Shown in pieces: positions 1-39,303 of a DNA stretch of 39,303 bases (position 1 is the first letter of the stretch; every line of letters starts with the position of its first letter). This DNA comes from Alphaproteobacteria bacterium (GTDB taxonomy: Bacteria > Pseudomonadota > Alphaproteobacteria > Caulobacterales > Aquidulcibacteraceae). The notes beneath the pieces are model-generated. The model saw only the letters and a program-made list of their open reading frames with translations, was not told where the DNA came from and did no database searches. Made by a program: the position numbers and the translations under genes. The stretch spans positions 1 to 39,303 of the forward strand of contig JAIYAO010000197.1 of NCBI GenBank assembly GCA_027488965.1, given 5' to 3'.

Positions 1-109
1 CAAACATCTTGCCGCCGACCTTGTAGACCGGGTGGCCTTCGCCCCAGGGATAGGTGACGACGGCGCCCGGCAACGCCAGCGCCGCCGCCTCCACCTGCTT
101 CGGCGTCAC
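1..109 (-). CDS. YjbR/MmcQ-like protein, N-terminal part only
   Basis: The reading frame enters from the left edge and only its first 36 codons are present. It starts at a GTG (109-107), with THE sequence V-T-P-K-Q-V-E-A-A-A-L at the N-terminus. It then shows PGAVVTYPWGEGHPVYKVGGKMF, split here as PGAVVTYPWGEG followed by HPVYKVGGKMF. This is the typical opening of MmcQ/YjbR-family proteins, small CyaY-fold proteins with a proposed but poorly understood DNA-binding role. The ATG at 124-122 runs into a stop after five codons, so GTG is preferred. The gene follows msrA on the same strand after about 10 bases and is probably cotranscribed. The rest of the gene lies outside the window. Confidence 0.7.
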   Translation of the reverse strand, partial: MTPKQVEAAALALPGAVVTYPWGEGHPVYKVGGKMF

Positions 110-119
110 GCGGCGCGTC

Positions 120-767
120 TCATGCGGACAGGCCGACGGGGCAGGATACGCCCGTGCCGCCGATGTTGCAGTAACCGCCGGGGTTCTTGCCCAGGTACTG
201 CTGGTGATACTCCTCGGCGTAGTAGAACGCGCCCGCAGGCGCAATCTCGGTGGTGATGGCGCCGTGGCCCTTGGCGCGCAGCGCGGTCTCGTAGGCGGCC
301 TTCGCCTCCTGTGCGGCGGCGAGTTGCGCCGGCGTGCTCGTGTAGATGGCGGAGCGGTACTGGGTGCCGATGTCGTTGCCCTGGCGCATGCCCTGCGTGG
401 GATCGTGGCTCTCGAAGAACAGCTTCACCAGCGCCGCATAGCTCACCTGCGCGGGATCGAAGATCACGCGCACCACTTCCGTGTGACCCGTGCGGCCGGA
501 GCAGACTTCCTCGTAGGTGGGGTTGGGCGTGACGCCGCCGGCGTAGCCCACCGCGGTGGTCCACACGCCCGGCGTCTTCCAGAACACCCGCTCTGCGCCC
601 CAGAAACAGCCCAGCGCGAACACCGCCTCCTCCATCCCCGCCGGGAACGGCGGCGCGATGGGGCGGCCATGGACGAAGTGCGCGATGGGGACGGGGATGG
701 CCCGGTCGCGGCCCGGCAGGGCGTCGGCGGCGGTGGGCAGAGTGAGGGGCTTGCTGCGCAGGAACAT
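120..767 (-). CDS. msrA: peptide-methionine (S)-S-oxide reductase MsrA
   Basis: This 215-residue cytoplasmic enzyme reduces methionine-S-sulfoxide in proteins and free methionine, repairing oxidative damage with thioredoxin as reductant. The signature GCFWGAE is at residues 53-59, with catalytic Cys54. Further family blocks are [18 protein letters not shown] and F-F-E-S-H-D-P-T. C-terminal cysteines at about 200 and 209 (GGYCNIGG and GVSCPVG) are candidate resolving cysteines. The roughly 45-residue N-terminal extension before the core is common in the longer MsrA type. The ATG at 767 (M-F-L-R-S-K) was chosen over the upstream in-frame start at 797, whose extra ten residues show no family similarity. 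The YjbR-like gene follows immediately. Confidence 0.95.
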
Positions 768-815
768 CGGGAGCGACTCCGGGGAGGGTGAGCCCACTAC
801 GTAGGAAGACCCCGC

Positions 816-831
816 GGCAGTTACGACTGCC
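816..831 (-). terminator. short hairpin downstream of the TerB-like gene
   Basis: A perfect 6-bp inverted repeat, GGCAGT-TACG-ACTGCC on the plus strand, lies between the TerB-like stop and the msrA start. A second GC-rich pair (GGCCGG/CCGGCC) lies beside it. There is no T-run, so this could be a weak terminator or simply a structured leader of msrA. Confidence 0.3.
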
Positions 832-873
832 CCGGCCGGACGCGGTGCGCGCCCGGCCGGCGGCGCCGATGGC

Positions 874-1371
874 TCAGAACCGGTTCTTGGTCAGGATCAC
901 CTGGAGCACGTTGGTGGCGTCCTCCCGCGTCAGCTGCATGTGGCGGGAGATGTTGTTCAGGAAGTCCGTTTCCGCCTTCATCATGATGCCGTCGGCCAGG
1001 CACACGTCCACGCAGTGGGCGAACACCGCCAGCCGCATGTCGGCGGGAAGGGCCTCGCACGCTTCGCGCACGCCCTCGGGCCGGCTGCCGAGGCGCTGCT
1101 TCACGGTCTGGTTGACGGCGGCGAGCTTGGCGGGATCGAGCGACTTCAGCGTCCGCGTGCGCAAGGCCAGCGCCCGGACCTCCGCATCCTCCTCCGGCGT
1201 GAACGATCCGTCGCACACGGCGGCCGAGAGGATGAGGCACATGAACGCCTCCTGGATCGACCAGTCGTTGGCGCGGTGGTTGCGGAACTGGTCCAGCAGA
1301 GAGTCGATGCTGTTGGCGGCGACCTGCTCCGGCGGCGCGGCCTTGAAGAAGAAGATGTCCACATCAGCCAT
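874..1371 (-). CDS. TerB-like (tellurite-resistance family) protein
   Basis: This 165-residue, probably soluble protein has the TerB fold signature: two helical halves that each carry an acidic loop. These are [13 protein letters not shown] at about 50-62 and [12 protein letters not shown] at about 124-135. Such Asp/Glu loops bind metal ions in TerB. In the wider family these proteins act in membrane-associated stress or phage-defence assemblies, but single copies of unknown role are common in alphaproteobacteria. No other ter gene is nearby. Upstream on the same strand are a membrane coiled-coil protein (105-base gap) and a secreted repeat protein, which suggests an envelope-linked operon. 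The family call is firm and the function is not known. Confidence 0.75.
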
Positions 1372-1476
1372 GGTTGTGTCTCCGTCGTGAAACCGTGCGT
1401 CCCGGTGGGGCGAGCCCCGGGAATCTGGATAGCATGGAGGCGTCCGTTTGTCTGCGGCGGGGGCCGCCGGGAACGA

Positions 1477-2067
1477 CTACTCGATCGACATGGACCCGCG
1501 TTCCGGCTTAGGCGGCGCTGGCGGCGGCGGCTGGTAGGTGCGCGTCTCCTTCTCCACCACCACAAGCCGTTCGTAGCGGTCCGTCAGCTCCTTGATCACC
1601 GGGCCCTGCAGATCCACTTCGGTCTCGATGTCGTCGAGCGTCTTGGCGTTGAGCTGGCGGCGATAGAGGGGATTTTCCGCCATGTAGTCCTGGATCCGCC
1701 GCGACGACGCCGCGATGTTGGACCGCATGTATTCGAGATACGCGTAGCGCTGGCGCACCTCGTCGCGCTCCTTGCTGATCTGCAGGATCTGGTTGTCCTT
1801 CTCCACGATGGTCTTCTGCGCGGCGAGCAGCTCCTGGCGCATGCTGTCTTCGTTGCGGCCGGTGGAGCCGTAGAGGAAGTACAGCGTGATCACGACGCCC
1901 GCGGCCACCAGCAACGCCACGATGAGCCCGGCGCGCTGGCGCTTCAGTTCCTGCACCGGCTTGTCGTCGACCTGCGGCTTCGGCGCCTGGTGGTCGCGGA
2001 ACATGTCGGGCACCTGGGAGCCCGAGATGCCGTCTCCGCCCGCCGGAACGATGTTGTTATCGCTCAT
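1477..2067 (-). CDS. single-pass membrane protein with coiled coil, unknown function
   Basis: This 196-residue protein is not assigned to a family. Residues 1-43 are a polar N-terminal tail, and about 46-67 (A-G-L-I-V-A-L-L-V-A-A-G-V-V-I) form one transmembrane helix. About 72-110 are a charged, heptad-like segment (Q-E-L-L-A-A-Q-K-T-I-V-E-K-D-N-Q) likely to form a coiled coil. The C-terminus is proline-rich (P-P-P-P-A-P-P-K-P-E). The topology suggests a short cytoplasmic tail and a periplasmic coiled coil, as in envelope scaffold proteins. It starts 37 bases after the stop of the secreted repeat protein and precedes the TerB-like gene, so the three may be one operon. Confidence 0.75.
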   Translation of the reverse strand: MSDNNIVPAGGDGISGSQVPDMFRDHQAPKPQVDDKPVQELKRQRAGLIVALLVAAGVVITLYFLYGSTGRNEDSMRQELLAAQKTIVEKDNQILQISKERDEVRQRYAYLEYMRSNIAASSRRIQDYMAENPLYRRQLNAKTLDDIETEVDLQGPVIKELTDRYERLVVVEKETRTYQPPPPAPPKPERGSMSIE

Positions 2068-2104
2068 GTGAAACCCTTTCCCCCGATCCTGGATGACCCT
2101 GACA

Positions 2105-3916
2105 TCAGCAGCTTACACGCACCGACGCCAGGAAAGCACGGGCGCGCTGGACTTTGCCGGCGTCCCACTCGTTGGCCGGCAACGACGAATTGGCGCCGAG
2201 GCAGACTTCCGACTCCGCTGCGCCGAACGTGAGCAGATCCCCGAGCGTCATCCCAGGGCCCACGAGTGCGGCGAAGGTGGGCGGCTTGTCCAGGCCGCCC
2301 AGCTGCCTGCCGCCGGCGAACACGTTGCGCGCCTCCCGCAGCGGCGCCTCGCGGCGCCCCACGGGCAACGTGCCGGCGACGGCGATGGCATAGAGGCCTT
2401 TCAGCAGCATCGCTTCCGCCGTGCCGCCGCCGGCGCAGTAACCCGCGCCGGTGCGTGTCTCCACCGTCCCGGAGAAGTCGCGGGCGAGGTTGGCGAGGCA
2501 CTGGAGCGAGCGGTGCTTCTCGGCCCCGCCCGCGGCGGCGAGGTCCGCCTCGCGCACCGCCGTCTCCCAGCCGCCGCCGCGACCCTTGAGGGCGAGGATA
2601 CCCAGCAGGTAGCGAGCGTCGGCCAGATCGGCGCCGGTGAGTCCGCCCATTACCGCCTGCACGTCCGCCGGCGTCGTCGTGGCGATGCTTGCCTCAAGAA
2701 TTCGCAGCTGCACCTTGTTGGGCGGGCTGCCGCCATAGAGGCCTCTCAGGGTCGTGTACTGCAGCGACGTATCCTTGCCCTGGCTTTCCAGAAAAGCGAT
2801 CCACGCCTCATACGCCTCGACGCTGCGAGTCTCCGTCGCGACGGCCGTGAACGCGATCTCCGCCTGACGGAGATCCTGCGCGGCGGCCAGCGCCTTGGCG
2901 AAGTCGATGCGCCGCTTTGTCGTCGGCTCGAGGTTTTTTGCGGACTCATAGTCCCGCACCGCGCCGCGCGCGTCGCCGCCCGCCTGACGCGCCTTGCCTG
3001 CGCCCGCGAAGGACGCGGCGGTCCGAGGCGACACCCGTTCGAAGGCGCGCCAGGAGTCCCCGTAGCGCCCGGCGATGTGATAGGCGCGGCCGAGGCAGTC
3101 GAAATCCTTCACCTGGCTGTTCTCGATGGCGACGATGGCGGTGACCGCCAGCTCCGCCGTGAACGCGTCCCCGGCGGGACAGCCGGTCTTGAAGTTGGCC
3201 AGCTCCGCCGTTGCGCGGGCCCGCAGCGGCGAGGTCGAGGCCGCCACGGTTTCCAGGTCGCGGCGGGCGTTGATGTCGCCGCCCGGACCGCCCAGGCCCG
3301 CGTAGGCGCGCGCCCGCAGGAACAGGAACTCGTGGTAAAACATGTCGTCGCTCGCCGGTGCGGCGGTGCGGATGGCGTCGGCCAGCATGTCCTCGCGATT
3401 GCGGCCGGGCAGGCAGGCCTGCGTGGGCGCCTCCGAAAGCCCGATCAGCGCATGCGCGCGCTCGACGGCGCGCCCGCTTACGAGCGCCCGTTGCAGCGCG
3501 CTCTTGCGCTCCCGCTCGTTGCGGGGCGGCATGGCGGCGCGGTTGGCGGTCTCGTCCGACAGGCGGCTGGCTTCGCAGTAGGCGGCCTCCGGCGTCAGCC
3601 CCGGTACGGGCGTTGGCCGGCCCGCGATGTCGCCGATGCGGTTGTAGGCGCGCATGGCGATGAAGGCGGGGTACACCGTCTCGTCCAGCCGCGGCCGCGC
3701 GCCGCCCTGGCCCCGGGCGAAGGCCGCGCACTCCTCGGCGATCCGCTTGAGCTCCGCGCCATTGGTGCTGCGGCCGAGCCCGTCGGGGTCGACGCTGGCG
3801 CAGGCCGGGGCCGCCGCCGCAGGGGCCGGCGCAAGCACCCCGAACAGGGCGGCCAGCGCCAGAGCGCCGCCCCCGGCAAGGGACGCAAACCTGAGAACCG
3901 CGAAAGGGTGGCGCAT
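2105..3916 (-). CDS. secreted helical-repeat (TPR/Sel1-like) protein, unknown function
   Basis: This 603-residue protein has a Sec signal peptide (residues 1-38, ending A-P-A-A-A-A-P-A). It continues with alanine-rich helical repeats resembling TPR units, for example G-R-A-Y-H-I-A-G-R-Y-G-D-S-W-R-A-F and G-D-A-R-G-A-V-R-D-Y-E-S-A. Scattered cysteines (C-A-S, E-E-C-A, Q-A-C-L, T-G-C-P, F-D-C-L) fit a periplasmic, disulfide-containing protein. The start at 3916 is supported by GGGGAGAAGC just upstream. An alternative start four codons earlier lacks a Shine-Dalgarno sequence. It heads a run with the membrane coiled-coil and TerB-like genes. Repeat proteins of this kind usually scaffold other proteins, but no partner can be named. 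Confidence 0.75.
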   Translation of the reverse strand: MRHPFAVLRFASLAGGGALALAALFGVLAPAPAAAAPACASVDPDGLGRSTNGAELKRIAEECAAFARGQGGARPRLDETVYPAFIAMRAYNRIGDIAGRPTPVPGLTPEAAYCEASRLSDETANRAAMPPRNERERKSALQRALVSGRAVERAHALIGLSEAPTQACLPGRNREDMLADAIRTAAPASDDMFYHEFLFLRARAYAGLGGPGGDINARRDLETVAASTSPLRARATAELANFKTGCPAGDAFTAELAVTAIVAIENSQVKDFDCLGRAYHIAGRYGDSWRAFERVSPRTAASFAGAGKARQAGGDARGAVRDYESAKNLEPTTKRRIDFAKALAAAQDLRQAEIAFTAVATETRSVEAYEAWIAFLESQGKDTSLQYTTLRGLYGGSPPNKVQLRILEASIATTTPADVQAVMGGLTGADLADARYLLGILALKGRGGGWETAVREADLAAAGGAEKHRSLQCLANLARDFSGTVETRTGAGYCAGGGTAEAMLLKGLYAIAVAGTLPVGRREAPLREARNVFAGGRQLGGLDKPPTFAALVGPGMTLGDLLTFGAAESEVCLGANSSLPANEWDAGKVQRARAFLASVRVSC

Positions 3917-4164
3917 GCTTCTCCCCACGAGAATACAATTGACCGTGATCTAACCTAGACAAAGAATCCGGTCGGCGAAAGGCCAACTATGGCGGCGGCG
4001 GATCCCAGGCCCGCGCCGCGCCAACGGGCTGGGGCGGCCGCCGAGAGCACATGCGGGGCCCTTGGCGCGCCGCGGGTTCCGGTGCTAGACGACCCGCTCG
4101 CTGCGCCATCGACACCGGCCATCCCGCGCGACGCAGGATCGGGCGGCGCATGGCGCTCCGGAAC

Positions 4165-4254
4165 GGACAGGTGGCCGAGTGGCTGAAGGCGCACGCTTGG
4201 AAAGCGTGTTTACGGGAAACCGTAACGAGGGTTCGAATCCCTCTCTGTCCGCCA
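4165..4254 (+). tRNA. tRNA-Ser (anticodon GGA)
   Basis: This is a complete class II tRNA. The acceptor stem starts GGACAG at 4165 and pairs with CTGTCC at 4245-4250. The D-arm is GTGGCCGAGTGGCTGAAGGC. The anticodon stem CACGC/GCGTG (4192-4196 and 4204-4208) encloses the loop TTGGAAA with GGA at 4199-4201. A long variable arm follows, and the T-arm is GAGGGTTCGAATCCCTC. The discriminator G and an encoded CCA end at 4254. It reads UCC and UCU serine codons. No integrase or duplicated 3' end is visible nearby. Confidence 0.97.
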
Positions 4255-4281
4255 GCCTGGGTCTGCCGGCCTGACCGGCGT

Positions 4282-4298
4282 GGGGCGTCCGCCGCCCC
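4282..4298. terminator. hairpin between tRNA-Ser and the convergent amidohydrolase gene
   Basis: GGGGCG-TCCGC-CGCCCC forms a perfect 6-bp stem, with TT following on the plus strand. It sits 28 bases after the tRNA and 18 bases past the end of the converging amidohydrolase gene, so it could stop transcription from both sides. The T-run is minimal. Confidence 0.4.
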
Positions 4299-4315
4299 TT
4301 CACCCACACCGCCCT

Positions 4316-5632
4316 TCAGCGGGCGGGGATCTCGTTGCGGTGGACGACGCCGCCTTTCATCACGAAGCCCACGGTTTCCAGGGCGCGGACGTCGGCGAGG
4401 GGGTCGGCGGTCACGGCGATAAGGTCCGCGTAGAGGCCGGGGGAGACGGCGCCCACGCGGTCGCTCCAGCCCATGAGATCGGCGGCGGAGACGGTGGCGC
4501 TGCGGATCGCCTGCATCGGCGTCATGCCGCCGCGCACCATGAACGCGAACTGGCGGGCGTTCTGGCCGTGCGGATAGACGCCCGCGTCCGTGCCGAACAC
4601 GATCTTGGCGCCGGCGCGGAGCGCGCGGGTGAAGTTCTCCCGCTGGCGGGCGCCGACCTCGCGCTCCTTGGCGAGCGATTCCGGCAGGATGCCCGCGCGC
4701 TCGCCTTCACCCAGGATGTAGTCCGACACATAGACGTCCATGGACAGGTAGGTGCCGTTGCGCACGGCGAGGCGGATGCCTTCGGCGTCGATGAAGCTTG
4801 CGTGCTCCACGGAGGCGACGCCGGCCTCGATCGCGGCGCGGATGCCGGCGGCGCCGTGGGCGTGCGTGGCCACGCGTTTGCCGGCGAGCTTCGCCTCCTG
4901 CACGATGGCGCGCATTTCCTCGATGTCGAACTGCTGGGCGTCGAGGGCGGTGTTGGCCGACAGCACGCCGCCGGTGGCGGTGAACTTGATCAGGTCCGCG
5001 CCGTACTTGAAGTTTTCGCGCACCCGCTCGCGGACCGCCCATGGCCCGTTGGCCACGCCGCCGCCCCGGGCGGTCTCCGCGTACTCGGGCGGCAGCAGGT
5101 TCTGGTCGCCGTGGCCGCCGGTGATGCTGACGGTGGGGCCGGAGACCTGCATGCGCGGACCGACCGTTTCGCCGTCGTTGATGGAGTCCCGCAGCGCCAC
5201 GTCGGTGAAGCCGGGCGCACCGAGATTGCGCACCGTGGTGAAGCCCGCCATCAGCGTGGCCCGCGCATTCGCCACGCCGGCGATGGCGGCGCGCGGCTGC
5301 GAGACGGTGAGGCGGCGCAGGCCGTGCACGTCGGCGCGGCTGGTGAGGTGGACGTGCGAATCGATGAGGCCCGGCAGCACGGTGGCGCCGGACAGATCGA
5401 TGACCTGCGCGCCGGCGGACGCCGATGCGCCCGCGCCGGGGCCGACGGCGACGATGCGGTCGTTGCGGATCACGATGTCCTGATTCTCAAGCACGCGCGC
5501 GCCGACCACGTCCACCAGCCGGCCGGCCTTCACGACCACCACGCGCTCGGCCTGGTCGGCGGCGGCGGGCGCGGCCGCCTGCGTGAGCGCCAGGCACAGG
5601 GCGGCGGCGGCGATGGACACAAGACGCTTCAT
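4316..5632 (-). CDS. exported metal-dependent amidohydrolase (imidazolonepropionase/Xaa-Pro dipeptidase-like)
   Basis: This 438-residue hydrolase belongs to the amidohydrolase superfamily. A Sec signal peptide (1-25, ...A-A-P-A-A-A-D) sends it to the periplasm. Metal and catalytic residues are all visible: H93 and H95 in IDSHVHL, K216 in A-D-L-I-K-F-T-A-T-G-G, H257/H259 in ATHAHG, H277 in SVEHASF and D349 in FGTDAG. This subgroup hydrolyses cyclic amides, dipeptides or related C-N bonds, and the substrate cannot be read here. The ATG at 5632 was chosen because it begins the signal peptide; the upstream extension to 5752 has no such character. It stands alone, converging with tRNA-Ser. Confidence 0.9.
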   Translation of the reverse strand: MKRLVSIAAAALCLALTQAAAPAAADQAERVVVVKAGRLVDVVGARVLENQDIVIRNDRIVAVGPGAGASASAGAQVIDLSGATVLPGLIDSHVHLTSRADVHGLRRLTVSQPRAAIAGVANARATLMAGFTTVRNLGAPGFTDVALRDSINDGETVGPRMQVSGPTVSITGGHGDQNLLPPEYAETARGGGVANGPWAVRERVRENFKYGADLIKFTATGGVLSANTALDAQQFDIEEMRAIVQEAKLAGKRVATHAHGAAGIRAAIEAGVASVEHASFIDAEGIRLAVRNGTYLSMDVYVSDYILGEGERAGILPESLAKEREVGARQRENFTRALRAGAKIVFGTDAGVYPHGQNARQFAFMVRGGMTPMQAIRSATVSAADLMGWSDRVGAVSPGLYADLIAVTADPLADVRALETVGFVMKGGVVHRNEIPAR

Positions 5633-5791
5633 GAATTTTCCCCGCACGGCCTGCGCACACGCATTCCCGCGCACGGCCTTTCCGTCAGCATCGAAGGAGA
5701 CGGGGCCGCTGTCGAGACCCCGGCGGCGCATTTGCGGGGCCGGGCTGCGCACACGCGCGCCGGGTTCGCCACAGAGGCGAAAGCCGCGTCG

Positions 5792-6814
5792 CTACGCCAG
5801 TTCCGCGCGCACCAGCGCCGCGCCGGCGACCATCGCCTGCATCTTTCCGAACGCGGTCGCGCGGGGGAGGTACTTCATGCCGCAATCAGGGGCGACGACG
5901 ACCTTGTCGGCGTCCACGTGGGGCAGGGCGCGGCGGATGCGGGCCGCCACCGTCTCGGCGGTTTCCACCGCAGGGTCCGCAAGGTCGATCACCCCGAGGA
6001 TGATGGTCTTGCCGCGCAGGCTTTCCAGCACCGAGGTGTCGAGATTGGACTGCGCGGTCTCGATGGAGATCTGCGCCACGTGGCAGTTGTGGAACTCGGG
6101 CAGGAACGAATAGCCGTTGGGGCGTTCGTGGATGATGGCGGCGTAGCCGAAGCAGATGTGCACCGCGGTGTTGCCGCTGATGCCGTCGAGCGCGGCGTTC
6201 AGTGCATCGAGGCCGAAGGCGCGGGCCTTCTCGGGCCGGGCCTGCATGTAGGGTTCGTCGATCTGCACATAGTCGGCGCCGGCGGCGAACAGGTCCCGGA
6301 TCTCGGCGTTGACGGCGGCGGCGTAGTCGAGCGCCATCTCCGCCTCGGACGCGTAGAAATCGTTCTGCGCCTGCTGCGCCATGGTGAACGGACCGGGCAC
6401 GGTGATCTTGATCTTGCGGTCGGTGTTGGCGCGCAGGAACGCGACGTCGCGCACCTCCACCGCATGGCGGCGACGGATCTTGCCCACCACGCGCGGCACG
6501 GGATTGGGATGGCCGCTGCGGTCCAGCGCGGTGCCGGGGTTGTCGAGATCGACGCCGTCCAGCGCATTCGCGAAGCGGTTGGAGTAGCTCTCGCGGCGCA
6601 TCTCGCCGTCGGTGATGATGTCGAGGCCCGCGCGCTCCTGGTCGCGGATGGCGAGCAGGGTGGCGTCGTCCTGCGCTTGTTCCAGATATTCCGGGCCCAC
6701 CCGCCACAGCTCGCGGGCGCGCACGCGCGGGGGAAAGCGGCCGGCCAGCTTTTCGCGGTCGATCAGCCAGTCCGGTTGCGGGTAGGAGCCCACCAGGGAT
6801 GTCGGCAGCAGCAT
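5792..6814 (-). CDS. core-MetE protein (cobalamin-independent methionine synthase C-terminal-domain family)
   Basis: This 340-residue protein corresponds only to the C-terminal catalytic half of MetE. It keeps the zinc ligands: H219 and C221 in A-V-H-I-C-F-G, E252, and C311 in PDCGMKYL. The opening S-L-V-G-S-Y-P-Q-P and D-I-I-T-D-G-E-M-R-R are family hallmarks, and Q-I-D-E-P-Y is the substrate-side motif. Without the N-terminal half it is unlikely to use polyglutamyl methyltetrahydrofolate in the classical way. Relatives include methylcobalamin-dependent core-MetE and epoxyalkane:coenzyme M transferase, so it may move another alkyl group to a thiol. The start at 6814 follows GGGAGGACACG. The citryl-CoA-lyase-like gene ends 32 bases upstream, suggesting cotranscription from the 7.8 kb operator region. 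Confidence 0.85.
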   Translation of the reverse strand: MLLPTSLVGSYPQPDWLIDREKLAGRFPPRVRARELWRVGPEYLEQAQDDATLLAIRDQERAGLDIITDGEMRRESYSNRFANALDGVDLDNPGTALDRSGHPNPVPRVVGKIRRRHAVEVRDVAFLRANTDRKIKITVPGPFTMAQQAQNDFYASEAEMALDYAAAVNAEIRDLFAAGADYVQIDEPYMQARPEKARAFGLDALNAALDGISGNTAVHICFGYAAIIHERPNGYSFLPEFHNCHVAQISIETAQSNLDTSVLESLRGKTIILGVIDLADPAVETAETVAARIRRALPHVDADKVVVAPDCGMKYLPRATAFGKMQAMVAGAALVRAELA

Positions 6815-6846
6815 CGTGTCCTCCCGTATTGTTCTGACGTGCGCCG

Positions 6847-7635
6847 CTACCGCTCCGGGCCGTCGTACGCAATGGCCTCGGCGGCCTTGCCGGAGAGGAT
6901 GAACCCGATCGGGCGCTCGGACTCCTCCTGCAGGTGGGCGATGAGGCCGGCGGTGCGCGCCAGCAGGGAGATGCCCTTCAGCGCCGCCAGCGGGAAGCCT
7001 ACGTCCAGCATCACCGCGGGGATGGCGCCGTTGACGTTGATCGGCAGCGCGCGGCCCAGCACCTCCGGCAGCACGTCGCGCACGGCCAGCAGCATGGTGA
7101 TGTAGCGCCCGACAATCCCGTGCTCCTCGGCGAGCTGGAGCAGCAGGTTGGCGCGGGGGTCGCCCTTGTCGTGCTGGGGATGGCCGAGGCCGGGGATGGC
7201 CTTCTTCTCCGCGCGCAGCTGCGTGACGGCGCGGTGGGCGGCCTCGCGCGGGGACAGGTTCTCGCGCGCCGCGAGCGCAAGGCACTCATCGAGGAACTGG
7301 CCGCAGCGTTCGGCGCTGCCCAGCACCACGGAGCCGCAGCCCAGCAGGCCCGCCGCCACCGCGCCCTGGAAGGCCTCCGGCGCCGCGGCGTACGTCATCC
7401 GCGTGGCCACCACGCTGGGCACCAGGCCATGCTCGGCGATGGCGGTGAGCACGGCGTCCGCGAAGAACTTCTGCTCCTTCGTCGGCGGGTTGCCTGTCAC
7501 CAGCAGCCAGAAGTAGGACGTGAAATCGATCTTGCCGATCAGGTCCTCGCACAGGTCATGGCCGCGCACGACGATGCGCGCGGCGTCCGATGTGGTGATG
7601 GCGCTGAACGGTTGGTCCTGCTTGCCGATGCGCAT
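6847..7635 (-). CDS. citryl-CoA-lyase-like protein (citrate synthase superfamily, small form)
   Basis: This 262-residue protein matches the C-terminal domain of citrate synthase and ATP-citrate lyase. The block P-G-L-G-H-P-Q-H-D-K-G-D-P-R-A corresponds to GxGHxxxxxxDPR and keeps the active-site His. Two other citrate-synthase triad positions differ. The LHG motif reads V-V-L-G, and the NVD motif reads N-V-N-G (Asp to Asn). It probably acts on a CoA thioester, forming or cleaving a C-C bond to acetyl-CoA. It could instead have a binding role. The start at 7635 follows GAGGACCCCCGC; the ORF extension upstream covers the operator region. It is divergent from the CaiB-type gene and precedes core-MetE. 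Confidence 0.8.
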   Translation of the reverse strand: MRIGKQDQPFSAITTSDAARIVVRGHDLCEDLIGKIDFTSYFWLLVTGNPPTKEQKFFADAVLTAIAEHGLVPSVVATRMTYAAAPEAFQGAVAAGLLGCGSVVLGSAERCGQFLDECLALAARENLSPREAAHRAVTQLRAEKKAIPGLGHPQHDKGDPRANLLLQLAEEHGIVGRYITMLLAVRDVLPEVLGRALPINVNGAIPAVMLDVGFPLAALKGISLLARTAGLIAHLQEESERPIGFILSGKAAEAIAYDGPER

Positions 7636-7761
7636 GCGGGGGTCCTCGCGGGGTGGGCGTCTGAAGCGGATGCCCGGCGACGGGGACGCGCCCGGGGCCG
7701 GCACTTTCCATACCAAACGCGGCGCCGGCAGGCGTGCCGCCCACGGTTGCCGCACACAATC

Positions 7762-7793
7762 TTCGAATTTCGAAGTTGTGTTCGTTATTCGAA
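7762..7793. promoter_or_regulatory. paired operator TTCG-N5-CGAA, copy 1
   Basis: Two 13-bp palindromes lie here: TTCGAATTTCGAA (7762-7774) and TTCGTTATTCGAA (7781-7793). Their starts are 19 bp apart. The same pair occurs at 9898-9929 and 13015-13046. The second half overlaps the spacer of the promoter for the CoA-transferase gene, and the region also serves the divergent lyase/core-MetE genes. The motif resembles sites reported for PcaR/PobR-type IclR regulators, and an IclR gene follows at 9084. The regulator assignment is inference. Confidence 0.75.
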
Positions 7794-7804
7794 TTTTCTA
7801 TACC
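7776..7804 (+). promoter_or_regulatory. sigma70-like promoter for the CoA-transferase gene
   Basis: TTGTGT (7776-7781) and TATACC (7799-7804) are separated by 17 bases, 59 bases upstream of the CoA-transferase ATG. The -35 element starts 14 bp after the start of the first operator palindrome and 5 bp before the second, the same geometry as at 9912-9940. Confidence 0.5.
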
Positions 7805-7863
7805 CTTGTCAAGGCAAGAGCGTGCGCCGGCCCGGCGCCGCGCGGTGGTGTGGAGCAGGGTGC

Positions 7864-9012
7864 ATGGCCAGGATGCTCAGTGGCGTGACGGTCCTCGACA
7901 TGGGGGCCTTCATTACCGGACCCGCCGTCGGCATGCTTTTGGCGGACCTCGGCGCCGACGTGATCAAGGTCGAGCAGCCGGAGACCGGCGATCCCTTCCG
8001 GGCGTTCAAGGGCGGCCTCTACAGCCCGCATTTCCAGTCCTACAACCGCAACAAGCGCTCGGTCACGCTCAACACCAAGAAGCCGGACGATCTCGCCGCG
8101 TTCGACGAGCTGGTGGCCGGCGCCGACGTGTTCATCCAGAATTTCCGTCCCGGCGTGGCGGAGCGGCTGTCGGTGGGGCCAAAGCGCCTGCAGGCGATCA
8201 ACCCGGCGCTGATCTACTGCTCGATCTCCGGCTTCGGCCCCGATGGACCGGAGGCGGAGCGCCCCGCCTTCGACACGGTGGCCCAGGCCGCCAGCGGCTT
8301 CCTGCGCCTGCTCATCAACCCGAAACACCCCCGCGTGGTGGGCCCCGCCATCGGCGATGCGGTGACGGGCTTCTACGGCGCACTCGGCGTGCTGGCCGCG
8401 CTGCATGAGCGCAACGCCACCGGCAAGGGCCGGCTCGTGGAGACCTCGATGCTCGAGGCCATGTGCCATTTCAACATCGACGATTTCACCCACTATCTCT
8501 CCGCGAACGAGGTGATGGGGCCGTTCAGCCGCCCGCACGTGTCGCAGTCCTACGTGTTCGAGTGTGCGGACGGGCTGTGGCTTGCGCTGCACATGTCTTC
8601 GCCGCCCAAGTTTTGGGAAAACCTCGCCGAAGCGGTGGGAATGCCGGACATGCTCAAGTGGCCCGAGTTCGCCGACCGGGTGGCGCGCATCCAGAACTAC
8701 GAGAAGGTGCGCGAGCGCCTCGCCCCGCTCTTTCTCCAGCGCACGCGCGACGACTGGTGCGCGCATCTCACCCGCCTCGAAGTGCCGCACGCGCCGCTCA
8801 GCACCGCGCCCGAGGTGCTGGAAAGTGCGCAGGCCCGCCACCTCCAGCTGGAAGTGGAGACCTCCCATCCCACCATGGGCCGCTTCCGGACCATTCGCTC
8901 CCCGCTCAGCTTCGACGGGGAACGGTCGATGACCGTCACCGCGCCGCCGGTGCTGGGGGAGCACAACAACGAGATCCTCGGCGCCCGCCGCACGGCCACG
9001 GCGGCGGAATAG
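7864..9012 (+). CDS. CaiB/BaiF-type (class III) CoA-transferase
   Basis: This 382-residue protein moves CoA between carboxylic acids, activating a substrate for catabolism. Family blocks are V-L-D-M-G-A-F-I-T-G-P near the N-terminus, A-D-L-G-A-D-V-I-K-V-E, N-R-N-K-R-S-V-T-L-N, Q-N-F-R-P-G, Y-C-S-I-S-G-F-G-P-D-G, G-D-A-V-T-G and L-H-E-R-N-A-T-G-K-G. Length matches the family (about 380-400). The ATG at 7864 follows GTGGAGCAGGGTGC; an internal ATG three codons later is possible. It is divergent from the citryl-CoA-lyase-like gene, sharing the paired-operator region, and is followed by the iclR gene after 71 bases. The arrangement suggests CoA activation, then C-C cleavage, of an acid whose identity is unknown. 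Confidence 0.9.
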   Translation: MARMLSGVTVLDMGAFITGPAVGMLLADLGADVIKVEQPETGDPFRAFKGGLYSPHFQSYNRNKRSVTLNTKKPDDLAAFDELVAGADVFIQNFRPGVAERLSVGPKRLQAINPALIYCSISGFGPDGPEAERPAFDTVAQAASGFLRLLINPKHPRVVGPAIGDAVTGFYGALGVLAALHERNATGKGRLVETSMLEAMCHFNIDDFTHYLSANEVMGPFSRPHVSQSYVFECADGLWLALHMSSPPKFWENLAEAVGMPDMLKWPEFADRVARIQNYEKVRERLAPLFLQRTRDDWCAHLTRLEVPHAPLSTAPEVLESAQARHLQLEVETSHPTMGRFRTIRSPLSFDGERSMTVTAPPVLGEHNNEILGARRTATAAE

Positions 9013-9083
9013 CTTCCCCGGGGCGCGCCATTGCTGCAGCCGGAGGGCGCCTGTAGCACGGGCGCTCGCAGCAAAGGTGCGCC

Positions 9084-9893
9084 ATGGCTCGTCAGCCCAA
9101 GCCCGACAAGGACCCGGAGTACCTTTCGACGCTGGAGCGCGGGCTCTCGGTGCTGCGCGCCTTCGACCAGGACCACCCGGAGATGCAGCTGAGCGAGGTG
9201 GCGGCGGCCACCAACCTGAGCCCGGCGGTGGCGCGGCGCTGCCTCAACACGCTGGTGCACCTGGGCTACGTGGCCCGGTACGGCCGGCGCTTCCTGCTGC
9301 GGCCCGAAGTGCTGGTGTTCGGATCGGCGTACGTGTCGTCGATGAACCTGGAGACCGTGGCGCTGCCGCACCTGCAGTACCTGCGGGACGAAACCGGCGA
9401 TTCGTCCTCCATGGCCGTGCTGTCGGGGCAGGACATCCTCTACATCGCCCACGTCTCCACCACGCGCCACATCCGCCTCACGGCCAGCGTCGGCACGCGT
9501 TTCCCGCTGCACGCCACCTCCCTCGGCAAGGTGCTGCTGGCGTTCCAGGCGGAGGACGTCATCGAGACGTACTTCGCCGGCGCATCGCTCAAGCGCATCA
9601 CCGAACGCACGGTGACCTCCGCGGACGCGCTGCGCGCGCGTCTCGCGGCGGTGCGCGCCACCGGCTACGATTCGGCCCTGGACGAGCTGGACTACGGCAT
9701 CGTCTCCGTCGCCGTGCCGGTGTTCGACCGGGAGCGCCGCATCACCTCGGCGATAAACTGCTCCACATCCACCACCCGAATCTCGCAAGATGAACTGGTG
9801 CGCACCCGGCTGCCGCTGCTCCAGCAGGCGGCCCGGGAAATCCAGGCGGCGCTGCAGAAGCACCCGTACCTGGCCCACTCGCTGACGGGCTGA
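9084..9893 (+). CDS. IclR-family transcriptional regulator (PcaR/PobR-like clade)
   Basis: This 269-residue regulator has an N-terminal winged helix-turn-helix at about 15-75, with recognition region E-V-A-A-A-T-N-L-S-P-A-V-A-R-R-C-L. The C-terminal IclR effector domain is shown by G-D-S-S-S-M-A-V-L-S-G, F-P-L-H-A-T-S-L-G-K-V-L-L-A and a late Y-D-S-A-L-D-E-L-D-Y-G-I-V-S-V-A-V-P. The pattern resembles regulators of protocatechuate and 4-hydroxybenzoate catabolism, which bind small organic acids. It is embedded between the CoA-transferase and the TonB receptor. The paired TTCG-N5-CGAA palindromes at 7762, 9898 and 13015 are its likely sites; the middle one begins 5 bases after its own stop codon. 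Whether it activates or represses is not determined. Confidence 0.92.
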   Translation: MARQPKPDKDPEYLSTLERGLSVLRAFDQDHPEMQLSEVAAATNLSPAVARRCLNTLVHLGYVARYGRRFLLRPEVLVFGSAYVSSMNLETVALPHLQYLRDETGDSSSMAVLSGQDILYIAHVSTTRHIRLTASVGTRFPLHATSLGKVLLAFQAEDVIETYFAGASLKRITERTVTSADALRARLAAVRATGYDSALDELDYGIVSVAVPVFDRERRITSAINCSTSTTRISQDELVRTRLPLLQQAAREIQAALQKHPYLAHSLTG

Positions 9894-9897
9894 TTTC

Positions 9898-9929
9898 TTC
9901 GAATATCGAACTTGACTTCGTATGTCGAA
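9898..9929. promoter_or_regulatory. paired operator TTCG-N5-CGAA, copy 2
   Basis: TTCGAATATCGAA (9898-9910) and TTCGTATGTCGAA (9917-9929) start 19 bp apart, between the iclR stop and the TonB-receptor start. They are the same element as at 7762 and 13015 and overlap the -35 region of a candidate promoter. Confidence 0.75.
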
Positions 9930-9940
9930 TAATCTTAGGG
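9912..9940 (+). promoter_or_regulatory. sigma70-like promoter for the TonB receptor gene
   Basis: TTGACT (9912-9917), a 17-base spacer and TTAGGG (9935-9940). The -10 is weak but the -35 is near consensus. The operator geometry matches copy 1: first palindrome 14 bp upstream and second 5 bp downstream of the -35 start. Confidence 0.4.
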
Positions 9941-10038
9941 TTTGATTCTAGAGTTCAGGCTGGCGCCGGTTTGCGCCCGCCGGGCCGTGGTCATTGAAGG
10001 CCGCGGACAGCAAAACGCTGCTCAGGGGGAGGATGATG

Positions 10039-12270
10039 ATGACGGGTTCCAAGCGTTTCCTGGGTCTTCTTGGCGTTTCGGCGTTCGCCCTTCTGGCGAG
10101 CCCGGGCCTCGCCCTGGCGCAGACCGGCGATGAGCCGTCCGCGCAGTCTGACGAAATCGTGGTCACCGCGCGCCAGCGCTCGGAGTCCCTGCAGGACGTG
10201 CCCGCGCAGGTCACGGCCTTCAACGCCGCCGCCATCGAGGCGCGCGGCATCGAACGGCCGGCGGACTTCATCGCCTCGGTGCCCAACGTCACTTTCGTGG
10301 AGACGCAGAACGCCGGCACGAGCTTCCTTGTGATCCGCGGCATCTCCCAGGCCCGCAACAGCGAACCGTCCGCCGCCATCGTCGTCGACGGCGTGCCGAT
10401 GACGCAGCCCGCCCAGTTCAACCAGGCGCTGATCGACATCGAGCAGATCGAAGTGCTGAAGGGCCCGCAGGGCGCGCTCTACGGCCGCAACGCCATCGGC
10501 GGCGCGATCCTCATCACCACCAAGCGGCCCGGCAACGAGCTGGGCGGTCGCGTGTCGGCGGGCTACGAGTCCGGCCCGGGCTACCAGCTGCAGGGCACAC
10601 TCAACGTGCCGCTGGCGGAAAACTTCTGGATGCGCGGCGCGGTGTCCTACTTCGACACCGAAGGCCACCTCGAGAACGTCAACACCGTGGACGCCTCCGC
10701 CGACGAGGACGCCGATCCGGTGGAGAACCTCAACGCTCGGCTGTCCTTCCTCTATGAGCCGACCAGCAACTTCAGCGTCGATCTGCGGTTCGCGGCCGAC
10801 AATCTCGACACCCGCGCGCTGTACTTCGTGGTGCCCGATTTCAGCGACCCGAACTTCAACAACCCGAACTTCACCGGCCGCGAGATCAACCTCAACAACT
10901 CCGGCATCAACGAGCGCGAGATCTACGACGGCGCCCTGAAGCTGACGTACGAAGCCGGCTACGGCACGTACACCTCGATCACGGGCTACAACAGCGTCGA
11001 GGAAATCCTGACCGGCGACGGCTACCCGTTCGATCCGTTCGGCGCGAGCCGCGTGGGCTTCGACTTCAACCAGAGCCAGTTCCTGGACGTGGACACGTTC
11101 ACTCAGGAAGTCCGCTTCACCTCGCCGGCGGACCGCAAGTTCCGCTACATCGCCGGCGCGCAGGTGTTCAGCACCGACCGCTTCATCGTCACGGGCAACA
11201 TGATCGACACGGGCGCGGGCGTGTTCCCGGTGCGCGGTGCGCCCAGCACGAACCCCGCCAACCCGCAGCTCACCTACCTCGCGGACTCGCAGGAGCAGTT
11301 CGCCTGGGCGGCCTACCTGTCCACCTCGACGAGCCTCACCGACCAGCTCGAGCTGTCGCTGAACGCCCGCTACGACCATGACGAGCGCGAGAACACCACC
11401 GACACGCCCACGGCCTTCCTGCCGTGCACCGTCGGCCCCGCGTGCGCCACGGGGCTGGTGCGCAAGGAGACGTGGGATGACCTGCAGCCGCAGGCGATCC
11501 TGCGCTACGAAGCCACCGACGACCTGAACCTCTACGCCAGCTACAGCCGCGGCTTCCGCAGCGGCGGCTTCAACCAGACAGGCGTCGGTGCGGTCGCGAC
11601 CGCCAGCGGCTTCTTCAACGTGGGCGACACCTTCGACCAGGAAACCGCCGACACCTTCGAGATCGGCGTGAAGGGCGGCTTCCTCGACGGCCGCGCGAAC
11701 TTCAGCGCCAGCGCCTACCGCACGAAGGCCGAAGGCACGTACTACTTCGTGTTCCTGGCCGCCAACTCCACCCAGAACCTCGGCAACATCGACGAGGTCG
11801 AGTACCTCGGCTTCGATGCCGAGTTGAACGCGCGCCTGACGGACAACTTCCAGATCAACGCCGGCTTCGGCTACACCGACAGCGAGATCACCAAGTTCCC
11901 CGATCCCGTGGTGGTGGGCGCCAAGGCGCCGCTCGTGTCGGACTACACGCTCAACCTCGGCGGCCAGTACACGGTGCCCTTCACCGACACCGTCGATGGC
12001 ATCCTGCGCCTCGACTACAACCGCATCGGCGACACCGTGTTCACCATTCCCTTCAGCGCACCGGGCCTCGCGCTCGATGCACGCCCGGTGGAGCGTGATG
12101 CGGTGGACCTGCTCGATGTGCGCGCCAGCGTGCGCACGACGAACTGGACGTTCACCGCGTGGTCGAAGAACATCCTCGATACGGAATACAACTCGGAATA
12201 CTCGCCGGGTGGCTTCCTGTTCAAGGCCCAGCCGATGCGCTGGGGCGTCGAGCTGACCCGCACGTTCTAG
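10039..12270 (+). CDS. TonB-dependent outer-membrane receptor
   Basis: This roughly 743-residue receptor imports a substrate across the outer membrane using TonB energy. A signal peptide ends near A-L-A-Q. Then comes the TonB-box/plug start D-E-I-V-V-T-A-R-Q-R, plug motifs V-I-R-G-I-S-Q-A-R, I-E-V-L-K-G-P-Q-G-A-L-Y-G-R-N-A-I-G-G and a beta-barrel ending in the typical aromatic residue (R-T-F). Three consecutive ATGs begin at 10033; the AGGGGGAGG ending at 10032 best fits the third (10039, 6-base spacer). It lies downstream of iclR, with the second paired operator in between, so it probably imports the compound degraded by the flanking enzymes. No siderophore genes accompany it. Confidence 0.92.
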   Translation: MTGSKRFLGLLGVSAFALLASPGLALAQTGDEPSAQSDEIVVTARQRSESLQDVPAQVTAFNAAAIEARGIERPADFIASVPNVTFVETQNAGTSFLVIRGISQARNSEPSAAIVVDGVPMTQPAQFNQALIDIEQIEVLKGPQGALYGRNAIGGAILITTKRPGNELGGRVSAGYESGPGYQLQGTLNVPLAENFWMRGAVSYFDTEGHLENVNTVDASADEDADPVENLNARLSFLYEPTSNFSVDLRFAADNLDTRALYFVVPDFSDPNFNNPNFTGREINLNNSGINEREIYDGALKLTYEAGYGTYTSITGYNSVEEILTGDGYPFDPFGASRVGFDFNQSQFLDVDTFTQEVRFTSPADRKFRYIAGAQVFSTDRFIVTGNMIDTGAGVFPVRGAPSTNPANPQLTYLADSQEQFAWAAYLSTSTSLTDQLELSLNARYDHDERENTTDTPTAFLPCTVGPACATGLVRKETWDDLQPQAILRYEATDDLNLYASYSRGFRSGGFNQTGVGAVATASGFFNVGDTFDQETADTFEIGVKGGFLDGRANFSASAYRTKAEGTYYFVFLAANSTQNLGNIDEVEYLGFDAELNARLTDNFQINAGFGYTDSEITKFPDPVVVGAKAPLVSDYTLNLGGQYTVPFTDTVDGILRLDYNRIGDTVFTIPFSAPGLALDARPVERDAVDLLDVRASVRTTNWTFTAWSKNILDTEYNSEYSPGGFLFKAQPMRWGVELTRTF

Positions 12271-12341
12271 ACGTCCGCACGCGGCTGGCGCGTCACGCGA
12301 GAAGACATGTTCAACTGGTTGTTCGGACGAAAGAAACCGAA

Positions 12342-12371
12342 GTCGCCGGCGCCTGAAGGGGCGCCGGCGAC
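12342..12371. terminator. perfect 12-bp hairpin between the receptor and wrbA
   Basis: GTCGCCGGCGCC (12342-12353) and GGCGCCGGCGAC (12360-12371) are exact reverse complements around the loop TGAAGG. There is no T-run, so this may be an attenuator or an RNA-stabilising structure between the receptor and wrbA rather than a full terminator. It falls inside the optional N-terminal extension of wrbA and argues that this stretch is an untranslated leader. Confidence 0.55.
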
Positions 12372-12399
12372 GGACTCTCTGGCAGGCAAGGAGCCGCGC

Positions 12400-13011
12400 G
12401 TGACCAAGGTCCTCGTTCTCTATTACTCAAGCTACGGCCACGTGGAGACGCTGGCCCGCGCCGTGGCCGAGGGCGCGCGCAGCGTGCCCGGCGTCGAGGT
12501 GGCGGTGAAGCGCGTGCCGGAACTGGTGCCTGCGGACGTGGCGGCCAAGGCCGGCGTCAAGGTCGACCAGGAAGCGCCGATCGCCCAGCCCGGCGAACTC
12601 GCGGAGTACGACGCGATCATCATCGGCACGCCCACGCGCTTCGGCAACATGGCCGCCCAGATGCGCAACTTCCTCGACCAGACGGGCCCGCTCTGGTTCA
12701 CCCGCGCGCTCGTCAACAAGGTCGGCAGCGCCTTCACCTCCACGGCCAGCCAGCACGGCGGGCAGGAGTCCACGCTGCTGTCCACGCACACCACGCTGCT
12801 GCACCATGGCATGATCATCGTCGGCCTGCCGTACACGTGGGCGGGCAACTCGGAGATGGGCGAGATCAGCGGCGGCACGCCCTACGGCATCTCCACCATC
12901 GCCGGCGGCGACGGCTCGCGTCAGCCCAGCGCCAACGAACTGGACGGCGCGCGCTTCCAGGGGCGCCACGTGGCGGAGATCACCGCGCAACTGCTGCGCG
13001 GCCGCGCCTAG
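12400..13011 (+). CDS. wrbA: NAD(P)H:quinone oxidoreductase, WrbA type
   Basis: This 203-residue FMN flavoprotein reduces quinones by two electrons, avoiding semiquinones. Flavodoxin-fold motifs are [11 protein letters not shown] near the N-terminus (phosphate loop), [13 protein letters not shown], and the WrbA block [11 protein letters not shown] followed by [11 protein letters not shown]. The GTG at 12400 is chosen because AAGGAG (12388-12393) lies 6 bases upstream and the normal WrbA N-terminus begins there. An ATG at 12307 would add a 31-residue basic, proline-rich tail encoded across a strong hairpin. It follows the receptor gene and precedes the third paired operator, fitting aromatic or quinone metabolism. 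Confidence 0.92.
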
Positions 13012-13014
13012 AAT

Positions 13015-13046
13015 TTCGCTATGCGAAGTGAAATTCGAAAAACGAA
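13015..13046. promoter_or_regulatory. paired operator TTCG-N5-CGAA, copy 3
   Basis: TTCGCTATGCGAA (13015-13027) and TTCGAAAAACGAA (13034-13046) start 19 bp apart, beginning 4 bases after the wrbA stop and about 90 bases before the VOC gene. No good -10 box sits at the position used by the other two copies. Confidence 0.7.
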
Positions 13047-13133
13047 TTGAGGGGCGTCGTTCCCCGTGGTAAACAATGCGTAAATTGCAGCCATGCTCGG
13101 CATGTTCAACACGACGGTGATGGGAGTCTGACA

Positions 13134-13721
13134 ATGGGCCTGTTTGGAAACGCACAGAAGAAGACCAAGGCCGTGGCCGCCGCCGGCCTGCCGGCGCGCC
13201 TCCACCACACCGCCTACGTGACGCGCGACATGGAAGCGACCCGCAAGTTCTATGAGGACGTGATCGGCCTGCCGCTCATGTCCACGTTCTGCGAGAGCGA
13301 CGAGCTGTTCGGCGCCGTGCGCACGTACATGCACACCTTCTTCGGCCTCGCCGACGGCAGCGCGCTGGCCTTCTTCCAGTTCGCCGATCCCGCCGACCAG
13401 GAGCTGTTCGGCCCCAAGATGCCGTTCTCGCCGTTCCACCACATCGCGCTGAACGTCGACAAGGCCACGCAGGACGCCATCGAGGCCCGCCTGAAGGCCG
13501 CCGGCTACAAGGAGCCCGAGCACTTCATCCTCGAGCACGGCTATTGCCGCTCGGTGTACGCCACGGACCCCAACGGCATGATCGTCGAGTTCTGCAACGA
13601 CGACGAGGCCGCCGTGAAGGACCAGGAAAAGTGGCGCGAGAAGGCGCACTCCGAGCTGCGCCGCTGGCTGGCCGGCGATCACACCAGCAACAACACCTAC
13701 CGCAGCGACCACGCGCATTGA
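13134..13721 (+). CDS. VOC-fold metalloenzyme (glyoxalase/extradiol dioxygenase-like)
   Basis: This 195-residue protein has two vicinal-oxygen-chelate halves. Likely metal ligands are H25 in L-H-H-T-A-Y-V-T, H103 in F-H-H-I-A-L-N-V and E152 in G-M-I-V-E-F-C, the His-His-Glu set of this superfamily. A short lysine-rich N-terminal tail precedes the domain. Family members include ring-cleaving dioxygenases, glyoxalases, epimerases and thiol transferases, so the chemistry is open. The ATG at 13134 follows GGGAG at 13122. The third paired operator lies upstream, placing the gene in the proposed IclR regulon, and an alpha/beta hydrolase gene follows after 49 bases. A hydrolase after a ring-cleavage-type enzyme is a common catabolic order. 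Confidence 0.85.
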   Translation: MGLFGNAQKKTKAVAAAGLPARLHHTAYVTRDMEATRKFYEDVIGLPLMSTFCESDELFGAVRTYMHTFFGLADGSALAFFQFADPADQELFGPKMPFSPFHHIALNVDKATQDAIEARLKAAGYKEPEHFILEHGYCRSVYATDPNGMIVEFCNDDEAAVKDQEKWREKAHSELRRWLAGDHTSNNTYRSDHAH

Positions 13722-13770
13722 GGGGCGGAGGCGGCCTGACGGGAGCCCGTCCGGCCGCACGCGGAGCGCG

Positions 13771-14550
13771 ATGATCGAGGCCGACCTCGCCGTGGACGGC
13801 GGCGCCCTGTCCTACACGCAGGCAGGGGAAGGCCGGCCCCTTGTGCTGCTGCACGGCTGGACCCTCGACCGCCGCATGTGGGGGCCGCAGGTGGCGGAGT
13901 TCTCACACACGCATCTCGTGATTGCGCCCGACAGGCGCGGCTTCGGCCGGTCCTCGGCGCCGCCGGATCTGTTCCGCGAGGCCGATGATGTCGCCCGACT
14001 GCTCGACGGCGCCCATGCGGCGCGCGCCGTGGTCGTGGGCATGTCGCAGGCGGGCAGGGTGGCCCTCGACTTCGCGCACCGCTTTCCCGACCGCACCGAC
14101 GCCATCGTGCTGCAGGGCGCGCCGTTCGCCGCCCCGTCGGCCCCCGCAGACGAGGACGCCATCCCCGTGGCCGCCTATGCCGCCCTGGCGCGCGCGGGCC
14201 GCCTCGCCGAGATGAAGGACCAGTGGCGCACCCATCCCCTGATGCGCACGAGCACGCCAGAGGCCGAGGCCTGCGCTGCCGCCATGCTGGCCGACTATGC
14301 GGGGCGCGATCTCGTCGTGGAGGCGCCAAGCCAGGCCCGGGACGTGGACCCCGCGCGGGTCACGGCGCCTGCGCTCGTGATCACCGGCGCGCGCGATACG
14401 CCGTGGCGGCGTCGCGCCGGCGATGCGCTGGCGCTGGCGCTGCCGGAGGCCTCGCGCACGGAGATCGATGGCGCGGGCCACCTGTGCAACCTGTGCGCGC
14501 CGGCGGCCTACAACGACGTCCTCGCGCACTTCCTGCGCCTGACGGCCTAG
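13771..14550 (+). CDS. alpha/beta hydrolase (Ser nucleophile)
   Basis: This 259-residue alpha/beta-fold hydrolase has the oxyanion motif L-L-H-G-W-T near residue 30, nucleophile S92 in the elbow V-G-M-S-Q-A-G, an acidic residue in G-A-R-D-T-P-W and H237 in G-A-G-H-L-C. It probably cleaves an ester, a lactone or a C-C bond of a ring-fission product. It follows the VOC gene closely and shares its direction. Its TAG stop (14548-14550) overlaps the TAG stop of the convergent second core-MetE gene on the opposite strand, the two sharing CTAG. The substrate is unknown. Confidence 0.88.
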   Translation: MIEADLAVDGGALSYTQAGEGRPLVLLHGWTLDRRMWGPQVAEFSHTHLVIAPDRRGFGRSSAPPDLFREADDVARLLDGAHAARAVVVGMSQAGRVALDFAHRFPDRTDAIVLQGAPFAAPSAPADEDAIPVAAYAALARAGRLAEMKDQWRTHPLMRTSTPEAEACAAAMLADYAGRDLVVEAPSQARDVDPARVTAPALVITGARDTPWRRRAGDALALALPEASRTEIDGAGHLCNLCAPAAYNDVLAHFLRLTA

Positions 14551-15689
14551 CGCCAGAACGCCTTCGAAGCGATGGCCGCGCCGTCGGCCAACGCGCGCAG
14601 CTTGGCGAACGCCACGCCCGGATCGACGCCGCCCGAGCCTACGTGGATCGAGAAGCCGCAGTCGACGCCGGCGATGACGTTGTCGCGGCCCACGAGGTGC
14701 GCGTAACGCGCGATCCGTTGCGCCACCAGTTCGGGGTGCTCGATGTAGTTGGACTGGCACTCGATGACGCCGGGCGCGAGAATCTTGCCTTCCGGCAGCT
14801 TGATGCTCTCGAACATCTCGTACTCGTGGGCATGGCGCGGGTTGGCCGCCTCGAACAGGATCGTCTGCGGCTTGGCGCGCCAGACGATGTCGATGATGTC
14901 CTTGAACGGCACGTCGCAGTGGTGCGGGCCCGGATAGTTGCCCCAGCACATGTGCATGCGCAGCTGCTCGGCGGGGATGTTGGCCACCGCGCGGTTGAGC
15001 GCCTCCACGTGCAGGGCCATGCGGTCGCGGAAGCCGCTCAGGTCGAGGTGCGCGTACTGCGTGTGGCGGCCCATGGCGAGATCGGGGCAGTCGATCTGCA
15101 GTGTGATGCCGGCGGCGGCGATGGCCTCGTACTCGTGGCGCAGGCCCTCGGCGACTGCAAACAGGTACTCCTCATGCGAGGGGTAGTAGTCGTTGCGGAA
15201 AAACAGCGTCGTCACGCCCGGGGACGCCGCGCTCATGAACGGTCGCGCGTCCTTGTGCCGGGCGACCGCGGCGGTGAGCCGGCGCGCGTCGATCCGCGGC
15301 GCCTCCATGTCCTTCACGCTGATCGGGCCGTTGCACGCGGGCGTCTTGCGGTGCTTGCGGCCGGGATCGGCGAGGATGCGCGTCTTGATCTCGGGGAAGT
15401 CCTCGATGTCCTGGAACACGAAGGAATTGCCCGTGCCGCCGAACCCGTCGAGCCGGTCCTTGATGTAGGTGGCGTAACTCGGCTTCGACATTTCCCCGTC
15501 GTTGACGATGTCGATGCCGGCCGCCGCCTGGCGGTCCACGATGGCGTCCACCGCCGCCGCGATCTCCGCCTCCACGGCGGCGGGGTCGAGCGGCAGGCCG
15601 TCCTCGCGCGCAAACATGATCTCGATGAGCCCCGCCGGCCGCGGCAGGCTGCCCACATGCGTCGTCAGAAACCGCCCCGCGTCGCGCAC
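14547..15689 (-). CDS. second core-MetE protein (MetE C-terminal-domain / epoxyalkane:CoM transferase-like)
   Basis: This 380-residue protein is again only the catalytic half of cobalamin-independent methionine synthase. The zinc ligands are H246 and C248 in R-M-H-M-C-W-G-N-Y, E280 in I-L-F-E-A-A-N-P-R-H-A-H and C344 in A-G-V-D-C-G-F. The start T-T-H-V-G-S-L-P-R-P and the block D-G-E-M-S-K-P-S-Y-A-T-Y-I-K-D-R-L are family hallmarks. It differs clearly from the 5.8 kb paralogue (longer, different flanks of the ligands), so the two are not a recent duplication. Length and motifs also fit proteins annotated as epoxyalkane:coenzyme M transferase. The GTG start at 15689 is supported by GGGGAGG with a 6-base spacer. 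No TTCG-N5-CGAA element lies directly upstream. Confidence 0.85.
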   Translation of the reverse strand: MRDAGRFLTTHVGSLPRPAGLIEIMFAREDGLPLDPAAVEAEIAAAVDAIVDRQAAAGIDIVNDGEMSKPSYATYIKDRLDGFGGTGNSFVFQDIEDFPEIKTRILADPGRKHRKTPACNGPISVKDMEAPRIDARRLTAAVARHKDARPFMSAASPGVTTLFFRNDYYPSHEEYLFAVAEGLRHEYEAIAAAGITLQIDCPDLAMGRHTQYAHLDLSGFRDRMALHVEALNRAVANIPAEQLRMHMCWGNYPGPHHCDVPFKDIIDIVWRAKPQTILFEAANPRHAHEYEMFESIKLPEGKILAPGVIECQSNYIEHPELVAQRIARYAHLVGRDNVIAGVDCGFSIHVGSGGVDPGVAFAKLRALADGAAIASKAFWR

Positions 15690-15840
15690 GCAAATCCTCC
15701 CCTGAAGTCCCGACGTCCGCGGGACATGGGCGCGATCAAAGGCCATCCGCTGCCGCCGCGCAATACAGGCGGCCGCCACGCGTCGATCCGGCGGGATCAG
15801 GCCTGAAGCCGGCGACGGGAGGGGCGGCGGCGACGGCGCG

Positions 15841-17256
15841 TCAGTACGCGTAGCTGAGATTGATCGCGGAGAATCGCGTGTCGGCGTCGCGGATGCCGGT
15901 GAAGTAATCGCCGGCGTCGAAGTAGGCGGCCGTCGCCGCCAGGCTCAGGCGCGGCGTGATCTGGCGGCCGACGTTGAGCGACCACAATGCGCCCACGGTG
16001 TCGCCCGCCGCAGGCGTCGCGGGCAGGGCGGCGCCCGAAAAGGCGTAGACGGCGTCGCCGCGCTCCAGGCGGCGGATGAAGGCGACATCGCCGGAGATCC
16101 GCCACGTGGAGGGCCAGGTCGCTGCAAGTCTCGGATTGAGCGCCACCGAGTTCGTCGGGCTGACGAGCGGGACGGAGCCCGTATAGCTCGGATTGGGAAA
16201 CAGGGGGTCAAAGCCGTTGAGCGCATCGTCGGCGGGGTTCTGATCGCCGCTGGCGACGCTGAAACGCAGCGCAAGGCGCAGCCGCGCATTGTTCTGCATG
16301 GTGTTGAAGGCGCCTTCGCCGGCGACGGCCCAGGCAGCGATATCGCGTCCGCCCGCCTCGCCGGACTGGCCGATCAGCTCCAGTTCGCCGAACCAGCGCG
16401 GGGACTGGCGCACGAGGCGTCCGCCGAGCGTGGTGCGGTCCTGGATGGCCTGGGGCGCGCCGAAGATGCGCTCCGGCCTGCGTGCGGCGATGACGTAGAT
16501 CGCCGAGGTCGACCCCGACGGGGTCTCATGCACGGCGCCGGCGCCGTAGACGGCGCGGTCGAGCGAGGCGGAGTCGTCGAGCGTGCCGGGGCGCACCTGG
16601 ACAAGGCCGGTCGCCACGGCCTGATAGGTGACGTCGCCGATGCGCACGCCGGCCCGCAGGCCGTCGAACTGGCGGCGCACATTCGAGCCTTCGCTGACCG
16701 CAAACAGACGCCCTGCGCCGAACGCGATCTCCTGGCGTCCGAAACGCACGTAGGCGCTGTCGTCGCCGTGCGGGCGCCATTCCACAAAGCCTTGCACGAT
16801 GTCGAAACGGTTGCGGTCCGCCGGGCGCGCGCCGCCTGAGCGATCGTACACATCGGCGGCGAAGACCTGGCCGAAGGCGCGCCAATGCGGCGTGAACGCC
16901 ACAGCGGCGTGTGCGGCGGCGCGGGCAAGCGCGTAGCCGTCATCGTCCTGCGGGCCGAATCCGAATCCCGTGGGATCGTAGAACTCATGGCGCAGACGCG
17001 CATCGAGGCCGAGGCTGACCGTGGCGCCCGACGCCCTGATGCACTTGAGCGGCGCAGCGGTCCCGTCTGCGGCGCTGCAGTAGGCGGCCCAGTCCTCGTC
17101 AAAACGCGACACGGTGAGGGACGGGGCGTCAGCGTCGGGCGCCACGGTCTGTGCGGCCGCCGTCGGCGCGCCGGCCAGCACCGCGCACCCCGACACGAGC
17201 GCAGCGCGCAGGCCCGCACCGTTCCCTCCGCGTCCCGGCGCGCGTGCGATGCTCAT
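15841..17256 (-). CDS. alginate-export-type outer-membrane porin
   Basis: This 471-residue protein has a signal peptide ending near P-T-A-A-A-Q and a long beta-barrel of alternating strands, with terminal aromatic S-Y-A-Y. The blocks F-V-E-W-R-P-H-G-D-D-S-A-Y-V-R-F-G-R-Q-E-I-A-F-G-A-G-R-L and F-D-G-L-R-A-G-V resemble the alginate-export/AlgE-like porin family, which in catabolic clusters acts as a passive outer-membrane channel. Its ATG overlaps the stop of the upstream hydrolase (ATGA, 17253-17256), so the two are translationally coupled. It is the last gene of the operon from 21949. The substrate need not be alginate, since no alginate genes are present. Confidence 0.8.
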   Translation of the reverse strand: MSIARAPGRGGNGAGLRAALVSGCAVLAGAPTAAAQTVAPDADAPSLTVSRFDEDWAAYCSAADGTAAPLKCIRASGATVSLGLDARLRHEFYDPTGFGFGPQDDDGYALARAAAHAAVAFTPHWRAFGQVFAADVYDRSGGARPADRNRFDIVQGFVEWRPHGDDSAYVRFGRQEIAFGAGRLFAVSEGSNVRRQFDGLRAGVRIGDVTYQAVATGLVQVRPGTLDDSASLDRAVYGAGAVHETPSGSTSAIYVIAARRPERIFGAPQAIQDRTTLGGRLVRQSPRWFGELELIGQSGEAGGRDIAAWAVAGEGAFNTMQNNARLRLALRFSVASGDQNPADDALNGFDPLFPNPSYTGSVPLVSPTNSVALNPRLAATWPSTWRISGDVAFIRRLERGDAVYAFSGAALPATPAAGDTVGALWSLNVGRQITPRLSLAATAAYFDAGDYFTGIRDADTRFSAINLSYAY

Positions 17257-18113
17257 CCCGGGCTGCGCAGGAAGGCGAGGATTTCCCTGGCCAGCATGTC
17301 GGGCTGTTCGTCGGCGATCCAGTGGCCTGCATTGGCGATGACGCCGCCGGTGACACGCGCGGCCAGACGCTGCATGGCCTGCTCCACAAAGGTCGCTGCG
17401 CCCCGCTCGCCGCCCAGCGCCAGAACCGGCGCGGCGATCTTGCGGTCCCCATAGCCCTTGAAGATCTCGGTATCCTCGAACACGGCGGCGAAGTGCGCAA
17501 AGCCGCCGCGCAGGGCGCCGGGCTTCTGCAGCTGGCGCACGTAGACCTCGAAATCGGCCTGGTCGACGGCGTCGGGATTGGCGCTCCAGTGCCAGAAGTA
17601 CCAGGCGAGCAGCTCACGCTCCTTGCCGGCGATGAACTGCACCGCGACATCGGGCTGCGTGAAGAACGCGAGCTGCCAGCTTTGCCAGTTGGGCGTCGGC
17701 TGCAGGCCGTACTCGTATCCATACCCCGGCGGCGCATACTCGATGACGCCCAGCTTGCGCACGCGCGCGGCATGTTCGAACGCGAACGCCAGCGCCGTGC
17801 CGCCGCCATGGTCGTAGCCGATCACCGCCGCCTCCGGCACGGACAGCGCGTCCAGAAGCCCAGCGAGATCGTGCGCCAGCGTGCGCTTGTCATAGCCTGC
17901 GGGCGAGATCGTGGAGCCGCCCATGCCGCGCTGGTCATAGGCTATGGCGCGATAGCCGTGGCCGGCGAGTTCGCGCATCAGCCTGCGCCACATCCACCAG
18001 TGCTGTGGAAAGCCGTGGACGAGCACGACGGGCTCTCCCTGGCCCATTTCCACCGTATGCAGATCGATGCCGCCGATGGTCAGCGTGCGATGGTGAAAGC
18101 CGTCCTGGGTCAT
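17253..18113 (-). CDS. alpha/beta hydrolase, epoxide hydrolase/dehalogenase type (Asp nucleophile)
   Basis: This 286-residue hydrolase has L-V-H-G-F-P-Q-H at about 31-38. The nucleophile elbow is I-G-Y-D-H-G-G-G, giving Asp101 rather than Ser, the mark of epoxide hydrolases, fluoroacetate and haloalkane dehalogenases. His264 is in N-A-G-H-W-I-A-D-E. It probably acts through an alkyl-enzyme ester intermediate on an epoxide or a C-halogen bond. The ATG at 18113 follows GGAGACTTCC; the longer ORF to 18323 would overlap the upstream SnoaL gene. Its 3' end is coupled to the porin start. A second Asp-type hydrolase opens the same operon at 21949. Confidence 0.88.
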   Translation of the reverse strand: MTQDGFHHRTLTIGGIDLHTVEMGQGEPVVLVHGFPQHWWMWRRLMRELAGHGYRAIAYDQRGMGGSTISPAGYDKRTLAHDLAGLLDALSVPEAAVIGYDHGGGTALAFAFEHAARVRKLGVIEYAPPGYGYEYGLQPTPNWQSWQLAFFTQPDVAVQFIAGKERELLAWYFWHWSANPDAVDQADFEVYVRQLQKPGALRGGFAHFAAVFEDTEIFKGYGDRKIAAPVLALGGERGAATFVEQAMQRLAARVTGGVIANAGHWIADEQPDMLAREILAFLRSPG

Positions 18114-18168
18114 GGAAGTCTCCAAAGCAGAGTGCGTGGATGTGGCGAGCGGGATGGCCGAAGTGCGA

Positions 18169-18777
18169 TCACTGACCGGGTTGCGCCGCCATGGTCGCCG
18201 CCATCGCCTTCCGTGTTGCCGGATCCATGCGGGTCTGATGGCTTGCGACCTCCCAACGCCCGCCCCGTCGCACGAAGGTGTCGGTGATGAGCGCAGTGCC
18301 GACGAGGGTAAGGCCGGCCGCACGTTCGAACACCGTCAGATAATAGACGGCGGTGTAGCGGTCCCCGTCGCGGTTGATGAGGATGTTGCCGGCGACGTGG
18401 CGCTTGTTCGTGATGAAGGGCGCGGACTGGTTCAGCGATGCGATGATGGCCGCGCGTCCGCGAGACAATGGCCCGAAGCCGGAGTCGATGTATCCATCCT
18501 CGGCGTAAAATGCCGCGTAGGATGCGTAGTCGTTTGCGTCGATGGCGTGATTCATGCGGACGATGATGTCGCTGATCGCCGCCTGGACCGCAGGCGACGG
18601 CTGGTTGCGCTGGGGGGCGTAGTGGAGAGGCGCCGGAGCCTGGCCGGGCCCTTGCGCCAATGCCGGCGACGAAAAGCCTATGGCCAGACCCAGGAGAGCG
18701 GCGGCGCCCAAGGCGGCGCGTGTCCGAGCCACCGGGGTAACAGTCCTGGGCGAAGCGGTGTGTTGGTCAATGCGCAT
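18169..18777 (-). CDS. exported SnoaL-like (NTF2-fold) protein
   Basis: This 202-residue protein has a signal peptide (about 15-42, ...S-S-P-A-L-A-Q) and then a SnoaL/NTF2-like alpha+beta cone: A-A-I-S-D-I-I-V-R-M-N-H-A-I-D-A-N-D-Y, F-Y-A-E-D-G-Y-I-D, and the late strand T-D-T-F-V-R-R-G-G-R-W-E-V-A-S-H-Q-T. The fold forms a pocket used by isomerases, cyclases and dehydratases or for simple binding, and no fixed catalytic set can be named. The ATG at 18777 follows AGGTGATCCGAC. It lies between a TIM-barrel protein (63 bases upstream) and the epoxide-hydrolase-type gene in the same operon. It is one of three SnoaL-type domains in the window. Confidence 0.8.
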   Translation of the reverse strand: MRIDQHTASPRTVTPVARTRAALGAAALLGLAIGFSSPALAQGPGQAPAPLHYAPQRNQPSPAVQAAISDIIVRMNHAIDANDYASYAAFYAEDGYIDSGFGPLSRGRAAIIASLNQSAPFITNKRHVAGNILINRDGDRYTAVYYLTVFERAAGLTLVGTALITDTFVRRGGRWEVASHQTRMDPATRKAMAATMAAQPGQ

Positions 18778-18840
18778 GTCGGATCACCTTGCGTTGCTGG
18801 GGTGAAGGTCTGGAGGGCGTCGCCTGACGGCTTTGGGCCA

Positions 18841-19776
18841 TCATGCAAAGCGCCGAAGGCTTTCCGCGCAGGCGCGCCCGGCGTCGAGCGCGTCGCGCGC
18901 ATCCATCGCATCGGCGAAAACTTCCGGCCCCACGGATGTCCACGCGCCGATGGCCTTCAGGATCGCTGCGACACCGGCGATGTCGAGTTCGCCCTCGCCG
19001 GGGAGGCGCCGGAACCTCAGCAGATCCTCGGAGAGCGTCGGCGCCTGCAGTGCGCGCAGTGCGTCGGCAAGCTGGACCTCGAAGATCTTGGCGCCCGGAA
19101 TGGTGCGCAGCAGCGCATCGTCGGCGCCGGAGCGGAAGTAGTGCCAGGTGTCGAAGCACAGGCCCGCATTGGCGCGATCTGCGCCCGACACGATGGCCCA
19201 ACCGTCCCGCAGCGCCGGAACCGACGAGATCGGCATGAACTCGAAGGTCACGCGCAGGCCATGCGTCGCTGCGCGGTCCGCAAAGGCGCCGAACGCCTCG
19301 ATCAGCGCGGCCTGCGGATGCGGCGCACCCAGTCCCTCCACGCAATTGATCGCCTCGGCGCCGGATTCCTCCGCGATGCGCAGGATGTCGGCCTCGGCGA
19401 AGTCGATGAAGCCGCGATAGTCGGCGGGGTAGCCTGCCGGCATGGCGAAATCCGGAACCCACTGCACGAAGGGATCGACGGCGAGGACGCGGATCCCGGC
19501 GTCGGAGATTCTCGCACGCATGTCGCGTGCGGTCGCGCCCGCGTTCCGCCAGCTGCGCCAGTCGATCGGGAACAGGGACATGTGCGTGAAGCCGCCCACG
19601 CGCGCCGCCGCCAGGCGGTCCTCGAGCGGCTTGGTGCGGACGTTGGCCGCCCAGAGTACGCGTCGGTTCATCGGTGCTCCGGCTGTTGTGAACGGCGGCG
19701 CGGCGCAGGCCGCTGCTGCGGCGGCGAGACCCATGGCCATCGCGGTGCGGCGCGTCGTCAAAGGCGCTCTGGTCAT
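18841..19776 (-). CDS. exported sugar-phosphate isomerase/epimerase-like TIM-barrel protein
   Basis: This 311-residue protein resembles the xylose-isomerase-like (AP endonuclease family 2) TIM barrel. Metal-binding-type blocks are R-V-T-F-E-F-M-P, A-G-L-C-F-D-T-W-H and F-E-V-Q-L-A-D-A, followed by a glycine/glutamate loop P-G-E-G-E-L-D-I. The N-terminus has T-R-R-T-A-M-A-M-G-L-A-A-A-A-A-A-C, a Tat-like twin Arg followed by a hydrophobic stretch and a possible lipobox Cys. An internal start at M36 would make it cytosolic. The start at 19776 overlaps the upstream stop (ATGA), which supports the exported form. Such proteins isomerise or epimerise hydroxyacids or sugars; the substrate here is unknown. 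Confidence 0.8.
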   Translation of the reverse strand: MTRAPLTTRRTAMAMGLAAAAAACAAPPFTTAGAPMNRRVLWAANVRTKPLEDRLAAARVGGFTHMSLFPIDWRSWRNAGATARDMRARISDAGIRVLAVDPFVQWVPDFAMPAGYPADYRGFIDFAEADILRIAEESGAEAINCVEGLGAPHPQAALIEAFGAFADRAATHGLRVTFEFMPISSVPALRDGWAIVSGADRANAGLCFDTWHYFRSGADDALLRTIPGAKIFEVQLADALRALQAPTLSEDLLRFRRLPGEGELDIAGVAAILKAIGAWTSVGPEVFADAMDARDALDAGRACAESLRRFA

Positions 19777-20471
19777 GGGCGCGCAGCCCCATTCATCAGC
19801 GCCACCACGGCGGGGTCGATGTCGCCGAAATATTCGCGGTAGGCGGCGACCTTGCCGTCGCGGATGTCGAAGGATCCCGCGATGCGATTGCGGTAGGGCA
19901 TGCCCGCGATGACGCCGTGGTCGTCGAACTCGATCACCACGGTGTCGCCGCTTTCGGTGACGCGCAGTGGCGCCTCATACGTGAGGCGCGGCTGGGCGCC
20001 GGCGATGGCGGCATAGATCGCCGCAGCGCCGGTCTTGCCGACCGTTTCGCCGCGGAACGGGCCGAGCGGCATGGTGATGCGCACATCGTCGGCCAGCGCG
20101 TCGAGCCATGGCGAAAAATCCTTGCCTGCATGGCCTGCCGCGTTGGCGCGCCACGCGGCAAGCGCGATGTCGCGGGGCGACGCAGGCGCCTGGTCTGGTG
20201 CGATGCCGGCCGGTGCGATGCTGGCCGGTGCGATGCCGTCCGGTGCGCCGGCCAGCATCGCGTCGAGCCGGCGCGCGGCCCACTGGGCGATCGGCGCCAC
20301 GACGAGGACGGTGGGCAGCACGATCACATAGGTCGATGCAAACCGGCCCAGCCAGTGCGCCAGGAAATCCTGGCGCAGGCCCACAGCCTGCACCGTGAAC
20401 ACCGCCGAAAGGACCAGGCCCATCAGCACCGTCATGATCAGCATCATGAACAGGGACATGCGCGACGCCAT
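19773..20471 (-). CDS. DUF2798-SnoaL fusion protein
   Basis: The N-terminal ~80 residues carry two transmembrane helices of DUF2798 type (M-T-V-L-M-G-L-V-L-S-A-V-F and Y-V-I-V-L-P-T-V-L-V-V-A-P-I-A). A repeated linker follows (I-A-P-x-G/S units, encoded by 15-bp tandem repeats), then a SnoaL/NTF2-like domain: D-F-S-P-W-L-D-A-L-A-D-D-V-R-I-T-M, Y-E-A-P-L, V-I-E-F-D-D-H-G and K-V-A-A-Y-R-E-Y-F-G-D. The start at 20471 overlaps the isochorismatase-like stop as TGATG, indicating coupling; starts at 20489 or 20459 are possible. Its stop overlaps the start of the next gene. Tethering a SnoaL domain to the membrane in this way is unusual and its purpose is unknown. Confidence 0.78.
   Translation of the reverse strand: MASRMSLFMMLIMTVLMGLVLSAVFTVQAVGLRQDFLAHWLGRFASTYVIVLPTVLVVAPIAQWAARRLDAMLAGAPDGIAPASIAPAGIAPDQAPASPRDIALAAWRANAAGHAGKDFSPWLDALADDVRITMPLGPFRGETVGKTGAAAIYAAIAGAQPRLTYEAPLRVTESGDTVVIEFDDHGVIAGMPYRNRIAGSFDIRDGKVAAYREYFGDIDPAVVALMNGAARP
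20195..20254. repeat. 15-bp in-frame tandem repeat
   Basis: About four copies of a 15-bp unit close to CCGGTGCGATGCCGG occur at 20195, 20210, 20225 and 20240, the last one diverged. They encode the I-A-P-x-x linker between the membrane part and the SnoaL domain. Copy number may vary between strains. Confidence 0.8.
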
Positions 20472-21058
20472 CAGATGCGGTTGCCCCAATAGCTGAACTC
20501 GGCGTAGAGCCTGCCGACCTCGGGGCCTTCCGGCGTCTGCCAGTCCTTCATGATTTCAGAGGCGATGGACGCCCAGTTGACCATCACCGCGCCGGCCTGC
20601 GTCATGCGCAGCATGGCGGCGTGCTCGTTGAGCACCGTGTCCGAGCCCGAGACGTCCACCACCACGTAGGGCTCGTAGCCGGCGCCGATCAGGTCGAGCG
20701 TGAGCTGCAGCGTGCAGATGTCGAGCGAGATGCCGCCGAGGATCACCTTGCGGCGGCCGAAGCCGGCGAGTGTCGTGCGAAAGGCCGGCTCATCCCAGGC
20801 GCTCGGTGTGTGCCGCTCCACGCGCACGGCGTGGCCGGACTGCGCCACGACGCCGGCGAAGAACTTCCCGCGAAACCCGCCTTCCTCGCCGAGCATGATG
20901 GTGGGCAGCTGAAACAGCGCTGAAAGCCTCGTGAACGCCTCGGCGTTCCTGCGCAGCAGGTCATGGTCGATGGTCTTGATGCCGGGGAAGAAGCCGTCGA
21001 GGAAGTCCACCAGCACGACGCAGGCGTTGTCGCGCGTCAGTTTGTCGGAATAGGGCAT
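20471..21058 (-). CDS. isochorismatase-family (YcaC-like) hydrolase
   Basis: This 195-residue cysteine hydrolase has D18 in V-L-V-D-F-L-D-G, the region R-V-E-R-H-T-P-S-A-W-D-E-P at 79-91, and the nucleophile C115 in G-I-S-L-D-I-C-T-L-Q preceded by the expected cis-peptide loop. Family members hydrolyse amides, nicotinamide-like rings or vinyl ethers, and YcaC-like members are of unknown substrate. The ATG at 21058 follows AAGGAACGCCGCC. It starts 12 bases after the upstream hydrolase gene ends and its stop overlaps the fusion-protein start, so this stretch is one operon. Confidence 0.88.
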   Translation of the reverse strand: MPYSDKLTRDNACVVLVDFLDGFFPGIKTIDHDLLRRNAEAFTRLSALFQLPTIMLGEEGGFRGKFFAGVVAQSGHAVRVERHTPSAWDEPAFRTTLAGFGRRKVILGGISLDICTLQLTLDLIGAGYEPYVVVDVSGSDTVLNEHAAMLRMTQAGAVMVNWASIASEIMKDWQTPEGPEVGRLYAEFSYWGNRI

Positions 21059-21070
21059 GGCGGCGTTCCT

Positions 21071-21949
21071 TCAAGGATTGCGTGCGCGGGCGGCGGCGGT
21101 GAAGGCGAGAATGGCCTGGGCCATTTCCTGCGGCTTTTCCTCGGCGCACAGGTGGCCGCACCGGTCGAGCGTGACCGACGTCACCGTCTCGGCGACGAGC
21201 GCCATCTGCTCGCCGACGCCCGGGTGGCCATAGGCGCCGTTGATCGCCAGCACGGGCGTCTTGATCTTGAGGCTCGTGGCGTGGCGGATCTGGTCGGCGG
21301 TGACGAGCGCGTCGCGATACCAGCCGAAAGAGCCGTCAAGGCCCCCGGGCTTGCGCAGGCAGCGCACATACTCGGCCTTGTCCTCGGCGGTGATGGCGGT
21401 GGGATCGGCGGTCATCGCGGTGAGGAAGTAGTCGACGAGTTCGGCTTCTTTGCCCGACCACATCAGCGCAGGCACGTGCGGCTGCGCATTGAACGGGAAC
21501 CACCAGTAGACGAACGGATTGTCCGCCGTGAACGCCGTGAACCGGTCGAGATTGTAGCCCGGCAGCGGCTCATCGACGTAGACGAGGCCGCTCACCTCCT
21601 CGGGGTGATCGGCGGCCAGGAGCAGCGCCGGCAGCGCGCCCATGTCATGGCCGACAATGACGTAGCGGGGCAGGCCGAGCGCCGCGGCGATGCCGCGGAT
21701 GTCCTGCACGATCGTGCGCCCGTCATAGCCATGGGCGGGCTTGTCGCTTTCGCCGTAGCCGCGCGCATCCATCGCCACCACGGTGTGGTGCGCAGCGAGC
21801 AGCGGCATCAGCTTGCGCCAGTGATAGGCGCTGCCCATCCAGCCATGCACCAGCACGATGGGCGGCCCCGCGCCCATGGTCACGACATGGTGCGTCAGGC
21901 CATTGGCGCGCAGCTTCATGTGGATCGGTGCGGCGTCGGGGGCGGTCAT
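21071..21949 (-). CDS. alpha/beta hydrolase, epoxide hydrolase type (Asp nucleophile)
   Basis: This 292-residue hydrolase has V-L-V-H-G-W-M-G at 32-39, nucleophile Asp102 in I-V-G-H-D-M-G-A, A-M-D-A-R-G-Y-G-E-S-D, and His266 in D-R-C-G-H-L-C-A-E-E. The Asp elbow places it with epoxide hydrolases and dehalogenases rather than esterases. It resembles the 18113 protein in architecture but differs in sequence throughout, so it is a paralogue with probably a different substrate. The ATG at 21949 follows CCGGAGATTGCC. It is the first gene of the operon running down to 15841, preceded by about 500 bases of noncoding DNA with an inverted repeat. Confidence 0.88.
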   Translation of the reverse strand: MTAPDAAPIHMKLRANGLTHHVVTMGAGPPIVLVHGWMGSAYHWRKLMPLLAAHHTVVAMDARGYGESDKPAHGYDGRTIVQDIRGIAAALGLPRYVIVGHDMGALPALLLAADHPEEVSGLVYVDEPLPGYNLDRFTAFTADNPFVYWWFPFNAQPHVPALMWSGKEAELVDYFLTAMTADPTAITAEDKAEYVRCLRKPGGLDGSFGWYRDALVTADQIRHATSLKIKTPVLAINGAYGHPGVGEQMALVAETVTSVTLDRCGHLCAEEKPQEMAQAILAFTAAARARNP

Positions 21950-22124
21950 GGCAATCTCCGGGGTGTCGCCTTACGGGCGGCGGATCTGCAGGCGTGCACG
22001 GCTGAGCGTGGCGCGGTCGTCATTGTGCGCGCCGCGCGGATAACCGATGGAAGGTGCATGGTTTGCGGTCCCCGTGCTCACGCGCGCGCAACGCGTGATC
22101 GGCGCGGGCGCCGCGGGCAGTAAC

Positions 22125-22154
22125 GCGCATGTCCGCCAGATCGATCACATGCGC
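22125..22154. promoter_or_regulatory. inverted repeat GCGCATGT-N14-ACATGCGC
   Basis: The 8-bp arms at 22125-22132 and 22147-22154 are exact reverse complements. The 30-bp dyad lies 176 bases upstream of the operon's first ATG, a fitting place for an operator. No regulator gene is adjacent, so the binding protein is unknown. Confidence 0.4.
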
Positions 22155-22389
22155 CCTCTGTGCCGCCGCCGGCCGCACGCAGCGTTAGGGGATCGGGGAC
22201 GCGCTCCGCCAGCGGATTGCGGCGCGCGGCGCCACTATCGCGCACGATCAGCCACAACGCCGCAAGATAGGGGCAAAGCTCCCCCGCGCCGCGATCACGA
22301 GGTCGTTACATCGCCGCATCCGCGTGGTCCGCGGAGCGCAAGCCCGGACTGCGGCAAAGCCTCGTCGCTGTCGAGGCTGCCGCGGGCGA

Positions 22390-22410
22390 CGAGACATCGC
22401 AAACGTCTCG
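22390..22410 (-). terminator. hairpin downstream of tRNA-Leu
   Basis: CGAGAC-N9-GTCTCG forms a perfect 6-bp stem 34 bases past the CCA end of tRNA-Leu. It lacks a T-run and is a weak candidate for transcription end or 3' processing. Confidence 0.3.
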
Positions 22411-22443
22411 GTGTGCAGCGCCCTGCCGGATCGCGATGTGAAG

Positions 22444-22530
22444 TGGTGCCCAGAAGAGGACTCGAACCTCCACGCCCTTTCGAGCGCCAGCACCTGAAGC
22501 TGGTGCGTCTACCAATTCCGCCATCTGGGC
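22444..22530 (-). tRNA. tRNA-Leu (anticodon CAG)
   Basis: This is a complete class II tRNA on the minus strand. The acceptor stem GCCCAGA pairs with TCTGGGC. The D-arm is TGGCGGAATTGGTAGACGC. The anticodon stem CCAGC/GCTGG encloses the loop TTCAGGT with CAG at 22496-22494. The variable arm is long and the T-arm has GTTCGAGTC. The A discriminator and encoded CCA end at 22444. It reads CUG, the main Leu codon in GC-rich genomes. Confidence 0.97.
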
Positions 22531-22572
22531 ACGGGGTAGGGGGCGCGTGGTGCGGCGCCGGGGCGGTCTTGT

Positions 22573-22617
22573 CAATGGTTGCGCGCGCGCGGCGCTGGGG
22601 TTGCGCGCGCGCCATTG
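22573..22617. terminator. long GC-alternating inverted repeat after the DUF3108 gene
   Basis: CAATGG and a (GC)5 run at 22573-22590 mirror a (GC)-rich run and CCATTG at 22603-22617, with a two-base TT bulge. The structure lies between the DUF3108 stop and tRNA-Leu. It could end the DUF3108 transcript, or just be a GC microsatellite; there is no T-run. Confidence 0.3.
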
Positions 22618-22638
22618 GGGGGGTGCGCCGGCGCGTGC

Positions 22639-23460
22639 TCAGGGGTCGCGGGCGGTGGCGGGGCGGGGGGCGTCCGGCTCCAGCACGGTGACGAAGGCGC
22701 GGGTCCATTTCTTCAGGCTGATCACCGCGCTGCCCACGGGCGCGGGCATCTCCACCCGGACGGGCGGCGCCACGTTCGCGCCTTCCACGAGGGCGAACCA
22801 GATGTCGCCTTCGGGGAGCCGGCGGCGCTCGTTCTCGTTCTTCAGCTCGTAGCCCGCCACCTGCACGTAGCGCAGCCGGCACTTCAGCACCGGGCCGTCG
22901 TAGCCGCCCTTGTCGTAGCCGCCGCGGCGCCCGCCGGAGAGCACGAGATCGTAGCGGAAGCGGCCGTCGAAGGTGGGGTAGGCGCCGGTGCAGGTCCCCG
23001 TGCGCGCCACGTCCATGGACATGGCGACGAGTGAGGAGAGCGGGTCACGGCTTGTGCGCTTGTCGGCGTCGGAGGCGGGCGGGACGCCCCAGACGCGGTA
23101 GTTCGGCGTGATGAGCGCGCGGAAGGCGTTGTCGTCGCCCAGCCGCATGGAGGTGACGCGGCGCTTCTTCGAGTAGGAGTGGTCGAGGTCGTAGCGGCGC
23201 CAGCGCAGGCCCTGGGGCGTCACCTCGCCGCTGGCGGCGGCGAGCAGGTCCGATTTCTCGAACAGCCGCAGCAGGCCGCCGGATTTCAGCGTGGCGGTGG
23301 CGTCGTACAGCGTGTCGCCCACGGCGATGTCGAGCCGCGCGGAGCCGAGCGTGGCCACGCCGAACCACGCGCCCTCGTACTCGAGCGCGAAGCGGTCGGC
23401 GTGCGCGGGGCCTGCGGCGAGGGCAGCGGCGACCGCGAGGAGGGCTGAGAGGCGGCGCAT
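22639..23460 (-). CDS. DUF3108 periplasmic protein
   Basis: This 273-residue protein has a signal peptide (1-21, ...G-P-A-H-A-D) followed by the beta-rich DUF3108 pattern: L-E-Y-E-G-A-W-F-G-V-A-T-L-G, S-G-G-L-L-R-L-F-E, and R-Y-V-Q-V-A-G-Y-E near the C-terminus. Members are exported and probably act at the envelope; no reaction is established. The ATG at 23460 begins the signal peptide (M-R-R-L-S-A). The ORF can be extended to 23496 but without signal-like sequence. It lies 82 bases downstream of the DUF1501 gene on the same strand. Confidence 0.85.
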   Translation of the reverse strand: MRRLSALLAVAAALAAGPAHADRFALEYEGAWFGVATLGSARLDIAVGDTLYDATATLKSGGLLRLFEKSDLLAAASGEVTPQGLRWRRYDLDHSYSKKRRVTSMRLGDDNAFRALITPNYRVWGVPPASDADKRTSRDPLSSLVAMSMDVARTGTCTGAYPTFDGRFRYDLVLSGGRRGGYDKGGYDGPVLKCRLRYVQVAGYELKNENERRRLPEGDIWFALVEGANVAPPVRVEMPAPVGSAVISLKKWTRAFVTVLEPDAPRPATARDP

Positions 23461-23542
23461 GCTGCAGCGCCTAGCGTGCGTCCATGACAGCAGCAAGGCA
23501 GGCGCGTGCAGCGGTCGTCCGGCCCACGCACATCCCGCAAGC

Positions 23543-24733
23543 TCAGGCCCGCACGAGGCCGCGGAGCGGGGCTGCGCCGGCGCTGTCGGGAAAGATCGCC
23601 GCGGCGTTCACGCCGAGATGGTCGCCCAGCAGGCCCTTCAGCACGGCGCGCACGTCCGTGGTGGGGCGGAGGTCGCGGCCTTCGTAGAGCTGCGCCTGGG
23701 CGAGGCCCGGCCAGTCGGCGATCACGCGCCCGCCCGCCACCGCCCCGCCGGTGAGGAACAGGGCCGAGGCCGTGCCGTGATCGCTGCCGCGGTTGCCGTT
23801 GGGCGCCACCGTGCGGCCGAACTCCGTCATGATCACCACCGCGGTGTCGGCCCACGCGGGGCCGAGTTCCGTCTTCAGCGTGGCGACGCCCGCGTCGAGC
23901 AGCGCGAGGCTGTTGGCGAGCTGGCCGCCGTCCACGCCCTGATTGGCGTGGGTGTCCCAGCCCGACATCTCGATCACCGCGGCGACGGGCCCGTCGGGGC
24001 GCCTGAGGAAGCCTGCGGCGGCCTTCGCCAGCGGCGCCACGGCGCGCGCCCCGGCGCGCCCGCCGGCCATGCCGCCCGCGTCCATGGCGATGGCGTTGGC
24101 GGCGATCGCGGAGTCGAGCGCGCCGGCCAGCGCGGGGTCGCGGGCGCGGTAGAGATCCATCAGCCGCGCGATGGTGTCCTGGTTGGCGTCCGGCATGGGG
24201 GAGGGCGACCAGGTGGCGACATTGGCGTCCCCACGCAGCACCAGCGGCGCCTGCGGCGCGATGGCGAGGCCCAGTTCACGCCGGCCGCTGCGCGCCTCCG
24301 CGCCGAGCGCGCCCAGCGCGGCGTTGAGCCAGCCGGAGTCCCGCGCGTAAGGGCGCGCGCCGCCCGTCTCCAGCATGTTCTGCGCATCGAAGTGCGAGCG
24401 TTCGCGGTAGGGCGTGGAGGCCGCGTGCACCACGGTCAGTTCGCGCGCGGCGTAGAGGCCGTGCAGCGTGGTGAGGCGCGGGTGCAGGCCGAAGGTGGCG
24501 TCGAGGGGCAGCGTCTGCGCGCGGGTCAGCGCCAGCTCCCGGCGCGCGCTCGCGTAGGCGGGATCGCCCACCGGCGCCACGGCGGCCAGGCCGTCCATGC
24601 CGCCGCGCAGGATCACCACGACGAGACGCTTCGACGAGGACGCCCCGAAGGCGAGCGCCGGAAAGGCGAGGGTGGCGAGGCCCGCGGAAAGCGCGGCGCG
24701 CCGGCTGATGCCCACAGGTCCGTGTCGGTGCAT
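23543..24733 (-). CDS. DUF1501 exported protein (sulfatase/alkaline-phosphatase-like fold)
   Basis: This 396-residue protein has a Tat-type signal near the N-terminus (I-S-R-R-A-A-L-S-A-G...A-L-A-F-G). It shows the DUF1501 blocks V-V-V-I-L-R-G-G-M-D-G-L, H-A-A-S-T-P-Y-R-E-R-S-H-F-D, S-G-W-D-T-H-A-N-Q-G, I-M-T-E-F-G-R-T-V and N-R-G-S-D-H-G-T-A. The conserved His and Asp residues suggest metal-dependent phosphatase-like chemistry, but the natural function is unknown. The start at 24733 follows GGAGATAGTGCG and lies 5 bases beyond the DUF1800 stop, so the two are cotranscribed as usual for this pair. Confidence 0.92.
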   Translation of the reverse strand: MHRHGPVGISRRAALSAGLATLAFPALAFGASSSKRLVVVILRGGMDGLAAVAPVGDPAYASARRELALTRAQTLPLDATFGLHPRLTTLHGLYAARELTVVHAASTPYRERSHFDAQNMLETGGARPYARDSGWLNAALGALGAEARSGRRELGLAIAPQAPLVLRGDANVATWSPSPMPDANQDTIARLMDLYRARDPALAGALDSAIAANAIAMDAGGMAGGRAGARAVAPLAKAAAGFLRRPDGPVAAVIEMSGWDTHANQGVDGGQLANSLALLDAGVATLKTELGPAWADTAVVIMTEFGRTVAPNGNRGSDHGTASALFLTGGAVAGGRVIADWPGLAQAQLYEGRDLRPTTDVRAVLKGLLGDHLGVNAAAIFPDSAGAAPLRGLVRA

Positions 24734-24737
24734 CGCA

Positions 24738-26213
24738 CTATCTCCGCTGGAATTCGGGGCTGGAGAACAGAAGGACCATGCCCTGTTGCGGGCTTTGCGC
24801 GCGGCGCACGGCCTCGCGCGTTTCGGCCGACAGCAGCGGGCCCAGCGCCGCATCGCCGATGCTGAGGGGATCGACGTCGGCGCGCGCCACGCGCTGTGAC
24901 AACGCCTCCGCCCACTCCATGCGCTTCCACACCAGATCGCCGGTGAGCCAGGGGGCTGCGATGTCGGCCCAGCCGTCGGGCCCGGCGGCGGTGTAGAGGC
25001 GCTGGCCCATGTTGGCGGCGGCGATGGCGCCGACGCCGGGGCCCAGCTGCCGGATGTTCAGCCCCCGCATCACGGAGATCAGGTATTCCTCCGGCCGCTT
25101 GAACTTGGCGAAGGGCTGCGCCCACGCCTCGGGGCTGTCCACCAGCGTCTCCATGCAGGCGCGCAGGTCGCCGCCGGTGCGCACGAACGTCTGTTCGATG
25201 CGGGCGACGGCGGCGGGCGGGGGCGCGTCGGCGATGTAGTGGCGCGCGAGCTTCGTGGCGATGAAGCGGGCGGTGGCGGGATGGCGCGCGATGTCGGCCA
25301 GCGCGGCCTCGCCCTGGGCGGCGCCGGCGGCGGTGTAGGGCTTGCCCATCAGCGTCTTGGCGCCCGGCTCGTGGGCGCCGGGCTCGAAGCGGAACATGGC
25401 CGCGCCGTCGCGCTTGCCCACGCTCTCGTTGAAGTAGTCCCGCGGTGCGGGGCGTTCATAGGTCCAGCCCGTGAGGATGGCCGCCAGCGCCTGCACGTCG
25501 CCCTGGCCATAGCCGCCGGTCACGCCCAGCGCGTGCAATTCCAGGATCTCGCGCGCGAGGTTTTCGTTGAGCCCGCTCGGCCGCCCGCCGGGGCCGAAGG
25601 TGTAGCGCGGCATGGACGCCGGGTTCTTCGCCCACGCGGAGTTGGGGCCGATGGACATCCAGTTGTCGAGGTAGATCGTCATGCCCGGATGTTTCGTGGA
25701 CGCCAGCAGCATGTCGGCGAAGCGGCCGGCCACGTGCGGGCGGATGGCCTCGCGCTCGAAGGAGGCGGGCATGGCGGCGGCCTGCGGCTTCTGCGCGCTG
25801 ACGGTGAAGTGGTTGGCCCAGAAGTGCGCGAGGCGCTCGAAGACGGGCCGGTCGGTGGCGAAGGCGGTGTCGAGCCGGGCCTTGGTGGACGCTTCGTAGC
25901 GGGCGCGGAAGTGCTGGCGGAAGGCCTCCTCCACGGGCTGCATCTGCGCCGAAGACACGCCCTGCTTCTCGAGGCGTTCGCGGATGCGGTCCCCGTTGGG
26001 GCCGTTCAGGCGTTGCGCCACGAAGAAGCGCCCGAACGCCAGCACGTCATCCTCCGCCGGCGGCAGTGCAGCCAGCGGGGCCGGCAGCGCGCGCTCCGGC
26101 GTCAGCTGCGCCTTCACCCACCCGCGCGGATCGCCGGCGATGACCCGCAGGTCTCCCGGGCGGGCGCCGAAGCCGAAGCGGTTGGCGGCGATGGCGGCCT
26201 GTTCAAGCGACAT
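24738..26213 (-). CDS. DUF1800 family protein, partner of DUF1501
   Basis: This 491-residue protein begins with A-A-I-A-A-N-R-F-G-F-G-A-R-P-G, the typical DUF1800 opening. It contains R-L-A-H-F-W-A-N-H-F-T-V-S, P-G-M-T-I-Y-L-D-N, N-E-N-L-A-R-E-I-L-E-L-H-A-L-G-V, L-T-G-W-T-Y and K-L-A-R-H-Y. DUF1800 proteins are found almost always beside DUF1501, as here (4-base gap). Their role is undefined; a link to surface or extracellular material processing has been suggested from context. No strong signal peptide is visible at this start (26213, preceded by CGGGAGACAG), so export may depend on the Tat-exported partner. Confidence 0.92.
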   Translation of the reverse strand: MSLEQAAIAANRFGFGARPGDLRVIAGDPRGWVKAQLTPERALPAPLAALPPAEDDVLAFGRFFVAQRLNGPNGDRIRERLEKQGVSSAQMQPVEEAFRQHFRARYEASTKARLDTAFATDRPVFERLAHFWANHFTVSAQKPQAAAMPASFEREAIRPHVAGRFADMLLASTKHPGMTIYLDNWMSIGPNSAWAKNPASMPRYTFGPGGRPSGLNENLAREILELHALGVTGGYGQGDVQALAAILTGWTYERPAPRDYFNESVGKRDGAAMFRFEPGAHEPGAKTLMGKPYTAAGAAQGEAALADIARHPATARFIATKLARHYIADAPPPAAVARIEQTFVRTGGDLRACMETLVDSPEAWAQPFAKFKRPEEYLISVMRGLNIRQLGPGVGAIAAANMGQRLYTAAGPDGWADIAAPWLTGDLVWKRMEWAEALSQRVARADVDPLSIGDAALGPLLSAETREAVRRAQSPQQGMVLLFSSPEFQRR

Positions 26214-26298
26214 GGTCAGCTGTCTCCCGATGCCACTCTAACGGGCGCGGCGCGGGAGTCCGTCGGTTGTTTGCGCTTGCGGTTGGCCGGTCAGCCCC

Positions 26299-26378
26299 GC
26301 TCCTGAGCACGTCGAGGGACGAGGGCGCTTGGCGCCAACGACGGCGCTTGCTCATCCTTAGACGGGCTCAGGATGAGG
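26299..26378. repeat. inverted pair of REP-like intergenic elements
   Basis: GCTCCTGAGCACGTCGAGGG (26299-26318, continuing ACGAG) and CTCATCCTTAGACGGGCTCA (26351-26370, continuing GGATGAG) are inverted copies of the CTGAGC-GTCGA-GGA-GAG element that is scattered through many alphaproteobacterial genomes. GGCGCTT repeats lie between them. The pair could fold into a long hairpin between DUF1800 and the upstream gene. Confidence 0.6.
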
Positions 26379-26415
26379 GGATCAGGGTCGGAACGCGGCG
26401 AACGGGTGAACCCGC

Positions 26416-27402
26416 CTACAGCGGGCGGACGTTCACTTCGCGCGAGGCCAGCGGCAGTTCCAGCATCATGCCGAGGCGGGCCGTGACCACGTCGTCCACG
26501 CCGCTGGCGCGGGCTTCGCGGACCTGCATGTCGGCGAGGATCGGGTTCTCGCTGGCGTTGGTGAGCACGAGCGTGCCGGTGTTGGCCTTCGCCGCCGCTT
26601 CGGCGAGCTGCGCGAGGCCGGGGAAGAGGCCGTTGGTGTCGGTCTCGTGCAGGCGGGCGAAGTTGGTGGAGTCCGCGCCGTGGAGCACCACGTCGGCGTC
26701 CAGCTGCGCTTCTGCCCATTCGGCGCGGCCGTCGCCGGCCACCACGAGGCTGCGGCCGCGGTAGTCGAACCGGTAGCCCACGCGACCGGTGTAGGCGTCC
26801 TGCGCGGTGGTGAAGGCGGAGACCACGAGCCCGTCGCCCTCATAGACGATGACGTTCTTGCCCGGCTCCGGTGCGGGCGCCCAGGCTTCGAGGCCCGAGG
26901 CGGGGCCCACGCCCATGGCGTCGTTCAGGCCCTGGATCATGCGGTGCGAATCGGCGGGGCCGTACACCGGCAGGCGGGCGTTGTTGCGTTGCGGCGCGGC
27001 GAAGGACCAGATCTCGTCGAGATCGCCGGCGCGGGTCTGGTCGGCGCCCGTGAGCAGCACGGCCTGCAGGCGCGACAGCGGAATGCCCTTGGTTTCGAGC
27101 GCGTCGGCGGCGCCGGAGCCGGCATCGACGATGAAGAGGCGGCCGCCCGCAGCCACCGCGAGGCAGGGCTTCGGCCCGCGCCCTTCGCGCATCCCGGCGC
27201 CTACGCCGCAGACCACCGCGCGCAGCGCGTCGTCGGCGAACAGGCTCGCTTCATGCTCCGCCTGCAGATCGACTTTGAATCCTTCGTACGCCTTGGCGAG
27301 AGCTTCCTGGCCCTCCGGCGTCTGCGATCCCACGACCCAGCCGCCCCAGAAAATGGCGGTCAGAGCCACGAACGCGACCGATGTCGTGCCGATGGGATTC
27401 AT
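26416..27402 (-). CDS. membrane-anchored MBL-fold protein lacking the metal-binding motif
   Basis: This 328-residue protein has an N-terminal hydrophobic anchor (about 6-27) and then a metallo-beta-lactamase-fold layout: P-C-L-A-V-A-A-G-G-R-L-F-I-V-D-A-G-S-G, Q-A-V-L-L-T, a G-D-L-D-E-I-W stretch, Y-R-F-D-Y-R-G-R-S-L-V-V-A-G-D-G and later D-V-V-L-H-G-A. At 116-130, where active enzymes have T-H-x-H-x-D-H-x-G-D-L, it reads T-G-A-D-Q-T-R-A-G-D-L. All metal-binding His and Asp of the motif are gone, so hydrolase activity is unlikely; a binding or regulatory role is possible. The ATG at 27402 was chosen since the upstream extension runs into the divergent promoter region, where TATAAC (27430-27425) could be a -10. 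Confidence 0.75.
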   Translation of the reverse strand: MNPIGTTSVAFVALTAIFWGGWVVGSQTPEGQEALAKAYEGFKVDLQAEHEASLFADDALRAVVCGVGAGMREGRGPKPCLAVAAGGRLFIVDAGSGAADALETKGIPLSRLQAVLLTGADQTRAGDLDEIWSFAAPQRNNARLPVYGPADSHRMIQGLNDAMGVGPASGLEAWAPAPEPGKNVIVYEGDGLVVSAFTTAQDAYTGRVGYRFDYRGRSLVVAGDGRAEWAEAQLDADVVLHGADSTNFARLHETDTNGLFPGLAQLAEAAAKANTGTLVLTNASENPILADMQVREARASGVDDVVTARLGMMLELPLASREVNVRPL

Positions 27403-27500
27403 CTCAATACCCCGCAACCGTTCTGTTATATGGACCAGCACTGAGCCATCACCTGTTGCGCCTAACTAGAAACGGATTCTGCGTACAGAGGGTTAATAAG

Positions 27501-28292
27501 TTGTTCACAAGAGTTTTCGGATCGTTGTCGGCGCTGCGCGCGCGGCCCATTCCCGATCTTGCGGGAACGCGTCTCGCTCAGATCGGCGCGCGGAAATGGC
27601 CGCTCGATTCCACCAGTGATTCGTTTGCAGAATCCATCGTGCGCGCGGATCGTTTCGGTCTCGTCGGGCGCAATCACTACGCGCATGCACGCAACCCGCC
27701 GTACTGGCGCGCCATCGAGGGCGCGGTGGACGCGCTTTACGTGCGCGAGAGCGTGGGGGTGCGCCTGCAGGCGGCGGACCGGCGCCTGCGGGCCGAGGGG
27801 CTGCGGCTGCACCTGTTCGATGCGTGGCGTCCGCGCGCGGTGCAGGCCTACTTCCATGACGTGTGGATGCCGGCGGAGCTGCGCGCGCGCCATCCGTCGT
27901 GGTCCGATGAGGCCATCGCCGCCGAGGCCGGGCGCTACTGGGCGGCGCCCACGGTCGATCCCGCATCGCCTGCGCCGCACAGCACGGGCGGCGCCGTCGA
28001 TCTCACCATCGCCTGGGCCGACGATGGGGAACACCTGTTCATGGGCGGGCTGTTCGACGATCCCACCGCGCTCTCGCACCTCGACCGGCTGGAGCGCGCC
28101 TACGACGATGCGGGCTCCTATTCCGTGGAGGAGGCGCGCGCGAACCGGCGGCTGCTGTACTGGGTGATGATCGAGGCGGGTTTTGCCTGCTACGCGGAGG
28201 AGTGGTGGCACTATTCGTGGGGCGACCAGATGTGGGCCAAGCAGACCGGCGCGTCTGCGGCACACTACGGCCCGGTGGAGGAGATTCCGTGA
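27501..28292 (+). CDS. D-alanyl-D-alanine dipeptidase (VanX/peptidase M15D type)
   Basis: This roughly 263-residue zinc dipeptidase cleaves D-Ala-D-Ala. The zinc and catalytic motif is H-S-T-G-G-A-V-D at 160-167 (SxHxxGxAxD), and the second is E234-W-W-H237. The stretch F-D-A-W-R-P-R-A-V-Q provides the catalytic Arg. There is no ATG after the divergent start. TTG at 27501 with AGAGGG 8 bases upstream is the best guess; TTG at 27525 is possible, and the ATG at 27381 would overlap the opposite gene. In Gram-negatives this enzyme recycles cell-wall dipeptide. The glutamate racemase gene follows 76 bases downstream, another D-amino-acid enzyme. Confidence 0.85.
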   Translation: MFTRVFGSLSALRARPIPDLAGTRLAQIGARKWPLDSTSDSFAESIVRADRFGLVGRNHYAHARNPPYWRAIEGAVDALYVRESVGVRLQAADRRLRAEGLRLHLFDAWRPRAVQAYFHDVWMPAELRARHPSWSDEAIAAEAGRYWAAPTVDPASPAPHSTGGAVDLTIAWADDGEHLFMGGLFDDPTALSHLDRLERAYDDAGSYSVEEARANRRLLYWVMIEAGFACYAEEWWHYSWGDQMWAKQTGASAAHYGPVEEIP

Positions 28293-28368
28293 GCGTCGCC
28301 GCACCTCTCTCTCCGGGTTCGCCTGCAGCGCCCCGGAAGAAGCCGGCGCTGGCTTGCGGGAGAATAGG

Positions 28369-29205
28369 ATGACCCGCAAGCGCGCGCTCGTGTTCGACAG
28401 CGGCGTCGGCGGGCTGTCCGTGCTGGACGCCATCGTGGCGTCGGGCGCACCGCTCGATCTCGACTACGCCGCCGACGATCTCTGGCTGCCGTACGGCGAC
28501 AAGGGAGACGCGGCGTTGCGCGCGCGCGTGCCGGCGCTCATCGCCGCGCTCGTGCAGGAGTGGGCGCCGGATGTCGTCGTCATCGCGTGCAACACCGCCA
28601 GCACCATCGCGCTCGATGCGGTGCGCGCGGCGGTGGCCGTGCCCGTGGTCGGCGTCGTGCCGCCCATCAAGCCCGCAGCCGCGCGCACGCGCAGCGGCGT
28701 CATCGGCGTGCTCGCCACGCCCGCGACCGTCGCGCGGCCCTACACCGACGATCTCATCGCGCGCTTTGCAGCGGACATGCAGGTGATCCGGTTCGGCTCC
28801 ACCGCGCTTGTGGCGGCGGCGGAGGCGCGCCTTGCCGGCGGGGATGTGGACGGCGCGGCCGTGCGCGAAGCGATCGCTGCGCTGTTCGACGCGCCGGGCG
28901 GCGACCGTCTCGATGTGGTGGCGCTGGCCTGCACGCATTTTCCGCTGCTGGCGGATGACCTCGCCGCCGCTGCGCCGCGGGCGGTGGCGTGGCTCGATTC
29001 CGGCGCAGCGATCGCGGCGCGGGTGATGGATGTGCTGGGCCTGGCGCCCGATGCGCGGGGCGCGAGGCCCCGGCGTGCGGGCTTCACCGGCGACGGCGCG
29101 CGCGTGTGGGAGGCGTTCGCAGGGCGCGGGTTCACTGCGCGCGCGGTCATCGGCCCCGCGCCGGGGTTTGCGGTCGCGCCGGCGCCGGCGCAGCCGTTCG
29201 GGTAG
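28369..29205 (+). CDS. murI: glutamate racemase
   Basis: This 278-residue racemase makes D-glutamate for peptidoglycan. Its motifs are F-D-S-G-V-G-G-L-S-V (D10), P-Y-G-D-K-G at 41-46, first catalytic C74 in I-A-C-N-T-A-S-T, V-G-V-V-P-P-I-K and second catalytic C188 in A-C-T-H-F-P-L-L. Length is normal for the family. The ATG at 28369 follows GGGAGAATAGG; the ORF extends upstream to 28183 inside the dipeptidase gene, but without homology. It is probably cotranscribed with the dipeptidase. Confidence 0.95.
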   Translation: MTRKRALVFDSGVGGLSVLDAIVASGAPLDLDYAADDLWLPYGDKGDAALRARVPALIAALVQEWAPDVVVIACNTASTIALDAVRAAVAVPVVGVVPPIKPAAARTRSGVIGVLATPATVARPYTDDLIARFAADMQVIRFGSTALVAAAEARLAGGDVDGAAVREAIAALFDAPGGDRLDVVALACTHFPLLADDLAAAAPRAVAWLDSGAAIAARVMDVLGLAPDARGARPRRAGFTGDGARVWEAFAGRGFTARAVIGPAPGFAVAPAPAQPFG

Positions 29206-29303
29206 GCGCCGCAATTCCCCTGTGACGAGAATGCAACGGCCCGCGCGCTGCGTGAGAAAAGCGGGCCCGTTCCCTTGCTGCAGTCGGGCGTCGCGGTAGT
29301 CAT

Positions 29304-29319
29304 GCCCCCGCGAGGGGGC
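29304..29319. terminator. hairpin before the DUF262 gene
   Basis: GCCCCC-GCGA-GGGGGC is a perfect 6-bp stem between murI and the DUF262 gene, 22 bases before its ATG. There is no T-run. The core CCCCCGCGAG recurs in the hairpin at 31073-31082 after the same gene. Confidence 0.4.
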
Positions 29320-29340
29320 TCCGCAGAAGGAGAACGCTGG

Positions 29341-31050
29341 ATGGCTGCAAGAGTGCAACAGCAGGAAATCGGCCTGCATTCGGCGATCTGCAGCTTCGGG
29401 AACCTCCTCGGCGGCGAGCACTTCTTCGCGGTTCCGTATCTCCAGCGTCCGTACGAGTGGGGGGAGGCGGAAGTGGCCGACATGGCGGGCGATTTGCTGC
29501 TCGCGTGCCAGGGCGGATATCTCAATTACTTTCTCGGCCACATCGTCGGCGTGCGCAACGAGCGCGGCCAGATCGAGATCGTCGATGGCCAGCAGCGGTT
29601 CATCACCACCACGATCCTGTTCGCCTACTTCCGCGACAGGGTGTCGGCGCGCAACGCGCCGCTGTCGGAGGCGCTGCAGGCGTGCGTGATGCAGGCCGGG
29701 CAGGCGCGCGTGACGCCGCGCCCGTCGGATGCCGAGTTCCTGTTCGACTGGGTGCAGACGCCCGGCCGCATGGACGCGCTCACCAAGGACTGGGCGCGCG
29801 ACGAGACGCCGCCGTTCCACTGCGCCACCGATGCGCAGGCGCTGATGGCGCTGGCGGCGCGCACCATCAAGGGCAAGCTCGACAGGCTCGGCCACGAAGC
29901 CATCGACAAGCTCGCGCTGTTCGTGCTCGACCGCGCGGTGGTGGACTTCATCATCGCCGACAACCGCACGCTGGCGGCGATCCTGTACCGCGGCATGAAC
30001 ATGCGCGGCAAACAGCTGTCGCCGGCGGATCTCATCAAGCTGGAAGCCATCGAGGGCACCGGGCTTGAGCCGGAGGTGAAGGAAGCCGCCGCGCGCACCT
30101 GGGAATCCATCGAGGACCGGCTGAAGCGCGACAACTTCACGTTCCTGCTGGAGATCATGCCGCTGCTGGTCTCGCGCCAGGTGACGGTGCGCCCCGGGGA
30201 CCTGATGGAGTGGCGCCGCCACGCCTTCGCCAGCGTCGATCCCGAGACGCTGTTGCTGCAACTCCTGCCCGTCTATGCCGACGTATTCGAGGAGATCATG
30301 GCCGGCGAGATCGCCGCCACGCCGAAGGATCGCGGCGAGGAGCAGGCCATGGCCACGGTGAACCGGCTCGTGAAGGGCCTGCTGTTCCTGCAGCCGGGCG
30401 ATCGCCACTGGGTGGCGCCGGCGATCAGCGCGATCCACGCGCACCGGGAGCGCCCGCATTTTCTCGCAAGCTTCTTCCAGCGGCTCGACCGTCTGGCGTT
30501 CGCCTGTTTCCTCGACGCCGTGCGCCACGAGGATCGCGCCGAGCGGTTCGCCGCGGTGGTGCGCGCCGGCGCCGACGAGACCCGGCTGTCGCACGCGTTC
30601 TCGCTGCGCAACGCCGAGGCCTCCAGCATGCTGCGGCGGCTGGGCGAGCCGTTCAAGCGCCACACGTGGCGCAGGCGTGCAGTGGCGGCGCGCATCAACG
30701 CGGCGTTTCCCGCCGGCTATTCCTTCGGCCCCGCCGAGGACGTGACGCTCGAACACGTGCTGCCCACCAGCATCAGCGCCGTGTGGGCGCAGCGCGGCTG
30801 GAGTGCGTCCGCGGCCAACGCCTGCGCCAACCTCGTGGGCAACTTCGTGCTCGTCACCGGCGCGCAGAACAACCGCGCCAGCCAGCGCGCCTTCGAGGAC
30901 AAGCAGAACATCTACTTCAACTGGCCGGGCGCGCCCGTGCATCCCATCACCGAAGACATCCGCCGCAACACCGACTGGACGGAGCGCCACGTGCGCGCGC
31001 GCACCGAACGCCTCATTGCCATGCTCGCCGCGGACTGGGATCTGGCGTAG
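29341..31050 (+). CDS. DUF262-DUF1524 protein (GmrSD-type nuclease)
   Basis: This 569-residue protein joins both halves of GmrSD-type restriction enzymes. The N-terminal DUF262 (ParB-like NTPase) has Y-L-Q-R-P-Y-E-W at 33-40 and the hallmark D-G-Q-Q-R at 82-86. The C-terminal DUF1524 HNH-type nuclease has L-E-H-V-L-P-T-S (H472) followed by N-L-V-G-N-F-V-L-V, N-N-R-A-S-Q-R-A-F-E-D-K. Known members cut modified (glucosylated or methylated) phage DNA without a partner methylase, and none is seen here. The start at 29341 follows AAGGAG with an 8-base spacer. It stands alone between housekeeping genes. An anti-phage role is inferred from the family. Confidence 0.85.
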   Translation: MAARVQQQEIGLHSAICSFGNLLGGEHFFAVPYLQRPYEWGEAEVADMAGDLLLACQGGYLNYFLGHIVGVRNERGQIEIVDGQQRFITTTILFAYFRDRVSARNAPLSEALQACVMQAGQARVTPRPSDAEFLFDWVQTPGRMDALTKDWARDETPPFHCATDAQALMALAARTIKGKLDRLGHEAIDKLALFVLDRAVVDFIIADNRTLAAILYRGMNMRGKQLSPADLIKLEAIEGTGLEPEVKEAAARTWESIEDRLKRDNFTFLLEIMPLLVSRQVTVRPGDLMEWRRHAFASVDPETLLLQLLPVYADVFEEIMAGEIAATPKDRGEEQAMATVNRLVKGLLFLQPGDRHWVAPAISAIHAHRERPHFLASFFQRLDRLAFACFLDAVRHEDRAERFAAVVRAGADETRLSHAFSLRNAEASSMLRRLGEPFKRHTWRRRAVAARINAAFPAGYSFGPAEDVTLEHVLPTSISAVWAQRGWSASAANACANLVGNFVLVTGAQNNRASQRAFEDKQNIYFNWPGAPVHPITEDIRRNTDWTERHVRARTERLIAMLAADWDLA

Positions 31051-31066
31051 GCGCGCTCCCCTCTCG

Positions 31067-31095
31067 TTTCCTCCCCCGCGAGGCGGGGGAAGAAA
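31067..31095. terminator. bidirectional terminator candidate between convergent genes
   Basis: TTTCCTCCCCCGC and its near reverse complement GCGGGGGAAGAAA enclose the loop GAG, with one mismatch (C31071/A31091). It lies 16 bases after the DUF262 stop and 23 bases from the end of the convergent glycosyltransferase gene, and flanking T and A runs suit termination in both directions. Confidence 0.5.
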
Positions 31096-31118
31096 CTGCT
31101 CATGGCCGCGCCGTGCGA

Positions 31119-32699
31119 TTACTCCCCCACGCGCGCGAGAAACTCCGGCGTGCGCGCGACGGGCTGGAAGCCCGACGCTTCGGAGAAGGCCAGCGGCCGC
31201 GTCTTGCGCGGGCCCAGCGGGATGTCGAGGCGCTCCACCGTTGCGAAGGCGGCGAAGTCGCCCGCCACGAACGCCTCGTAGCGCGGCGACATGTGCACCA
31301 CGAGCACGCGGGCGCCCACGTCGGCGGTCATGGGGGCGGCGGCTTCGGCCTGGTTGCCGGCGCCGGCGCGCAGCACGTACATCCGCAGCGGCGGCAGGCC
31401 CGCATCGTCGCGCCACTGGTACTGCAGCTCGTTGAACATGTGGCGGTGGTCCACCAGCACGGCGGAGTAGGGGGCGCCCGCCGCCGCTGCGGCGCGCGCC
31501 CGCGCGGCGATGGCGTCCGCCGTCTCCGGCCAGGCGTTCATCCGCTTCAGCCCGTTCTCGATGGGTCGGCCCAGCAGCGGCGCGCGATAGGCCGCCGCCG
31601 GCGCCAGCGCGAGCGCGAGGAACACCGCATAGAGCCCGGCGTGGATCAGGGTGCTGCGCACCAGCGCGGGGCCCCGCGCGAAAGCGCCGGCGGTCAGCAC
31701 CAGGGCGGCAGGGTAGGCGGCGGCGGCCCAGTTGCCGTGCGCGCGGCTGATCAGCGCCTGCGTGATGATCAGCAGCAGCGGCGGCGCCACGAACGCCACG
31801 AGGAAACGCGCCCGGTCGTCGAAGGCCGCGGTCCCCCGCGCCAGCCGCCACAGCACCAGCACCAGCAGCACCGCCACGGCGCCCGCGACGCCGAGTTGGT
31901 CGCCCAGGAACGCGCCGAGCTGGTCGAGGTTGAGGAGGTCGCCGCGCCAGTCGGCGTTGGCGGCGGTGTGGGCGACGGTCTCGAAATCGTGCGCGGCGTT
32001 CCAGGCGAGGTTGGGGGCCAGCGCCAGCGCCGCCGCCGCCCCCGCCGCCGCGCCCTGCCAGGACAGCACCGCCTGCCGCACCGCGGGTGACAGGACCGCC
32101 GCCACGGCGAGGCAGAGCGGGAAGTAGAGCATCGCGTACTTGGCCAGCGCGCCGGCGCCCACCAGCGCCCCCGTCGCCAGCGCCCACGTCCAGCCCCGCG
32201 TCTCCACCCAGCGCCACGCGCACAGCAGCGCCGCCGACCACAGCGGCAGCATCAGCGCGTCCGTGGTGATCAGCGCCGAGGACAGCCACACGCCGGGGAT
32301 CAGCAGCCAGCCCACCCCGGCCCACCAGCCGGCCGCCGGGCCGTAAAGCCGCCGCCCGAGGGCGTAGAGCGCCACCGCGGCGCCTGCGTGCGCAAATGGC
32401 GCACCCAGCCGCACCGCCCACGGCGCATCGCCGAACACCGCCGTGGTCGCCGCGATCGTCCAGGCCACCAGCGGCGGCTTGGAGAAGTAGCCCCAGTCGA
32501 TGGTGCGCGACCACGACCAGTACTGCGCCTCGTCCGGATGCAGCCCCAGCGGCGTTATCAGGAGGCACGCGACCCGCAGGATCGTCATGGCGGCCAAGAA
32601 GACCAGGAAGCTGCGCACCGTCATCCAGGCGGGGGCGTCGGCTGCGGCGGCTGGCGGCGGCGGCGCGGGAACAGCGAGATCGAGGGTGGGGCTGGGCAT
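31119..32699 (-). CDS. GT39/ArnT-like (PMT family) membrane glycosyltransferase
   Basis: This 526-residue polytopic inner-membrane protein transfers a sugar from a polyprenyl-phosphate donor on the periplasmic side. The first loop has L-H-P-D-E-A-Q-Y-W-S-W, with the Asp-Glu pair that is the catalytic signature of the GT-C superfamily. D-W-G-Y-F-S-K-P-P-L-V-A-W follows in loop 1, and about ten hydrophobic helices come after. A soluble C-terminal periplasmic domain of about 130 residues follows. The acceptor may be lipid A or another envelope glycan. The ATG at 32699 (M-P-S-P-T-L) was chosen; extension to 32762 needs a TTG without a clear Shine-Dalgarno site. It converges with the DUF262 gene and is divergent from the large receptor. 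Confidence 0.85.
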   Translation of the reverse strand: MPSPTLDLAVPAPPPPAAAADAPAWMTVRSFLVFLAAMTILRVACLLITPLGLHPDEAQYWSWSRTIDWGYFSKPPLVAWTIAATTAVFGDAPWAVRLGAPFAHAGAAVALYALGRRLYGPAAGWWAGVGWLLIPGVWLSSALITTDALMLPLWSAALLCAWRWVETRGWTWALATGALVGAGALAKYAMLYFPLCLAVAAVLSPAVRQAVLSWQGAAAGAAAALALAPNLAWNAAHDFETVAHTAANADWRGDLLNLDQLGAFLGDQLGVAGAVAVLLVLVLWRLARGTAAFDDRARFLVAFVAPPLLLIITQALISRAHGNWAAAAYPAALVLTAGAFARGPALVRSTLIHAGLYAVFLALALAPAAAYRAPLLGRPIENGLKRMNAWPETADAIAARARAAAAAGAPYSAVLVDHRHMFNELQYQWRDDAGLPPLRMYVLRAGAGNQAEAAAPMTADVGARVLVVHMSPRYEAFVAGDFAAFATVERLDIPLGPRKTRPLAFSEASGFQPVARTPEFLARVGE

Positions 32700-32933
32700 A
32701 GCCGGTTTTGCGGCGCCGGGCGCAATGGTGCAACGCGGCGCCGGCGCCACACTCTCCGGCAATCGCGCCGTTGGGGAGCCGAAATGGCGGTCAAACGGGC
32801 CCAGTCACAAAAGCTTCGAGAAACCGTTAACGAACCATGAATTTCGGCGGGTAGGCGACGCAGGCGCGGCGGAAAAGAGGCGGAGGGCTGCCTCTCTCGC
32901 GGACGCGTCGATATCTCCGAGGGGGTTAGTTGC

Positions 32934-35900
32934 ATGTTTAAGAAGCTTTTGGGCGGCGCTGCGGTCACCGCGCTGAGCCTGGCGATCGCGCCGGCGGCTC
33001 TGGCGCAGGAAACGACGTCCGCGGTCCGCGGCGAGGTCCTGTCCACCTCGGGCACGCGCATCGAAGGCGCGACCGTGAAGGTCACGCACGTGCCCACCGG
33101 CACCGTGACCCAGGAAAGCACCGCCGGCGGGCTGTTCGGCCTGCGCGGCCTGCGCGTCGGCGGCCCATACACCGTGGAAGTCACCGCCCCGGACTATCAG
33201 GGCCAGCGCGTCGATGACGTGTACCTCTCCGTGGGCGATCCGCTCCGCCTCGATTTCGCGCTTGAAACCTCGGTGGATGAAATCGTGGTGGCCACGGCGC
33301 GCCGCCAGGTTGGCGAGCCGATCGTCGGCAGCGGCACCTCTCTGAACCAGAGCGAGATCCGCGAAGTCGTCTCCATTCAGCGCGACATCCGCGACCTCGC
33401 CCGCCGCGACCCCCTCGTGACGCAGGACGTGGGCTCCAACCGCGGCGGCGGCGGCCAGGGCGGCATCTCCATCGCCGGCTCCGCGCCCCGTTCGAACCGC
33501 ATCACCGTGGACGGCATGCAGGCCGGCGACGACTTCGGCCTCGTCACCAACGGCCTGTCGACGCTCCGCGGCCCGGTCTCGCTCGACGCCATCGAGCAGT
33601 TCTCCGTGCAGGTCGTGCCGTTCGACGTGGAGAACGGCGACTTCACCGGCGGCGCGCTGAACCTCGTGCTCAAGCAGGGCACCAACGACTTCGAAGGCAC
33701 CGCCTTCCTGAACTACCTGAACGACGGGTTCGTGGGCGAACGCATCCGCGACAACCCCGCCAACACCATCGTGCGCCAGGAAAACTACGGCGGCTTCATC
33801 GGCGGCCCGATCATCCCGGACCGTCTCTTCTTCGCGGCCTCCTACGAGTACTATGAGTCGCTGGACGTCACGGCGCGCGGCCTCGCCGACGAAGGCTTCG
33901 CCAACGTGCTCACCGGCTTCGGCGGCACGGGGACGTCGTTCTCGCGCGCGGACCTGAACTCCATCCTGAACCCCGGCGTGGCCGGGCAGGGGTATGTGGG
34001 CAACTACGCGGTGGCGCCGCGGTTCGCACCCGGCGATTTCTCGCTCACGGCGCCCATCGCCGACGAGAAGTACACCGGCCGGATCGACTGGAACATCACG
34101 GACGATCACCGCCTCTCTTTGACCTACCGCACGGCGGAATCGTCGCTCATCATCCGGGACTTCCCGGCCACCCGCGGCGACCTCAGCTCCAGCTGGTATG
34201 CGGCGGCGGACACCGAAGAGGTGATGGTCGGCCAGCTCAACTCGACCTGGACGGACAACTTCACCACCGAACTGCGCGCCAGCTACCGCAACTACGAGCG
34301 CCGTCAGCAACCGGCCTCCGGCCAGGAATTCGGCGCCGTGCAGATCTGCGCGACGCAGGATATCGGCACCATCGTCGGCAACAGCACGGCCTGCGGAACA
34401 GCCGCGAACTCGGGTCGCACTGTCATCAACTTCGGGCCGGACCAGTTCCGTCACGCCAACTTCCTGAACACGACCAACCTGCAGGTGAACGCCTCGGGCG
34501 AGTACGAACTTGGCCGTCACCTGCTGAAGGCGGGCTACCAGTACCAGGGCATCGGCGTCGAAAACCTGTTCGTCCAGACCAGCGACGGCGTATTCTACTT
34601 CGACTCCGTCGACGCGTTTAACCGCGGCGAGATGAGCCGGTTCACCTACAACAACACCGCCAGCGGCAATCCGCGCGACGCCATCGCGGACTTCGAGTAC
34701 GGCATCAACACTCTGTTCGCCCAAGACTCCTGGGACCTCACGGAAAGTCTCTCGATCAACGCCGGCGTCCGCTACGACTACTACACCTCCAACGACAAGC
34801 CCACGCTCAACCCCTTCTTCCTCGCGCGCAATGGCTTCTCCAACCAGACGACGTACGACGGCCTCGATGTGCTGATGCCGCGCTTCTCGTTCGAGTTCGA
34901 GCCCGATGACGGCGCGATCCAGGTCAGCGGCGGCGTGGGTCTCGTGTCGGGCGGCGCGCCGGACGTGTTCCTGTCCAACAGCTTCTCCAACACGGGCGTG
35001 CTGACGGCGGCGGTGGACATCCGTCGCCTCAACTCGGGCAGCACGGGCGCGTTCTGCGCGGAGAACAACTCCAACACGACGCTGACCGAAGCCCAGTGCC
35101 GCATCCTGCTGAACGTGGACAAGGCCAACTCCAACCTGTTCTTCGACATCCCCACGGGCACGATCGGCGGCAACGCCTTCAGCGCCCAGTCGCTGGTGTC
35201 GCAGTTCGATCCCCGCAACCCCGCCAACGCCTCTCTGGCGCTGGCGAGCCTCCAGGAAACCAACGCGCTGGACCGCAACTTCGAGATCCCGTCCGACTGG
35301 AAGGGCAACGTCGCCCTCACCGTGAAGGCGCTGGGCTTCGACGTGGGCTTCAACCTGGTGGGCATCCGGAGCAACGAGTCGGTGGCGTTCCGCGACACGC
35401 GGGCGCGCCCGCTGGTCATCCCGAACCCGACGCTGGCGGAGCGGGCGGCCGGCGTGCAGCCCGGCGTGCAGCGCACGCCGGACGGGCGCCTCCGGTACGA
35501 CGGCCTCAGCCTCAGCGACGCCGACCGTGCGCTGCGCGGCATGACCGGCGGCGCCAACGGCTCGCCCACCAACATCCTCTCCAACCGCGACATCGTCGCC
35601 TACAATCCGGGTGAGGAAAGCTGGTCCGTCGTCACGGGCTTCTCGCTCTCGCGCACCTTCGAGAACGGCCTCAACTTCGGCCTCGCCTACATCCGTCAGG
35701 ACGGCGAAGACTTCGGCGGCTACGCGCAGTTCGGCACCACCGCGAACGGGTTCTACGGCGAGCAGTACACGGCGCTCGACCCGAACACCTCCACGCTGGG
35801 CCGCTCCAACGGCGAGATCGAGAACAGCTTCAAGTTCGACTTCGGCTGGACGGCCACGCCGTTCGGCGACTACGAGACGAGCTTCAACCTCTTCGGGGAA

Positions 35901-36497
35901 CGCCGTTCGGGCCGGTCGCTGAACTTCTTGATGTCTCAGCAGACTGCGGGCCGGTCGAAGGAATTCGGCGTCAACCGCAACGACCAACTGCTGTTCGTGC
36001 CGGACCTGACGAACTGCTCGGGCGCCAATCTTACCTGCGGCAATGCGGGCACTGGCCTCGTCACCTTCGCGACCACCGCCGATCGTGACGCGTTCACCCG
36101 CATCGTGGGCCAGTTCGGCCTGCCGCAGGGCGGCATCGTGCCGAAGAGCGCGGCCAACAACCCGGACGTGACGCAGGTGGACCTGCAGATCAGCCAGGAA
36201 GTGCCCGGCTTCCTGCGCAACCAGCGCGGCCGGATCTCCTTCGACATCGCCAACGTCCTCAACCTGTTGAACGACGATTGGGGTGTGGTGGAGGAGTTCG
36301 GCGACAGCCGCGCCGGCGGCCGCGTGGCCAACGTGGACTGCGCCGACAACATGGGCATCGCCCAGGCCGCGTCGAGCCCGATCTGCACCACGTACCGCTA
36401 CTCCAACGTCTCGACCAGCGTGTTCAACCAGGCCGCGTCGATCAACACCAACGAGTCCCGCTGGGTGATCGCCATCGGCCTGAAGTACGACTTCTGA
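32934..36497 (+). CDS. large TonB-dependent receptor with N-terminal carboxypeptidase-regulatory-like domain
   Basis: This 1187-residue outer-membrane protein has a signal peptide (1-25, ...A-A-L-A-Q). A CarboxypepD_reg/OmpA-receptor-type beta domain follows at about 28-112 (V-R-G-E-V-L-S-T-S-G-T-R-I-E-G-A-T-V, G-G-P-Y-T-V-E-V-T-A-P). Then come D-E-I-V-V-A-T-A-R-R, a plug with S-A-P-R-S-N-R-I-T-V-D-G-M and E-N-G-D-F-T-G-G-A-L-N-L-V, and a long beta-barrel ending G-L-K-Y-D-F. This class is used for oligosaccharide, protein-derived or unknown large substrates. The ATG at 32934 follows GAGGGGG. It is a single gene with its own strong terminator; no neighbouring gene indicates a ligand. Codon use gives a 1060-codon open frame on the other strand, a shadow. 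Confidence 0.93.
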   Translation: MFKKLLGGAAVTALSLAIAPAALAQETTSAVRGEVLSTSGTRIEGATVKVTHVPTGTVTQESTAGGLFGLRGLRVGGPYTVEVTAPDYQGQRVDDVYLSVGDPLRLDFALETSVDEIVVATARRQVGEPIVGSGTSLNQSEIREVVSIQRDIRDLARRDPLVTQDVGSNRGGGGQGGISIAGSAPRSNRITVDGMQAGDDFGLVTNGLSTLRGPVSLDAIEQFSVQVVPFDVENGDFTGGALNLVLKQGTNDFEGTAFLNYLNDGFVGERIRDNPANTIVRQENYGGFIGGPIIPDRLFFAASYEYYESLDVTARGLADEGFANVLTGFGGTGTSFSRADLNSILNPGVAGQGYVGNYAVAPRFAPGDFSLTAPIADEKYTGRIDWNITDDHRLSLTYRTAESSLIIRDFPATRGDLSSSWYAAADTEEVMVGQLNSTWTDNFTTELRASYRNYERRQQPASGQEFGAVQICATQDIGTIVGNSTACGTAANSGRTVINFGPDQFRHANFLNTTNLQVNASGEYELGRHLLKAGYQYQGIGVENLFVQTSDGVFYFDSVDAFNRGEMSRFTYNNTASGNPRDAIADFEYGINTLFAQDSWDLTESLSINAGVRYDYYTSNDKPTLNPFFLARNGFSNQTTYDGLDVLMPRFSFEFEPDDGAIQVSGGVGLVSGGAPDVFLSNSFSNTGVLTAAVDIRRLNSGSTGAFCAENNSNTTLTEAQCRILLNVDKANSNLFFDIPTGTIGGNAFSAQSLVSQFDPRNPANASLALASLQETNALDRNFEIPSDWKGNVALTVKALGFDVGFNLVGIRSNESVAFRDTRARPLVIPNPTLAERAAGVQPGVQRTPDGRLRYDGLSLSDADRALRGMTGGANGSPTNILSNRDIVAYNPGEESWSVVTGFSLSRTFENGLNFGLAYIRQDGEDFGGYAQFGTTANGFYGEQYTALDPNTSTLGRSNGEIENSFKFDFGWTATPFGDYETSFNLFGERRSGRSLNFLMSQQTAGRSKEFGVNRNDQLLFVPDLTNCSGANLTCGNAGTGLVTFATTADRDAFTRIVGQFGLPQGGIVPKSAANNPDVTQVDLQISQEVPGFLRNQRGRISFDIANVLNLLNDDWGVVEEFGDSRAGGRVANVDCADNMGIAQAASSPICTTYRYSNVSTSVFNQAASINTNESRWVIAIGLKYDF

Positions 36498-36524
36498 TCC
36501 ACGGTTCCTCCCGGAAACAGCCTG

Positions 36525-36557
36525 AAGGGGGCGGCGCAGGCCGCCCCCTTATTTTTT
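36525..36557 (+). terminator. intrinsic terminator of the large receptor gene
   Basis: AAGGGGGCGGC (36525-36535) pairs perfectly with GCCGCCCCCTT (36540-36550) around GCAG, followed by ATTTTTT. This is a textbook rho-independent terminator 28 bases after the stop codon, the strongest in the window. Confidence 0.93.
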
Positions 36558-36628
36558 GGTCCGACGCCGCACGCGCTTCGCCGTCGCGCCCTTGCATTTC
36601 CCCCGGCGCCCGCGCATCTGCGCTCCCC

Positions 36629-37618
<990 letters not shown>

Positions 37619-37627
37619 CGTTATCCA

Positions 37628-37648
37628 CCCTCCCCATGGAGGGGAGGG
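37628..37648. terminator. hairpin between convergent aguA and tautomerase genes
   Basis: CCCTCCCC (37628-37635) pairs exactly with GGGGAGGG (37641-37648) around ATGGA. It starts 10 bases after the aguA stop and ends 35 bases before the end of the converging tautomerase gene. There is no T-run; it is a likely bidirectional stop. Confidence 0.5.
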
Positions 37649-37682
37649 AGGGCGCGCGGCGTCTCTCGCTTGAAGGGCGGGG

Positions 37683-37895
37683 TCATGTCGATGAGGATTG
37701 CCGCGCGCGCCACTCTTCCACCGGCACGCCGCCGATGCCCCAATCCTCCATGTCGACCTCGTCGATGACCACGAAGGTCGTGGCGGGGTTCTTGTTGAGC
37801 ACCGTGACCAGGAGGTCGGTGACGCCCTTGATCAGGTGCGCCTTCTGCGCCCGCGAGACGCCCTCGCGGGTCACCTTGATGTTCACATACGGCAT
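37683..37895 (-). CDS. 4-oxalocrotonate tautomerase-family protein
   Basis: This 70-residue protein starts M-P-Y-V-N-I-K-V. After Met removal Pro becomes the N-terminal catalytic base of the tautomerase superfamily. The rest matches too: G-V-S-R-A-Q-K-A-H-L-I-K-G-V-T-D-L-L, T-F-V-V-I-D-E-V and W-G-I-G-G. Members isomerise unsaturated keto acids or hydrolyse related electrophiles. The ATG at 37895 follows GGGAGCGCAGAC; the ORF extension upstream to 38000 lies inside the neighbouring gene. It starts 13 bases after the stop of the SnoaL-like gene, so the two are an operon, divergent from the HxlR regulator. Confidence 0.9.
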   Translation of the reverse strand: MPYVNIKVTREGVSRAQKAHLIKGVTDLLVTVLNKNPATTFVVIDEVDMEDWGIGGVPVEEWRARQSSST

Positions 37896-37908
37896 GTCTG
37901 CGCTCCCT

Positions 37909-38286
37909 CTATGCGTCGCGTCCGACGATCTGGAAAACCTTGGCGATGATCCGCCAGCCGTCGTCGCATCGGATGATCGACAGAAAGTCCACGAAGTCAC
38001 GGTCGCCGATGCTGCAGCGGACGCGGGCGATCGCGGTGTTCTCGCCGGCGAACTCTATGGCGTCGATGACGTCGCGGCGCGTCTCGCCGCGCGATGCAGG
38101 CGACTGCCGCGCAGCCACCACCGGAAAGTACTCTTCCATGGAGCGCAGCAGCGGCGGCGCTTCATCGGCGGTGGCGTAGATCGCGCGCGGATGGAAGACG
38201 CGGGACAGGAGATCCACGTCGCACCGGTAGAGCGCATCGAAATAGTCGCGCAACAGCGCCTGGACCTGCTCGAAACGCGTCGTCAT
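37909..38286 (-). CDS. SnoaL/NTF2-like protein (putative lumazine-binding family)
   Basis: This 125-residue protein opens with R-F-E-Q-V-Q-A-L-L-R-D-Y-F-D-A-L-Y-R-C-D-V-D-L-L, contains F-H-P-R-A-I-Y-A-T, and ends with D-G-W-R-I-I-A-K-V-F-Q. This is the pattern of the NTF2-like 'putative lumazine-binding' family, small pocket proteins of unclear function. It has no signal peptide and is probably cytoplasmic. The ATG at 38286 begins the family's usual N-terminus; a longer form from 38370 would add a proline/arginine-rich tail. It is the first gene of a two-gene operon with the tautomerase, facing the HxlR gene across a region with a large inverted repeat. Confidence 0.8.
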   Translation of the reverse strand: MTTRFEQVQALLRDYFDALYRCDVDLLSRVFHPRAIYATADEAPPLLRSMEEYFPVVAARQSPASRGETRRDVIDAIEFAGENTAIARVRCSIGDRDFVDFLSIIRCDDGWRIIAKVFQIVGRDA

Positions 38287-38416
38287 CGGACCATCCCGCC
38301 GTCGTGCGGGATCGGTTGCACCGCCGGGCGGGCGGCGGGCCTGAAACGGAGGGTCATCGATCGTCTCCACGCTGGGTGTGGGCGTGAGATGTGACCAGCG
38401 GTAGCCATTGGCAACC

Positions 38417-38462
38417 AGGTTTCCCGGAGATATCGAAGAACCCGGTATCTCCTAGGAAACCT
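38417..38462. promoter_or_regulatory. large inverted repeat between SnoaL-like and hxlR-type genes
   Basis: AGGTTTCCCGGAGATA (38417-38432) mirrors TATCTCCTAGGAAACCT (38446-38462), differing only by a one-base insertion and one mismatch in the middle, around a 13-base spacer. It ends 12 bases before the HxlR ATG and covers its ribosome-binding region. This is a likely HxlR operator giving autoregulation and control of the divergent operon. Confidence 0.65.
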
Positions 38463-38473
38463 TGTATCCCGCC

Positions 38474-38854
38474 ATGCCGCTCAAAGTGCGAAAGAACCGC
38501 GCCGAACCGCCGCCGCAGCCCTGCAGGCTCACCGAATGCATGGCCCTCATCGCCGGGGCGTGGGCGCCGAACGTGATCTGGAGCCTGCGGGCCGGCGCCC
38601 GTCGCTTCAGTGAGCTTCGCGTCGACATTCCCCCGGTCACCGCCAAGGTGTTGTCACGCCGCTTGTCGGAGCTGGAAGAACGCGGCGTGGTGACACGGCG
38701 TGTCCTCGCCACGTCGCCGCCTTCCGTCGAGTACGAGCTCACCGCCCTCGGTGCAGAGCTGGTCCCTGCGCTGGACGCCATCGTCAGCGTCGGCCATCGG
38801 CTGAAGGCCGTGCGCAGCCAGGGGAGGCGTCAAGCGAAGACAAGACCGCCCTGA
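38474..38854 (+). CDS. HxlR-family transcriptional regulator
   Basis: This 126-residue winged-helix regulator has the family pattern: N-terminal P-C-R-L-T-E-C-M-A-L-I-A-G-A-W-A-P-N-V-I, then F-S-E-L-R, V-T-A-K-V-L-S-R-R-L-S-E-L-E-E-R-G-V-V-T-R and V-E-Y-E-L-T-A-L-G. Two cysteines (C17 and C22) lie at the place where thiol-based HxlR sensors such as YodB carry their redox Cys, so quinone or electrophile sensing is possible. ATG at 38474 was chosen; TTG at 38462 with AGGA upstream is an alternative. It is divergent from the SnoaL/tautomerase operon and probably controls it through the inverted repeat at 38417. Confidence 0.88.
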   Translation: MPLKVRKNRAEPPPQPCRLTECMALIAGAWAPNVIWSLRAGARRFSELRVDIPPVTAKVLSRRLSELEERGVVTRRVLATSPPSVEYELTALGAELVPALDAIVSVGHRLKAVRSQGRRQAKTRPP

Positions 38855-39069
38855 GTTCAGCGTGGTCTCATCCTGCAATGACCACCCTCGGCGGACTCCC
38901 GCCGAATGTTCGGTTCGGCTTCATCCAACTGCACTGCGTCACGCCGGACGCGCCGGTGGCGCGATCAGGCGCGCCAGGTCGTGGAGTTCCATGGGTTCTG
39001 GGTTCGCCGCTGAACAGCGCCCCGGTGCGGACGTTGCCTTGAGAAAGCCAGGACTTTACTCATGGCCTC

Positions 39070-39303
39070 ATGAAACCCGTGTTCCACATGTCCTTTCCCG
39101 TTCTCAATTTGATTGAGTCTGTGCGTTTCTACACGGAGGTCTTGCAAGCAACTGTCGGGCGCAAAACAGAACGCTTCGCAGACATTGTTCTGTTCGGCGC
39201 GCAGGTCACCCTGCAGAACGATCCTGCGAGTGTTCCAGACCCAATGCCTCGCGCCCGACACTTTGGTGCCACCGTTGAATGGTCACAGTTTGAGCGCCTA
39301 GCA
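39070..39303 (+). CDS. VOC-family protein, N-terminal part only
   Basis: An ATG at 39070 opens a frame with 78 codons and no stop before the window ends. It reads M-K-P-V-F-H-M-S-F-P-V-L-N-L-I-E-S-V-R-F-Y-T-E-V-L, continues D-I-V-L-F-G-A-Q-V-T-L-Q-N-D and ends R-H-F-G-A-T-V-E-W-S-Q-F-E-R-L. This is a glyoxalase/bleomycin-resistance/dioxygenase (VOC) N-terminal half with a candidate metal His at H6. The base composition is less GC-rich than its neighbours, which may mean a different origin. The 215 bases before it hold no supported gene. Confidence 0.75.
   Translation, partial: MKPVFHMSFPVLNLIESVRFYTEVLQATVGRKTERFADIVLFGAQVTLQNDPASVPDPMPRARHFGATVEWSQFERLA

Follow-up and report, generated by a model that had tools for sequence, protein, structure and literature searches.

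A fused GmrSD-type nuclease gene at a fixed locus in two families of the Caulobacterales, with a possible role as built-in restriction

Why does a gene for a fused GmrSD-type nuclease stand between housekeeping genes, and is it an accessory defence gene or a permanent part of its lineage? The question is raised by the open reading frame at 29341-31050 (+) of the window (the whole stretch of 39,303 nucleotides analysed here), which runs uninterrupted from ATG to stop and encodes 569 aa.

The gene and its predicted fold

The gene start at 29341 is likely, if unproven, because an AAGGAG-like stretch precedes this ATG, yet an in-frame TTG lies further 5′ at 29275. Both Pfam domains of the family are found in the single chain and above their curated cut-offs (GmrSD_N at residues 21-233, E 3.8e-20; GmrSD_C at residues 468-560, E 3.4e-14), and the QR, I/V-DGQQR and E/D-H-N-N motifs listed in PMC4619093 are all present. 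Together with the residue conservation described below, this bears out the claim of the sequence-only reading that the protein is a fused GmrSD type with intact DGQQR and HNH motifs; judged by its sequence, the product of 29341-31050 is a member of the GmrSD family (fused DUF262/DUF1524) and has kept both active-site motifs. No second PF03235 match occurs in the same genome, and the best PADLOC models for the protein are Orf5 (2.8e-42) and HEC-06 (2.1e-36). The gene and its parts are:

29341..31050, + strand: fixed-locus GmrSD-type nuclease gene (569 aa), with a DUF262 NTPase-like domain, a helical middle and a DUF1524 HNH domain
29401..30039, + strand: GmrSD_N (DUF262) domain, with Q35 R36, DGQQR 82-86, N220/G223 and D230/K233
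30061..30720, + strand: helical middle in the predicted model (about residues 240-460), aligned with the C-terminal half of SspE/DndI
30742..31020, + strand: GmrSD_C (DUF1524) HNH domain, with E471, H472, P475, N501, N510 and K521

Structure prediction, a check proposed along with the sequence-only reading, was carried out with AlphaFold2, for which 51 relatives in the genome_contigs collection were added to the window protein, and resulted in a model with a mean pLDDT of 92.1. The nearest solved structures to it are DndI (Z 21.1), SspE (Z 21.0) and BrxU (Z 13.6), so that the predicted fold, too, resembles that of the GmrSD family. Foldseek alone ranked DndI and SspE, with BrxU not among its best 50 rows, and DndI (9jfl) is the best match by both Foldseek and VIA (514 residues, rmsd 7.0). 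The middle of the protein had earlier been described as about 230 residues free of any recognised motif; the model confidently predicts this region to be helical, and together with the HNH part (model residues 224-569) it aligns to SspE 7dri over 333 residues (Z 20.5, rmsd 4.5). Aligned over the whole chain, the model differs from SspE 7drs by an rmsd of 18.6, as if the domains sit differently.

One locus in two families

The same sequence-only reading had the gene flanked by housekeeping genes with no methylase or defence gene adjoining, and both statements hold. The racemase gene murI lies upstream and a PMT_2 glycosyltransferase gene downstream, within the following neighbourhood:

26416..27441, - strand: metallo-beta-lactamase-fold protein (MBL), a neighbour in both carrier families
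27381..28292, + strand: M15 peptidase gene, 5′ end uncertain, a neighbour in part of the window's family
28369..29205, + strand: murI, glutamate racemase (start chosen by eye), which precedes the nuclease gene in most carriers within the window's family
31119..32762, - strand: PMT_2 glycosyltransferase, the convergent downstream neighbour in g1, g3, g9 and g11
32934..36497, + strand: TonB-dependent receptor, a flank in some genomes of g1, g3, g4 and g11

PADLOC has no defence model for three near neighbours (E up to 0.1) or for ten further window genes (E up to 1e-5), and no cognate methylase was found in the immediate neighbourhood among the window ORFs scanned with Pfam or PADLOC. Twenty other window ORFs were scanned with Pfam, eight of them among the ten further PADLOC genes; the 12 that gave no Pfam match may be shadow ORFs. 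Elsewhere in the window, a peptidyl-arginine deiminase-type (PAD_porph) gene occupies 36278-37618 (+; E 5.6e-105), and 23543-26213 (-) holds a DUF1501 gene with an adjoining gene, putatively of the DUF1800 type, a pair that flanks the locus in several genomes.

The gene is present in all three genomes of the window's genus. In the window's family 43 of 60 genomes have a match, and 41 of these (window included) carry it at the fixed locus, by which we mean marker genes within the fetched stretch and not strict adjacency; G016, on a short contig, was counted with one flanking gene, and G012 and G013 with the downstream flank only. The other two matches (G028 and G018) are divergent and non-syntenic. 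The 17 genomes without a match belong to g2 (nine genomes), g8 (five) and g5, g7 and g13 (a single genome each); the completeness of G019 (g7) is 63% and that of G017 (g5) 87%, and in G029 (g13) profile A1 gave a partial, distant match (1.1e-31). In family f2, which includes Hyphomonas, 99 of 105 genomes match at 1e-20, and 48 of the 49 fetched loci, a sample chosen for having a match, are syntenic. The f2 matches include a non-syntenic copy (G235) and two fragments (G647, G657), and eight f2 genomes of g40 and g326 (G187, G246, G673-G676, G678 and G680) hold a second, divergent GmrSD-like copy elsewhere in the genome, with 27-29% identity to the f2 query. Some f2 absences may be assembly gaps or losses of the whole region, because five of the seven f2 genomes without a core copy (G235, G242, G641, G677 and G688) also lack a TipF match below 1e-40, and the G642 contig begins beside TipF.

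The gene order in the window's family is MBL(-), sometimes M15, MurI(+) and the GmrSD-type gene (GMR, +), then PMT(-) and often the TonB receptor. At g14 loci a DUF4332 gene(+) takes the place of PMT(-) after GMR(+); it is present in 30 of 30 loci, including L044, L046 and L048, and its product (L043 copy) has DUF4332, helix-hairpin-helix and Zn-dependent phospholipase-like domains. The f2 order is RibF(-), MaoC(-), HAD(-), TipF(-), often MBL(-), FAH(-) and GMR(+), followed mostly by SDR/4HBT or c28/PIP. Of 80 loci found, 28 were examined. The 15 named loci from the lineage share this gene arrangement; of the 13 that come from outside the taxonomic order, 12 are without any marker gene and L105 has an FAH-like gene. 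Carriers at the fixed locus include Hyphomonas polymorpha PS728 (L091) and Hyphomonas sp. L-53-1-40 (L089). Fourteen MurI stretches were also taken from genomes that lack a fixed-locus copy; none has GMR beside MurI, and in one of these genomes (G029) MurI adjoins three flank genes of the window's locus.

Could this nonetheless be an ordinary accessory type IV restriction gene that is here by chance? Relatives on plasmids (97 records at 1e-10, with 24-27% identity among the 20 matches listed) would fit such an origin, as would the patchiness of the family as a whole, with any match in 34 of 385 class genomes, five of them with one match of more than 500 residues. A profile search of the order found matches at 1e-10 in 97 of 249 genomes, of which 36 belong to the window's family, 50 to f2 and 11 to f3-f5, those of f3-f5 all weaker (best 2.9e-124, G110) and mostly partial, the fixed-locus copies scoring 1e-149 or better. 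A chance accessory gene is nevertheless very unlikely, as it is contradicted by the synteny, that is, by the same locus in two families, and by the common clade and purifying selection described below; accessory insertion was rejected on these three grounds. What a mobile or defence-island GmrSD gene should show, a variable site beside defence or mobility genes, was not seen at this locus, which is fixed and has 13 PADLOC-negative neighbours.

The neighbour common to the loci of both carrier families, MBL, is a putative degenerate metallo-hydrolase. Read by eye, the protein at 26416-27441 has an N-terminal hydrophobic segment and does not have HxHxDH, the usual metal motif of the metallo-beta-lactamase fold, and the MBLs of both families are homologous (window versus G147, 4e-18; G147 versus G119, 1e-15). 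Some f2 MBL homologues look like lipoproteins. A two-gene function of GMR with MBL would account for the MBL match below 1e-60 in all 41 fixed-locus carriers of the window's family, a match that the other 19 genomes lack, seven of them having weaker MBL matches only; in four of the 41 (G012, G013, G016 and G033) MBL is on a separate contig from GMR, and MBL is near GMR in much of f2 also. Such a partnership is improbable, however: the hydrophobic or lipoprotein-like N-terminal segment, as read by eye, makes an extracytoplasmic location of MBL probable, GMR is kept at several Hyphomonas loci that have no MBL, and the joint absence of the two genes may reflect one shared regional loss.

Constraint and descent

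The catalytic residues are nearly invariant, as counted in the 89 fixed-locus copies and in alignment A1 (22 rows). In A1, E471, H472, P475, G500, N501, N510 and K521 are invariant, and in the 89 copies Q35, R36, D82, G83, Q85, R86, N220, G223, K233, E471, H472 and P475 are. Among the latter copies Q84 and D230 deviate in G016 only and N510 in G053 only, and the G026 contig stops before N501, N510 and K521. Counted by hand on the alignment, R86 and N510 of the window protein correspond to R87 and N541 of DndI; according to PMC11662687, loss of R87 abolished the ATPase, and loss of N541 strongly reduced nuclease activity and abolished protection.

The median dN/dS of GMR is 0.112 (148 close pairs), and those of its neighbours are 0.112 (FAH), 0.117 (TipF), 0.127 (RibF), 0.132 (HAD), 0.149 (MurI), 0.151 (MBL) and 0.154 (D4332), where the pairs were picked per gene (>75% identity) and so differ between genes. 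On the same genome pairs, the dN of GMR ranges from 1.38 times that of FAH to 1.95 times that of MaoC across five f2 neighbours (FAH, HAD, TipF, RibF and MaoC) and is about twice that of MurI in the window's genus; it is 0.72 times that of the f2 MBL and 0.72-1.02 times that of four g14 neighbours. From the dN/dS of 0.112 and these same-pair ratios, GMR is strongly constrained, but is drifting faster than the adjoining enzymes in f2 and in the window's genus.

Upstream of GMR, neither the LexA-type patterns tried nor the CtrA-type pattern occurs in any of the 89 regions, and GANTC precedes 50 of the 89 genes, within the range of the neighbours (11/27 to 46/49). Control by SOS or CtrA was rejected on these counts.

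A tree of 69 rows groups the fixed-locus copies from the window's family and f2 in a single clade (SH-aLRT 100, stem 1.24). This tree was a quick search with SH-aLRT support only and holds 17 of the 41 fixed-locus copies of the window's family, 15 of the 48 from f2, seven non-syntenic copies and 30 relatives; four rows (L108, G235, L143 and G018) have very long branches. Movement within the clade has happened, as four of the seven non-syntenic copies lie inside it (G028, G018, G235 and the second copy of G030); outside it lie G110, the additional copies in G001 and G032 and all 30 of the other relatives.

For comparison we built an RpoB tree, rpoB being found in 27 of 30 genomes (none in G013, G017 and G027). 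Leaving aside the G002 fragment, the f1 carriers group together (99, 8 rows), as do the f2 carriers (100, 8 rows), and the non-carriers of g2, g7 and g8 form a third clade (100, 6 rows). The RpoB fragment of G002:C20 (L308), which was kept in the tree, lies far from its genus-mate and is perhaps on a mis-binned contig. The clades of the two trees are compatible, the order among carrier clades being equivocal. Gene presence on the RpoB tree requires three changes, which losses and block transfer fit alike, so that the gene may have been present ancestrally and then lost in places, or may have spread in a single block transfer early on. An origin from phage was rejected, since only three partial matches (12-40% coverage) were found among 50,697 phage records.

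The same locus in most relatives, a common clade and purifying selection are what a vertically inherited core gene should show. A comparison of close relatives had been proposed with the sequence-only reading; the gene is indeed largely at the same site in the carrier genera, but it is absent from g2, g5, g7, g8 and g13 and therefore looks dispensable.

Restriction, host function and known systems

With roughly even odds (about 0.5), we read the product as a self-contained, NTP-gated HNH nuclease that may persist mainly through descent and serve as built-in type IV-like restriction. According to this reading a GmrSD nuclease gene would have settled in the lineage at a fixed place and been passed on mostly by vertical inheritance. 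By analogy with DndI, SspE and BrxU, its DUF262 domain would bind and hydrolyse NTP at the DGQQR pocket upon meeting a chemical feature of DNA, and hydrolysis would move the helical C-terminal half such that the HNH domain nicks or cuts the DNA. The targets might, with less certainty, be incoming phage or plasmid DNA with modified bases foreign to the host, and the enzyme might then act as a permanent, partner-free type IV-like restriction, an innate and not a mobile defence. A defence role is plausible by analogy because the nearest solved structures, DndI, SspE and BrxU, have been described as anti-phage or restriction enzymes. As to function, the earlier proposal of a solitary type IV-like defence gene stays plausible, but the accessory picture that it implied does not hold up, given 41 of 60 genomes in the window's family, 48 of 49 fetched f2 loci and purifying selection. 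Against restriction, a lineage-wide gene at a single site is atypical of mobile defence genes, and the 13 tested window neighbours are without a defence model; GmrSD genes are often located in defence islands and mobile elements, as stated in PMC4619093.

If the enzyme has instead been domesticated for DNA surveillance, it would have a host job such as removal of damaged or aberrant DNA or control of replication or uptake, and defence would no longer be its main role. We favour restriction over such a recruited host function, which we hold only tentatively. The near-core distribution in carrier genera, the fixed locus, purifying selection, the long stem (1.24) leading to the clade with the fixed-locus copies and the lack of any defence gene beside GMR among the 13 window neighbours searched with PADLOC all suit it. 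On the other hand, a job that g2 (nine genomes), g8 (five) and g5, g7 and g13 (one each) do without is dispensable, the LexA-type and CtrA-type patterns are not found upstream of any of the 89 genes, and the close solved structures are defence enzymes. A history in which a restriction-type nuclease was captured once by an ancestor that Hyphomonas shares with the window's family, then made permanent, with surveillance as its main job, is possible though rather doubtful.

The best sequence and fold matches, DndI and SspE, also raise the idea of a phosphorothioate (PT)-sensing effector that would depend on phosphorothioation of the host DNA to spare self. The site corresponding to Y25, the PT-sensing residue of DndI, is non-discriminating here, because it is Leu34 in the window protein yet Tyr in 83 of the 89 copies (Phe in three, Leu in three). 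A DndC model matched seven of 249 order genomes, two of them over the cut-off (G077 and G236, both f3) and five below it (G020 of g8, 8e-71; G003 of g2; G067 and G170 of f5; G185 of f4), and none of the seven is a fixed-locus carrier; another genome draw of equal size held 81 such carriers. Since DndC is needed for phosphorothioation, a phosphorothioate mark is unlikely, and searches with the DndC model alone found no phosphorothioation gene in the same genome as a fixed-locus copy; we regard a PT-sensing effector as highly improbable.

Among the literature matches listed, no title (or abstract start) concerned a GmrSD gene that is core or has a fixed locus within the lineage, and no title a Hyphomonas Tn-seq study. 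The preferred reading of built-in restriction and that of recruitment are both testable, as two families have this enzyme at a single fixed site with its active sites intact, and deletion tests are possible because named Hyphomonas isolates, PS728 and L-53-1-40, carry the gene at the fixed locus. It also follows that a DUF262-DUF1524 match scored by a defence finder is not necessarily accessory immunity.

Of the known systems, DndI (9jfl), the effector of IscS-DndBCDE-DndI, shares with the window protein the two domains, the length class and the DGQQR and HNH residues, but it belongs to a dnd operon and senses phosphorothioate, and there is no dnd operon at the window's locus. SspE (6jiv, 7drs and 7dri) has the same domain order, but is longer (771 aa), PT-dependent and works with SspABCD. 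BrxU and Eco94GmrSD are likewise single-chain GmrSD proteins with DGQQR and D/E-H-N-N motifs; unlike the window's gene, BrxU comes from a plasmid defence island (PMC8565348), and the modified-cytosine substrates are those of BrxU and Eco94GmrSD. Orf5 and HEC-06 are the best PADLOC matches, but are models of known or candidate defence systems. Finally, accessory DUF262 proteins within the order (the second copies of G001 and G032, and G110) have the same architecture by their match to P0001, whereas they are found at other loci and outside the clade of the fixed-locus copies.
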